In this document: positions 1 to 42,848 of the stretch, in pieces
How positions within the stretch are numbered: position 1 is the first letter of the stretch
Layout of the letters: each line of letters begins with the position of its first letter
Assembly (NCBI GenBank): GCA_015488115.1
Contig: WFOK01000038.1
Location: 1-42,848 of the forward strand
Reading direction: 5' to 3'
Source of the DNA: Mariprofundaceae bacterium
GTDB lineage: Bacteria > Pseudomonadota > Zetaproteobacteria > Mariprofundales > Mariprofundaceae
DNA length: 42,848 nt
Made by a program: the position numbers and the translations under genes
The notes under the pieces: model-generated
What the model was told of the DNA's origin: nothing
Databases searched by the model: none
What the model saw: the letters and a program-made list of their open reading frames with translations, nothing else

Positions 1-143
1 ACTATAGCTCTTTCCCATCGCAACACTTTACCCCGCAATGTGTTGCACTTCGATTTTGAGCCCGCCATGTTATAAATGAAAACGATTATATTGTTATACA
101 TTGTTCTAATAAATGGACTGTTAGCGATATAAATAGTGCCATA

Positions 144-1175
144 TTGAAAAGTGCAGGGTTCGAGTTAACACAATCGCGTTCAAAAACAACATCAGGGAAA
201 TCAAAAATATTTGCCAAGATCAAAGTAGGTATTTTCGGCGCGAGCACTGAGGGGGGTGCAGAAGCAGAAAGAGAGCAGAGAGAAGAGGTCGCAACAATGC
301 CTCTTGAGCTGGATCCAGAAGATGTGAATGATATTATTGATGCATTAAAATCCATCAGTTTTGATAAATATATAGTGCTTGAGGATTTTCATTACTTAAG
401 CACAGAAACACAAAAAGACTTTTCTGTTGCCTTAAAGGCGTATCATGAGGAATCAAAATTTTGTTTCATTATAATAGGTGTGTGGCTAGAAGAAAACAGG
501 CTTACTGTTTATAATGCTGACTTGGCTGGTCGAATAATTTCTATAAATGCAGATAAATGGGAAGAGGAAGAGTTAAGAGAGGTTGTCACCTCGGGTGAGA
601 AATTATTAAATATTGAATTTTCGCATGGGTTTGTTGAGGAATTAATTAATAATTGTTTTGGCAGCGTGTATATAGTTCAGGAATCTTGTTATAAGTGCTG
701 CGTTAAATATGATGTAAACGAAGCCCTTTCTGAAAAGAGAATAATAGGAGATAAGGATGATGCGAATCAAATATTGTCCGAGGTAATAGCCCAACAGACT
801 GGTCGATTTCACTCTTTTATTACGCAATTTGCCGATGGTTTTCAGTCAACTACATTAGAGATGTATAAGTGGTTATTGTATCCAATTTTAACTGCTTCAA
901 TAGATGAGTTGCGGCGTGGACTAAGATATTCACATATAAGACAGAAATTAAAAGATAATCACCCCCAGAAGGAACGATTGAATCCTGGTAATATCACGCA
1001 AGCATTGCAATCGTGTGCTGCACTTCAGGTGAAAAAAGATTTAAAGCCAATAATTCTTGATTATGATCAAACTAATTTAAGGTTAAGAGTTGTAGATAGT
1101 GGATTTTTAATATGGCTCAATAAACAAGATAGAAATGAACTTCTTGAGTTAGCAGGTCTGCCATCTATTGGCTAA
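144..1175 (+). CDS. N-terminally truncated AAA/STAND-like ATPase (probable remnant)
   Basis: The product contains a Walker-B-like segment (IVLEDFHYL), followed by an AAA-type lid and a C-terminal helical region ending in LELAGLPSIG. I recognise this layout from a family of stand-alone bacterial ATPases of unknown role whose N-terminus normally carries a P-loop of the SSKQGKT type. No Walker A is present here. The reading frame is open only back to a TGA at 57-59, and homology-like sequence (INENDYIVIHC) begins about position 72, upstream of the only possible early start, a TTG at 144 with no good ribosome site. An internal ATG at 297 is another possible start. The gene is visibly AT-rich with codon use unlike the rest of the window, so it is probably acquired. 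Its TAA stop lies inside an attC-like site. It is most likely a 5'-truncated, non-functional copy; expression is not excluded. Confidence 0.6.
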   Translation: MKSAGFELTQSRSKTTSGKSKIFAKIKVGIFGASTEGGAEAEREQREEVATMPLELDPEDVNDIIDALKSISFDKYIVLEDFHYLSTETQKDFSVALKAYHEESKFCFIIIGVWLEENRLTVYNADLAGRIISINADKWEEEELREVVTSGEKLLNIEFSHGFVEELINNCFGSVYIVQESCYKCCVKYDVNEALSEKRIIGDKDDANQILSEVIAQQTGRFHSFITQFADGFQSTTLEMYKWLLYPILTASIDELRRGLRYSHIRQKLKDNHPQKERLNPGNITQALQSCAALQVKKDLKPIILDYDQTNLRLRVVDSGFLIWLNKQDRNELLELAGLPSIG

Positions 1176-1242
1176 CAAGGCGCTCCACCTGACCGCTATT
1201 CCGCTGGCGCTCCATAGCGGCCGGTGCGCTTGGACGTTGGCA
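1170..1242 (+). repeat. attC-like integron recombination site
   Basis: The sequence opens with GGCTAAC and AAGGCGCT and closes with GCGCTTGG and ACGTTGGC, the layout of integron attC sites (R''-L'' and L'-R'). The arms are imperfectly self-complementary: ACCGCTAT (1192-1199) pairs with ATAGCGGC-side bases from 1214, GCGC pairs with GCGC, and GCTAAC pairs with GTTGGC. There are unpaired bulges and a short central loop. The stop codon of the upstream ATPase lies inside the first core element, as is usual for cassette genes. The orientation fits a cassette read left to right, with the integrase expected off the left edge. The outer R boxes match the consensus only partly. Confidence 0.6.
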
Positions 1243-1503
1243 CTACGACCACCCCGTACCAATCAACCACTCCTGCATCAGGCGCTTGATCTGGGTCTGA
1301 TATTTCACGCCTTCCCGCTCGCAGCGCTGGCGGAACGTCGCCAGCAGCGGCTCGGGCACCCGCAGGCTGATGAGCCTGGATTTCGCCGCGCGGGCCGGCA
1401 TCTGAAGCCGGCGAAACTCCTCCAGGAACCGCAACGCCTGCTCCGGCGAGGCTTCCCTGCACCGATCGAGATATTCGTCGCTGAAATGCTGCACCGGCCT
1501 CAT
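1243..1503 (-). CDS. Ribbon-helix-helix (CopG/BrnA-like) antitoxin-type DNA-binding protein
   Basis: This 86-residue protein has an N-terminal FSDEYLDRCRE helix segment. Its C-terminal half (SRLISLRVPEPLL then YQTQIKRLMQEWL) has the beta-strand/helix/helix pattern of CopG/Arc-type antitoxins. The ISLRVPEPLL strand would dimerise and touch DNA; YQTQI is a hallmark of BrnA-like antitoxins. Its ATG overlaps the stop of the upstream nucleotidyltransferase gene by four bases, so the two are probably translationally coupled. The role inferred is antitoxin and repressor of its own operon. The family match is clear; the toxin-antitoxin role is inferred from context. Confidence 0.7.
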   Translation of the reverse strand: MRPVQHFSDEYLDRCREASPEQALRFLEEFRRLQMPARAAKSRLISLRVPEPLLATFRQRCEREGVKYQTQIKRLMQEWLIGTGWS

Positions 1504-1961
1504 CGCAATCGCTCCAGCGCCCGGATGTCCTCGATGTCCTGCGGCCTGCCAGCCTTGCGCTTCATCGCGATGAGCTCTTCGATGGCGGCCACCTTCAGCA
1601 CCCGCCCGAAGGCCTTTTTTTCAACCGTTCTCAACCTCGATGCATCCTCGGTGATGAGGATGTCCACCACCTCCAGCGGATTGGCGGGGTTGCCAAACGA
1701 CCATGCCCGCATGTTCCGCCTGGCAATGAACTCCTCCCGGAACCGAAAGACCTCCTCGGCCGTCACGGGCAGGCGCGGCGCAAGCCCGATGGATGCGAGC
1801 GCTTCCTCGCACCGCTTGAAGGCCCCGGCATCGAGCGCAATCGCGATGTCCACGTCCACCGTGCCCCGCACAGCCCCGTGCAGCGCCAGCGCATAGCCCC
1901 CCACGATCGCGTAGGGAACCTCCGCCCGTTCCAGGGCCTCGACCACCTTCAGGATGAACAT
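1500..1961 (-). CDS. Nucleotidyltransferase-fold protein (MNT/AbiEii-like), putative toxin partner
   Basis: This 153-residue protein has the minimal nucleotidyltransferase signature: GG at residues 21-22, then HGAVRGTVDVD with metal-binding Asp36 and Asp38, and a likely third acidic residue near Asp100 (EVVDIL). Such single-domain enzymes transfer nucleotides to protein or tRNA targets and often occur in toxin-antitoxin or abortive-infection pairs. The ATG at 1961 is the only possible start, because an in-frame TAG lies four codons upstream. No Shine-Dalgarno sequence precedes it, and a promoter places the transcript start near the ATG, so the mRNA may be leaderless. It is followed with a four-base overlap by a ribbon-helix-helix gene. 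The substrate is unknown. Confidence 0.7.
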   Translation of the reverse strand: MFILKVVEALERAEVPYAIVGGYALALHGAVRGTVDVDIAIALDAGAFKRCEEALASIGLAPRLPVTAEEVFRFREEFIARRNMRAWSFGNPANPLEVVDILITEDASRLRTVEKKAFGRVLKVAAIEELIAMKRKAGRPQDIEDIRALERLR

Positions 1962-1967
1962 GCATGG

Positions 1968-1995
1968 AGTCTATATTCGTATATACAGATGACAA
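1968..1995 (-). promoter_or_regulatory. Candidate promoter/operator of the nucleotidyltransferase-RHH pair
   Basis: On the minus strand a -35 TTGTCA (1990-1995) is followed after 16 bases by TAGACT (1968-1973). The predicted start of transcription falls at about the ATG at 1961. The spacer contains the perfect palindrome GTATATAC (1979-1986) within a longer imperfect inverted repeat, a plausible operator for the ribbon-helix-helix protein. This is inferred from motif matching only. Confidence 0.35.
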
Positions 1996-2060
1996 GGAAG
2001 CGGGCAGGTTGCACCGTTCGCCGCTTCCGACTGGCCATGGATATGTTATATCTTCCGGCC

Positions 2061-3209
2061 ATGCCAACCGACCGTCTCCCCAACTGGATCAACGACTGCC
2101 CCTCCCCGGCCTATGTGCTGGAGGAAGCGAAGCTGCTGGCGAACCTGGACGTGCTCGCGCGCGTGCAGCGCGAGGCGGACGTGAAGATCATCCTGGCGCT
2201 GAAGGGCTTCGCCATGTGGGCCGTGTTCGAGCGCATCCGCAAGGTGCTGCCCGGGTCCACGGCCAGCTCACTCTGGGAGCTGAAGCTGGCCGATGAGGAA
2301 TTCGGCGGCGAAAAGCACATCTACGCGCCGGCCTACCGGGATGACGAGTTCGATGAGATCGCGCAGCTTGCCGATCACGTCGTGTTCAACTCGCCCGCGC
2401 AATGGCGGCGCTTCGGGCGGGCGGCGCTCGATGCAGGCTGTTCCTGCGGCCTGCGCGTGAACCCCGGCGTGCGCGAGGTCGCAACCGAGATCTACAACCC
2501 CTGCCGCGCCGGCTCCCGGCTGGGCGTGCGGCCCGAGCAGCTTGCCGGCATGGAGCTGGACGGCATCGAGGGGCTGCACGCGCATGCCTTGTGCGAGAAC
2601 CTGCACGATGCGTCCATCCGCATGATCGACGCCGTCGAGGCACGCTTTTCGGATGTCATCCCGCATCTCAAATGGATCAATCTCGGCGGCGGACACCTGA
2701 TGACGCATGCGGACTACGATGTCGATGCGCTGGTTGCGCGGCTGAAGGCCTTTCGCGAAAAGTGGAACGTCGAGGTCTATCTCGAGCCGGGGGGTGCCGT
2801 GGCCTGGCAGGCAGGCGTGCTCGTGGCCAGCGTGCTGGACATCGTCGAGACCGACCGGCTGCCCGTGGCCGTGCTCGATGTCTCGGCCACCTGCCACATG
2901 CCCGATGTGCTCGAGATGCCCTACCGGCCAGACATTGCGGGCGCGGGGCAAATCGGCGAGAAGCCCTACGCCTACCAGCTTGCCGGGCCCTCGTGCCTGG
3001 CCGGCGACATCATCGGCGACTATTCGTTCGATACGCCCCTGCAGCCCGGTTCACGCCTGGTTTTTGAAGACATGGCACACTACACGATGGTCAAGACGAC
3101 GATGTTCAACGGCGTGCGCCATCCAGACATCGGCTGGCTTGGCGCGGACGGCGAATACCGGCTGCTGCGCCGCTTCACCTACGAGGATTTTAAGTCGCGG
3201 CTGTCGTAG
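2061..3209 (+). CDS. nspC: Carboxynorspermidine/carboxyspermidine decarboxylase NspC
   Basis: This PLP enzyme of the fold III (alanine racemase-like) decarboxylase family removes the carboxyl group from carboxy(nor)spermidine, the last step of an alternative polyamine pathway. The PLP lysine is seen in ILALKGF (Lys48). Further family marks are GLHAHALCEN, NLGGGH, a C-terminal-domain EPGGAVAW and the catalytic-cysteine region SATCHMPDVLEMPYRP. The 382-residue length is normal. I chose ATG 2061, just before the conserved PSPAYVL segment; in-frame ATGs at 2037 and 2043 are alternatives, and none has a strong ribosome site. The usual partner, carboxyspermidine dehydrogenase, is not in the window. 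The gene is convergent with the kinase-RNase Z fusion gene. Confidence 0.9.
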   Translation: MPTDRLPNWINDCPSPAYVLEEAKLLANLDVLARVQREADVKIILALKGFAMWAVFERIRKVLPGSTASSLWELKLADEEFGGEKHIYAPAYRDDEFDEIAQLADHVVFNSPAQWRRFGRAALDAGCSCGLRVNPGVREVATEIYNPCRAGSRLGVRPEQLAGMELDGIEGLHAHALCENLHDASIRMIDAVEARFSDVIPHLKWINLGGGHLMTHADYDVDALVARLKAFREKWNVEVYLEPGGAVAWQAGVLVASVLDIVETDRLPVAVLDVSATCHMPDVLEMPYRPDIAGAGQIGEKPYAYQLAGPSCLAGDIIGDYSFDTPLQPGSRLVFEDMAHYTMVKTTMFNGVRHPDIGWLGADGEYRLLRRFTYEDFKSRLS

Positions 3210-3239
3210 GCTGGGCAGGGCGGACAGTCTGGAACGGGC

Positions 3240-5165
3240 TCAGCACGCATCCATCGGCACGTCGGGCCGCCAGACCCTGACGCCGGGAGCGAAACGCTCG
3301 ATCTCATCGAGGAAGCGACCGGCATCCGGCGCATAGCGCTGGGAGAAATGGAAAGGAACAAGCCTGGCCACCTGCGCCTGCGCGGCGATTTCGCCGCATC
3401 CCTTGGTCGTCAGATGGCCCGTGGCCCTGGCCTGCTCCGCGTCCCGGGCCAGGAAACGGGCCTCGCAGAACATCGTATGGGCCAGGCGCGCCAGCCGAAT
3501 CAGGCGCCTGCGGTTCTGGTCGGAATCGAGCAGATCGGTCGCATAGACCCATTTCTTACCCGGACGGATGAGCACAAGCTGCTCGGCCAGCTCATCCACG
3601 CAACGCTCGGAGCCGTCGGGCAGGCGCATGCGCTCCGAGGTCCGCCCGGCGTGGACATGCCTTTTCAGTTCGTTCAGCCAGGGTCCGGGCATCAGCCCCA
3701 GATGCGCAAGCCGTTCCTTGCGCACGTGGATCTCGCCATGAGGCTCGAAGGCATAGGCGAGAACCGGCGTGTGATGATCGAGCAGGCAGGCCCGAACGCG
3801 AAACGCGTCGGACGCCAGCAGCACGCCATCCGTGGCGGGCACGCAGCCGCTGTCTTGCAGCTCGCCGCCCGCCACCAGCCGGAAGCGCCGGATCGTGTGG
3901 CCGTCCCATTCATGCACCTCGAAGCTCGGCGCGCGATCGCCCACCCTGTCCCACAGGATGCCGTCAATCAGCGCCTGTATCCTGCCTGCAAGCCCCGGAG
4001 GTCCGTGGATGCGGCAGCTCGGGAAGGCGCCGATGCGCGAGCGCAGGAACCACAGAAAACCGCCCAGATGATCGATATGCGCATGGGTGATGAACACATC
4101 ATTGACCTGATGCGCGCGACGCGCACTCAGCCTTCCGCCCATGCCCAGATCGAACAGCAGACTGCGACCAGCATGCAACAGGCGGGCATGCAGCAGCGGA
4201 TCGCCGAACACGCCATTGAGCAGCTCGAATCCGACCGCACCGACGCGGCCACACAGTCTGGGACCGGTGGAAGCCCCCGCGTCTCCCGCGGCCTGAGTGA
4301 TAACCTCCTGCACAAACGGAACGGCCGTGCGCAAAAGCCCTTGCGGCGTGCGCTGGGCATCGCGCACGAGCAGCGCATCATCCCGTCCCACGGATGCGGG
4401 CAGACGCACGATCATGCTTCCATCCGAAACGCCGACCACCTCGCCCAGGCAGCGCGTCCTTCCGTCGCGAATCAGGGCCACCTGTCTGCCCGCCCAGGCC
4501 GGAGCCGCGGCAAGAGGCGGAGGCGCCCCGATCAGGTGTAGGTCGCGAATCTCCAACGACTGCTCCCGCGCATGCCGCAGGTACGCATCCCACAAGGCCG
4601 TCCGCCAGCGGGCGCGAAATGCCCTGCCCGGATGGCGCGCCTGCTCGCTGGGCTGGACATGAACAACGCTCAGGCCGCAGGCGTGGAAGACCTGTTGCAG
4701 GGGCAAGGCCTGCTCCCGGCTCAGCACAAGCGCCAGATCCGGCCTGCACAGCTCGATCAGGCCCAGCAGCATCTCCTCGGCCGCCATGCCGCGCACAAGC
4801 CCCGGCGCATCAAGCACGAACGCCTTCTCCTCCAGACCCTCGAGCAGGCGCCGGAGTGCCAGCAGCACGGCAAGGCGAAAGCGACCCGCATCCAGCGAGC
4901 AGACCGCTTCCATATCCTGCACCTGCCAACGGCCCTGACGGCGGACGGCCCAACCCACGCCCCCCGGCACGCCGAACGCTGGCGAGCCCGGATCGGCCGA
5001 AACGGCCGGCAGGCCCGCAAGCTCACACAGGCTACAGGCGAGCGTCGACTTGCCGCTGCCCGCGGCGCCGAACACGAGGATGCGGCGATGTCCGCGAAGG
5101 ACATCGAGCAGACGCTCCGGACTGGCTGCGGAAAACCGTTCCACGCATCCTCCCTGATCAGCCAT
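3240..5165 (-). CDS. Clp1/Grc3-like polynucleotide-kinase domain fused to an RNase Z-like MBL domain
   Basis: The protein has 641 residues in two enzymatic modules. Residues 1-210 carry a P-loop (GAAGSGKST, 33-41), a DPG element (Asp58-Gly60) and VLDAPGL (117-123). Together with the GLIELCRPDLALVL segment these are the marks of the Clp1/Grc3/Nol9 polynucleotide 5'-kinase family. Residues 220-290 look like a small beta domain. Residues 300-641 are tRNase Z-like: HAHIDH (361-366), SVRAC-type LLDHHTP (461-467), LGLMPGPW plus ELKR in the RNase Z-specific region, ATD (542-544), GHLTTKG (583-589) and HFSQRY (606-611). All metal ligands are present. The inferred role is RNA end processing, with a 3' endonuclease and a possible 5'-OH kinase in one chain. 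It starts at ATG 5165, with GGAGG suitably spaced. I know of no described protein with this fusion, but I could not search. Confidence 0.85.
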   Translation of the reverse strand: MADQGGCVERFSAASPERLLDVLRGHRRILVFGAAGSGKSTLACSLCELAGLPAVSADPGSPAFGVPGGVGWAVRRQGRWQVQDMEAVCSLDAGRFRLAVLLALRRLLEGLEEKAFVLDAPGLVRGMAAEEMLLGLIELCRPDLALVLSREQALPLQQVFHACGLSVVHVQPSEQARHPGRAFRARWRTALWDAYLRHAREQSLEIRDLHLIGAPPPLAAAPAWAGRQVALIRDGRTRCLGEVVGVSDGSMIVRLPASVGRDDALLVRDAQRTPQGLLRTAVPFVQEVITQAAGDAGASTGPRLCGRVGAVGFELLNGVFGDPLLHARLLHAGRSLLFDLGMGGRLSARRAHQVNDVFITHAHIDHLGGFLWFLRSRIGAFPSCRIHGPPGLAGRIQALIDGILWDRVGDRAPSFEVHEWDGHTIRRFRLVAGGELQDSGCVPATDGVLLASDAFRVRACLLDHHTPVLAYAFEPHGEIHVRKERLAHLGLMPGPWLNELKRHVHAGRTSERMRLPDGSERCVDELAEQLVLIRPGKKWVYATDLLDSDQNRRRLIRLARLAHTMFCEARFLARDAEQARATGHLTTKGCGEIAAQAQVARLVPFHFSQRYAPDAGRFLDEIERFAPGVRVWRPDVPMDAC

Positions 5166-5188
5166 GCTAGGTGGCCTCCGTTTTTTTG

Positions 5189-5217
5189 ACTATACTCTGC
5201 TTCTGGAGTCTTGTCGC
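5189..5217 (-). promoter_or_regulatory. Candidate promoter of the kinase-RNase Z fusion gene
   Basis: On the minus strand GCGACA (5212-5217, four of six bases of the -35 consensus) is followed after 17 bases by TATAGT (5189-5194, five of six bases of the -10). Transcription would start near 5182, just ahead of the GGAGG ribosome site and the ATG at 5165. The divergent pqiA promoter should lie in the same 73-base gap, but I see no convincing -10 for it. Confidence 0.4.
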
Positions 5218-5238
5218 ACAAGGGGGAGCCGTGCCCGC

Positions 5239-6534
5239 ATGAAGGCTGAAAGCGTGGACGGAGGCTGCATTCTCGCCTGCAGGGAATGCGATGCGCTGCA
5301 CCGGCTGAAGGTCCGGCTGCGACCGGGTCATATCGTGCTCTGTTCCCGCTGCCATGCGCTGCTGCACACATTCATGCATCCGAACGCCCGCGAGCATTGC
5401 CTTGCGCTCCATGTGGCGGCCCTGATGCTGTTCGCCTTGGCCAATTTCTTTCCGTTTCTGACGCTGAAGATCAGCGGCAGGGAGGCCACGGACATGTTCG
5501 TCTCGGCCACGACGGCCCTGTTTGCCATCGGCAGCGTGGACATCGCGATCCTTGTGCTGCTGACCAGCGTCGTGTTCCCGTTGCTGACCATGCTCGGGGC
5601 CCTCTATCTGCTCATTCCCGCCCGCTTCGGCCGGCAGGCACCCGCGGCCGGCACGGTCTTCCGGCTCGTGCGGCGCATCACGCCGTGGAGCATGCTCGGC
5701 GTGTTCATGCTCGGGGTCATCATCGCCATCGTCAAGCTGCTGGACATGGCCGAACTGGAGTTCGGCGTCGCCCTGTTCGCCTTCCTGGCCCTGCTGCCGG
5801 TATACGTATTGGCGCAGCAGGGGTTCAGGGCCGCCCTGTTCTGGCCCGTGCAGCGCGCCATTCCGGGCCATGGCGAACCATGCCTGCCCGGACGGGCACG
5901 CGACCACGGCCTTGTTCACTGCCATACCTGCGGCTGGCTCATGCCCGGTCATGAAGCGCCCGTGCGCTGCCCCCGTTGCGCGGATACCGTGCATGCGCGC
6001 AAGCCCGACAGCATCGCCCGCACATGGGCACTGCTGATCACGGGTGTCATGCTCTTCATCCCGGCCAATGTGTTCCCGATCATGACCGTCATCCAGCTTG
6101 GCGATGGCGAACCGAACACGATCTTCGGCGGCGTCGTCCACCTGATCGAGGCCGGCATGTGGCCGCTGGGGCTCATCGTGTTCTTCGCCAGCATCATCGT
6201 GCCCATCAGCAAGTTCGTCGTCATCCTGTTTCTGCTTCTTTCCGTGCGCCGCGGATCGGGCTGGCGCGCCCAAGACCGGACCCGGCTTTACCGCGTCACG
6301 GAGTCCATCGGCTCATGGTCGATGGTCGACATCTTCGTCATCGGGCTGCTGGCCTCGCTCGTCCATTTCGGCAACATCATCCAGATCCGACCTGAAATCG
6401 CGGCCAGCTTCTTCGCGGCCACGGTCGTGGTCACGATGCTGGCCGCGCAAAGCTTCGACCCGCGCCTGATCTGGGACCGCCTGGCCGAGAGCCAGGAACA
6501 ACGCCGCCCATCACGGGAGCAGGCTGTTGGCTGA
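5239..6534 (+). CDS. pqiA: PqiA inner-membrane protein
   Basis: This multi-pass inner-membrane protein is the membrane component of the PqiABC (MCE-type) system, which connects inner and outer membrane and is linked to lipid transport and envelope homeostasis. The 431 residues form two homologous halves. Each half has a pair of CxxC zinc-ribbon motifs (CREC at 14-17 and CSRC at 35-38; CHTC and CPRC in the second half), followed by about four membrane helices. The family marks NFFPFLTL and ANVFPIMTV start the first helix of each half. I chose ATG 5239 because AGGGGGAG lies about ten bases upstream. The stop overlaps pqiB by eight bases. Confidence 0.93.
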   Translation: MKAESVDGGCILACRECDALHRLKVRLRPGHIVLCSRCHALLHTFMHPNAREHCLALHVAALMLFALANFFPFLTLKISGREATDMFVSATTALFAIGSVDIAILVLLTSVVFPLLTMLGALYLLIPARFGRQAPAAGTVFRLVRRITPWSMLGVFMLGVIIAIVKLLDMAELEFGVALFAFLALLPVYVLAQQGFRAALFWPVQRAIPGHGEPCLPGRARDHGLVHCHTCGWLMPGHEAPVRCPRCADTVHARKPDSIARTWALLITGVMLFIPANVFPIMTVIQLGDGEPNTIFGGVVHLIEAGMWPLGLIVFFASIIVPISKFVVILFLLLSVRRGSGWRAQDRTRLYRVTESIGSWSMVDIFVIGLLASLVHFGNIIQIRPEIAASFFAATVVVTMLAAQSFDPRLIWDRLAESQEQRRPSREQAVG

Positions 6535-8116
6535 GACCGGACAGGCCGCCGAGCCCGTCATCAGGAAGCAGCGCGGCCCCTCGCTGGTCTGGCTGATCCC
6601 GCTCGTGACCCTGCTGGCTGGCGGCTGGCTCATTGCCAAGTACATCGCCGAGCGCGGCCCGGAGATCACGATCACGTTCAAGACGGCGGAAGGCATCGCC
6701 AAGAAGACGCCGATCAAATACAAGGACGTGCAGATCGGAACGGTCAAGAAGATCCGCTTCAGCGAGGACTTCCATCATGTCGTGCTGACAGCGCGCATGG
6801 CCAGCACGGCCGAGCCATTCCTGCGCGCGGGCACGAAGTTCTGGGTTGTCCGGCCACATCTGTCGCTGCGCGGCGCATCCGGGCTGAACGCACTGCTCAG
6901 CGGCACCTATATCGAGGTTGATCCCGGTGACGGGGAAGAACAGTACGAATTCATCGGCCTGGAGGAGCCGCCGGCCGTGACCTCGGACATCGACGGCCTG
7001 CGCGTCACGCTCATTGCCGACAGCCTGGGCTCCCTGGATATCGGCTCCCCGGTCTATTTCCGGGGCATGCCTGCGGGCAAGATCCTCGATTTCGAGCCCG
7101 ATGACGCGGGACGCCGGGTCCGCATCCATGCCTTCATCCGCAAACCGTTCGACCAATGGCTGAAGCCGTCCAGCCATTTCTGGAACATCAGCGGCATCGA
7201 CGCCAGCGTCGGCACCGATGGCTTTCGGCTCCATTCCCCATCCCTGATCACGATGATGTTCGGCGGCATTGCCTTCGATTCGCCGGACGGAGGGGCGGCC
7301 ATCGCCGCCGGCGGCACCCCGCCAGTCTACCGCCTCCATGCCCATCGCGAAGACATCAGCGAGGAGCAGTTCGCCGGCGGCGTTCGCTACATGACCTATT
7401 TCGACAGCTCGGTGCACGGACTCAGCGTCGGCGCGCCTGTCGAGTTCCAGGGCATTCGCATAGGCCGCGTCAGCCGCATCGGGCTGGAATTCAGGAATGA
7501 CGGCAAGGACTACCGTATTCCCGTGGAGCTGGAGATACAGCCTGCGCGCCTGCGGGACGAGGCGGCCGCAAAAGGGCTGACCGATGCGCTGCCGCGGCTG
7601 ATCGAGCAGGGGCTTCACGCACAGCTGCGGACCGCCAGCCTGCTGACCGGCAGGCTCTATATCGCATTGACCATGCATCCGACGCCCCAGAACGCCAGCC
7701 GGACGCTGGCCCAGGGCGATCATGTGATCCCCTCGCTGCCGGGAGGCCTTGACCAGATGCAATCCTCGATGCAGAACATTCTGGGCAGGCTCGACAAGGT
7801 GCTCAGCGCGCCGGCCTTCGATCAATCCGTCAGGGACCTGCACGCATCGCTGAAGGCCTTCCGCCACGCCATCGAGCAGATCGACAGGCATGCCGGGCCC
7901 GTGGCCGGCAAGCTGGACGATGTGCTGCTTCGCGCCCGCGAAGCGCTTGAACGGCTCAACCGCGTGCTCGATCCCGCATCCCCGGTCCGCTACCGGTTCG
8001 AGCAGGCCGAAAAGGATCTGAGCGACATGGCCCGGGCCATCCGCGCGTTTGTCGAAATGCTCGAGCGCCACCCGGATGCCCTGTTGTTCGGCAAACCCCA
8101 GACAGGAGAGCACTGA
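6527..8116 (+). CDS. pqiB: PqiB MCE-domain protein
   Basis: This periplasm-spanning MCE (MlaD-like) protein of the Pqi system is thought to form a hexameric tube for lipid passage between membranes. The 529 residues start with a cytoplasmic tail and one membrane helix (about 20-38, LVWLIPLVTLLAGG). Three MCE repeats follow, recognisable by phrases such as TPIKYKDVQIGTV, IGSPVYFRGMPAGKI and GAPVEFQGIRIGRV. A long C-terminal helical region forms the needle. The length is close to that of E. coli PqiB. The start is a TTG at 6527, inside the end of pqiA, so it depends on translational coupling. The stop overlaps the pqiC start. Confidence 0.93.
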   Translation: MAETGQAAEPVIRKQRGPSLVWLIPLVTLLAGGWLIAKYIAERGPEITITFKTAEGIAKKTPIKYKDVQIGTVKKIRFSEDFHHVVLTARMASTAEPFLRAGTKFWVVRPHLSLRGASGLNALLSGTYIEVDPGDGEEQYEFIGLEEPPAVTSDIDGLRVTLIADSLGSLDIGSPVYFRGMPAGKILDFEPDDAGRRVRIHAFIRKPFDQWLKPSSHFWNISGIDASVGTDGFRLHSPSLITMMFGGIAFDSPDGGAAIAAGGTPPVYRLHAHREDISEEQFAGGVRYMTYFDSSVHGLSVGAPVEFQGIRIGRVSRIGLEFRNDGKDYRIPVELEIQPARLRDEAAAKGLTDALPRLIEQGLHAQLRTASLLTGRLYIALTMHPTPQNASRTLAQGDHVIPSLPGGLDQMQSSMQNILGRLDKVLSAPAFDQSVRDLHASLKAFRHAIEQIDRHAGPVAGKLDDVLLRAREALERLNRVLDPASPVRYRFEQAEKDLSDMARAIRAFVEMLERHPDALLFGKPQTGEH

Positions 8117-8694
8117 TGCCGCGATTCCGCCCATTCATGATGCTGTTGCTGCTGCTTGCAGGCTGCGCATCCGCAAAGACCCACTATTACGTGCTCGATG
8201 CGCACGCCCCGAACGCCCGGCACAAGGCGGACACAAGCATCATCGCGCTGCAGCTTTCCATTCCTCGCTATCTGGACCGATCCCAGCTCGTCAGCCGCAC
8301 CGAGGGCCATGAGCTTTTCATCGCCGAAAACCACCAATGGGCCGGTTCGCTGCATGAAAACATGGCCCGCGTGCTGGCCGATGATCTCTCCGGCCTGCTG
8401 TCGTGCCGTGTGCTGCCCATGCCGCTGCATGCCGACCTGCGCGCCGACGCCACGCTGCTTGTCGACATCCACCGCTTTGAACGCATGGCCGACGGGCATA
8501 TCCGGCTGGAGGCCGTCTGGCATGTGCTCAAGCATGGCCAACGCCTGCATGCGGGAGCCCTTGCCCTCGACTCTGAACAGGCCATCGCCGGCAATGATTA
8601 TGCCGGCATCGCAAACGGCATGAACCGGCTGCTGGACCGGATGGCGAGAGACATCGCCGACAGGCTGGAGCGCATGCATCATCCCGCCCACTGA
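8116..8694 (+). CDS. pqiC: PqiC outer-membrane lipoprotein
   Basis: This small lipoprotein is the outer-membrane anchor of the PqiABC system. The 192-residue product has a signal peptide with a lipobox (LLLAGC, lipidated Cys17). It then has the family start THYYVLD, and a mixed alpha/beta domain of the ABC-type transport auxiliary (DUF330) kind. The ATG overlaps the pqiB stop as ATGA. About 60 bases separate it from recC, without a clear terminator, so read-through into recCBD is possible. Confidence 0.9.
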   Translation: MPRFRPFMMLLLLLAGCASAKTHYYVLDAHAPNARHKADTSIIALQLSIPRYLDRSQLVSRTEGHELFIAENHQWAGSLHENMARVLADDLSGLLSCRVLPMPLHADLRADATLLVDIHRFERMADGHIRLEAVWHVLKHGQRLHAGALALDSEQAIAGNDYAGIANGMNRLLDRMARDIADRLERMHHPAH

Positions 8695-8752
8695 CCAGCC
8701 GAAGCCGATTCCCAATTCCTGGCCAATGCGTCAGCATCGGGCCATGCGCGGC

Positions 8753-11700
8753 ATGCACCTGCATCACGGCAACCGTCTGGAGGAGCTGGCGGCGGCCATG
8801 GCGGACTCCCTGCTCAAGGACCCGCCACCGCCACTGGAGGCTCGGACGATCATCGTCGAAAGCGGCGCGCTGGCGCGCTGGCTCAAGCTGCAGCTTTGCC
8901 GGCGGCACGGCATCGCGATGCTCGTGGACACGCCCCTGCCCGCAGCATGGCTCTGGCAGACGGCCACGCGCCTGCTGGGGCTTGAGCAAACCGAGGATCC
9001 GCTTTCCAGGGAGCGCCTCCGGTGGCTGATCTATGACCGCCTGGACATCCGGAGATGGGAGGACCTGCCCGAGGCGCAATCCCTGATCGGCTATCTGCGC
9101 GATGATGAACACCAGCTCAAGCGCTGGCAGCTTGCGGGCCGGCTCGCCGAGGCCTTTGACCGCTACCAGTATTACCGGCCGGAACTGCTCCGGCGCTGGC
9201 AAAACGGCGACGAACTGGACTGGCAGGCCTGCCTGTGGCGGGAGCTGATCGCAGCCTGTCCCACACACAGGAATGCGCTGCTTGAACAGTTCCCGCAGCG
9301 GCTGCGCATGGAGCAGGCGCGCTCCATGCTGCCGAGGCGACTGGACCTGTTCTCCATCCACAACCTGCCGCCATCGCTGCTGTCGGCCTATGCGGCCCTG
9401 GCCGAGCACCTGCCGGTCCATCTCTGGCTGCTCTCGCCCACGGCCGATTACTGGGCCGACCTGGCAAGCCCGAAAACGATCGTCCGGCAGCGACTGGAAC
9501 AACCCGATGACATCTCGCTCTGGCAGGCAGGGAACCCGCTGCTGACCCAATGGGGACGCCAGGGGCAGGCCTTCCAGGATCTGCTGCTCGAGCGCATCGG
9601 GGCATCATGGGCCGGGGAGAGCGAGCACTTCGTCACGCCCGATCGCGAGACCCTTCTGGGTTGCGTGCAAAGCGACATCTTCGAGGCCGTGGACCCGGGC
9701 GACGGCTCCGTCACCGAGCTCGATGAGCCCGATCCTTCCATCCAGATTCACATCGCGCACGGGCCGATGCGCGAATGCGAGGTGCTGCGGGACGTGCTGC
9801 TCCGCCAGTTCAAGGGCGACCCGGAACTCAAGCCGGAGGATGTGCTCGTCATGGTGCCCGACATCGGCCGCTATGCATGCTACATCGAGGCCGTGTTTGG
9901 CCACGCCGACCCCGAACTGCCACGGCTCCCCTACAACATCTCCGACGTGCCGACAGGCGCGGACGCAACGATCGCACAGGCCTTTCTCAAGCTGTTGGAT
10001 CTTCCCGACAGCCGGTTCACGCGCAGCGATGTGCTCGATCTGCTGCATGTGCGGGAGGTTGCCAGAAGGTTTTCGCTGGAGGACCAGGACATCGGCTGGC
10101 TGGAAGACTGGTTCGAGCGGCTCCGTGTGTACTGGGGCCTTGACGGCGAAGACAAGCGCGAGCGGCTCGGGCTACCCGACATTGACCAGAACACATGGCA
10201 TCAGGCCTTTGCACGCACCATGGCGGGCTTTTCATTGGGCGACCAGGACCTACTGCATGACATCGCGCCCTCCTCCCCGCTGGGCGCGCAACAGGCTGAA
10301 TGCGCGTCCCGCTTCTTTGCCCTGCTCGATCACCTGCGCGATTACAGCCTCAGGCTGCGGCAGCCCCGTCCGCCGCGCGCCTGGGCCGAGGAACTGCTGT
10401 GCCTGTTGCATGATGTCTTCGAGCGGGATCCCGAGGGTCAGGACGGGCTGGAAGGGATTTGCGAGGCCCTTGCCGAACTCGGAGACATCGGCCGGGACAG
10501 CCACGCGAGCATCACGCTGCCCGTGCTTCGCGACTGGCTGGGTGCCCGCCTGCAAAGTCCGCCTTCCGGCGGCCGTTTCTATTCCGGAGGCATCACGTTT
10601 TGCGGCCTGCAGCCCCTGCGTGGCGTTCCATTTCGCATCATCGCCCTGCTCGGCATGCAGGACGGAGAATTTCCACGCCCCGGCACGCCGGCCGAATTCG
10701 ACCGCATGCGCGGCCAATGGCGGCATGGTGATCCGGATCCGAGCCTGGAGGACCGCTATCTGATGCTGGAAACCCTGCTGGCCGCGCGGGAGCGCCTGAT
10801 CATCTGCTATTCGGGGCGCAACGAGCAGGACAATGAGCCGCTGCAGCCGTCCATTGTCGTGCAGGAACTCGTGGATGTCCTCGACCAGCGCTACCGCATC
10901 AACGGATGTGCGGCCGGCCAGGCCATCCAGCAGGTGCATGGCCTGCAGCCATTCTCGACGGCCAATTTCGACCGGGAAACAACGGCGGGCTTTGATGCCT
11001 GGTGGCACAAGGCCTGCGCTTCGCTGTACCGTCATCAGCCTGCGGCGCGACAGAGCGGCTGGCCGGCCTGGCACCTTCCCCTGCCCGAAGAGGAACATCC
11101 GGATCAGATCGACCCCCGCATGCTGAACAGGGCCCTGAGTCATCCGATACGCCATTTCATGCAGCAACGCCTTCACTTGCACCGACCCGCCGATGAGGCA
11201 TGCCCCGAGGACGAGCCGTTCACGCTGGACGCCTTGCAGCAATGGCAGCTGCGTAACCGCATCATGGAACAATTGCTGCTGCATCCGGACGCACCGCTGG
11301 AGAAACAGCTGCGCGCGGCTGGCATGCTCCCTCACGGCTTGCCGGGAAGCCGCGAGCTCGCCCGTCTGCGTGAGGATATCGAGCCCCTGCTGACCGGGCT
11401 GACCCGACCGCTCGAGCCCGCGAATGTGGACGTCCGCATCAGCTTGGGGCGGCTGAGCGTGCAGGGACGGCTTGACGGCGTTTTCAAGGGGCTGGGAGCC
11501 CTCCACTGGATGCCCACCGACTTCCGGGTCGTCGATGCCTTGCCAGCCTGGATCACGCATCTCTGCCTGCATGCCTGCGCCCATGAACTGGCGGGCCATG
11601 CGCACCTGATCTGCAGGGATGGATGCAGACGACTTTCTCCGCTCGAGCCCACGAATGCAAGACAGGAGCTGGGCAGACTGGCCGGCTTGTACCTGGAGGC

Positions 11701-11962
11701 ACTGCAGCGTCCCCTGCCCCTGCTGCGCAAGAGCAGCAGCGCCTATGTCCAGTCCCTTCACGAGCGTGGAGACCGCGAGCGGGCCATGAAGAAGGCCCGG
11801 GCAGCCTGGCATGCAGGCTTCAACAGCAGCGGGGAATGCGAGGACTTCCATGTGAAGCTGCTGCTCAGACGCCACCAATGGGAACCGGACGATGCCTTCG
11901 CCGAACTGGCCGAGCGCGTGCTGATGCCCCTGATGCAATGCCTGGAGGACGCACATGGCTGA
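8753..11962 (+). CDS. recC: Exonuclease V subunit RecC
   Basis: RecC is the subunit of the RecBCD helicase-nuclease that splits DNA strands and recognises Chi during double-strand break repair. The roughly 1070-residue product opens with LHHGNRLEEL, the family start (YHSNRLE in enterics). It continues with VESGALARWLKLQL, VMVPDIGRYACYIEAVF, ISDVPTGAD and ITFCGLQPLRGVPFRII, all typical of RecC. It is slightly shorter than the E. coli protein. I chose ATG 8753 by alignment to the family start; in-frame ATGs at 8744 and 8726 are possible, and none has a strong ribosome site. It overlaps recB by eight bases. Confidence 0.93.
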   Translation: MHLHHGNRLEELAAAMADSLLKDPPPPLEARTIIVESGALARWLKLQLCRRHGIAMLVDTPLPAAWLWQTATRLLGLEQTEDPLSRERLRWLIYDRLDIRRWEDLPEAQSLIGYLRDDEHQLKRWQLAGRLAEAFDRYQYYRPELLRRWQNGDELDWQACLWRELIAACPTHRNALLEQFPQRLRMEQARSMLPRRLDLFSIHNLPPSLLSAYAALAEHLPVHLWLLSPTADYWADLASPKTIVRQRLEQPDDISLWQAGNPLLTQWGRQGQAFQDLLLERIGASWAGESEHFVTPDRETLLGCVQSDIFEAVDPGDGSVTELDEPDPSIQIHIAHGPMRECEVLRDVLLRQFKGDPELKPEDVLVMVPDIGRYACYIEAVFGHADPELPRLPYNISDVPTGADATIAQAFLKLLDLPDSRFTRSDVLDLLHVREVARRFSLEDQDIGWLEDWFERLRVYWGLDGEDKRERLGLPDIDQNTWHQAFARTMAGFSLGDQDLLHDIAPSSPLGAQQAECASRFFALLDHLRDYSLRLRQPRPPRAWAEELLCLLHDVFERDPEGQDGLEGICEALAELGDIGRDSHASITLPVLRDWLGARLQSPPSGGRFYSGGITFCGLQPLRGVPFRIIALLGMQDGEFPRPGTPAEFDRMRGQWRHGDPDPSLEDRYLMLETLLAARERLIICYSGRNEQDNEPLQPSIVVQELVDVLDQRYRINGCAAGQAIQQVHGLQPFSTANFDRETTAGFDAWWHKACASLYRHQPAARQSGWPAWHLPLPEEEHPDQIDPRMLNRALSHPIRHFMQQRLHLHRPADEACPEDEPFTLDALQQWQLRNRIMEQLLLHPDAPLEKQLRAAGMLPHGLPGSRELARLREDIEPLLTGLTRPLEPANVDVRISLGRLSVQGRLDGVFKGLGALHWMPTDFRVVDALPAWITHLCLHACAHELAGHAHLICRDGCRRLSPLEPTNARQELGRLAGLYLEALQRPLPLLRKSSSAYVQSLHERGDRERAMKKARAAWHAGFNSSGECEDFHVKLLLRRHQWEPDDAFAELAERVLMPLMQCLEDAHG

Positions 11963-14900
11963 TCCCGTGCCGCTGTCCATCATGGGGCTGGAAGCCGGCA
12001 AAAGCCACCTGATCGAGGCGAATGCCGGCACGGGCAAGACGCATGCCATCGCCAACCTGGCTGTCCGCTTCGTGCTGGAGGGCATCCCCATCGAAAGGCA
12101 GCTTGTCGTGACCTTCACGAACGCGGCCACGGATGAGCTGCGAGGCCGCATCCGCGAGCACCTTCGCGCGGCGCTGGACCACCTGCTCGATACACAACGC
12201 GATGCGCCCACGGATGCGTTTCTCGCATCGCTGCAACGGCTCCATCCCGCAGGCCCTGCCCGGGAGCTTGCGATCAATCGCCTGCGCATGGCACTGCTGA
12301 ACATGAATGAGGCCGCCGTGCACACGATCCACGGCTTCTGCCAGCAGGCGCTTCGGGAAATGGCATTCAGCGCCGGACAGGGCTTTGAGCAGACGCATGT
12401 CAACGATGAACGGCTGAAGCTTCAGGCCGTCCAGGACTTCTGGCGCAAGCGGGCCTATGAAGCAGATGCGGCGGACGCGGAAATGTTTCGATCCATCTTT
12501 CCCGATCCGGAACGGCTGTTTGACTTGCTTGAGCCGTTGCTTGCCGTGCATCGGCCAGAGCTCCGCCCCCCGGCTGATGCACGGCGCCTTGCCTTGCTGG
12601 AGCGTGAATACGAGCGCTTGCTGCTGGATCTGGCCGAATGCTGGCGGAGCCGGCATGAGGCCATCATGGCCCTGCTGTTCGACGACCCTCCATTCAAGCG
12701 CCAGGGCATGCACAGAGATCCCCCGCTCCGGGATGCCTGCAGGACCATGGATGAATGCCTGCTCTCACAGCCTCCGCGCTGCCCCGACGAGCGCACCCTG
12801 AACTGTCTGGACGCCCATGCGTTCCGCCTCAAAAAGGGCGCCGAACACAGACGCTCGGAATTCGCCGCCCCGCCGTTCAGCCTGGTCACGCGACTCAGGG
12901 AACTTGCCCCCATGCTGCGCAAGGCAAGGCTGTGCCATCTGCTTGACGAAGCCGCCGCCTTTGCAAAAAGACAGCTCGATGCGCAAAAGACCGGGCATGG
13001 ATGGCTGGCTTTCGATGACATGATCGAACGCCTGCACGAGGCCCTGCTCGCACCAGGCAGGGATGCCTTCTGCCATGCGCTGGCCGAGCGCTACCCGCTT
13101 GTCATGGTCGACGAGTTCCAGGACACCGACCCCCGCCAATACGACATCTTCCGTCGCGTGCATCAGGCGGGCAAAACGCACACCCTGATCATGATCGGGG
13201 ACCCGAAACAGGCCATTTACGCCTTCCGGGGCGGCGACGTGTTCACGTTCATGCAGGCCCGCCGCGAGGTGGACCGCGTGTGGTCGCTGACCGTCAACTG
13301 GCGGGCGTCCCGGCGCATGGTCGAGACCATCAATGAACTGTTCTCTCATCCGGCCTCCTTCGTTCATGAGGCCATCACGCATACCCCCTCGACGACACCC
13401 GATGATTGCCGTGTGCTTCCGCTGATGCGCCGGGACGGAGCCCTGCCCTCCCTGGTCATCGAGCGCCTGCCTCGCTCAGCGTCGGGGGAACCGCCTGGCA
13501 ACAGCGCGGAGATCGAGCAACACGTGCATGCATCCCTGGCCGCGCGCATCAGGGACATGCTGGACGACGAACATCTCACGCTCGATGGCCGACGCCTTCT
13601 GCCCTCGGACATCGCCATCCTCGTCCGGACGGGACAGCAGGCAAGATCCCTGCGCCGCATGCTGCAGCAACACGGCATCTCCGCCGCCATCACCGGCGGT
13701 GGCTCGGTCTGGAAGAGTCCCGAAGCGGAGGGGCTGCTGTCCGTGCTTGCGGCCATGATCCAGCCCGAGGATCGTCGCCTGTTGCGGCAGGCCTTGAGCG
13801 TATCATGGATCGCGCTGCCCCCCGAAGAGCTGCATGGCATCATCGGGGAAGCCAACCGCTGGGGCGAATGGGTCGATCATGTGCACCAGGCCCGGGAGCG
13901 CTGGCTGACGCACGGCTTCATGGCCGGGTTTCAGCACCTGCTGCGCGCCGTGGCCTCGCTGCACGGCCAGGACGAAGGTCCGGCGGCTTGGCTGAACCGG
14001 CTGGAGGATCCCGAGCGCACCCTGACCAATCTGCTGCATCTGGCGGAACTGCTGCAGCAGGCCAGCCGGGAAGTCGGGGGCGGCAAGGCCCTGCTGGCAT
14101 GGATGCGCCACGAGCAGCGCCATGCGCGTGACGAGGAGCATCCCCTCCGGCTCGAGAATGACCAGGTCGTCGTGCGCATCATGACCATCCACAAGAGCAA
14201 GGGCCTGCAGTTTCCGGTCGTGTTCGTTCCCTCGCTGTGGGCCGTCAAGCCCCTGCAAGTGAAACGGCAGGGCGGAATCTGCTGGCACGAAGGAGATACC
14301 GATGCCGGCTGGTCCTTCCTCTACGACCCCCTGCCCGATCAAACGTCGGACGCCTGGAGACAGGCAGAACGGGAGCGGCTGGCCGAGGATGCTCGGCTGG
14401 CCTATGTGGCCCTGACCCGCGCAAGATCCCATTGCCATGTCTACTTCGACCACACGCAAACGAGACAACCCTCCCTGCAGAGTGGCCTGGGGTGGATCCT
14501 GACCCGCCTGGCCGACGAAGCCGACGGGCATGCCCGGCCCACGGCCGAGGGCCTGGAGCGGGCCTTGACGAAGCTTTCCAGGCTGCCGGGCATCGCCGTG
14601 CAGCCACCACATGAACCCGGCGAGGCTCCTGCGCGGGCCACCGCGCGGACCGGGCCTCCCCCCCTGCATCTTGGCCGGATCGAACGCCCGGTGGACAGCG
14701 GCTGGCGCATCGCCTCCTTCACCTCGATGACGCGAAACATTCACCAGCCATCGCTCCCCGGTGCCGAGTCCGGCGAGGCGGAACCAGATTTCGCCTTCTC
14801 GTTCGCTGCGGGCGCCCATGCAGGGCTGTTCATGCATGCGCTGCTTGAACGCCTGGATCTGCGGCAGCCCATGCCCCCCCAGTTGGAGGAACTCGTTCCG

Positions 14901-15509
14901 GAGCTGGCGCTGCGCCATGGCCTTGCATCCGACCTGGACATCGACGGGCTTGCCACCTGGCTTGCCGACATCGCCCAAACCCCGCTCAATGCGCAGGGAC
15001 TCTGTCTGTCGGGCATCGAGCCCGGCCATGCGCTGCGCGAGGTTCCCTTCGACTTCCAAGCCGACCATGTGCGCCCCGATGACATGGACCGCTTCCTCCG
15101 GCCCTTGTCCGGATCAGGGCCGGCGCTGGACTTCGAGGCCTTCAAGGGCCTGATCACGGGCGTCATCGATCTGGTCTTCGAACATCAGGGCCGCTATTAC
15201 CTCGTGGATTACAAGAGCAACCATCTCGGCCATGCGCTGACCGATTATGCGCCCGAGCGACTGCGTCGGGAAATGCAGCAGCGAAGATACGACGTGCAGG
15301 CGCTGCTGTATGCGGTGGCCTGGCATCGACACATGCAAAACAGGCATCCCATGTATGATTATGAACGGCAATTCGGGGGCATCTATTACCTGTTTCTGCG
15401 GGGCATGCGGCCGCAGTTCGGTCCGCGATACGGCATCCATTACTGGCGTCCCGATCCGGGACTGATCGAGGGCATGGAGCGGGACGTCTTCGGAGGCGGC
15501 AAGGCATGA
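11955..15509 (+). CDS. recB: Exonuclease V subunit RecB (helicase-nuclease)
   Basis: RecB is the 3'-5' superfamily 1 helicase and the only nuclease of RecBCD. The 1184-residue product has Walker A in NAGTGKTH (23-30), a DEFQDTDPRQ Walker-B/Q region, GDPKQAIYAFRG, a helicase motif TIHKSKGLQFPVVF, and YVALTRAR. The C-terminal PD-(D/E)XK nuclease has Asp1072 (GVIDLV) and Asp1085-x-Lys1087 (VDYKSN), close to the E. coli positions. ATG 11955 lies within the end of recC. The stop TGA overlaps the recD ATG, giving a tightly coupled recC-recB-recD operon. Confidence 0.95.
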   Translation: MADPVPLSIMGLEAGKSHLIEANAGTGKTHAIANLAVRFVLEGIPIERQLVVTFTNAATDELRGRIREHLRAALDHLLDTQRDAPTDAFLASLQRLHPAGPARELAINRLRMALLNMNEAAVHTIHGFCQQALREMAFSAGQGFEQTHVNDERLKLQAVQDFWRKRAYEADAADAEMFRSIFPDPERLFDLLEPLLAVHRPELRPPADARRLALLEREYERLLLDLAECWRSRHEAIMALLFDDPPFKRQGMHRDPPLRDACRTMDECLLSQPPRCPDERTLNCLDAHAFRLKKGAEHRRSEFAAPPFSLVTRLRELAPMLRKARLCHLLDEAAAFAKRQLDAQKTGHGWLAFDDMIERLHEALLAPGRDAFCHALAERYPLVMVDEFQDTDPRQYDIFRRVHQAGKTHTLIMIGDPKQAIYAFRGGDVFTFMQARREVDRVWSLTVNWRASRRMVETINELFSHPASFVHEAITHTPSTTPDDCRVLPLMRRDGALPSLVIERLPRSASGEPPGNSAEIEQHVHASLAARIRDMLDDEHLTLDGRRLLPSDIAILVRTGQQARSLRRMLQQHGISAAITGGGSVWKSPEAEGLLSVLAAMIQPEDRRLLRQALSVSWIALPPEELHGIIGEANRWGEWVDHVHQARERWLTHGFMAGFQHLLRAVASLHGQDEGPAAWLNRLEDPERTLTNLLHLAELLQQASREVGGGKALLAWMRHEQRHARDEEHPLRLENDQVVVRIMTIHKSKGLQFPVVFVPSLWAVKPLQVKRQGGICWHEGDTDAGWSFLYDPLPDQTSDAWRQAERERLAEDARLAYVALTRARSHCHVYFDHTQTRQPSLQSGLGWILTRLADEADGHARPTAEGLERALTKLSRLPGIAVQPPHEPGEAPARATARTGPPPLHLGRIERPVDSGWRIASFTSMTRNIHQPSLPGAESGEAEPDFAFSFAAGAHAGLFMHALLERLDLRQPMPPQLEELVPELALRHGLASDLDIDGLATWLADIAQTPLNAQGLCLSGIEPGHALREVPFDFQADHVRPDDMDRFLRPLSGSGPALDFEAFKGLITGVIDLVFEHQGRYYLVDYKSNHLGHALTDYAPERLRREMQQRRYDVQALLYAVAWHRHMQNRHPMYDYERQFGGIYYLFLRGMRPQFGPRYGIHYWRPDPGLIEGMERDVFGGGKA

Positions 15510-17299
15510 ACCGTGCGCATGATCGCCCCGACTACAGCGTCCTTTCGCCCCTGTCGGCGCAATTCGTCAGGTTTTGCGCGGAACTCGATCCGCAGGCCTG
15601 CGAACCGGCCCTGCTGGCCGCGGCCCTGGTCGCCTGGGCCGATGTCCGCGGCGATGTGTGCATCGAACTGGACCGGATGGCGGGCAGTCCTGTGCCCGTG
15701 GACGAGACGGGAGCGGCCGCCCTGCATGCGCCAGGCCTGCCGGCATGGCAGAAGGCCCTCCTGAACGCCCGCTTCATCGCCAGGGCCGGTCATCGGGCGC
15801 CACTGGTTCTCGATGGCGTCCGCCTGTACCTGTACCGGCATCATGAGGCTGAATGCTTCATCGCCCGGAACATGCTTGAGCGATGCCGGTCCGTACAGGT
15901 GGATCCGGCATGGCTGCAATCGGAACTGGATGCGCTGTTCGGCAGGCTCTCCCGCGATGATCCGGCCTGGTGGCAGCGTCTGGCCGTGGCCATGTCCATG
16001 AGCTATGGACTGAGCATCATCACTGGCGGACCCGGCACCGGCAAGACCACAACTGTCCTAAGCCTGCTGCGGCTTCTGCGCCGGCATCAACCCGAGGCGC
16101 GCATGCTGCTGGCCGCCCCGACCGGCAAGGCGGCCGCCCGGCTGCACGAAAGCCTCCAGTCCGGCTGGAACGCAACCGACATGGGCAAGCTGTCGAAGCC
16201 GGTCACCCTGCACAGGCTCCTGGGGGCGGGCCGCAACGGCTTCACGTTTCATGGACGACATCCGCTTCCCTGCGATGTGCTGATTGTCGATGAGTGCTCG
16301 ATGATCGATCAGGGACTCATGCGGGCCCTGCTTGAGGCGTTGCCCGTCGAAAGCAGGCTCGTGCTGCTCGGCGACCGCAACCAGTTGTCATCGGTCGAGT
16401 CGGGCAGCGTGCTGGGCGATCTGACCGGACGGGGGCAGGGCATGCTGCTGAGCCGGGAGCGCGCAGCCCAGCTCTCCGCCGTCATGGGATCCTTGCCGGC
16501 CGGCCTGACGGGCCAGCCGGCATGCCGACTGGCCGATGCCATCGTCGAGCTCAAGCACAGCTTCCGGTTTGATGCGGGCGGCAGCATCGGACGACTGGCC
16601 CGGGCCCTGGAGCAGGGTGACAGGCCCATGATCGAATCCCTGGTCGGGCGACGGGACGATACCCTGCAATGGATGTTCTGCGAGAAGGGCATGCCGCCCC
16701 CCGCCATCCTCTCATGGATGATCGACCGCTTCTCCCCGATCTTCGATGCGAACGATGTGGAGCAGGCCATGTCCCTGTTTGAACGCTACCGGGTCCTGTG
16801 TGCGCTCCGGGAAGGCCCATGGGGCGAGATGGCCCTGCGCGACCGCTTCCATGAGCGCCTGCTGCGCGACGGATGCATGCGGGCCGGAGCGGACAGGCAG
16901 GGCGCGCACGGGCTGCCGCTTCTCATTCTGCGCAATGATCCGGAAACGGGGTTGGCCAACGGGGATACGGGCATCTTCTGGGACCAGGGATCGGGCCTGC
17001 GCGCATGGTTCCGCATCGACGGCGCCTTGCGCGGCTTTCACCGGCATGAGCTGCCCGTCTGGCAGCCAGCGTGGACGCTGACCGTCCACCGGAGCCAGGG
17101 CTCGGAATATGACGAGGTCATGCTCGTGCTGCCGCCGACGGATCATCCGCTTGTGGGACGGGAGCTGATTTATACGGCCCTGACGCGGGCCCGCCGACGC
17201 TGCACGATTGCGGGGCATCCCGCGCTGCTCATCGAGCAGATGCTGCGCTCGACGCCTCGCGCCTCAGGACTGCACGCAAGGCTGGGGTGGCCGGGCTGA
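15506..17299 (+). CDS. recD: Exonuclease V subunit RecD (5'-3' helicase)
   Basis: RecD is the fast 5'-3' superfamily 1B helicase of RecBCD. The 597-residue product has Walker A GGPGTGKTT (174-182), AAPTGKAAARLHE, the Walker-B region VDECSMID, GDRNQLSSVESG, and the C-terminal TVHRSQGSEYDEV and YTALTRARRR motifs. The N-terminal domain that contacts RecC is present. The start overlaps the recB stop as ATGA. The gene is convergent with purC, with only eight bases between the stops and no visible hairpin terminator there. Confidence 0.95.
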   Translation: MNRAHDRPDYSVLSPLSAQFVRFCAELDPQACEPALLAAALVAWADVRGDVCIELDRMAGSPVPVDETGAAALHAPGLPAWQKALLNARFIARAGHRAPLVLDGVRLYLYRHHEAECFIARNMLERCRSVQVDPAWLQSELDALFGRLSRDDPAWWQRLAVAMSMSYGLSIITGGPGTGKTTTVLSLLRLLRRHQPEARMLLAAPTGKAAARLHESLQSGWNATDMGKLSKPVTLHRLLGAGRNGFTFHGRHPLPCDVLIVDECSMIDQGLMRALLEALPVESRLVLLGDRNQLSSVESGSVLGDLTGRGQGMLLSRERAAQLSAVMGSLPAGLTGQPACRLADAIVELKHSFRFDAGGSIGRLARALEQGDRPMIESLVGRRDDTLQWMFCEKGMPPPAILSWMIDRFSPIFDANDVEQAMSLFERYRVLCALREGPWGEMALRDRFHERLLRDGCMRAGADRQGAHGLPLLILRNDPETGLANGDTGIFWDQGSGLRAWFRIDGALRGFHRHELPVWQPAWTLTVHRSQGSEYDEVMLVLPPTDHPLVGRELIYTALTRARRRCTIAGHPALLIEQMLRSTPRASGLHARLGWPG

Positions 17300-17307
17300 G
17301 CCCGCGA

Positions 17308-18018
17308 TCAGCCCAGCAGGCCGAGCCGACTGGCCACCTCATGGTAGGCCTCGGACAAGCCACCCAGATCGCGGCGGAACACATCCTTGTCCAGCTTGCG
17401 ACCGGTCCGGGCATCCCATAACCGGCAGCCATCCGGCGTGATCTCGTCACCAAGCAGTATCTCCCCTTCCCTGCTCAAGCCGAACTCCAGCTTGTAATCG
17501 ACCAAGCGGATGCCGACGCCGTCAAACAGCTCGGTCAGCACCTTGTTCACATGCAGGGCCACATCCCTCATGGCCGCAATCTGTTCGCGGCTCGCCCAGC
17601 CAAACATCTCGGCATGCTCGACACAGATCATCGGGTCATGCAGCTCATCCGACTTGTAGAACAGTTCCGTCAGCGGCCATGGAAGCAGCCTCCCCTCCTC
17701 AAGCCCCAGCCGCTTGCAGATCGATCCAGCGGCCACGTTGCGCACCACGATCTCGACCGGAATCATGTCCAACTCGCGCACACGCATGGTCGCCGGTCCC
17801 TCGCGCCTGAGATAATGCGTGGCAATGCCCGCTTCATGCAGGCGCTCGAAGATGTGGGAGGAAATGGCGCAGTTGAGCTCGCCCTTGCCCTTGATGACAT
17901 CGTGCTTGATGCCGTCAAAGGCCGTGGCGTCATCCTTGAACTCCTGAATCAGCTCCCCTTCCACATCGCTGGCGTACAAGCGCTTGCCCTTGCCTTCATA
18001 TTTCAATTCGCCTTTCAT
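17308..18018 (-). CDS. purC: SAICAR synthetase PurC
   Basis: Phosphoribosylaminoimidazole-succinocarboxamide synthase joins CAIR and aspartate with ATP in purine biosynthesis in the cytoplasm. The 236-residue product shows YEGKGKRLY (nucleotide loop), FKDDATAFDG, the LRREGPATMRVREL and PVEIVVRN substrate region, LVDYKLEFG and LGDEITPDGCRLWD, the two PROSITE-type signatures. It is the short bacterial form. An AGGAG ribosome site lies about nine bases before ATG 18018. It is transcribed away from dnaE, with 134 bases between the starts. Confidence 0.96.
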   Translation of the reverse strand: MKGELKYEGKGKRLYASDVEGELIQEFKDDATAFDGIKHDVIKGKGELNCAISSHIFERLHEAGIATHYLRREGPATMRVRELDMIPVEIVVRNVAAGSICKRLGLEEGRLLPWPLTELFYKSDELHDPMICVEHAEMFGWASREQIAAMRDVALHVNKVLTELFDGVGIRLVDYKLEFGLSREGEILLGDEITPDGCRLWDARTGRKLDKDVFRRDLGGLSEAYHEVASRLGLLG

Positions 18019-18070
18019 GGTTTCCGCTCCTGCTCGCCGTGATTGGGTTGGGGGCGGAAGGCTAGCCGGA

Positions 18071-18092
18071 CGGCATGGACATGGCCATGCCG
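18071..18092. repeat. Inverted repeat between purC and dnaE
   Basis: CGGCATGG (18071-18078) and CCATGCCG (18085-18092) form a perfect 8-bp inverted repeat with a six-base spacer, centred in the divergent purC-dnaE gap. It could be an operator or an mRNA hairpin. I could not place convincing -35/-10 boxes for either gene in this 134-base gap. Confidence 0.35.
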
Positions 18093-18152
18093 CGATGCCT
18101 GGCCTCGGTCTTCACGGATGATTTCCCCCACATGAGCGGATAGCCTGCGTGC

Positions 18153-21100
18153 ATGCGCTTCGCCCCGTTTGTCCACCTGCACATGCATACGGATCTGTCG
18201 CTGCTTGGCGGCACGATCAGGATCCGGCAGGCCCTGGACAAGGTGGCCCAAATGCGGCAGCCGGCCCTGGCCATCACGGACTACGGCAACCTGTTCGGCG
18301 CCATCGAGTTCTACCAGCGGGCCATGTCCATGGGCATCAAGCCGATTCTGGGCTGCGAGATCTTCCTGTGCGACAACATGCAGGAGCGGAAGTCCAGCGG
18401 CCCCAGGGCGCCGAGATTCCCGCAGCTCGTGTTGCTTGCCAGAAACAACCATGGCTGGAAAAACCTGCTCAGCATCGTCTCGGCCGGATATCTCGAGGGC
18501 TTCTATTACAAGCCGCGCATCGACAAGGCCTTTCTTGCCAGGCATGCCGAAGGCCTGATCGCCCTTTCATCGGGCTGGAACGGGGAAATCGAGCAGGCCC
18601 TGCAGCGCGGGGACCAGGAGGCGGCAAGGCGCGCCTGCCTGGAGTACAAGGGCATGTTCCGCGAGCATTGCTTCTTCCTGGAGCTGCAGCGGCATACGAA
18701 GGCCGGTCAGGATGACATCAACCGGCAGCTCATCAACATGGCCCATGAACTCGATATCCCGCTGGTCGCCACGAACAACGCCCATTTCCTGAACAGGGAA
18801 GATTTCCGCGCATTCGAGGCCATGCTGGCGCTGCAGCAGAACCGGACCCTGAAGGATGATCCGGCCGGGCATTTCACGCCCGAGCACTATCTGAAATCCT
18901 GGGACGAGATGCGCGCCCTGTTCGAGGACATTCCCGAGGCGCTCGAGAACACCCTGCACATCGCCAACCGCTGCAATGTCGATCTGCAGTTCGGCCAGTA
19001 CCAGTTGCCCGACTTCCAGCCTCCCGCGGACATGGACCTGCGCAGCTACCTGCGCCAGCAGGCATGGAAGGGGCTGGATGATCGCTGGCCGCAGATCATC
19101 GCAGGACGGCCGGATGCCCCGCGCAGCGAATACGAGAGCCGGCTGGAGTTCGAGCTGGACATCATCGAACGCATGGGCTTCCCCGGCTATTTCCTGATCG
19201 TTTCGGACTTCATCAACTGGGCCAAGGAGCATGACATCCCGGTCGGACCCGGCCGCGGCTCGGGGGCCGGGTCGCTGGTCGCCTACTGCCTGCGCATCAC
19301 CGACCTCGACCCCATCCGCTATGGGCTGCTGTTTGAGCGCTTCCTCAACCCCGAGCGCGTCTCCATGCCCGATTTCGATATCGATTTCTGCATGAGCCGG
19401 CGCGAGGAGGTCATCCGCTACGTGACCGAGAAATACGGCGAGGATCGGGTGGCTCAGATCATCACGTTCGGCTCGATGAAGGCCAAGGCCGTCGTGCGCG
19501 ATGTGGGGCGCGTGCTGGGCATCGATCTGGGCAAGGTCAACACGATTGCCAAGCTGATTCCGAATGACCTGAACATGACCCTCGACAAGGCGCTGGATGA
19601 GGAGCCCCGCCTGGCCAGGATGCTGGAAAGCGACGACGAGGTGGCCCAGCTTTTCGATCTGGCCAGAAAACTCGAGGGCTGTCATCGAAATGCCGGCAAG
19701 CACGCGGCCGGGGTCATCATCGGTCGCGATCCGCTGGTCGAAACGGCCCCGCTGTTCAAGGTCCCCGGCGAAGAGGGAAAGGTCGTCCAGTGGGACATGG
19801 CGCATGTGGAGAAGGTTGGCCTGATCAAGTTCGACTTTCTTGGCCTGAAGACGCTGACGGTCATCGACATGGCCTGCCATTTCATCCGGCAGCATCCCTC
19901 GCACCGGCAATTCGACATCCAGGCCATCCCGCTCGATGACCGCAAAACCTTTGAGCTGCTGCAGCAAGGCCAGACCAGCGCGGTGTTCCAGGTCGAGTCA
20001 TCCGGCATGCGCGATCTGCTGACGCGCCTGAAGCCGGACTGCTTCGAGGACATCATCGCGCTGGTCGCCCTCTACCGGCCTGGCCCGCTTGAATCGGGCA
20101 TGGTGGACACATTCATCGAATGCAAGCACGGAAGGCAGGAAATTCGCTACCCCCTTCCCCAACTCAAGGAAATCCTGAGCGAAACCAATGGCGTGATCCT
20201 CTACCAGGAACAGGTCATGCAGATTGCCCAGTTGCTGGCCGGATACTCCCTTGGCCAGGCCGACCTGCTCCGGCGCGCCATGGGCAAAAAGAAACCCGAG
20301 GAAATGGCCAAGCAGCGCAAGGTCTTCATGGAAGGCGCCAAAAAGAAAAAGGTGCCCCTGGACAAGGCCGAGCAGATCTTTGACCTCATGGAAAAGTTTG
20401 CCGGCTACGGCTTCAACAAGTCCCATTCCGCAGCCTATGCACTGATTGCCTACCAGACGGCCTACCTGAAGGCACATTTCCCCGAAGCCTTCATGGCTGC
20501 CACGATGTCCTGCGACATGGGCAATACGGACAAGATCGCCATGCTGGTCAACGACTGCCGGCAAATGGGACTTGCCATCCTGGGCCCCGACATCAATGCC
20601 TCGGACTGGGAGTTCATTCCCTCCGAGGAAGGCATCCGCTTTGGCCTGGGCGCGATCAAGGGCGTGGGCGAGGCCGCCGTGCGCGCCATCGTCAGGGAAC
20701 GAGGGCAAAACGGCCCCTTCAGCTCGCTGGAGGATCTGTTGCTGCGCGTCCCCGAACGCACGCTGAACAAGCGTGTGCTTGACGCCCTGATCAAGTCGGG
20801 CGCGTTCCATGAGCTGATCCCGCACCCCCGGGCGGCCCTGGCCTCGCTTTCGGAAACCCTGGAATCGTGTCAGAAGAAGCGGCGCGAGTTTTCGTCCCAG
20901 CAATCCGCCCTGTTCGAGCTCATGGAGCCCGAGCCTTCGCACAGCGCCGCCGGGCTTGAGCCCTGGAGCCTGGCCGAGAAGCTGCAGGCCGAAAAGGAAG
21001 TGCTGGGCTTTTATCTGACCGGGCATCCGCTCGAGGCTTATCTGGCCCAGGCCACGGGCCTGGCCAATGGCTCGCTGGCTTCCCTGCATGAATTCGCCCA

Positions 21101-21656
21101 CGATGCGCCCGTGACGCTGCCGGCAAGCATCGCGGGCATGCGAACGCATCAGGGCCGCCGCGGAACCATGGCCTTCGTACAGCTCGAGGATCTGAGCGGG
21201 CAGGCTGAAATGGTTTGTTTCCCGCCGTTTTTCAGCGAACATGCGGAGCTGCTGCAGCAGGACCGGCCGCTCCTGATCCACGGGCGCGTCGACAAGAAAA
21301 GGGACACACCGGTCATCCGTGCCGAGGCGGCGGCGGCGCTCGACGATATCCTCACCGACCTCGTTGAGGAAATTCATGTGCATGCCTCCTCGATCGCGCT
21401 GGACGAGACAACGGTCGAGGCCTTGGCCGCCCTCAGGATCGAGCAGGCTCCCGCCCGCCTCGTGATGCATGTGCGTCTTCCGGAAGGACAGACAGCCGTG
21501 CTTAAAACCGCGCCATGCATGAAATGGGATGAGAAAACACGGCAGGTGCTGGCCCGGCATTTCAATAGTGATGAAACCCGCCTAAAATGCCGCCTTTGGC
21601 AACCAGCCCCCAGCCAGGGCCGGCAACAAGGGCTCAGGCGGCAAGGAGAACGCTAG
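18153..21656 (+). CDS. dnaE: DNA polymerase III alpha subunit DnaE
   Basis: DnaE is the replicative polymerase catalytic subunit. The 1167-residue product starts with a PHP domain ([13 protein letters not shown]). The polymerase active site has Asp407 and Asp409 in PDFDIDFC, with [14 protein letters not shown] just before it, [24 protein letters not shown] and the [13 protein letters not shown] segment. A helix-hairpin-helix region ([11 protein letters not shown]) and an OB-fold domain ([11 protein letters not shown]) follow. The length is usual for DnaE1. ATG 18153 is preceded by only a weak ribosome site. The stop is one base before the accA start, so the two genes form an operon, as in many proteobacteria. 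Confidence 0.96.
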
Positions 21657-21657
21657 C

Positions 21658-22614
21658 ATGGCAACCTATCTCGAATTCGAACGCCCGATTGCGGAATTGA
21701 CCTCAAAGATCCAGGATCTGTCCGAAATGGGCGAAGATTCGGGCATCAACATTGCAGAGGAGATCGAGCGGCTGCGCGAAAAGCGGGACAAGCTGGTGAA
21801 GAAGATTTACCGCGAGGCGACCCGGGCGCAGATCTGCCAGCTCTGCCGCCATCCCGATCGCCCCTATTTTCTCGATTACGTGCCGCTGCTGTTCGAGTCC
21901 TTCCAGGAACTGCACGGGGATCGCGCGTTCGCCGATGATGCCGCCATCGTCGGTGGCCTGGCCAGCTTCCATGGCCGCGCCGTGGTCATCGTCGGTCACC
22001 AGAAGGGGCGAGACACGAAGGAAAAGCTCAAGCGCAATTTCGGCATGCCAAGGCCCGAGGGCTATCGCAAGGCCCTGCGCCTGTTCAAGCTTGCCGAGCG
22101 TTTCGAGATGCCCGTGCTGACCTTCATCGATACGGCCGGAGCCTGGCCGGGCATCGATGCCGAGGAGCGCGGCCAGAGCGAGGCCATCGCACGCAACCTC
22201 ATGGAACTGGCCAACCTGAGGGTGCCCGTAATCTGCACGGTCATTGGCGAGGGAGGCTCCGGCGGCGCCCTGGCCATCGGGGTTGGGGACCGTCTCTACA
22301 TGCAGCAGTTCACGACCTATTCTGTGATTTCACCCGAGGGCTGCGCCGCCATCCTATGGCGCGACCGCAAGCATGCGGAGGAGGCGGCCGAGGCGCTCAA
22401 GCCCACAGCAAGGGATCTCCTCGAATTCGGGCTCATCGACGGCATCATTCCGGAGCCGGACGAAGGCGCCCATCGCGACCTTGCGGGTGCTGCCAGGGAA
22501 ATCGACCGGGTGCTGACGTCCGCGCTGGACGAACTGCTTCAGTTGCCCGCCGATACGCTGCTGAGTCAGCGTCATGACCGTTTGCGCCAGGTTGGCGTGT
22601 ACGAAAAGAGCTGA
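21658..22614 (+). CDS. accA: Acetyl-CoA carboxylase carboxyltransferase alpha subunit AccA
   Basis: AccA is the alpha half of the carboxyltransferase that moves CO2 from biotin to acetyl-CoA, the first committed step of fatty-acid synthesis. The 318-residue product shows the alpha-subunit marks [62 protein letters not shown] and [15 protein letters not shown]. An AAGGAG site overlaps the end of dnaE, so the two are coupled. The beta subunit is not in this window. The stop is followed at once by the tRNA-Ser promoter. Confidence 0.97.
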
Positions 22615-22618
22615 ACGC

Positions 22619-22647
22619 TTGTCCAGAAGCGGCAGGAGCCGTATGCT
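22619..22647 (+). promoter_or_regulatory. Candidate promoter of the tRNA-Ser/4.5S RNA cluster
   Basis: TTGTCC (22619-22624) and TATGCT (22642-22647) are separated by exactly 17 bases; each matches four of six consensus bases. Transcription would begin about 20 bases before tRNA-Ser(CGA). Confidence 0.45.
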
Positions 22648-22672
22648 TCGCACCCCGATTTCGATGACATAC

Positions 22673-22764
22673 GGAGAGGTACTCGAAGTGGTCATAACGG
22701 CACCGACTCGAAATCGGTTGGGGGCGAAAGTCCCACGCGGGTTCGAATCCCGCCCTCTCCGCCA
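22673..22764 (+). tRNA. tRNA-Ser (anticodon CGA)
   Basis: The acceptor stem GGAGAGG (22673-22679) pairs with CCTCTCC (22754-22760), followed by G and an encoded CCA (22762-22764). The anticodon arm is ACCGA-CTCGAAA-TCGGT with anticodon CGA at 22709-22711, reading UCG. A long variable arm (GGGGGCGAAAGTCCC region) marks a class II serine tRNA, and the T arm has GGTTCGAATCC. Confidence 0.95.
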
Positions 22765-22774
22765 GTTTGTTCGT

Positions 22775-22789
22775 GCCATCACTGATGGC
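22775..22789. repeat. Small hairpin between the two tRNA-Ser genes
   Basis: GCCATC (22775-22780), three bases, then GATGGC (22784-22789) form a perfect 6-bp stem in the 35-base spacer between the tRNAs. It lacks a T run, so it is more likely a processing or spacing element than a terminator. Confidence 0.35.
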
Positions 22790-22799
22790 CAGGAAAAAT

Positions 22800-22893
22800 G
22801 GAGAGATGTCTGAGCGGTCGAAGGAGCACGCCTGGAAAGCGTGTGTACCCTAAAAACGGGGTACCGAGGGTTCGAATCCCTCTCTCTCCGCCA
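22800..22893 (+). tRNA. tRNA-Ser (anticodon GGA)
   Basis: The acceptor stem GGAGAGA (22800-22806) pairs with TCTCTCC (22883-22889), followed by G and an encoded CCA (22891-22893). The anticodon arm is CACGC-CTGGAAA-GCGTG with anticodon GGA at 22834-22836, reading UCC and UCU. The long variable arm (TACCCTAAAAACGGGGTA) is typical of class II tRNA-Ser. Confidence 0.96.
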
Positions 22894-22896
22894 GTT

Positions 22897-23007
22897 GCTG
22901 ACCGGGCCGGGCCCCGCACGATAAGGACCCGCAAACCCCGTCAGGTCCGGAAGGAAGCAGCGGTAGCGGGAACCCTGTGCGTTGCGGATCCGTCCGGTCC
23001 GGTTGGC
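22897..23007 (+). ncRNA. ffs: 4.5S signal recognition particle RNA
   Basis: The RNA partner of Ffh in co-translational membrane targeting. The apical core has the diagnostic GTCAGGTCCGGAAGGAAGCA element (from 22940), with the GGAA tetraloop and the asymmetric internal loop. The ends close as a 15-bp helix: GCTGACCGGGCCGGG (22897-22911) pairs with TCCGGTCCGGTTGGC (22993-23007), with a few G-U pairs. The length of about 111 bases matches the short bacterial form. It begins three bases after the CCA of tRNA-Ser(GGA), so it must be cut from a common transcript. Confidence 0.93.
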
Positions 23008-23020
23008 TCCTGCCTCTGGC

Positions 23021-23059
23021 GCATGAAAAAAGCCGGCTTGAAGCCGGCTTTTTTCATGC
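23021..23059. terminator. Bidirectional Rho-independent terminator between ffs and lpxC
   Basis: Two perfect 19-base arms (23021-23039 and 23041-23059) around a single central G form a hairpin with core AAGCCGGCTT, flanked by A runs on one side and T runs on the other. It therefore works in both directions, ending the tRNA/ffs transcript on the plus strand and the lpxC transcript on the minus strand. Confidence 0.9.
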
Positions 23060-23071
23060 CCTCTGAAAAGA

Positions 23072-23980
23072 TCAGCTGCCCTGAAGCACGCCCTTGAGCG
23101 CCGCACTGACCTGCGGCTCGGCATCGCCGCCCTGCAAGACCTCGATGCGATGGCTCTCCGGGTCGGCGAGCATTGCCGAGACCAGCTTGTGGTTCATTTC
23201 ATGACCCGTGCGCTGTCCCTCGAAAGCGCCGACGATCGCATGACCAGCCAGCATCAGATCACCGAGCGTGTCCAGAATCTTGTGCCGCACGCATTCGTCC
23301 CTGTAGCGGAAGCCCGTTTCATTGATGACGCGGTACTTGTCCAGCACGACCGCATTCTCCAACGAGCCTCCCAAGGCCAGACCCGCCTTCTGCAGGGCCT
23401 CGATTTCGTGCAGGAATCCGAATGTGCGCGCACGGCTGACCTCACGCGTGTAGGCCTGGCGGGAGAAATCGATGGACACCTGACGGTTCTTCAGCATCGG
23501 GTGATCATAATCCAGCAGATAACTGACCTTGAAGCCTGCCGAAGGATACAGCGCGCAGCGCTTGTTGCCCTCGCTGACCTCGATCTTCTTCAGCACGCGC
23601 AACACCTTTTTCGGGCTGTCCTGCTCCCGGATGCCCGCACACTGGATCAGAAAGACGAACGGCGCGGCCGATCCATCCATGATCGGCACCTCGGGACCGT
23701 TCACCTCGATGCGGGCATTGTCGATGCCGAGCCCGGCCATGGCGGAAAGCAGGTGCTCAACGGTTGAGACATGCGCCCCGTCCCTGCCGATCGTCGTGCA
23801 CAGGCGCGTGTCGGTCACGAAGGTGGAGCGCGCCGGAATCTCCACCCCCAAGTCTGAACGCACGAAGCTGATCCCCGCATCGGCCTCGGCCGGGTGAAGG
23901 ACCAGATCGATCTTCCTGCCGGAATGAAGACCGATGCCGCTGCATCGTATGGAATGGGCAAGCGTTCGCTGTCTGATCAT
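23072..23980 (-). CDS. lpxC: UDP-3-O-acyl-N-acetylglucosamine deacetylase LpxC
   Basis: This zinc deacetylase catalyses the committed step of lipid A synthesis, which shows that the host has an LPS-type outer membrane. The 302-residue product has TVEHLLSAMAG (Glu75, His76), the substrate loop PIMDGSAAPF, HKILDTLGDL with the other zinc His and Asp, and GHEMNHKL with the catalytic-site His. It starts at ATG 23980 (MIRQRTL), with AGGGAG just upstream; longer in-frame extensions are not conserved. It is the last dcw gene, separated from ftsZ by 171 bases containing a hairpin, and ends at a strong terminator. Confidence 0.96.
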   Translation of the reverse strand: MIRQRTLAHSIRCSGIGLHSGRKIDLVLHPAEADAGISFVRSDLGVEIPARSTFVTDTRLCTTIGRDGAHVSTVEHLLSAMAGLGIDNARIEVNGPEVPIMDGSAAPFVFLIQCAGIREQDSPKKVLRVLKKIEVSEGNKRCALYPSAGFKVSYLLDYDHPMLKNRQVSIDFSRQAYTREVSRARTFGFLHEIEALQKAGLALGGSLENAVVLDKYRVINETGFRYRDECVRHKILDTLGDLMLAGHAIVGAFEGQRTGHEMNHKLVSAMLADPESHRIEVLQGGDAEPQVSAALKGVLQGS

Positions 23981-24109
23981 ATGCGCTCCCTGTGGTTCTG
24001 TCCGTTTCATCCGGCTATTCAGCCACAATGGAGCATCCCGGCGCCGTGACCCGGAACACACCCATGCAATGCACAAAACATGCGGCCATACTGCCAGAAT
24101 TTCCAATGA

Positions 24110-24141
24110 GGGCAAATCCCTTGCTGATGAGGGACTTGCCC
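24110..24141 (-). terminator. Hairpin between ftsZ and lpxC (possible terminator/attenuator)
   Basis: GGGCAAATCCCT (24110-24121) and AGGGACTTGCCC (24130-24141) form a 12-bp stem with one mismatch and an eight-base loop. It begins ten bases after the ftsZ stop. There is no T run on the minus-strand 3' side, so it could reduce rather than stop read-through from ftsZ into lpxC, or stabilise the ftsZ mRNA end. Confidence 0.45.
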
Positions 24142-24151
24142 CCACCCCGCC

Positions 24152-25336
24152 TCAGTCAGCCTGACGGCGAAGAAACGTCGGCACGGCAAAGCGGTCCTCA
24201 TCCAGCGCCTCGCTGCTTGTCTGGATCAGCACCTGTTGGGAGGCCGGCGAAGGGTTGGCCACAGGCGGGATCTGCGGCTGCGGACGAACGCCGGCATCCA
24301 GCGGGGGCACCTGGATGTCGAAACGGCTGCGATCCCGGTCCACATTCGTGCTGGCCACGCGCATCGGCGTTTCCCCGGGCAAGCCCGTCGCCACGACCGT
24401 GACCCGGATCTCGTCGCCGGCGTCGCTGTCGTAAACCATGCCGCAGATGATGTTCGCATCCTCATCCGCCATGTTGTGGATGATGGACACGGCCTCGTCG
24501 TACTCGGCAAGGGTCATGTCCTCATTGCCGGTCACGTTCACCAGGATGCCCTGGGCACCGTGAATGTCCACATCCTCCAGCAGGGGAGAGGAAATGGCCC
24601 TCTCGGCGGCCTCGATGGCGCGATTCTCGCCGGAGGCCACGCCCGAGCCCATCATGGCCACGCCCTTGGTTTCGCTCATGACCGAACGCACATCGGCAAA
24701 GTCCACATTGATGTAGCCCGTGTGCGTGATCAGTTCGGAGATGCCGCGCACGGCCTGCAACAGCACATCATCGGCCTTGCGAAAGGCCTCGAGCATGCTC
24801 GTGTTCTTGCCCACGGCGCCGATCAGCTTCTGGTTGGGAATCGTGATCAGCGTGTCCACATGCTTGCGCAGCTCGGCAATGCCCGCCTCGGCCTGCCGCA
24901 TGCGCCGCTTGCCCTCGAACTGGAACGGCTTGGTCACCACGGCCACGGTCAGCACGCCCATCTCCTTGGCGATCTCGGCAATGACCGGCGCGGCCCCGGT
25001 GCCCGTTCCACCACCCATGCCGGCCGTGACAAACGCCATGTCGGTGTCCTCGAGAAACTCGCGAATGCGATCCCGCTCGGCCTCGGCGGCCTCGCGCCCG
25101 ATCTGCGGATTGGCCCCTGCGCCCAGTCCCCGCGTGATCGAGGCGCCGAGCTGAAGTTTGATATGCGCCGCGCTGCCCTCGATGGCCTGGGCATCGGTGT
25201 TGGCCACGATGAATTCGACGCCCCTCAGGTTCTGCTTGATCATGTTGTTCAGGGCGTTGCCGCCGCCGCCGCCAACGCCGATCACCTTGATATTGGCTGA
25301 AAGCCCCATTGTGTCGTCAAATGTGTACAGTGCCAT
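24152..25336 (-). CDS. ftsZ: Cell division GTPase FtsZ
   Basis: This tubulin-like GTPase polymerises into the Z ring at midcell. The 394-residue product has the nucleotide loop GVGGGGGNA (20-28), the tubulin signature [10 protein letters not shown] (108-117), and the T7-like [11 protein letters not shown]. After a linker with many Pro and Gln residues, the C-terminal peptide [12 protein letters not shown] binds FtsA and other tethers. I chose ATG 25336 because AAGGAGAGG precedes it at good spacing; a longer in-frame extension is not conserved. The 79-base gap from ftsA is the largest between mraZ and ftsZ and may hold a separate promoter. Confidence 0.98.
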
Positions 25337-25415
25337 GTCCCTCTCCTTTGTGTTGATGTTGTTGTTCCGTTCCCTTTGTTTCATTCAGTGCCATGCCGTC
25401 GTCATCTTCGCCGTC

Positions 25416-26651
25416 TCATCCCGTGTCTCCAAACCAGCTTCGCATTCGATGCCACGCGCGGGCGAACAGGCCGCGCTCGACCTTCTTGCGGATCAGTTTC
25501 CGGTTTTCCTGCCGATATCGATGGCCATAGAGCACCAATCCCACGCCTGTCGCGTACATCGGACTGGACACGACATCGACAAGGCCGCCGACGCCGTGCG
25601 GGCGCCCCAGCCGTACCGGCATGTCGAAAATGTCCTCGGCCAGCTCGATGACCCCATCGAGCAACGCACTGCCGCCCGTGATGACCAGACCGGCGGCAAT
25701 AAGCTCCTGAAAGCCCGACCGCTCCAGTTCGGCCTTGACCAGCTCAAACAACTCCTCCATGCGCGGCTCGAGGATCTGCGCCATGACCTGACGCGGCATC
25801 GGACGCGGCGGACGCCCCCCCACGCTGGGAATCTCGACCTGCTCGTCCGGGGACACCATCGAGGTCAGGCAGGCCCCGTATTTCTTCTTGAGCTGATCGG
25901 CCTCGCGCGCCGAGGTGCGCAGGCCGATGACCAGGTCATTGGTCAGATGATCGCCTCCGATCGGGATGACCGCCGTATGCCGGATCGCGCCATCCAGAAA
26001 CACGGCGATGTCGGTCGTGCCACCGCCGATGTCGACGAGGGCCACGCCGATATCCTTCTCATCCTGCTGCAGCACGGCCTCGCTGGAGGCCACCTGTTCG
26101 AGCACGAGATCCGCGACATCGAGATCACAGCGGTTGCAGCACTTGATGATGTTCTGCACCGAGGACACCGCCGCGGTCACGATGTGCACCTTGGCCTCCA
26201 GGCGAACGCCGTTCATGCCGATCGGTTCGCGTATGCCATCCTGATTGTCGATGATGAACTCCTGAGGAAGGATGTGCAGGATCTGCTGATCGGCCGGGAT
26301 GTTCATGGCCTTCGCCGCATCGATGACCCGCTCGACATCTTCCTGTGTGACCTCGTTGTTCTTCGTCGCCACGACGCCGTGGCTGTTGTAGCCCCGGATA
26401 TGGCTGCCGGCGATACCGGCGAAGACCGAATGGATCTCCACGCCCGCCATGAGCTCGGCCTCCTCGACGGCCAGCCGGATCGACTCGACGGTGCTCTCGA
26501 TGTTCACAACGACGCCCTTGCGCAAGCCCCGGGATGGATGGGTGCCGATGCCGATGACATCCACCTTGCCATCAGGACTCGCCTCGGCGACGACACAGGC
26601 GATCTTGCTCGTGCCGATATCCAGTCCGACCAACAAATCTTGCTTTGCCAT
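25416..26651 (-). CDS. ftsA: Cell division protein FtsA
   Basis: This actin-like ATPase tethers FtsZ to the membrane and recruits late division proteins. The 411-residue product shows the phosphate-1 loop VGLDIGTSKIA near the start, the SHMA/1C domain after about residue 85, ALVDIGGGTTDIAVF (phosphate 2), the adenosine motif VITGGSALLDGV and a C-terminal amphipathic helix (ARAWHRMRSWF). The start lies two bases after the ftsQ stop (TGAAATG). Confidence 0.97.
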   Translation of the reverse strand: MAKQDLLVGLDIGTSKIACVVAEASPDGKVDVIGIGTHPSRGLRKGVVVNIESTVESIRLAVEEAELMAGVEIHSVFAGIAGSHIRGYNSHGVVATKNNEVTQEDVERVIDAAKAMNIPADQQILHILPQEFIIDNQDGIREPIGMNGVRLEAKVHIVTAAVSSVQNIIKCCNRCDLDVADLVLEQVASSEAVLQQDEKDIGVALVDIGGGTTDIAVFLDGAIRHTAVIPIGGDHLTNDLVIGLRTSAREADQLKKKYGACLTSMVSPDEQVEIPSVGGRPPRPMPRQVMAQILEPRMEELFELVKAELERSGFQELIAAGLVITGGSALLDGVIELAEDIFDMPVRLGRPHGVGGLVDVVSSPMYATGVGLVLYGHRYRQENRKLIRKKVERGLFARAWHRMRSWFGDTG

Positions 26652-26652
26652 T

Positions 26653-27402
26653 TCAAATCACTCCCTCATGTTTGGCTGTTCGCAAATACCAGCGGCGCGC
26701 ATCCCGGGCATCGACGCGAAAATGGCGATGACGCCACCGCGGCTGGCTGAGAATGCGCACCAGACGCGACATGCGCCGCGCCGTCTGCTGCTTGGGCAGC
26801 AACCACGCCTCACCGTGACTCAGGATGAGTTTCCAGTAGTGACCGCCATCGTGGACCTCGCTCAGCCGGGCCAACCGATCCGGCGCAAGCTGCTGCAGTG
26901 ATGCAAGCAGGCTTAGCGAATCCGCCAGCCCTTCCCGCTCCATGCGCAACAGTGGCAGGTCCGGCCACTCGCCCTTGTGCAGTCTGCGGTAGGGCGTGCC
27001 CGCTTCGTCCACGAGCCAGAGCTCGGATGCCTGCTGCCAGATCACGACCGGACGGCGCATGCGGGCCGCGATCCGGACATGCCCGTCCAGGCTGCGCTGA
27101 ATGTTCACATCGGCCAGATCCGGCATGGACTCCAGCAGCATGCGGCGCAGGAACACCGGCTGGGAATGCCACAGGTCATTGTTGTCCTTCAGCCATGCCT
27201 GCAGATGGGCCTCGATCTCCTGCCTGACCGCTTCAGGCGCCTTGATCTCCCAATCGGTGATGCGCATGTGCCCGTTCGCCAGCACCGCACCGCCGGCAAG
27301 CACGGCCGCCAGCAAGCACAGCGGCAGCGCGCGCCTGAGCAGCGGCTGCACCGCCGCCGACAACGGCTTCCTCGCCCGGCGCCTGCGATTGGCGCGGCTC
27401 AT
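26653..27402 (-). CDS. ftsQ: Cell division protein FtsQ
   Basis: This bitopic membrane protein of the FtsQBL complex links the cytoplasmic ring to septal wall synthesis. The 249-residue product has an Arg-rich cytoplasmic start, one membrane helix (about 25-43), a POTRA-like domain with MPDLADVNIQRSLDGHVRI, then the FtsQ beta domain (LWLVDEAGTPY). I chose ATG 27402, which overlaps the ddl stop as ATGA and has GGAGG seven bases upstream; a GTG at 27408 is less likely. Confidence 0.92.
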   Translation of the reverse strand: MSRANRRRRARKPLSAAVQPLLRRALPLCLLAAVLAGGAVLANGHMRITDWEIKAPEAVRQEIEAHLQAWLKDNNDLWHSQPVFLRRMLLESMPDLADVNIQRSLDGHVRIAARMRRPVVIWQQASELWLVDEAGTPYRRLHKGEWPDLPLLRMEREGLADSLSLLASLQQLAPDRLARLSEVHDGGHYWKLILSHGEAWLLPKQQTARRMSRLVRILSQPRWRHRHFRVDARDARRWYLRTAKHEGVI

Positions 27403-28298
27403 GCGCACACCTCCACGGGATGCTCCAGGGCGGCCAAATCCAGGATGCGACGGCAGAGCGCATCGAAATCCATGCCCGCCGCCGCCGCAGCCTTCGGCAG
27501 CAGGCTCGTCTCGGTCATGCCCGGAATCGTGTTGACCTCCAGCACGTGCGGCTCGCCGCCATCGGCAACGATCATGTCCACGCGCGGCGCCCCGGAGCAG
27601 CCGAGCAGCCTGACCGCCCGCTCGGCGACCTCCATTGCCCGCCGCAGCGTTTCCGCAGGCAAGCGCGCCGGGCAGAAATAATCCGTCGCCCCGGTCGTGT
27701 ACTTGGCCTTGAAATCATAGCTGCCCTCTTTCGGCACGACCTCGACCGGGGGAAGCGCCTCGCCGTCCAGGACCGAAACGGCGATTTCAGGCCCGACGAC
27801 CGGCATTTCCGCCATCCAGCATTCTGGACGCGGATCAAGCCCTGCGGCCTCCCATTCCCGCGCATGCCTGAACAGATGCAGCCCGATGCTCGATCCCTCG
27901 GCCACGGGCTTGACGATGACCGGATAGCGCGCGGGACCGTGCTCAAGCATCGGTATCTCCACGGGCGTCCTGATGCCGTTCTGGTTCAGCACGGCCTTGC
28001 ACAGGCGCTTGTTCATGCACAGTGCCGAGGCGGTGACACCCGAACCGGTGTACGGAATGCCCATGATCTCGAGCATGCCCTGCACGCAACCATCCTCTCC
28101 CCAGAGGCCGTGCAGCGCGATGAACGCCCGCTCAATGTCCGCATCGCGTATCTGCTCGGCCCACCGCCGCCCCCGAAGCTCGATGCCGACGGCATCGATG
28201 CCGCAGCGTCCGAGCGCCCTGAGCACGGCCGCGCCGGAACGCAACGAGATTTCGCGTTCGCTGGAAACGCCACCCATGAGCACACCCACCCGACTCAC
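27399..28298 (-). CDS. ddl: D-alanine--D-alanine ligase
   Basis: This ATP-grasp ligase makes D-Ala-D-Ala for MurF. The 299-residue product opens with VGVLMGGVSSEREISLRSG, then HGLWGEDGCVQG, GIPYTGSG, VIVKPVAEGSSIG (ATP grasp) and the metal/substrate region EVNTIPGMTETSLLPKAA. I chose GTG 28298, which overlaps the murB stop as GTGA and has AGGAGG just upstream. It is the DdlB-type gene of the dcw cluster. Confidence 0.95.
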   Translation of the reverse strand: MSRVGVLMGGVSSEREISLRSGAAVLRALGRCGIDAVGIELRGRRWAEQIRDADIERAFIALHGLWGEDGCVQGMLEIMGIPYTGSGVTASALCMNKRLCKAVLNQNGIRTPVEIPMLEHGPARYPVIVKPVAEGSSIGLHLFRHAREWEAAGLDPRPECWMAEMPVVGPEIAVSVLDGEALPPVEVVPKEGSYDFKAKYTTGATDYFCPARLPAETLRRAMEVAERAVRLLGCSGAPRVDMIVADGGEPHVLEVNTIPGMTETSLLPKAAAAAGMDFDALCRRILDLAALEHPVEVCA

Positions 28299-29191
28299 GA
28301 CCCGCCTCCTACGATGCGCACTTCCGGAACCAGATCGATGCCGAAGCGCTCGCGCACGGTCTGCCTTGCAAGACGGATCAGCGCCAGCACATCCGAGGCC
28401 TTGGCCCCCGGCTCGGTGACAATGAAATTGGCATGCTTCTCGCTGATGTGGGCCTTGCCGATGGCCTTCCCCTTCAAGCCGGCCTCCTCGATAAGCCGCG
28501 CCGCATGCATGCCCTCGGGATTCGTGAACACGGAACCGCAATTGGGCTGGTCCAGGGGCTGGGTTTCGCTTCTGCGAGCCCTCATGCGCCTGATCCTGTC
28601 GCGCACAAGAGCGGGTTGCGCCGGCTCCAGCTCGAAGCGGGCCTCAAGCACGATGGCCCCTTCCGGCAGGTGACAGCGACGGTAACCCATGCCCAGCGCA
28701 TCTACGGGCAGCCATGTCTCGCTGCCATCGCGCAACAGGCAGCAGACTTCGCGCAGACAGTCGGACATCTGCTGGCCGAAGGCACCCGCATTCATGGCCA
28801 CGCCGCCGCCGATATCGCCAGGCACGGTTGCCAGAAACTCCAGCCCACTCAATCCCGCCTGCACGCAGGCGCTGGCCACCCTGCTCATGCGCGCGCCCGC
28901 CTCGGCCATGACAAGCCTGCCCTTGCAGCTCACATGATTGAGCGGTGCAAGGTCGATGACAATGCCGTCAAAACCCTCGTCCAGCACGAGCAGATTGCTT
29001 CCCCTGCCAAGCGGCAGGCAGGGCAGCCCAGCATCAAGGGCACGCACAGCCCGGATCAGCATCACCCGGTCGTGCGGCCTGAAATAAACCCGCGCGGGTC
29101 CGCCGACCCCAAGCGTCGTATGCCGGGACATCGGCTCATGCTCGCGCACCTCGCCGAACGGGCGCAGCGTTTCCACCACGGAGGCGCTCAT
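28295..29191 (-). CDS. murB: UDP-N-acetylenolpyruvoylglucosamine reductase MurB
   Basis: This FAD enzyme uses NADPH to reduce UDP-GlcNAc-enolpyruvate to UDP-MurNAc. The 298-residue product has NTLGVGG-like HTTLGVGGPA, the FAD loop GRGSNLLV (62-69), VPGDIGGGVAMNAGAFG, GYRRCHLP and the catalytic-serine segment PNCGSVFTNP, with a final Glu region IVTEPGAKASDVL. It is the short type without the extra loop of the E. coli enzyme. It sits between murC and ddl, with four-base overlaps on both sides, a position not found in enteric bacteria. Confidence 0.96.
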   Translation of the reverse strand: MSASVVETLRPFGEVREHEPMSRHTTLGVGGPARVYFRPHDRVMLIRAVRALDAGLPCLPLGRGSNLLVLDEGFDGIVIDLAPLNHVSCKGRLVMAEAGARMSRVASACVQAGLSGLEFLATVPGDIGGGVAMNAGAFGQQMSDCLREVCCLLRDGSETWLPVDALGMGYRRCHLPEGAIVLEARFELEPAQPALVRDRIRRMRARRSETQPLDQPNCGSVFTNPEGMHAARLIEEAGLKGKAIGKAHISEKHANFIVTEPGAKASDVLALIRLARQTVRERFGIDLVPEVRIVGGGS

Positions 29192-30561
29192 GACACAAGC
29201 TCCGCACGCAGCCTTTGGGCCAGCGAGCCAATCGAGCCCGCCCCCATCAGGATCGCAATGCCCCCGCGCGCGGTCACCTCGCGCACCAGCCTCCCGGCCT
29301 CATCAAAATCCGCAAGCAGACGCACGTCCTTGTGTCCGCAGGCGCGCATGCCTTCGGCCAGCGCGCCGGCGTCCGCCCCGTCGATGGGCGTTTCCCCGGC
29401 TGCGTAAACGGGCAGCAGGGCCACCGTATGGGCATCGTCAAATGCACCGAAAAACTGCTGCATCAGATCCCTGGTCCGCGTGTAGCGGTGCGGCTGGAAC
29501 ACGACCGTGATCTCCCGGTCCGGCCAGCAACGCCTGGCCGTCGCCAGCGTGGCCATGACCTCGCGGGGATGGTGTCCGTAATCGTCAATCATCGTGCCGG
29601 CTCCCAGGGGCGTGCACTGGAAGCGCCGCTGGATCCCCTCGAAGCGCGCGAAGGCGGCGCGTATGACCTCGAGCTCGATGCCCAGATCGAGCAACACGGC
29701 CAGGGCCGCAAGCGCATTCTCGGCATTGTGCCTGCCGGGCAGAGCCAGCCTGAACCGGCCCAGATCGGTTCCATCCGCCATGGCGGCCTTGAACGTCTGC
29801 CCGGTCGCATCGCTGATGCTCTCGATCAGATGCAGGTCGGCCTGAGCGCTCGAGCCATAGGTCGTGACCGGCTTGTGCAGATCCGCGCGCAGGGCCGCCA
29901 CATGGGGGTGCTCGTGATGCAGCACGACCCGACCATAGAAGGGAACCCGGTTCACGAACTGCCGGAAGGCGTCCAGCAAGGCGTCGAAGCTGCCGTAATG
30001 ATCGAGGTGCTCGGGATCGATATTGCTCACAACCGCGATCATCGGCGAAAGTCGAAGAAACGATCCGTCGCTCTCGTCCGCCTCGGCGACCAGCCAGGGG
30101 CTTTCGCCAAGGCGCGCATTGCTGCCGCTTGCGACGAGGCGACCGCCAATGACATAGGTGGGATCAAGGCCGGCCGCCTCCATGCCATGGGCGATCAGCG
30201 AGGTGATCGTCGTCTTTCCATGACTGCCGGCAATGGCGATGCCCTGCTTCATGCGCATGAGTTCGGCAAGCATCTCGGCCCGAGGGATGACCGGGATGCC
30301 CTGCTCGCGCGCGGCCACGATCTCGACATTGTCTCCGGCAATCGCGCTGGAAACGACGACGACCTCGGCGCCGGCGATGTTCTCGGCGCGGTGACCGATG
30401 GTCACGGCGATGCCAAGCTCGCGCAGGCGGCGCACGTTCGCATTCTCGCTCACGTCCGAGCCGCGCACCGTAAAGCCCTGGTTGTGCAGCAATTCGGCAA
30501 TGCCGCTCATGCCGATGCCCCCGATGCCGGCCAGGTGGATATGCTGAACGCGCTGCTTCAT
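29188..30561 (-). CDS. murC: UDP-N-acetylmuramate--L-alanine ligase MurC
   Basis: MurC adds the first amino acid (L-Ala) to UDP-MurNAc. The 457-residue product shows the UDP-binding N-domain GIGGIGMSG (12-20), the ATP loop AGSHGKTT (111-118), EADESDGSFL, NIDPEHLDHYGS and the C-domain PHRYTRT. The start overlaps the murG stop and the stop overlaps the murB start, both as ATGA. Confidence 0.97.
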   Translation of the reverse strand: MKQRVQHIHLAGIGGIGMSGIAELLHNQGFTVRGSDVSENANVRRLRELGIAVTIGHRAENIAGAEVVVVSSAIAGDNVEIVAAREQGIPVIPRAEMLAELMRMKQGIAIAGSHGKTTITSLIAHGMEAAGLDPTYVIGGRLVASGSNARLGESPWLVAEADESDGSFLRLSPMIAVVSNIDPEHLDHYGSFDALLDAFRQFVNRVPFYGRVVLHHEHPHVAALRADLHKPVTTYGSSAQADLHLIESISDATGQTFKAAMADGTDLGRFRLALPGRHNAENALAALAVLLDLGIELEVIRAAFARFEGIQRRFQCTPLGAGTMIDDYGHHPREVMATLATARRCWPDREITVVFQPHRYTRTRDLMQQFFGAFDDAHTVALLPVYAAGETPIDGADAGALAEGMRACGHKDVRLLADFDEAGRLVREVTARGGIAILMGAGSIGSLAQRLRAELVS

Positions 30562-31664
30562 GCGGCCGCCTCCGTGGTCAGATAGGGTCCGAGCACGGCC
30601 AGCTGGCGGTCGATGGCATCCGGCACCGCCACGGCCAGCGCTGCCTCGCTCATCGCCTTTCGCCGCTCCGGCTCACGCAACAGGGGCGCCAGCATGTCGG
30701 CCAGGCGCTCGATATCCGCCTGCTCCTGCCGGCAAACCAGCGCCGCTCCGGCATCGGCCATGACGCACGCATTGTGATACTGGTGATCATGCGTGGCCGC
30801 CGGGAACGGCACGAACAATGCCGGCAGCCCGCACAGGGCCAGCTCGCTGACGCTCATGGCACCCGAGCGGGCCACGACGACATCCGCGTGCTCGTAAGCC
30901 GAGCGCATGTCATCGCAGAAGCCCAATACCTTTGCCTGGAGGCCGGCCTTCCGATAGGCCTCGCGCACACGTGCTGCCTCCTGCTCATCCCGGCCCGCCA
31001 GATGCAGCACCGTGAAGACAATGCCCATCCCGCGCAACTGGACGCAAGCCTGCGGCATGCGCTCGTTCAGAAAACGGGCACCCTGTGATCCGCCCATGAT
31101 CAGCAGGCAGGGAACATCGTGCGGCCGATAACGGAGACCATGAAGGGATGAGCGCACGACATTGCCCGTCAACAGGCACTTGCGGGCATCAAAGAAGCGC
31201 TCCCCGCCGGGCAGACCGAGCATGATTCGGTCGGCAACGCGGGCCAGCACGCGATTGACCAGGCCCGGCACGGCATTCTGTTCATACAGCACGACAGGCA
31301 CCCTGGCAATCAACCCGGCCATGACCCCGGACGCACTGGCATAGCCACCCACGCCGACGACGACATCGGGCCGCTTCTTGCGCCAATGGCGCAGGATCGA
31401 CCTGACCGCGCGGGGAAGCTCCCAGAGCAGAACCCTCAACTGCTGGCGCCAGCCGGCACCCTTGACGCCATGCATGCCGAGCAGCAGGACATCCTTCTCC
31501 CCACGTGCCGGCAACAGGCTGGCCTCCAACCCGCGCTCGGCTCCGATGAATTGCACATGCAGCCCGGGCCAGCGTTTGCGCGCGCCCTCGGCCAGGGCCA
31601 GGGCCGGCATCACATGCCCCCCCGTGCCGCCCCCGGCGATGGCCAGCATGCCGCGCGCGCTCAT
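30558..31664 (-). CDS. murG: Undecaprenyl-PP-MurNAc-pentapeptide GlcNAc transferase MurG
   Basis: This peripheral inner-membrane GT-B enzyme converts lipid I to lipid II. The 368-residue product has the GGGTGGHVMPALAL loop (11-24), VVGVGGYASASG, YEQNAVPGLVNR, MGGSQGARFLNE and the donor-site SGAMSVSELALCGLPALFVP region. I chose ATG 31664, which overlaps the ftsW stop as ATGA with a GGGG-rich ribosome site; the longer upstream frame is only the antisense or alternate frame of ftsW. Confidence 0.96.
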   Translation of the reverse strand: MSARGMLAIAGGGTGGHVMPALALAEGARKRWPGLHVQFIGAERGLEASLLPARGEKDVLLLGMHGVKGAGWRQQLRVLLWELPRAVRSILRHWRKKRPDVVVGVGGYASASGVMAGLIARVPVVLYEQNAVPGLVNRVLARVADRIMLGLPGGERFFDARKCLLTGNVVRSSLHGLRYRPHDVPCLLIMGGSQGARFLNERMPQACVQLRGMGIVFTVLHLAGRDEQEAARVREAYRKAGLQAKVLGFCDDMRSAYEHADVVVARSGAMSVSELALCGLPALFVPFPAATHDHQYHNACVMADAGAALVCRQEQADIERLADMLAPLLREPERRKAMSEAALAVAVPDAIDRQLAVLGPYLTTEAAA

Positions 31665-32782
31665 GAGCCCCTTCCCCTTCGGGCATTCTGCGGCCGATGG
31701 CGCTGCACGGACAAGACGAGCCCGACCAGGATGCTGTTGCCGATCAGCGCGCTGCCGCCATAGGAAATGAACGGCAACGGCATGCCCTTGGTCGGCAGCA
31801 TGCCCATGGCCGCGCCCAGATTGATGAAGAACGTCAACCCCATGGCCATGACGCAGCCGAGCACCAGAAGACGCTGGAAGACCGCCTCCTCGCGCAGGGA
31901 GACATACAGGCCCCGGCCAAGCAGAACGGCGAACAGGGCGATGAGACCCAGCACCCCAACCAGCCCCAATTCCTCGGCCAGCGTTGCGCTGATGAAATCG
32001 GTGAACACCTCCGGCAGGTAGAACAGCTTCTGCACGCCCTGTCCGAGCCCGACACCGAACAAGCCGCCGCTGCCAAAGCCGATCAGGGACTGCACCAGCT
32101 GGTAACCGCTGCCATACGGATCGCTCCATGGATCGAGAAAGCTGACCAGCCGCTGCACGCGGTAGGGCTCCAGCGCCACGGCCAGCGCCGCAAACGGCAC
32201 AAAGGCCAGGAACAGCCCAAGCAGATGGCGCAGCGGCACGCCCCCGACGAACCACATGCAGAAGCAGACACCGAACAGCAGGGCCGAGCTGCCGAAATCC
32301 GGCTGCAGCAGCAGCAGGGCCAGCGACAAGCCAAGCACGACGAGCATCGGTGCCAGGCCGGTGGAGAAGCGCCCCAGACGCTCGGGGAACGTGGACATGT
32401 AATAAGCCATGTACAGGATGACCACGGGCTTGAGCAATTCGACCGGCTGCAGCGTGACCCCGAAAAAGGAGAACCAGCGCTGGGCGCCATTGATCTCCTT
32501 GCCCAGACCAGGAATGAGCACGGCCACCATCATCGCGAACGCAACGAGCAGCATGGGCAGGGCCACGGCCCGCCACCAGGTCACATCGACGCGTGAAAGC
32601 CCGAGAATGATGACCAGCCCAAGCGGAATATAGACCAGCCAGCGCTCGATGATGTGATAGGGGTTGCCATAACGCACCTCCGAAACGCTCAGGCTGGCGC
32701 TGTAGACCATCAGGGCGCCCAGCGTCATGAGCACCAGCACGACGCCCAGCAGGATCGGATCCGGAGCCGCCAGCCGTTTCAT
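31661..32782 (-). CDS. ftsW: Septal peptidoglycan polymerase FtsW
   Basis: This SEDS-family glycosyltransferase polymerises lipid II at the septum together with FtsI. The 373-residue product has about ten membrane helices. Family marks are MVYSAS in the first helix, GAQRWFSFFGVTLQPVEL, LQPDFGSSALL, GSGYQLVQSLIGFGSGG and the C-terminal PLPFISYGGSALI. The start overlaps the murD stop by four bases. Confidence 0.96.
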   Translation of the reverse strand: MKRLAAPDPILLGVVLVLMTLGALMVYSASLSVSEVRYGNPYHIIERWLVYIPLGLVIILGLSRVDVTWWRAVALPMLLVAFAMMVAVLIPGLGKEINGAQRWFSFFGVTLQPVELLKPVVILYMAYYMSTFPERLGRFSTGLAPMLVVLGLSLALLLLQPDFGSSALLFGVCFCMWFVGGVPLRHLLGLFLAFVPFAALAVALEPYRVQRLVSFLDPWSDPYGSGYQLVQSLIGFGSGGLFGVGLGQGVQKLFYLPEVFTDFISATLAEELGLVGVLGLIALFAVLLGRGLYVSLREEAVFQRLLVLGCVMAMGLTFFINLGAAMGMLPTKGMPLPFISYGGSALIGNSILVGLVLSVQRHRPQNARRGRGS

Positions 32783-34140
32783 GAATCCTCCAGCTTGCGC
32801 GCGGCCGCCGCAAAGGCCCTGCCACGCTCGGCATAGTTCTCAAACTGATCCTGACTTGCAGCAGCCGGGCTGAGCAGAACCGGCAGGGCCTCCTCATGGG
32901 ATGCGGCAAGCTGCACGGCCCGATCCAACCGGCCGGCCTCCGTGAACGGCACGCCGGCATGCTGAAGCATGTCCGCAAACGCATCCATGTCGCGCCCGAT
33001 CACATAGGCATGGGCCACATGCCTGGACGCGGGCCCGATCAGCGCGTCCAGGGCCAGCCCCTTGCGCCATCCACCGCAGATCCACAGCACGCGATCAAAC
33101 GATTGCAGCGCGGCCGCGGCCGCATCCGGGTTCGTGGCCTTGGAGTCATCAAACCAGTCGCGACCACCGAAATGACCGATCCATTGCATGCGGTGGGGCA
33201 ATCCCCTGAAGGTTTCCAGGGCCAGGGCGATGACCGATGCCGACACCCCGTGATCCGCCGCGGCCTGGGCGGCCACGGCGAGATTCATGTGTTGATGCAT
33301 GCCGCGAATGCGCAGCCTGTCCGCCGGCACCCGATGGCGTTCACCCTGCTGGGTCCAGAACACGGCATGGTCGTTTTCTTCATGCCGCAAGCCCGCGCAC
33401 AGATGTTCCGCCGAGCCGTGATCATGACCGAAGCGACCCACCTCGACGCCGCGTGCCTCCAGCTCTGCCTGCAGATCATCCCATTCCCGATGCTGCGGCA
33501 GCAGGGCGCGATCGCCCTCGCCCTGTCGCATGAACAGCCGTCGCTTGGCCGCAACGTAGGCCGACATGTCCGCATGCATGTCGGCATGGTCGGGCTGCAC
33601 GTTCAGCAACGCGGCCCAACGGGGGTGAATGCTGCTTGATCGCTCCAGCTGGAAGCTCGACAGTTCCAGCACGACCCGCGCCGGCGATGCATCGGCATCG
33701 AGCACATCAAGCATGGGGCGACCAATGTTGCCGGCCGCCTCGATGCCGCCGGGCAGGACCTCCAGCAATGTGGCGATCAGCGTGACCGTTGTCGTCTTGC
33801 CGTTCGTGCCGGTCACGGCCAGCAGTTCGCCTTGGAAGTGCTCGCAGAAAAGATCCAGGTCGCCGCGCACGTCCTTGCCCATCCGCCGCGCACGTTCAAG
33901 CGCCGGATGCCGCCAGTCGATGCCCGGACTCACGATCAGGGCATCACAATCGGAAAAGTCGGCCACCTCCAATCTCCCCCTGCGGCATTCGACAAGATCC
34001 GGGCTGGCCTGCTTCACATGCTCGTCGAAACCGATGCAGCGCACGCCACGACGTCTCAGGAACCGGGCGACCGCCTGCCCCGTCCTGCCCATGCCGATGA
34101 TGCCGACCGTCATTTCGTTCAAGCGCCTGACCTCTCCCAT
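32779..34140 (-). CDS. murD: UDP-N-acetylmuramoylalanine--D-glutamate ligase MurD
   Basis: MurD adds D-glutamate to UDP-MurNAc-L-Ala. The 453-residue product has an N-domain GIIGMGRTGQAVA, the ATP loop TGTNGKTTT (110-118), ELSSFQLE, NVQPDHADMH, a C-terminal WFDDSKATNPDAAAAAL and the late LLSPAAASQDQFENYAERG. The start at ATG 34140 lies five bases after the mraY stop; ATG 34113 (MTVGIIG) is an alternative. The longer frame upstream runs inside mraY and is not real. Confidence 0.95.
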   Translation of the reverse strand: MGEVRRLNEMTVGIIGMGRTGQAVARFLRRRGVRCIGFDEHVKQASPDLVECRRGRLEVADFSDCDALIVSPGIDWRHPALERARRMGKDVRGDLDLFCEHFQGELLAVTGTNGKTTTVTLIATLLEVLPGGIEAAGNIGRPMLDVLDADASPARVVLELSSFQLERSSSIHPRWAALLNVQPDHADMHADMSAYVAAKRRLFMRQGEGDRALLPQHREWDDLQAELEARGVEVGRFGHDHGSAEHLCAGLRHEENDHAVFWTQQGERHRVPADRLRIRGMHQHMNLAVAAQAAADHGVSASVIALALETFRGLPHRMQWIGHFGGRDWFDDSKATNPDAAAAALQSFDRVLWICGGWRKGLALDALIGPASRHVAHAYVIGRDMDAFADMLQHAGVPFTEAGRLDRAVQLAASHEEALPVLLSPAAASQDQFENYAERGRAFAAAARKLEDS

Positions 34141-34145
34141 TCGCG

Positions 34146-35216
34146 TCACCTGATCTTCAACGTCGACAGCGCAACCAGCGCCAGCAATATCGAGATGATC
34201 CAGAAGCGCACGATGACCTTCGGCTCGGGCCAGCCCTTGAGCTCGAAATGATGATGAATCGGCGCCATGCGGAACACGCGCTTGCCTGTCAGCTTGAAAC
34301 TGGCCACCTGCACCATGACCGATACGGCCTCCAGCACGAACAGGCCGCCGGCGATGAGCAGCAGGAACTGCTGATGCACGGCGCAGGCCACAAAGCCGAG
34401 GGCGCCCCCCAAGGCCAATGCGCCCACATCCCCCATAAACACCTGCGCCGGATACGTGTTGTACCAGAGAAAGCCCAGGCAGGCGCCCACCATCGCGCCG
34501 CAGAACACGGCCAGCTCGCCGGCGCCGGGGACATGGGGAATGAGCAGATAGGAGGCGAACTTCGCGTGCCCCGCGAGATAAACCACGACACCAAGCGCCG
34601 TGGCCACCATGAAGGTGGGCGCCACGGCCAGTCCGTCCAGGCCATCGGTCAGATTGACCGCATTTGATGCGCCGACGAGCACGAACACGACAAACAGGGG
34701 ATAAAGCCAGCCCATGTCCCATTGCACATTGAAGATCGGGATGTCCACAATCGGGGGCGTGAGCGCGGCCAGGCCGGCGGCCGCAAGGCTGCCGAACAGG
34801 CACTGAAGCAACAGCTTGTAGCGGCCGGCCAAGCCCTTTGGATTGCGGCGAGCCAGCTTCAGATGATCATCAAGCCAGCCGGTGAACCCGAACCCGAACG
34901 TGACCAGCAGGGCCAGCCAGATGAAGCCGTTGCGCAGATCGGCCCAGAGCAGCGTCGCTGTGCCAAGCGCCATGAGAATGAGCAGCCCGCCCATGGTCGG
35001 CGTGCCCTGCTTGGCCAGATGACTTGCCGGCCCGTCGTGGCGGATCGGTTGCCCCTTGCCCTGGCGTTCGCGCAGCCAGCGAATGAACAGTGGACCCGAC
35101 AGCCAGCAGACGGCCAGGGCCGTGATCAGGGCGTACACGGTACGGAAAGTGATGTACTGGAACAGGTTCAGAAACGAATACTGGTCGGAAAGCGGATACA
35201 GCAGATTATACAGCAT
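34146..35216 (-). CDS. mraY: Phospho-MurNAc-pentapeptide translocase MraY
   Basis: This ten-helix inner-membrane enzyme makes lipid I from UDP-MurNAc-pentapeptide and undecaprenyl phosphate. The 356-residue product has [11 protein letters not shown], the double-Asp region [21 protein letters not shown], the [13 protein letters not shown] segment and the histidine cluster [13 protein letters not shown]. The start overlaps the end of murF by 11 bases. Confidence 0.97.
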
Positions 35217-36570
35217 GTCCGTCCTCCCCGCCCAGAATCACCGGAAGAAGCCGTTCCAGGCCCGTGGAACGGGAGCCCTTGACCAGAATCACGCTGTGTG
35301 CGGGCCAGTTGCGTCCGGCAAGATGGCCTGCGGCCTTGTCTGCATCCGGAAACCACCGGGCTCGCGCATGCCGATCGGCCAAGGCGCGCATCTGCGGCCC
35401 AATGAGCACCAGTTCCTGGATGCCGTGAACATCCAGTCCGGCATGCCATGCGCGGCTTTTCTCTCCCAGTTCGGCCATATCGCCCAGAATGGCCACGCGA
35501 TGCCCCTCGCAGGCCCGGAGCGTATCCAGCGCGGATTGCATCGAAAGCGGGTTTGCGTTGTAGGCATCGTCAAGAACGGTCGGCCCGGCAGGACGTCGCA
35601 GGATCCGCATGCGTCCGGCCAAGGGCTGCCAGCCTGACAGCGCGCGCACCATGTCCCGCAAGCTAGGCGCACTGGCGCGGCGACCGACCCACCAGCGGCG
35701 CACGATGCTCATGGCCAAGGCCATGTTGGCCGCCCAATGCCTGGCCGGCAGCTCAAGCTCATGCTCGGTGCGCTCGTCGCCCAGGGCGAACGTGACCCTG
35801 CGTCCATGCAGCGTGAAGCGCACATGCTCGGCATCACCCGGAGCGAGCAGCGGCTGGCGGGGGGATTCGGGCAATCGCTCACGCACGCCCTCGCCAACGG
35901 CAATCCAGCCGTCCTCCCGCAGGCCGGAAAAAAGTCGGGCCTTCTCCCTGGCCACGCCATGCACATCCCCCAGGCCCTCGCCATGGGCGGGCGCGATGGC
36001 CGTGAGCACGGCCACATCCGGGGAAACGATGGCGCTCAGGCGCTCCATCTCGCCCGGCACGCTGATGCCGCATTCGATCAGCGCAATCTCGGCATCCTGC
36101 GGCACCTCGAGCAGGGTCAACGGCACACCGATGAGATTGTTCAGATTGCCGCTGGTGCCGGCCACGCGCACGCCCAGCCCCTCAAGCAGACAGGCCAGCA
36201 TCGAGCGCAGGCTCGTCTTGCCGACCGAACCGCTGATGGCCACCCATGTCGTTTCGGCAAGCCGCTCGCGCCAGGCATGGGCGATATCGCCCAGGGCGCG
36301 CAGCGTGTCCGGCACGATCAACTGCGGCAGGGGCAGATCATGCCAGAGACGTGCCCCCCGATCGTCACCGATCAGCGCGCAGGCCCGATGCCCAAGATCG
36401 CGCGCATAAACATGCCCATCAAAGCGTTCGCCCCGCAGGGCCAGGAACACATCCCCATCGCGGAACCTGCGGCTGTCCGTGCCAATACCGGTCAGCGGGC
36501 GCGCGGGCGTGCGCCCCTCGCGCCATTCGCCGCCCGTGGCCTGTTGCAGTTCAGCCGCGCTCATCCTCAT
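35206..36570 (-). CDS. murF: UDP-MurNAc-tripeptide--D-Ala-D-Ala ligase MurF
   Basis: MurF adds the D-Ala-D-Ala made by Ddl. The 454-residue product has an N-domain with [15 protein letters not shown], the ATP loop SGSVGKTS (113-120), [27 protein letters not shown], and a C-domain with [17 protein letters not shown] and LGDMAELGE. The start at ATG 36570 overlaps the murE stop as ATGA, with GAGG upstream. Confidence 0.96.
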
Positions 36571-38045
36571 GCCGCCTCGCTGTCCTTTCGCGCCAGCAAG
36601 CGCATCAGCACCTCGTCGTCGCGCCATGGCAGGCGTTTCCCATCGATGTCCATGTATGTTTCATGTCCCTTGCCGGCCACGACGAGCACATCCCCCGCTG
36701 CAAGCACCGAAACAGCCTCGGCCAGGGCCTGTTCGCGATCCGCCACGCGGTGCACCTGATGCAGCATTTCCTCCGGCACGCCTGCCGCGATATCCTCGAT
36801 GATGCGCAGGGGCGGCTCGCCGCGCGGATTGTCCGAGGTGATCCAGACCTCATCGGCCAGGGTTGCGGCCACATGCCCCATGCGGGGACGCTTCTCCCGA
36901 TCCCGCTCCCCGCCGCAACCGAACACGAGCAGCAGGCGCCGCGCGGCCATCTGCCGCGCCGAAAGAAGACAGCGCTCCAGGGCTTCGGGCGTATGGGCAT
37001 AATCCACGAACACGCGATGCGGCCCATCGATGCGTTGCATGCGCCCGGGCGGCGCGCTCATGCCATCAAGAAGGGCGGGCAACCGCTCAACCGGCAGTTC
37101 CAGCACGCATCTGAGAAAGCAGGCCACAGCCGCGGCATTCTCGGCATGAAACTCACCGAAGGGGATGGCCACGTCGAGGATCCTCCCCCCCGTCTTCAGC
37201 CTCAGCGTGCCGGGCTCCGGCTGCTCCCAGCCGACCAGGGCCTGCCGCCCGCTGCCGGAGCGCGCATACCAGCAGAGACCCCGCACCCCCGCAAGGGCCT
37301 CGCAGATCTGCGCATCATCACCGTTGACCACGGCCTTTGCGCCCATGGACACGGCATCGCGCACGAAACCCGCCTTGGTGTCCCGATAGGCCGCAAGACC
37401 GCCATGATCCTCGATATGATCGCTGCCCATGCCGGTCCAGATGACAGCGGAAAACGAAAGCCCGGCGATGCGCTGCTGCGCAATGCCATGTGAGGAAACC
37501 TCCATGACCAGCCAGTCCACACCCTGGTGCGCGGCCCGCCTGAGCACATCATGAATGCTCAGGAGCGACGGCGTCGTGTTGCCCAGATCATCGATATCCC
37601 GCTCATCCCGGACCAACCCGAGCGTTCCCATGCCCCAGGCCCTGCAGCCCAAGCGGGAGAGGGCCTGACGCAGCATCCAGCACACGCTTGTCTTGCCATC
37701 GGTACCGGTGATGCCAGCAAGCTGCGGCCGCCTTCCTTGCAGATCGAGCGCTCGCTCGAGAAAGGCCGCCAACGCCCGCATGTCCGGGAGATACAGCGCC
37801 GGCGCATCACAGCCGAGCTCATCATGGCCGACGAACACGACACAGGCCGCGCCGCGTTTCAGCGCGTCGTTCACATGGGCGGCCGCCCGCTGACCCGCTC
37901 GCGGCATGCAGATGAACACATCACCCGCCCGCACCTCGCGGCTGTCATCGGACATGGCCGAAACCCGGGCATGGCCCTGCATGAAGCCCAGGCCATGAGC
38001 CAGTTCGGCCACCTCTTTCATCCCATCAAGCACAAGCCTAGTCAT
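36567..38045 (-). CDS. murE: UDP-MurNAc-L-Ala-D-Glu--meso-diaminopimelate ligase MurE
   Basis: MurE adds the third amino acid of the stem peptide. The 492-residue product has SDDSREVRAGDVF, the ATP loop TGTDGKTS (113-120), TTPSLLSIHDVLR, MEVSSHGIAQQRI, VDYAHTPEALE and GCGGERDREKRP. It also has DNPRGE, the DNPR motif of the meso-diaminopimelate-adding type rather than the lysine type. The start overlaps the ftsI end by eight bases. Confidence 0.96.
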   Translation of the reverse strand: MTRLVLDGMKEVAELAHGLGFMQGHARVSAMSDDSREVRAGDVFICMPRAGQRAAAHVNDALKRGAACVVFVGHDELGCDAPALYLPDMRALAAFLERALDLQGRRPQLAGITGTDGKTSVCWMLRQALSRLGCRAWGMGTLGLVRDERDIDDLGNTTPSLLSIHDVLRRAAHQGVDWLVMEVSSHGIAQQRIAGLSFSAVIWTGMGSDHIEDHGGLAAYRDTKAGFVRDAVSMGAKAVVNGDDAQICEALAGVRGLCWYARSGSGRQALVGWEQPEPGTLRLKTGGRILDVAIPFGEFHAENAAAVACFLRCVLELPVERLPALLDGMSAPPGRMQRIDGPHRVFVDYAHTPEALERCLLSARQMAARRLLLVFGCGGERDREKRPRMGHVAATLADEVWITSDNPRGEPPLRIIEDIAAGVPEEMLHQVHRVADREQALAEAVSVLAAGDVLVVAGKGHETYMDIDGKRLPWRDDEVLMRLLARKDSEAA

Positions 38046-39918
38046 CGAGCCAGACCTCGAACATATCCCCCGGCTTCAGCCCATCCAGCGACGAGGGCTT
38101 GTGGCGGTAGACCCAGCCGGAGCCGTGGATGCGCACCCTCAACCCGCGCCGCGCGGCCACGGCGCGAATCTCGCGCAGTGTCAGGCCGATCAGGCTGCCG
38201 GCCGGCTGCACGGCTTCGGGCGCAACAGCCGCGACAGACTGGACATCGAAGCCCGCCGGCATGGTCTGCATCCGCGGCGGAATGCCGAGGTACGGCAGAA
38301 CGTTCTCGGCGATCTTGCGGAACACGGGTGCCGCCACCTGCCCGCCGTAGATGCTGCGCTTGGGCTCATCCACGACCACGGCGATGACGATGCGCGGATC
38401 CTCGGCCGGCGCCATGCCGGCAAAAACGGCCATGAACTTCCGCCCATAGCGGCCATGCCGATCCGGCTTCTGCGCGGTACCGGTCTTGCCGGCCACGCGA
38501 TACCCGGCGGGAACAGCCTTGCTGCCCGTTCCCTCGGGGCTCGTCGCATACTCGAGCATGCGCACGATCTGGTCACTGACATGACGCGGAATGACCTGCC
38601 CGCGATCGACCATGCCGGCATCAAGCAGGATGCGAGGCGCAACAGCATGCCCGCCATTGGCCAGAACCGAAAAGGCCGTTGCAAGCTGCAACGGCGTGAC
38701 GGCGACCCCCTGTCCGAACGCGATGTTGGCCGTCTCCACGGGACCCCATCGCTCCGGCGGCGGCAGGATGCCCGGCGATTCGCCACTCAGCCCGATGCCG
38801 GTTCGCTGGCCGAAACCGACATCATAAAGCAGGCGGTACAGCGGCTCGGGGCCAAGGTCCAGGGCCAGCTTCGCCGCGCCGATGTTGCTCGACCTGGCCA
38901 ACAGGCCGGCCATGTCCAGCCAGCCCTCCTTGTGATCGTCATGGATCACGTAATCGGCCACGCGCATGGCGCCGTGCTCGCAGAAGACACGGGAATCGGG
39001 GCGCCAGCGGCCAGACATCAGCGCCGCCGCCACGGTGAATGGCTTCATCGTCGATCCGGGCTCAAACACGTCCGTGATCGCCCGGTTGCGCCACTGCCCT
39101 GGCTTGAAACGGCGGAAATCATTCGGGTTGTATCCCGGCCAACTGGCCATGGCCAGCACGTCGCCGGTATGCGGATCCATGACGATGACCGAGCCGCTCT
39201 TGGCCTGCTGCCTTTCAACGGCCTCGGCCAGCGCTGCATAGGCCACGCTTTGAATCGAGGCATCCAGCGTCAGCTTCAGCGCCTTGCCGGGCACCGGCTT
39301 GCGGATCCAACTTCCCCCGGGCAACGAGCGCCCGCGCGCATCCCTGCGCACGAGCCGGACCCCGGGCGTGCCCTTCAACTGCGCATCATAGGCATGCTCC
39401 AGCCCTTCCAAGCCGTTTCCGTCGATGCCGACGAATCCGATCAGGTGACCGGTTTCCGGTCCCAAGGGATGATAGCGGCGCCATTCACTTTCCCGACGAA
39501 CCCCCGGCACCCCCAAGGCCATGACCTTCTCGGCCTGCACCGGCGCAATCTGCCGCGCCAGCCAGACGAACCCATGCCGGCCACGAAGCCTGCGGGCCAG
39601 CGCACGGGTGCTCACGCCAAGCGCCCTGGCCAGTCGCGGATAATCGTCCTCGGGCACTTCATCGGCCATGGCCGCGATCGAGGGCACCTCGATGGATTCG
39701 GCCAGAATACGCCCTTGCCGGTCGAGGATCGGGCCGCGCGGCGCGGCCACCGTGTACTGCCGGTAGCGCTGTTTTTCAGCCAGGGAGGCAAGCCTGTCCT
39801 TCTGCAGCCACTGCAGGTCCACGGCGCGCGCTGCGAGCATGATCATGGCCAGGGACAGGAGCGCCCCCACGGCCATGATGCGTCGCCTTGCATAGCGCTG
39901 CTGCTTGTCCAGCCTCAC
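38038..39918 (-). CDS. ftsI: Septal transpeptidase FtsI (PBP3) with a C-terminal PASTA domain
   Basis: This class B penicillin-binding protein crosslinks septal peptidoglycan with FtsW. The 626-residue product (from GTG 39918) has a membrane helix near residues 15-32, a dimerisation domain starting PRGPILDRQGRILAES, and the transpeptidase with Ser289-x-x-Lys (EPGSTMKP), RSSN and GKTGTAQ. The last 55 or so residues (SLIGLTLREIRAVAARRGLRV to the end) look like a PASTA domain, which the E. coli enzyme lacks. I chose GTG 39918 because it overlaps the ftsL stop as GTGA; ATG 39975, inside ftsL, is an alternative. Confidence 0.93.
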   Translation of the reverse strand: MRLDKQQRYARRRIMAVGALLSLAMIMLAARAVDLQWLQKDRLASLAEKQRYRQYTVAAPRGPILDRQGRILAESIEVPSIAAMADEVPEDDYPRLARALGVSTRALARRLRGRHGFVWLARQIAPVQAEKVMALGVPGVRRESEWRRYHPLGPETGHLIGFVGIDGNGLEGLEHAYDAQLKGTPGVRLVRRDARGRSLPGGSWIRKPVPGKALKLTLDASIQSVAYAALAEAVERQQAKSGSVIVMDPHTGDVLAMASWPGYNPNDFRRFKPGQWRNRAITDVFEPGSTMKPFTVAAALMSGRWRPDSRVFCEHGAMRVADYVIHDDHKEGWLDMAGLLARSSNIGAAKLALDLGPEPLYRLLYDVGFGQRTGIGLSGESPGILPPPERWGPVETANIAFGQGVAVTPLQLATAFSVLANGGHAVAPRILLDAGMVDRGQVIPRHVSDQIVRMLEYATSPEGTGSKAVPAGYRVAGKTGTAQKPDRHGRYGRKFMAVFAGMAPAEDPRIVIAVVVDEPKRSIYGGQVAAPVFRKIAENVLPYLGIPPRMQTMPAGFDVQSVAAVAPEAVQPAGSLIGLTLREIRAVAARRGLRVRIHGSGWVYRHKPSSLDGLKPGDMFEVWLDD

Positions 39919-40190
39919 AGATGCACCACCTGATGCGGCGCCGGCGGATGCATGTCGAGCTTCTCCGTCGCCCATTGCCGCAGACGCTCCGGCCGGGTCA
40001 GGCTGGCCAGCTCAAGCCGCAGTCGCTTCAGCTCGGCCTGCATGTCCTGCATCTCGACGACGAGCTGTTGGTGCTGCTTGGCCAGTTCATAGCGCTGATG
40101 CGAAAGCCAGACCTGGGCGGCGGCCAGCGTGACGAACGCAACCAGGGGAAGCGCAAGCCAGGGGCTGCGCATGCTCGAACCCAGCGTCAT
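39915..40190 (-). CDS. ftsL: Cell division protein FtsL
   Basis: This small bitopic protein forms the FtsQBL complex that activates FtsWI. The 91-residue product has one membrane helix (about 11-29) and then a coiled coil (HQRYELAKQHQQLVVEMQ and following heptads), ending with EKLDMHPPAPHQVVHL. Sequence conservation in this family is low, so the call rests on size, topology and position between rsmH and ftsI. ATG 40190 overlaps the rsmH stop as ATGA. Confidence 0.88.
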   Translation of the reverse strand: MTLGSSMRSPWLALPLVAFVTLAAAQVWLSHQRYELAKQHQQLVVEMQDMQAELKRLRLELASLTRPERLRQWATEKLDMHPPAPHQVVHL

Positions 40191-41125
40191 GACACCGCCT
40201 CCGCGATGCGCAACCGGGCCGAACGGCTGCGCGGATTGGCCGCGACTTCCCGCTCGTCCGGGCGCAGCGGCTTCTTCTGCACCCAGCACATGGAAGGCTT
40301 TCGGCCGCACACACACATGGGAAACTGCGGCGGGCATGTGCACGGATGCACGGCCTGCTCGATGACATCGCGCACAATGCGGTCCTCTCCGGAATGAAAC
40401 GCGATGACGACCAGCCGGCCCGCCGCGCGCAAATGCCCGATGGCTGCCGTCAGCCCCTGACGAAGCTGCTCCATCTCATCATTGACCCAGATGCGCAAGG
40501 CCTGAAACGTGCGTGTGGCCGGATGCACGCCCCCGTAACGGTATGATCTCGGCACGGCATGAAAGCAGACATGCTCGAGATCGGCCGTCGTGTTCATCCT
40601 GCCGTCCCGCACGGCCCGCAGGATGGCCCTGGCGATGCGGCCCGCATAACGCTCATCGCCATACTCGCGAATCACCCGGGCCAGCTCCCGCTCGGAAACG
40701 GAGCTCAGCATGGCCGAAAGCGGCCGCCCCTCATGCGGATTCATGCGCATGTCCAATGGCCCTTCCTGCTGGAACGAAAAGCCCCGGCAGGCCTGATCCA
40801 GTTGTGGCGAGGAGAGTCCGAGATCAAATCCCACGCCGCTGACCCTGTCCCACCCATGCCCGGCAAGCACCTGCGCAAGCCGGGCAAACGGCGCATGGAC
40901 GATGGTGAAACGCGCATCCTGCCTGGCAAGCCGCTCGCCCTCTCGCACGGCCTCCGGGTCCCGGTCGAGCGCAAGCAGCCGCCCTCGCGCGGAGAGCCGC
41001 TCGAGGATGGCCCGGCTGTGTCCGCCGCGCCCGAATGTGGCATCGACATAACAACCATCCGGATCGAGCACGAGGGCATCGACCCACTGCTCAAGCATGA
41101 CGGGTACATGCGGAGCCCCGGCCAC
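40187..41125 (-). CDS. rsmH: 16S rRNA m4C1402 methyltransferase RsmH (MraW)
   Basis: This SAM-dependent enzyme N4-methylates C1402 of 16S rRNA. The 312-residue product begins APHVPVMLEQWVDAL and has the SAM loop VDATFGRGGHS, GVGFDLGLSSPQLD, the FSFQQEGPLDMRM segment, YGDERYAGRIARAI, TRTFQALRIWVN and IAFHSGEDRIVR. I chose GTG 41125, one base past the mraZ stop, because it gives the conserved N-terminus; ATG 41098 would lose it. Confidence 0.95.
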   Translation of the reverse strand: MAGAPHVPVMLEQWVDALVLDPDGCYVDATFGRGGHSRAILERLSARGRLLALDRDPEAVREGERLARQDARFTIVHAPFARLAQVLAGHGWDRVSGVGFDLGLSSPQLDQACRGFSFQQEGPLDMRMNPHEGRPLSAMLSSVSERELARVIREYGDERYAGRIARAILRAVRDGRMNTTADLEHVCFHAVPRSYRYGGVHPATRTFQALRIWVNDEMEQLRQGLTAAIGHLRAAGRLVVIAFHSGEDRIVRDVIEQAVHPCTCPPQFPMCVCGRKPSMCWVQKKPLRPDEREVAANPRSRSARLRIAEAVS

Positions 41126-41126
41126 A

Positions 41127-41558
41127 TCAGAGGTCCAGCTCGAAATTGCGCGCCAACTGGATATCCATTTCCAGCTGGTGGGCCCATTTTGCCTTGTCCC
41201 AGATTTCGAACGTGTCGGCAAAGCCGGAAAATTGCACGTTTCGGTCAAGCGAGGCCCACTCGCGCAGGCCCTGCGGGATGAGCACCCTTCCCTGACGGTC
41301 CGGCGAATATTGCTGCGCCGAGCTGAACAACACGCGCTTGAACGCGCGCAGCTCGGGACTGGGACGCATCTGGGAAATCTTGTTCTGCAATTTCTTCCAT
41401 TCGCGAATCGGATAGGCCAACAAGCATTCATTGTGCGGGGAACGGGTGATGACCAGGCGCTCGTCTCCATAGTGATCCCTGAGCACCTCTCGGAAGGCGG
41501 CCGGGATGCTGACGCGACCCTTGTCGTCCATGCTGTTGCTGAACTCTCCCTGGAACAC
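41127..41558 (-). CDS. mraZ: MraZ transcriptional regulator
   Basis: MraZ represses the dcw operon by binding repeated TGGG-type boxes in front of its own gene. The 143-residue product has two SpoVT/AbrB-like swapped-hairpin repeats, marked by DDKGRVSIP and DRQGRVLIP. It starts at GTG 41558 (encoding the VFQGEFSNS start typical of the family), with an AAGGGAG ribosome site; a longer frame upstream is not conserved. It is first in the dcw cluster. Confidence 0.96.
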   Translation of the reverse strand: MFQGEFSNSMDDKGRVSIPAAFREVLRDHYGDERLVITRSPHNECLLAYPIREWKKLQNKISQMRPSPELRAFKRVLFSSAQQYSPDRQGRVLIPQGLREWASLDRNVQFSGFADTFEIWDKAKWAHQLEMDIQLARNFELDL

Positions 41559-41597
41559 GCTCCCTTCCCTTCTCCGTCGCCCGGTGTTGGTGAGGCT

Positions 41598-41622
41598 CCC
41601 CACTTTTCCCCACTAATCGCCA
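41598..41622 (-). promoter_or_regulatory. Three MraZ-box repeats in front of mraZ
   Basis: On the minus strand TGGCG (41618-41622), TGGGG (41608-41612) and TGGGG (41598-41602) repeat every ten bases with five-base spacers, the arrangement known for MraZ operators in E. coli. They lie at and just after the predicted transcription start, where a bound MraZ oligomer would block the polymerase. Confidence 0.75.
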
Positions 41623-41650
41623 ATATTGTCCATGCACACCCCCGTGTCAA
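41622..41650 (-). promoter_or_regulatory. Promoter of the dcw cluster (PmraZ)
   Basis: On the minus strand a perfect -35 TTGACA (41645-41650) is followed after 17 bases by AATATT (41622-41627, four of six -10 bases). The -10 touches the first MraZ box. Transcription would begin about 41615, roughly 57 bases before the mraZ start. Confidence 0.65.
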
Positions 41651-41697
41651 CCCCTTTGTGGGCACGGAGCCGCCGCCCAGAGGAGCGGTGTACAGGG

Positions 41698-41712
41698 TGG
41701 AAAATCGTGGGG
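41698..41712 (+). promoter_or_regulatory. MraZ-box-like pair upstream of the HAD gene
   Basis: On the plus strand TGGAA (41698-41702) and TGGGG (41708-41712) repeat with the same ten-base period as the mraZ boxes, but point toward the divergent HAD phosphatase gene. One box deviates from TGGG, and no promoter for the HAD gene could be placed with confidence. Confidence 0.35.
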
Positions 41713-41781
41713 AACTCAGCAACGGGTCCGATTGGCAATGCCGAAGCGCTTGTGCCATCATCGGGCGCAGCAGGAGGTCAC

Positions 41782-42627
41782 ATGCAGGAGCGCATTGCCA
41801 TCGTGTTTGATTTCGACGACACGCTGGGCCCGGACAGCACCAGCGGCTACCTGCGCCGCGCCGGCCTGGAAGATGTCGAGGGCTTCTGGCGCGAGGTCGG
41901 CGCCATGATGGCCGCGGACTGGGATCCCGTGCCTGCCTACCTGCATCACATGATCGAGGTGGCCAGAAGCGGGCGCATGCGACCGCTGAGCCAGTCCTCG
42001 CTGAAGGCCTGGGGGCGCGAATTACCGCTGTTTGACGGCGTGGATGCGCTATTCCCCCATTTGCGCCAGGTTGTCCGGGAAACCAATCCCCGCGTGACGC
42101 TGGAGTTCTATCTGATCAGCAGCGGCATCGGCGACATCCTGCGCCACATGCGCATCGCCGAGGAATTCACGGACATCTGGACCTGCGAGTTCCATTACGA
42201 CGAGCGGGGCCATGCCGTCACGGCGCGCAAGATCATCAGCTTCACGGACAAGACCCGGTACATCTTCCAGATCCAGAAGGGAATCATCGGCAAGGAGGCG
42301 CGCGGCAAACCCTTCCTGGTCAACAAGAAGGTTCCACCGGAGCTGATCCGCGTGCCGCTGGACCAGATGATCTTCGTCGGCGACGGCTATACGGACATCC
42401 CGTGCTTTTCGCTGATCAAGCAGCACGGCGGCATTCCGGTTGCGGTCTACGACCTGCGGCATACCGAGAAATGGGGCAGCGCGTTCAGCTTCGTCACCGA
42501 CGGGCGCGTATCCAACCTGCATTCGGCCAATTACCAGCCCGGCTCGGACCTCGTGAACTTCCTGACCATGGCCGTGCGCAGCCTGGCCGAACGCATCGCC
42601 GTGGCCGCCAGCAGCTATCAGGGCTGA
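41782..42627 (+). CDS. HAD-superfamily phosphatase-like protein
   Basis: This 281-residue protein has all four HAD motifs: the nucleophile DFDDTLGPDS (motif I, near residue 11), LISSG (motif II), a Lys-rich region around KPFLVNKKVP (motif III) and FVGDGYTDIPCF (motif IV). A helical cap lies between motifs I and II, as in phosphoserine-phosphatase-like enzymes, so it probably dephosphorylates a small metabolite. The substrate is not predictable. ATG 41782 has a strong AGGAGGT site. It is transcribed divergently from mraZ. Its end overlaps the convergent radC-like gene by ten bases. Confidence 0.75.
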   Translation: MQERIAIVFDFDDTLGPDSTSGYLRRAGLEDVEGFWREVGAMMAADWDPVPAYLHHMIEVARSGRMRPLSQSSLKAWGRELPLFDGVDALFPHLRQVVRETNPRVTLEFYLISSGIGDILRHMRIAEEFTDIWTCEFHYDERGHAVTARKIISFTDKTRYIFQIQKGIIGKEARGKPFLVNKKVPPELIRVPLDQMIFVGDGYTDIPCFSLIKQHGGIPVAVYDLRHTEKWGSAFSFVTDGRVSNLHSANYQPGSDLVNFLTMAVRSLAERIAVAASSYQG

Positions 42628-42848
42628 TCGCTTCCCGCAAACCAGCCCTGCTCCCGGAACGAGATGACCTCCCTGCCCGCCAGCAGGAAATGATCGAGCA
42701 GGCGCATGTCCAGCAACCCGCAGGCCCGAGCCATGCGCTCGGTCAACGCAATGTCCTCGGGGCTGGCGTGCGGAGCTCCACCGGGATGGTTGTGAAACAG
42801 AATCAGCCCCTTGGCATCGAGCTCGATCGCCCGCTTGATCACATTGCG
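42618..42848 (-). CDS. radC: RadC-family JAB/MPN domain protein (partial, runs off the window)
   Basis: Only the C-terminal 76 residues or so are in the window; the frame is open to the right edge. The JAMM metal motif HNHPGG followed by SPED, together with the LTERMARACGLLDMRLLDHFLL tail (split: LTERMARACG, LLDMRLLDH), matches the end of RadC (YicR)-type proteins. The function is not settled; the old DNA-repair role is disputed, and relatives occur on mobile elements. The gene is convergent with the HAD gene. Confidence 0.85.
   Translation of the reverse strand, partial: RNVIKRAIELDAKGLILFHNHPGGAPHASPEDIALTERMARACGLLDMRLLDHFLLAGREVISFREQGWFAGSDQP

Follow-up and report, generated by a model that had tools for sequence, protein, structure and literature searches.

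Why would a bacterium carry, on a single polypeptide, a Clp1/Grc3-type polynucleotide kinase and an RNase Z-like nuclease? The question is raised by a gene on the minus strand of a contig from a Mariprofundaceae bacterium (WFOK01000038.1, assembly GCA_015488115.1). The window analysed here, 42,848 nucleotides long, is the whole of this contig (G000:C38), which belongs to a 1.69 Mb genome that is 98.65% complete. The gene forms one uninterrupted open reading frame of 641 amino acids, opened by an ATG. It stands alone in the window, convergent to the plus-strand gene at 1878-3209 and divergent from a pqiA-like gene, also on the plus strand. The original prediction gave it a candidate promoter of its own and no operon partner. 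A candidate promoter is indeed present, with TATAGT as the -10 and GCGACA as a weak -35 element (5217-5189); the lack of a partner holds for the window but not for relatives in other genomes, as discussed below. The elements that delimit the gene are as follows.

3240 to 5165, minus strand: complete gene for a Clp1-type kinase joined to an RNase Z-type metallo-beta-lactamase, 641 amino acids (open reading frame, profile matches, an ortholog and 18 other fusions)
5175 to 5179, minus strand: ribosome-binding site GGAGG, nine bases 5' of the ATG (from the sequence)
5189 to 5217, minus strand: candidate sigma-70 promoter, GCGACA-17-TATAGT (9/12 match to the consensus; one found against 0.2 expected)

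Elsewhere on the contig, a small minus-strand gene pair at 1243-1961 encodes a BrnA-like protein of 86 amino acids and a nucleotidyltransferase-like protein of 153, possibly a pair of the toxin-antitoxin type.

The fusion at first gave the impression of being a lone example. It is instead a recurrent family, with 20 fusions known from this study, as a profile search and a survey of the architecture made clear. An ortholog 83% identical over the whole chain occurs in a second Zetaproteobacterium MAG of the same genus (G003, isolate J030, RFGS01000022.1), and 18 further fusions, all with both domains in one chain, are spread over 13 families of another proteobacterial class, presumably the Gammaproteobacteria. 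A full-length profile recovered five intact fusions in family f28. A profile of the kinase half, run over 369 genomes of the class to which G383 belongs, gave 14 strong matches in 13 families, and in each case the surrounding frame is 657 amino acids or longer; the chains were extracted from these matches, and that of G957 runs off the end of its contig. Among 399 Pseudomonadota genomes, all CLP1_P matches at E 1e-6 or better were to the fusion, in a scan that scored some candidates per genome and could thus miss a standalone Clp1. The ortholog and the 18 additional fusions exclude an artefact of assembly or reading frame; moreover, since several of the fusion genomes are near-complete and in few contigs (nine for G579), the architecture is not a by-product of MAG construction. 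Two apparent exceptions were set aside: a seemingly two-gene form in G521, dropped as operon evidence on account of a scaffold gap of 10 N between the halves, and a split gene in G110, whose halves lie at two contig ends and reflect an assembly break. A phage or plasmid gene was likewise rejected, no phage match or viral-contig match having been found and plasmids carrying only the nuclease half (21-39% identity), as was a defence system, PADLOC giving no match beyond noise.

Both halves of the protein are under purifying selection. Set against the 83% ortholog, the kinase half has an omega of 0.15 and the nuclease half one of 0.13 (about 0.14 for both), and the active-site residues of both kinase and nuclease are invariant in 20/20 fusions. 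An AlphaFold model of the 641-residue chain, built with 20 aligned relatives, reached a pLDDT of 85.8 and superseded an earlier one made from six sequences (pLDDT 71). Searched with Foldseek, the model returned RNase Z-tRNA complexes among the best PDB matches on the nuclease side (2fk6, E 4e-20). On the kinase side it returned 8hmy_E (E 6e-12), 4oi0, 4c0b and 6of2. These matches comprise human CLP1 as part of the TSEN complex, the Clp1 proteins of C. elegans and yeast, and Grc3, with E-values from 6e-12 to 1e-9. Given these matches, neither half is a generic P-loop protein or a generic metallo-hydrolase, and the single chain unites the RNase Z and CLP1/Grc3 folds, as anticipated. A PDB profile search based on sequence only had been dominated by P-loop noise.

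The first half is Clp1/Grc3-type by profile, by fold and by alignment. Its features, with the linker that ends it, are these.

4575 to 5069, minus strand: CLP1_P polynucleotide-kinase domain, residues 33-197 (Pfam CLP1_P; Foldseek to CLP1/Grc3)
5043 to 5069, minus strand: Walker A GAAGSGKST, residues 33-41, K39 invariant (20/20 fusions, 4/4 other Clp1)
4989 to 4994, minus strand: Walker B-type D58 and P59, SADPGSP where canonical Clp1 has DADxGQK (D58 invariant; the Q61 position is S, N, L, T or M)
4602 to 4616, minus strand: lid arginines R184-R188 (the same in all 20 fusions and all 4 other Clp1)
4317 to 4553, minus strand: Clp1-type C-terminal beta-barrel, residues 205-283 (alignment to canonical bacterial Clp1; strands in the AlphaFold model)
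4254 to 4316, minus strand: interdomain linker, residues 284-304 (pLDDT below 50 at 285-300; highest omega, 0.23)

Pfam CLP1_P scores 43.2 bits on residues 33-197 against a cut-off of 26.6, which is also passed in P0002, G383, G521, G702, G709 and G993; the canonical Clp1 proteins of G977 and G821 align with the window's kinase half at 24-26% identity. The motifs first quoted for this Clp1/Grc3-type module are all present, DPG at residues 58-60 and VLDAPGL at 117-123 in addition to the Walker A sequence. Measured against a published list of Clp1 motifs (Walker A GxxxxGK[ST], Walker B [D/E]hhQ, clasp [T/S/L]xGW; PMC6777427), the Walker A agrees (GAAGSGKS, K39 in 20/20 fusions). Of the Walker B, Asp58 is invariant and the glutamine, which canonical bacterial Clp1 keeps, is replaced in the fusions by S, N, L, T or M. 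The clasp departs from the list: it reads APGL here, with G122 invariant and the tryptophan changed to L or V in the fusions. That tryptophan is missing also from the canonical bacterial Clp1 of G821, G884 and G977 and so does not separate bacterial members of the family from non-members. The lid arginines R184 and R188 are common to fusions and canonical Clp1, spaced RxxxR rather than RxxxxR, and the fold extends to the C-terminal domain, the matches to 8hmy_E, 4oi0 and 4c0b covering 304-344 columns. Altogether, the 20 fusions show no variation at K39, Asp58, G65, P67, G122, R184 and R188, and canonical Clp1 has the same residues at these positions. The profile and the structural matches led us to reject an unrelated P-loop ATPase or GTPase, a conclusion with which the alignment to canonical Clp1 agrees.

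Whether such a module would still phosphorylate RNA is a separate matter. Kinase activity towards 5'-OH RNA is likely but not certain, because the glutamine of DxGQ and the clasp tryptophan are both replaced. One could envision the P-loop half as a dead kinase, acting as an ATP- or GTP-dependent switch or as an RNA-binding regulator of the nuclease. The loss of the glutamine in 20/20 fusions, the divergent clasp and the lower CLP1_P scores of the fusions (36-55 bits, versus 103-109 for canonical bacterial Clp1) point in this direction, and yeast Clp1 provides a precedent as a known kinase-dead member (PMC6777427). However, the Walker A lysine, Asp58 and both lid arginines are retained without exception in the 20 fusions, and the purifying selection acting on this half equals that on the nuclease half, which makes a dead kinase unlikely.

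The remainder of the chain consists of a metallo-beta-lactamase domain, for which all RNase Z ligands and the RNase Z-specific PGPW region had been claimed.

3258 to 4253, minus strand: RNase Z-type metallo-beta-lactamase domain, PRK02126-like, residues 305-636 (NCBIfam PRK02126; Foldseek 2fk6)
4068 to 4085, minus strand: HAHIDH metal-binding motif, residues 361-366 (H361, H363, D365 and H366 invariant in 32/32 rows)
3552 to 3734, minus strand: insertion of the RNase Z arm/exosite type carrying PGPW..LK, residues 478-538 (aligned to 1y44, the RNase Z of B. subtilis; model helices 483-488 and 495-505)
3348 to 3416, minus strand: stretch from the H584-L-T to the PFH606 motif, with the final metal ligand and the catalytic region (invariant, 32/32)

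The claim is borne out. In an alignment of 32 rows (the 20 fusions and 12 further metallo-beta-lactamases), the metal ligands and catalytic residues H361, H363, D365, H366, H464, D544, E568, H584 and H606 occur in every row. The motifs include THAHIDH at residues 360-366 and LGLMPGPWLNELKR at 489-502, and the arm, with its GP region, aligns to that of B. subtilis RNase Z and is helical in the model. Pfam Lactamase_B_2 gives 39.7 bits (cut-off 27). The more specific profiles are matched below their curated thresholds: NCBIfam PRK02126 'ribonuclease Z' (NF002558) at 261 bits (E 2e-77) under a whole-protein cut-off of 315, and TIGR02651 RNase_Z at 97.7 bits on residues 314-628 under an equivalog cut-off of 292.95. 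The fusion of G702 reaches 279 bits with PRK02126, and the standalone proteins of G821 and G207 exceed the cut-off (462 and 393). On these scores the domain appears RNase Z-like, and we do not call it an RNase Z equivalog. The shortfall, together with a weak match to a cyclic-nucleotide phosphodiesterase profile, leaves room for another type of phosphodiesterase, directed at 2',3'-cyclic phosphates, cyclic nucleotides or AMPylated proteins, so that the fusion would resemble the kinase-CPD healing module found in tRNA ligases, or be a signalling enzyme. E. coli RNase Z is itself also a deAMPylase (PMC12663964), and in three genomes (L065, L066 and L069, read by eye) the neighbour of a standalone PRK02126 gene is a CapA-like gene for poly-gamma-glutamate synthesis and no RNA gene. 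Yet the fusion has kept the RNase Z-type arm and the PGPW region, the structures it matches best are those of RNase Z with tRNA and not of enzymes that lack an arm, such as YhfI, and its Clp1 partner points to polynucleotides. We regard this alternative as improbable.

Is the fusion, then, simply the RNase Z of its host? The genome has no other RNase Z-like gene. A search for another rnz yielded one weak extra match, on contig C14, which was rejected as a second RNase Z: by eye it is an RNase J (L072:3956-5704), a type of RNase dependent on 5'-phosphates, which a 5' kinase could supply. If the fusion were the plain tRNA 3'-processing RNase Z, with the kinase head contributing RNA binding or some minor accessory function, its solitary status, its full set of ligands and its arm would be accounted for, as would the fact that its best fold match is an RNase Z with tRNA. 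RNase Z can process CCA-containing pre-tRNAs, in E. coli when other RNases are absent (PMC7479834). The distribution within f28, where canonical RNase Z (30 genomes) and the fusion-type gene (7 genomes) never occur together, would also fit, but this exclusion is not significant (chance about 0.08). The tRNA genes of the host speak against this reading: when the whole genome was screened, and two dubious ARAGORN calls were left out, 41/41 credible tRNA genes encoded CCA, so that RNase Z is not required to expose this sequence. Two tRNA-Ser genes (CGA and GGA), 35 bases apart and both with encoded CCA, lie in the window itself at 22673-22893. In addition, neither form of the gene is present in most Zetaproteobacteria or in 58/101 genomes of f28, two genomes of f35 (G502 and G546) hold a fusion-type relative alongside canonical RNase Z, and the kinase residues are invariant. 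A plain RNase Z is an unlikely identity for this protein. Since the credible tRNA genes come with CCA encoded and the fusion gene is missing from most relatives, an essential part in tRNA 3' maturation is unlikely as well, and there is no support for the idea that the fusion strictly replaces canonical RNase Z, given the non-significant exclusion in f28 and the co-occurrence in f35. We conclude that the fusion is accessory and may help in tRNA 3' processing.

The phylogeny suggests a mobile history. The nuclease domains of the fusion type form one clade (support 100/100) apart from standalone PRK02126. In the nuclease tree, the Zetaproteobacterial pair falls inside the sequences of the other class (89/85, not starred); in the kinase tree it lies near the base. 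Its placement and the absence of the fusion from the rest of the host's family suggest that the pair acquired the gene horizontally. Three copies that lack the kinase, in G619 (L088), G502 (L062) and G546 (L063), nest inside the fusion clade, a position which suggests that they lost the kinase half secondarily. The first residues of the G502 protein look like the end of the Clp1 barrel, and the same seems to be kept in G546.

The two modules also meet outside the fusion. In G821, canonical Clp1 is encoded by an unfused gene (L226 1447-2385), and 79 nt beyond it, in the same orientation and with no N in between, comes an open PRK02126 frame with a likely start near 2516; its score, well above the cut-off, identifies it as a bona fide member. 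The resulting two-gene version of the fusion spans L226:1447-3520. The G821 nuclease is placed outside the fusion clade, and thus the modules have been linked in two separate arrangements. Another neighbour of potential relevance is RtcA, the RNA 3'-terminal phosphate cyclase, an enzyme that modifies RNA 3' ends. In G702 (L214:252-3453) its gene (RTC, 255 bits) immediately precedes the fusion on the same strand, with a gap of 40 nt; as this is one genome among about 18, a functional link is suggestive only. Neither an RtcA match nor an RtcB motif was found in a motif scan of the window's genome. In G709 (L212:2404-2712), a gene for a DUF6763 protein of 102 amino acids (105 bits) shares the strand of the fusion and ends 19 nt ahead of it.

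What might the two heads do together? The analysis establishes the architecture, the family, the conserved active-site residues, the purifying selection and the repeated linkage of the modules; from these we infer both activities, their substrates and the coupling of kinase to nuclease. The Clp1 half would most likely phosphorylate 5'-OH RNA ends, and the RNase Z-type half would most likely cut or trim phosphodiesters near a tRNA-like or otherwise structured 3' end, leaving a 3'-OH. Within one chain, the two might convert damaged or non-standard ends (5'-OH, 3'-phosphate or 2',3'-cyclic phosphate) to 5'-P/3'-OH, and the products could then be re-ligated, matured or fed to RNases that depend on a 5'-phosphate, such as RNase E or the host's RNase J. 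Cleavage by RNase Z leaves a 5'-phosphate. Since its products already carry the group that the kinase would add, the heads would not work in series on one cut, and the kinase should act on ends generated by other enzymes or by damage. The initial proposal of a kinase-coupled RNA maturation or repair enzyme survives in the domain identities and the single chain; an essential role in tRNA 3' maturation is unlikely, CCA being encoded and most relatives lacking the gene. Our preferred reading, to which we give slightly less than an even chance, is a bifunctional, horizontally mobile accessory enzyme of RNA end-processing or repair, not a housekeeping tRNA 3' maturase. The kinase-less copies in G619, G502 and G546, which keep the nuclease half alone, count against it. 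It is tempting to speculate further, more tentatively, that a one-chain nuclease-kinase machine built on an RNase Z-type nuclease repairs or turns over tRNA or structured RNA with broken ends and has spread horizontally as a gene for survival of stress or conflict.

These properties invite comparison with known systems. The prokaryotic Clp1 kinases of P. horikoshii and T. scotoductus share with the kinase half the P-loop lysine, the Walker B-type aspartate, the lid arginines and the C-terminal barrel; the fusion differs in its attached nuclease and in its replaced DxGQ glutamine and clasp. With PRK02126 and RNase Z (RNase BN, ElaC) the fusion has in common the metal ligands, the HLT and PFHFS motifs and the arm with PGPW, whereas its nuclease domain belongs to a clade of its own and scores below both curated cut-offs. 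T4 Pnkp and the healing modules of fungal and plant tRNA ligases, which combine in one chain a 5' kinase with a phosphoester hydrolase and work on RNA ends, offer a functional parallel; the fusion differs in having an unrelated nuclease fold and no ligase domain. RNA repair systems at large have reportedly been reviewed by Burroughs and Aravind in 2016. In the eukaryotic Las1-Grc3 complex, the substrate of the kinase is what its partner nuclease has cut. Las1-Grc3 (PMC10942766) and TSEN-CLP1, whose kinases are among our structural matches, resemble the fusion in physically coupling a Clp1-family kinase to an RNA endonuclease; in contrast, their HEPN or Sen nuclease leaves a 5'-OH for the kinase, while the fusion is one chain with a metallo-beta-lactamase expected to leave a 5'-phosphate.

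A survey found few bacteria with Clp1-family kinases (14 of 1,543 species) and showed that the T. scotoductus protein has RNA kinase activity (PMC6777427). This survey, whose 70% coverage filter could have hidden fusions, makes no mention of RNase Z or metallo-beta-lactamase. In agreement with the original prediction, we found no description of the Clp1-kinase/RNase Z-type architecture in the literature searched, which under-represents subscription journals and may thus conceal a prior mention; nor did that literature yield an established role for bacterial Clp1-family kinases. The fusion is probably a real, uncharacterised enzyme of RNA end-processing or repair. Its recurrent association with an RNase Z-type nuclease, by fusion and by operon, is the first concrete functional link that we have found for bacterial Clp1. 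RNase Z-like proteins would thereby gain a possible role beyond tRNA 3' maturation, and the nuclease-kinase complexes of eukaryotes would have a simple parallel in the fusion, with a direct prediction of two enzyme activities in one soluble protein.
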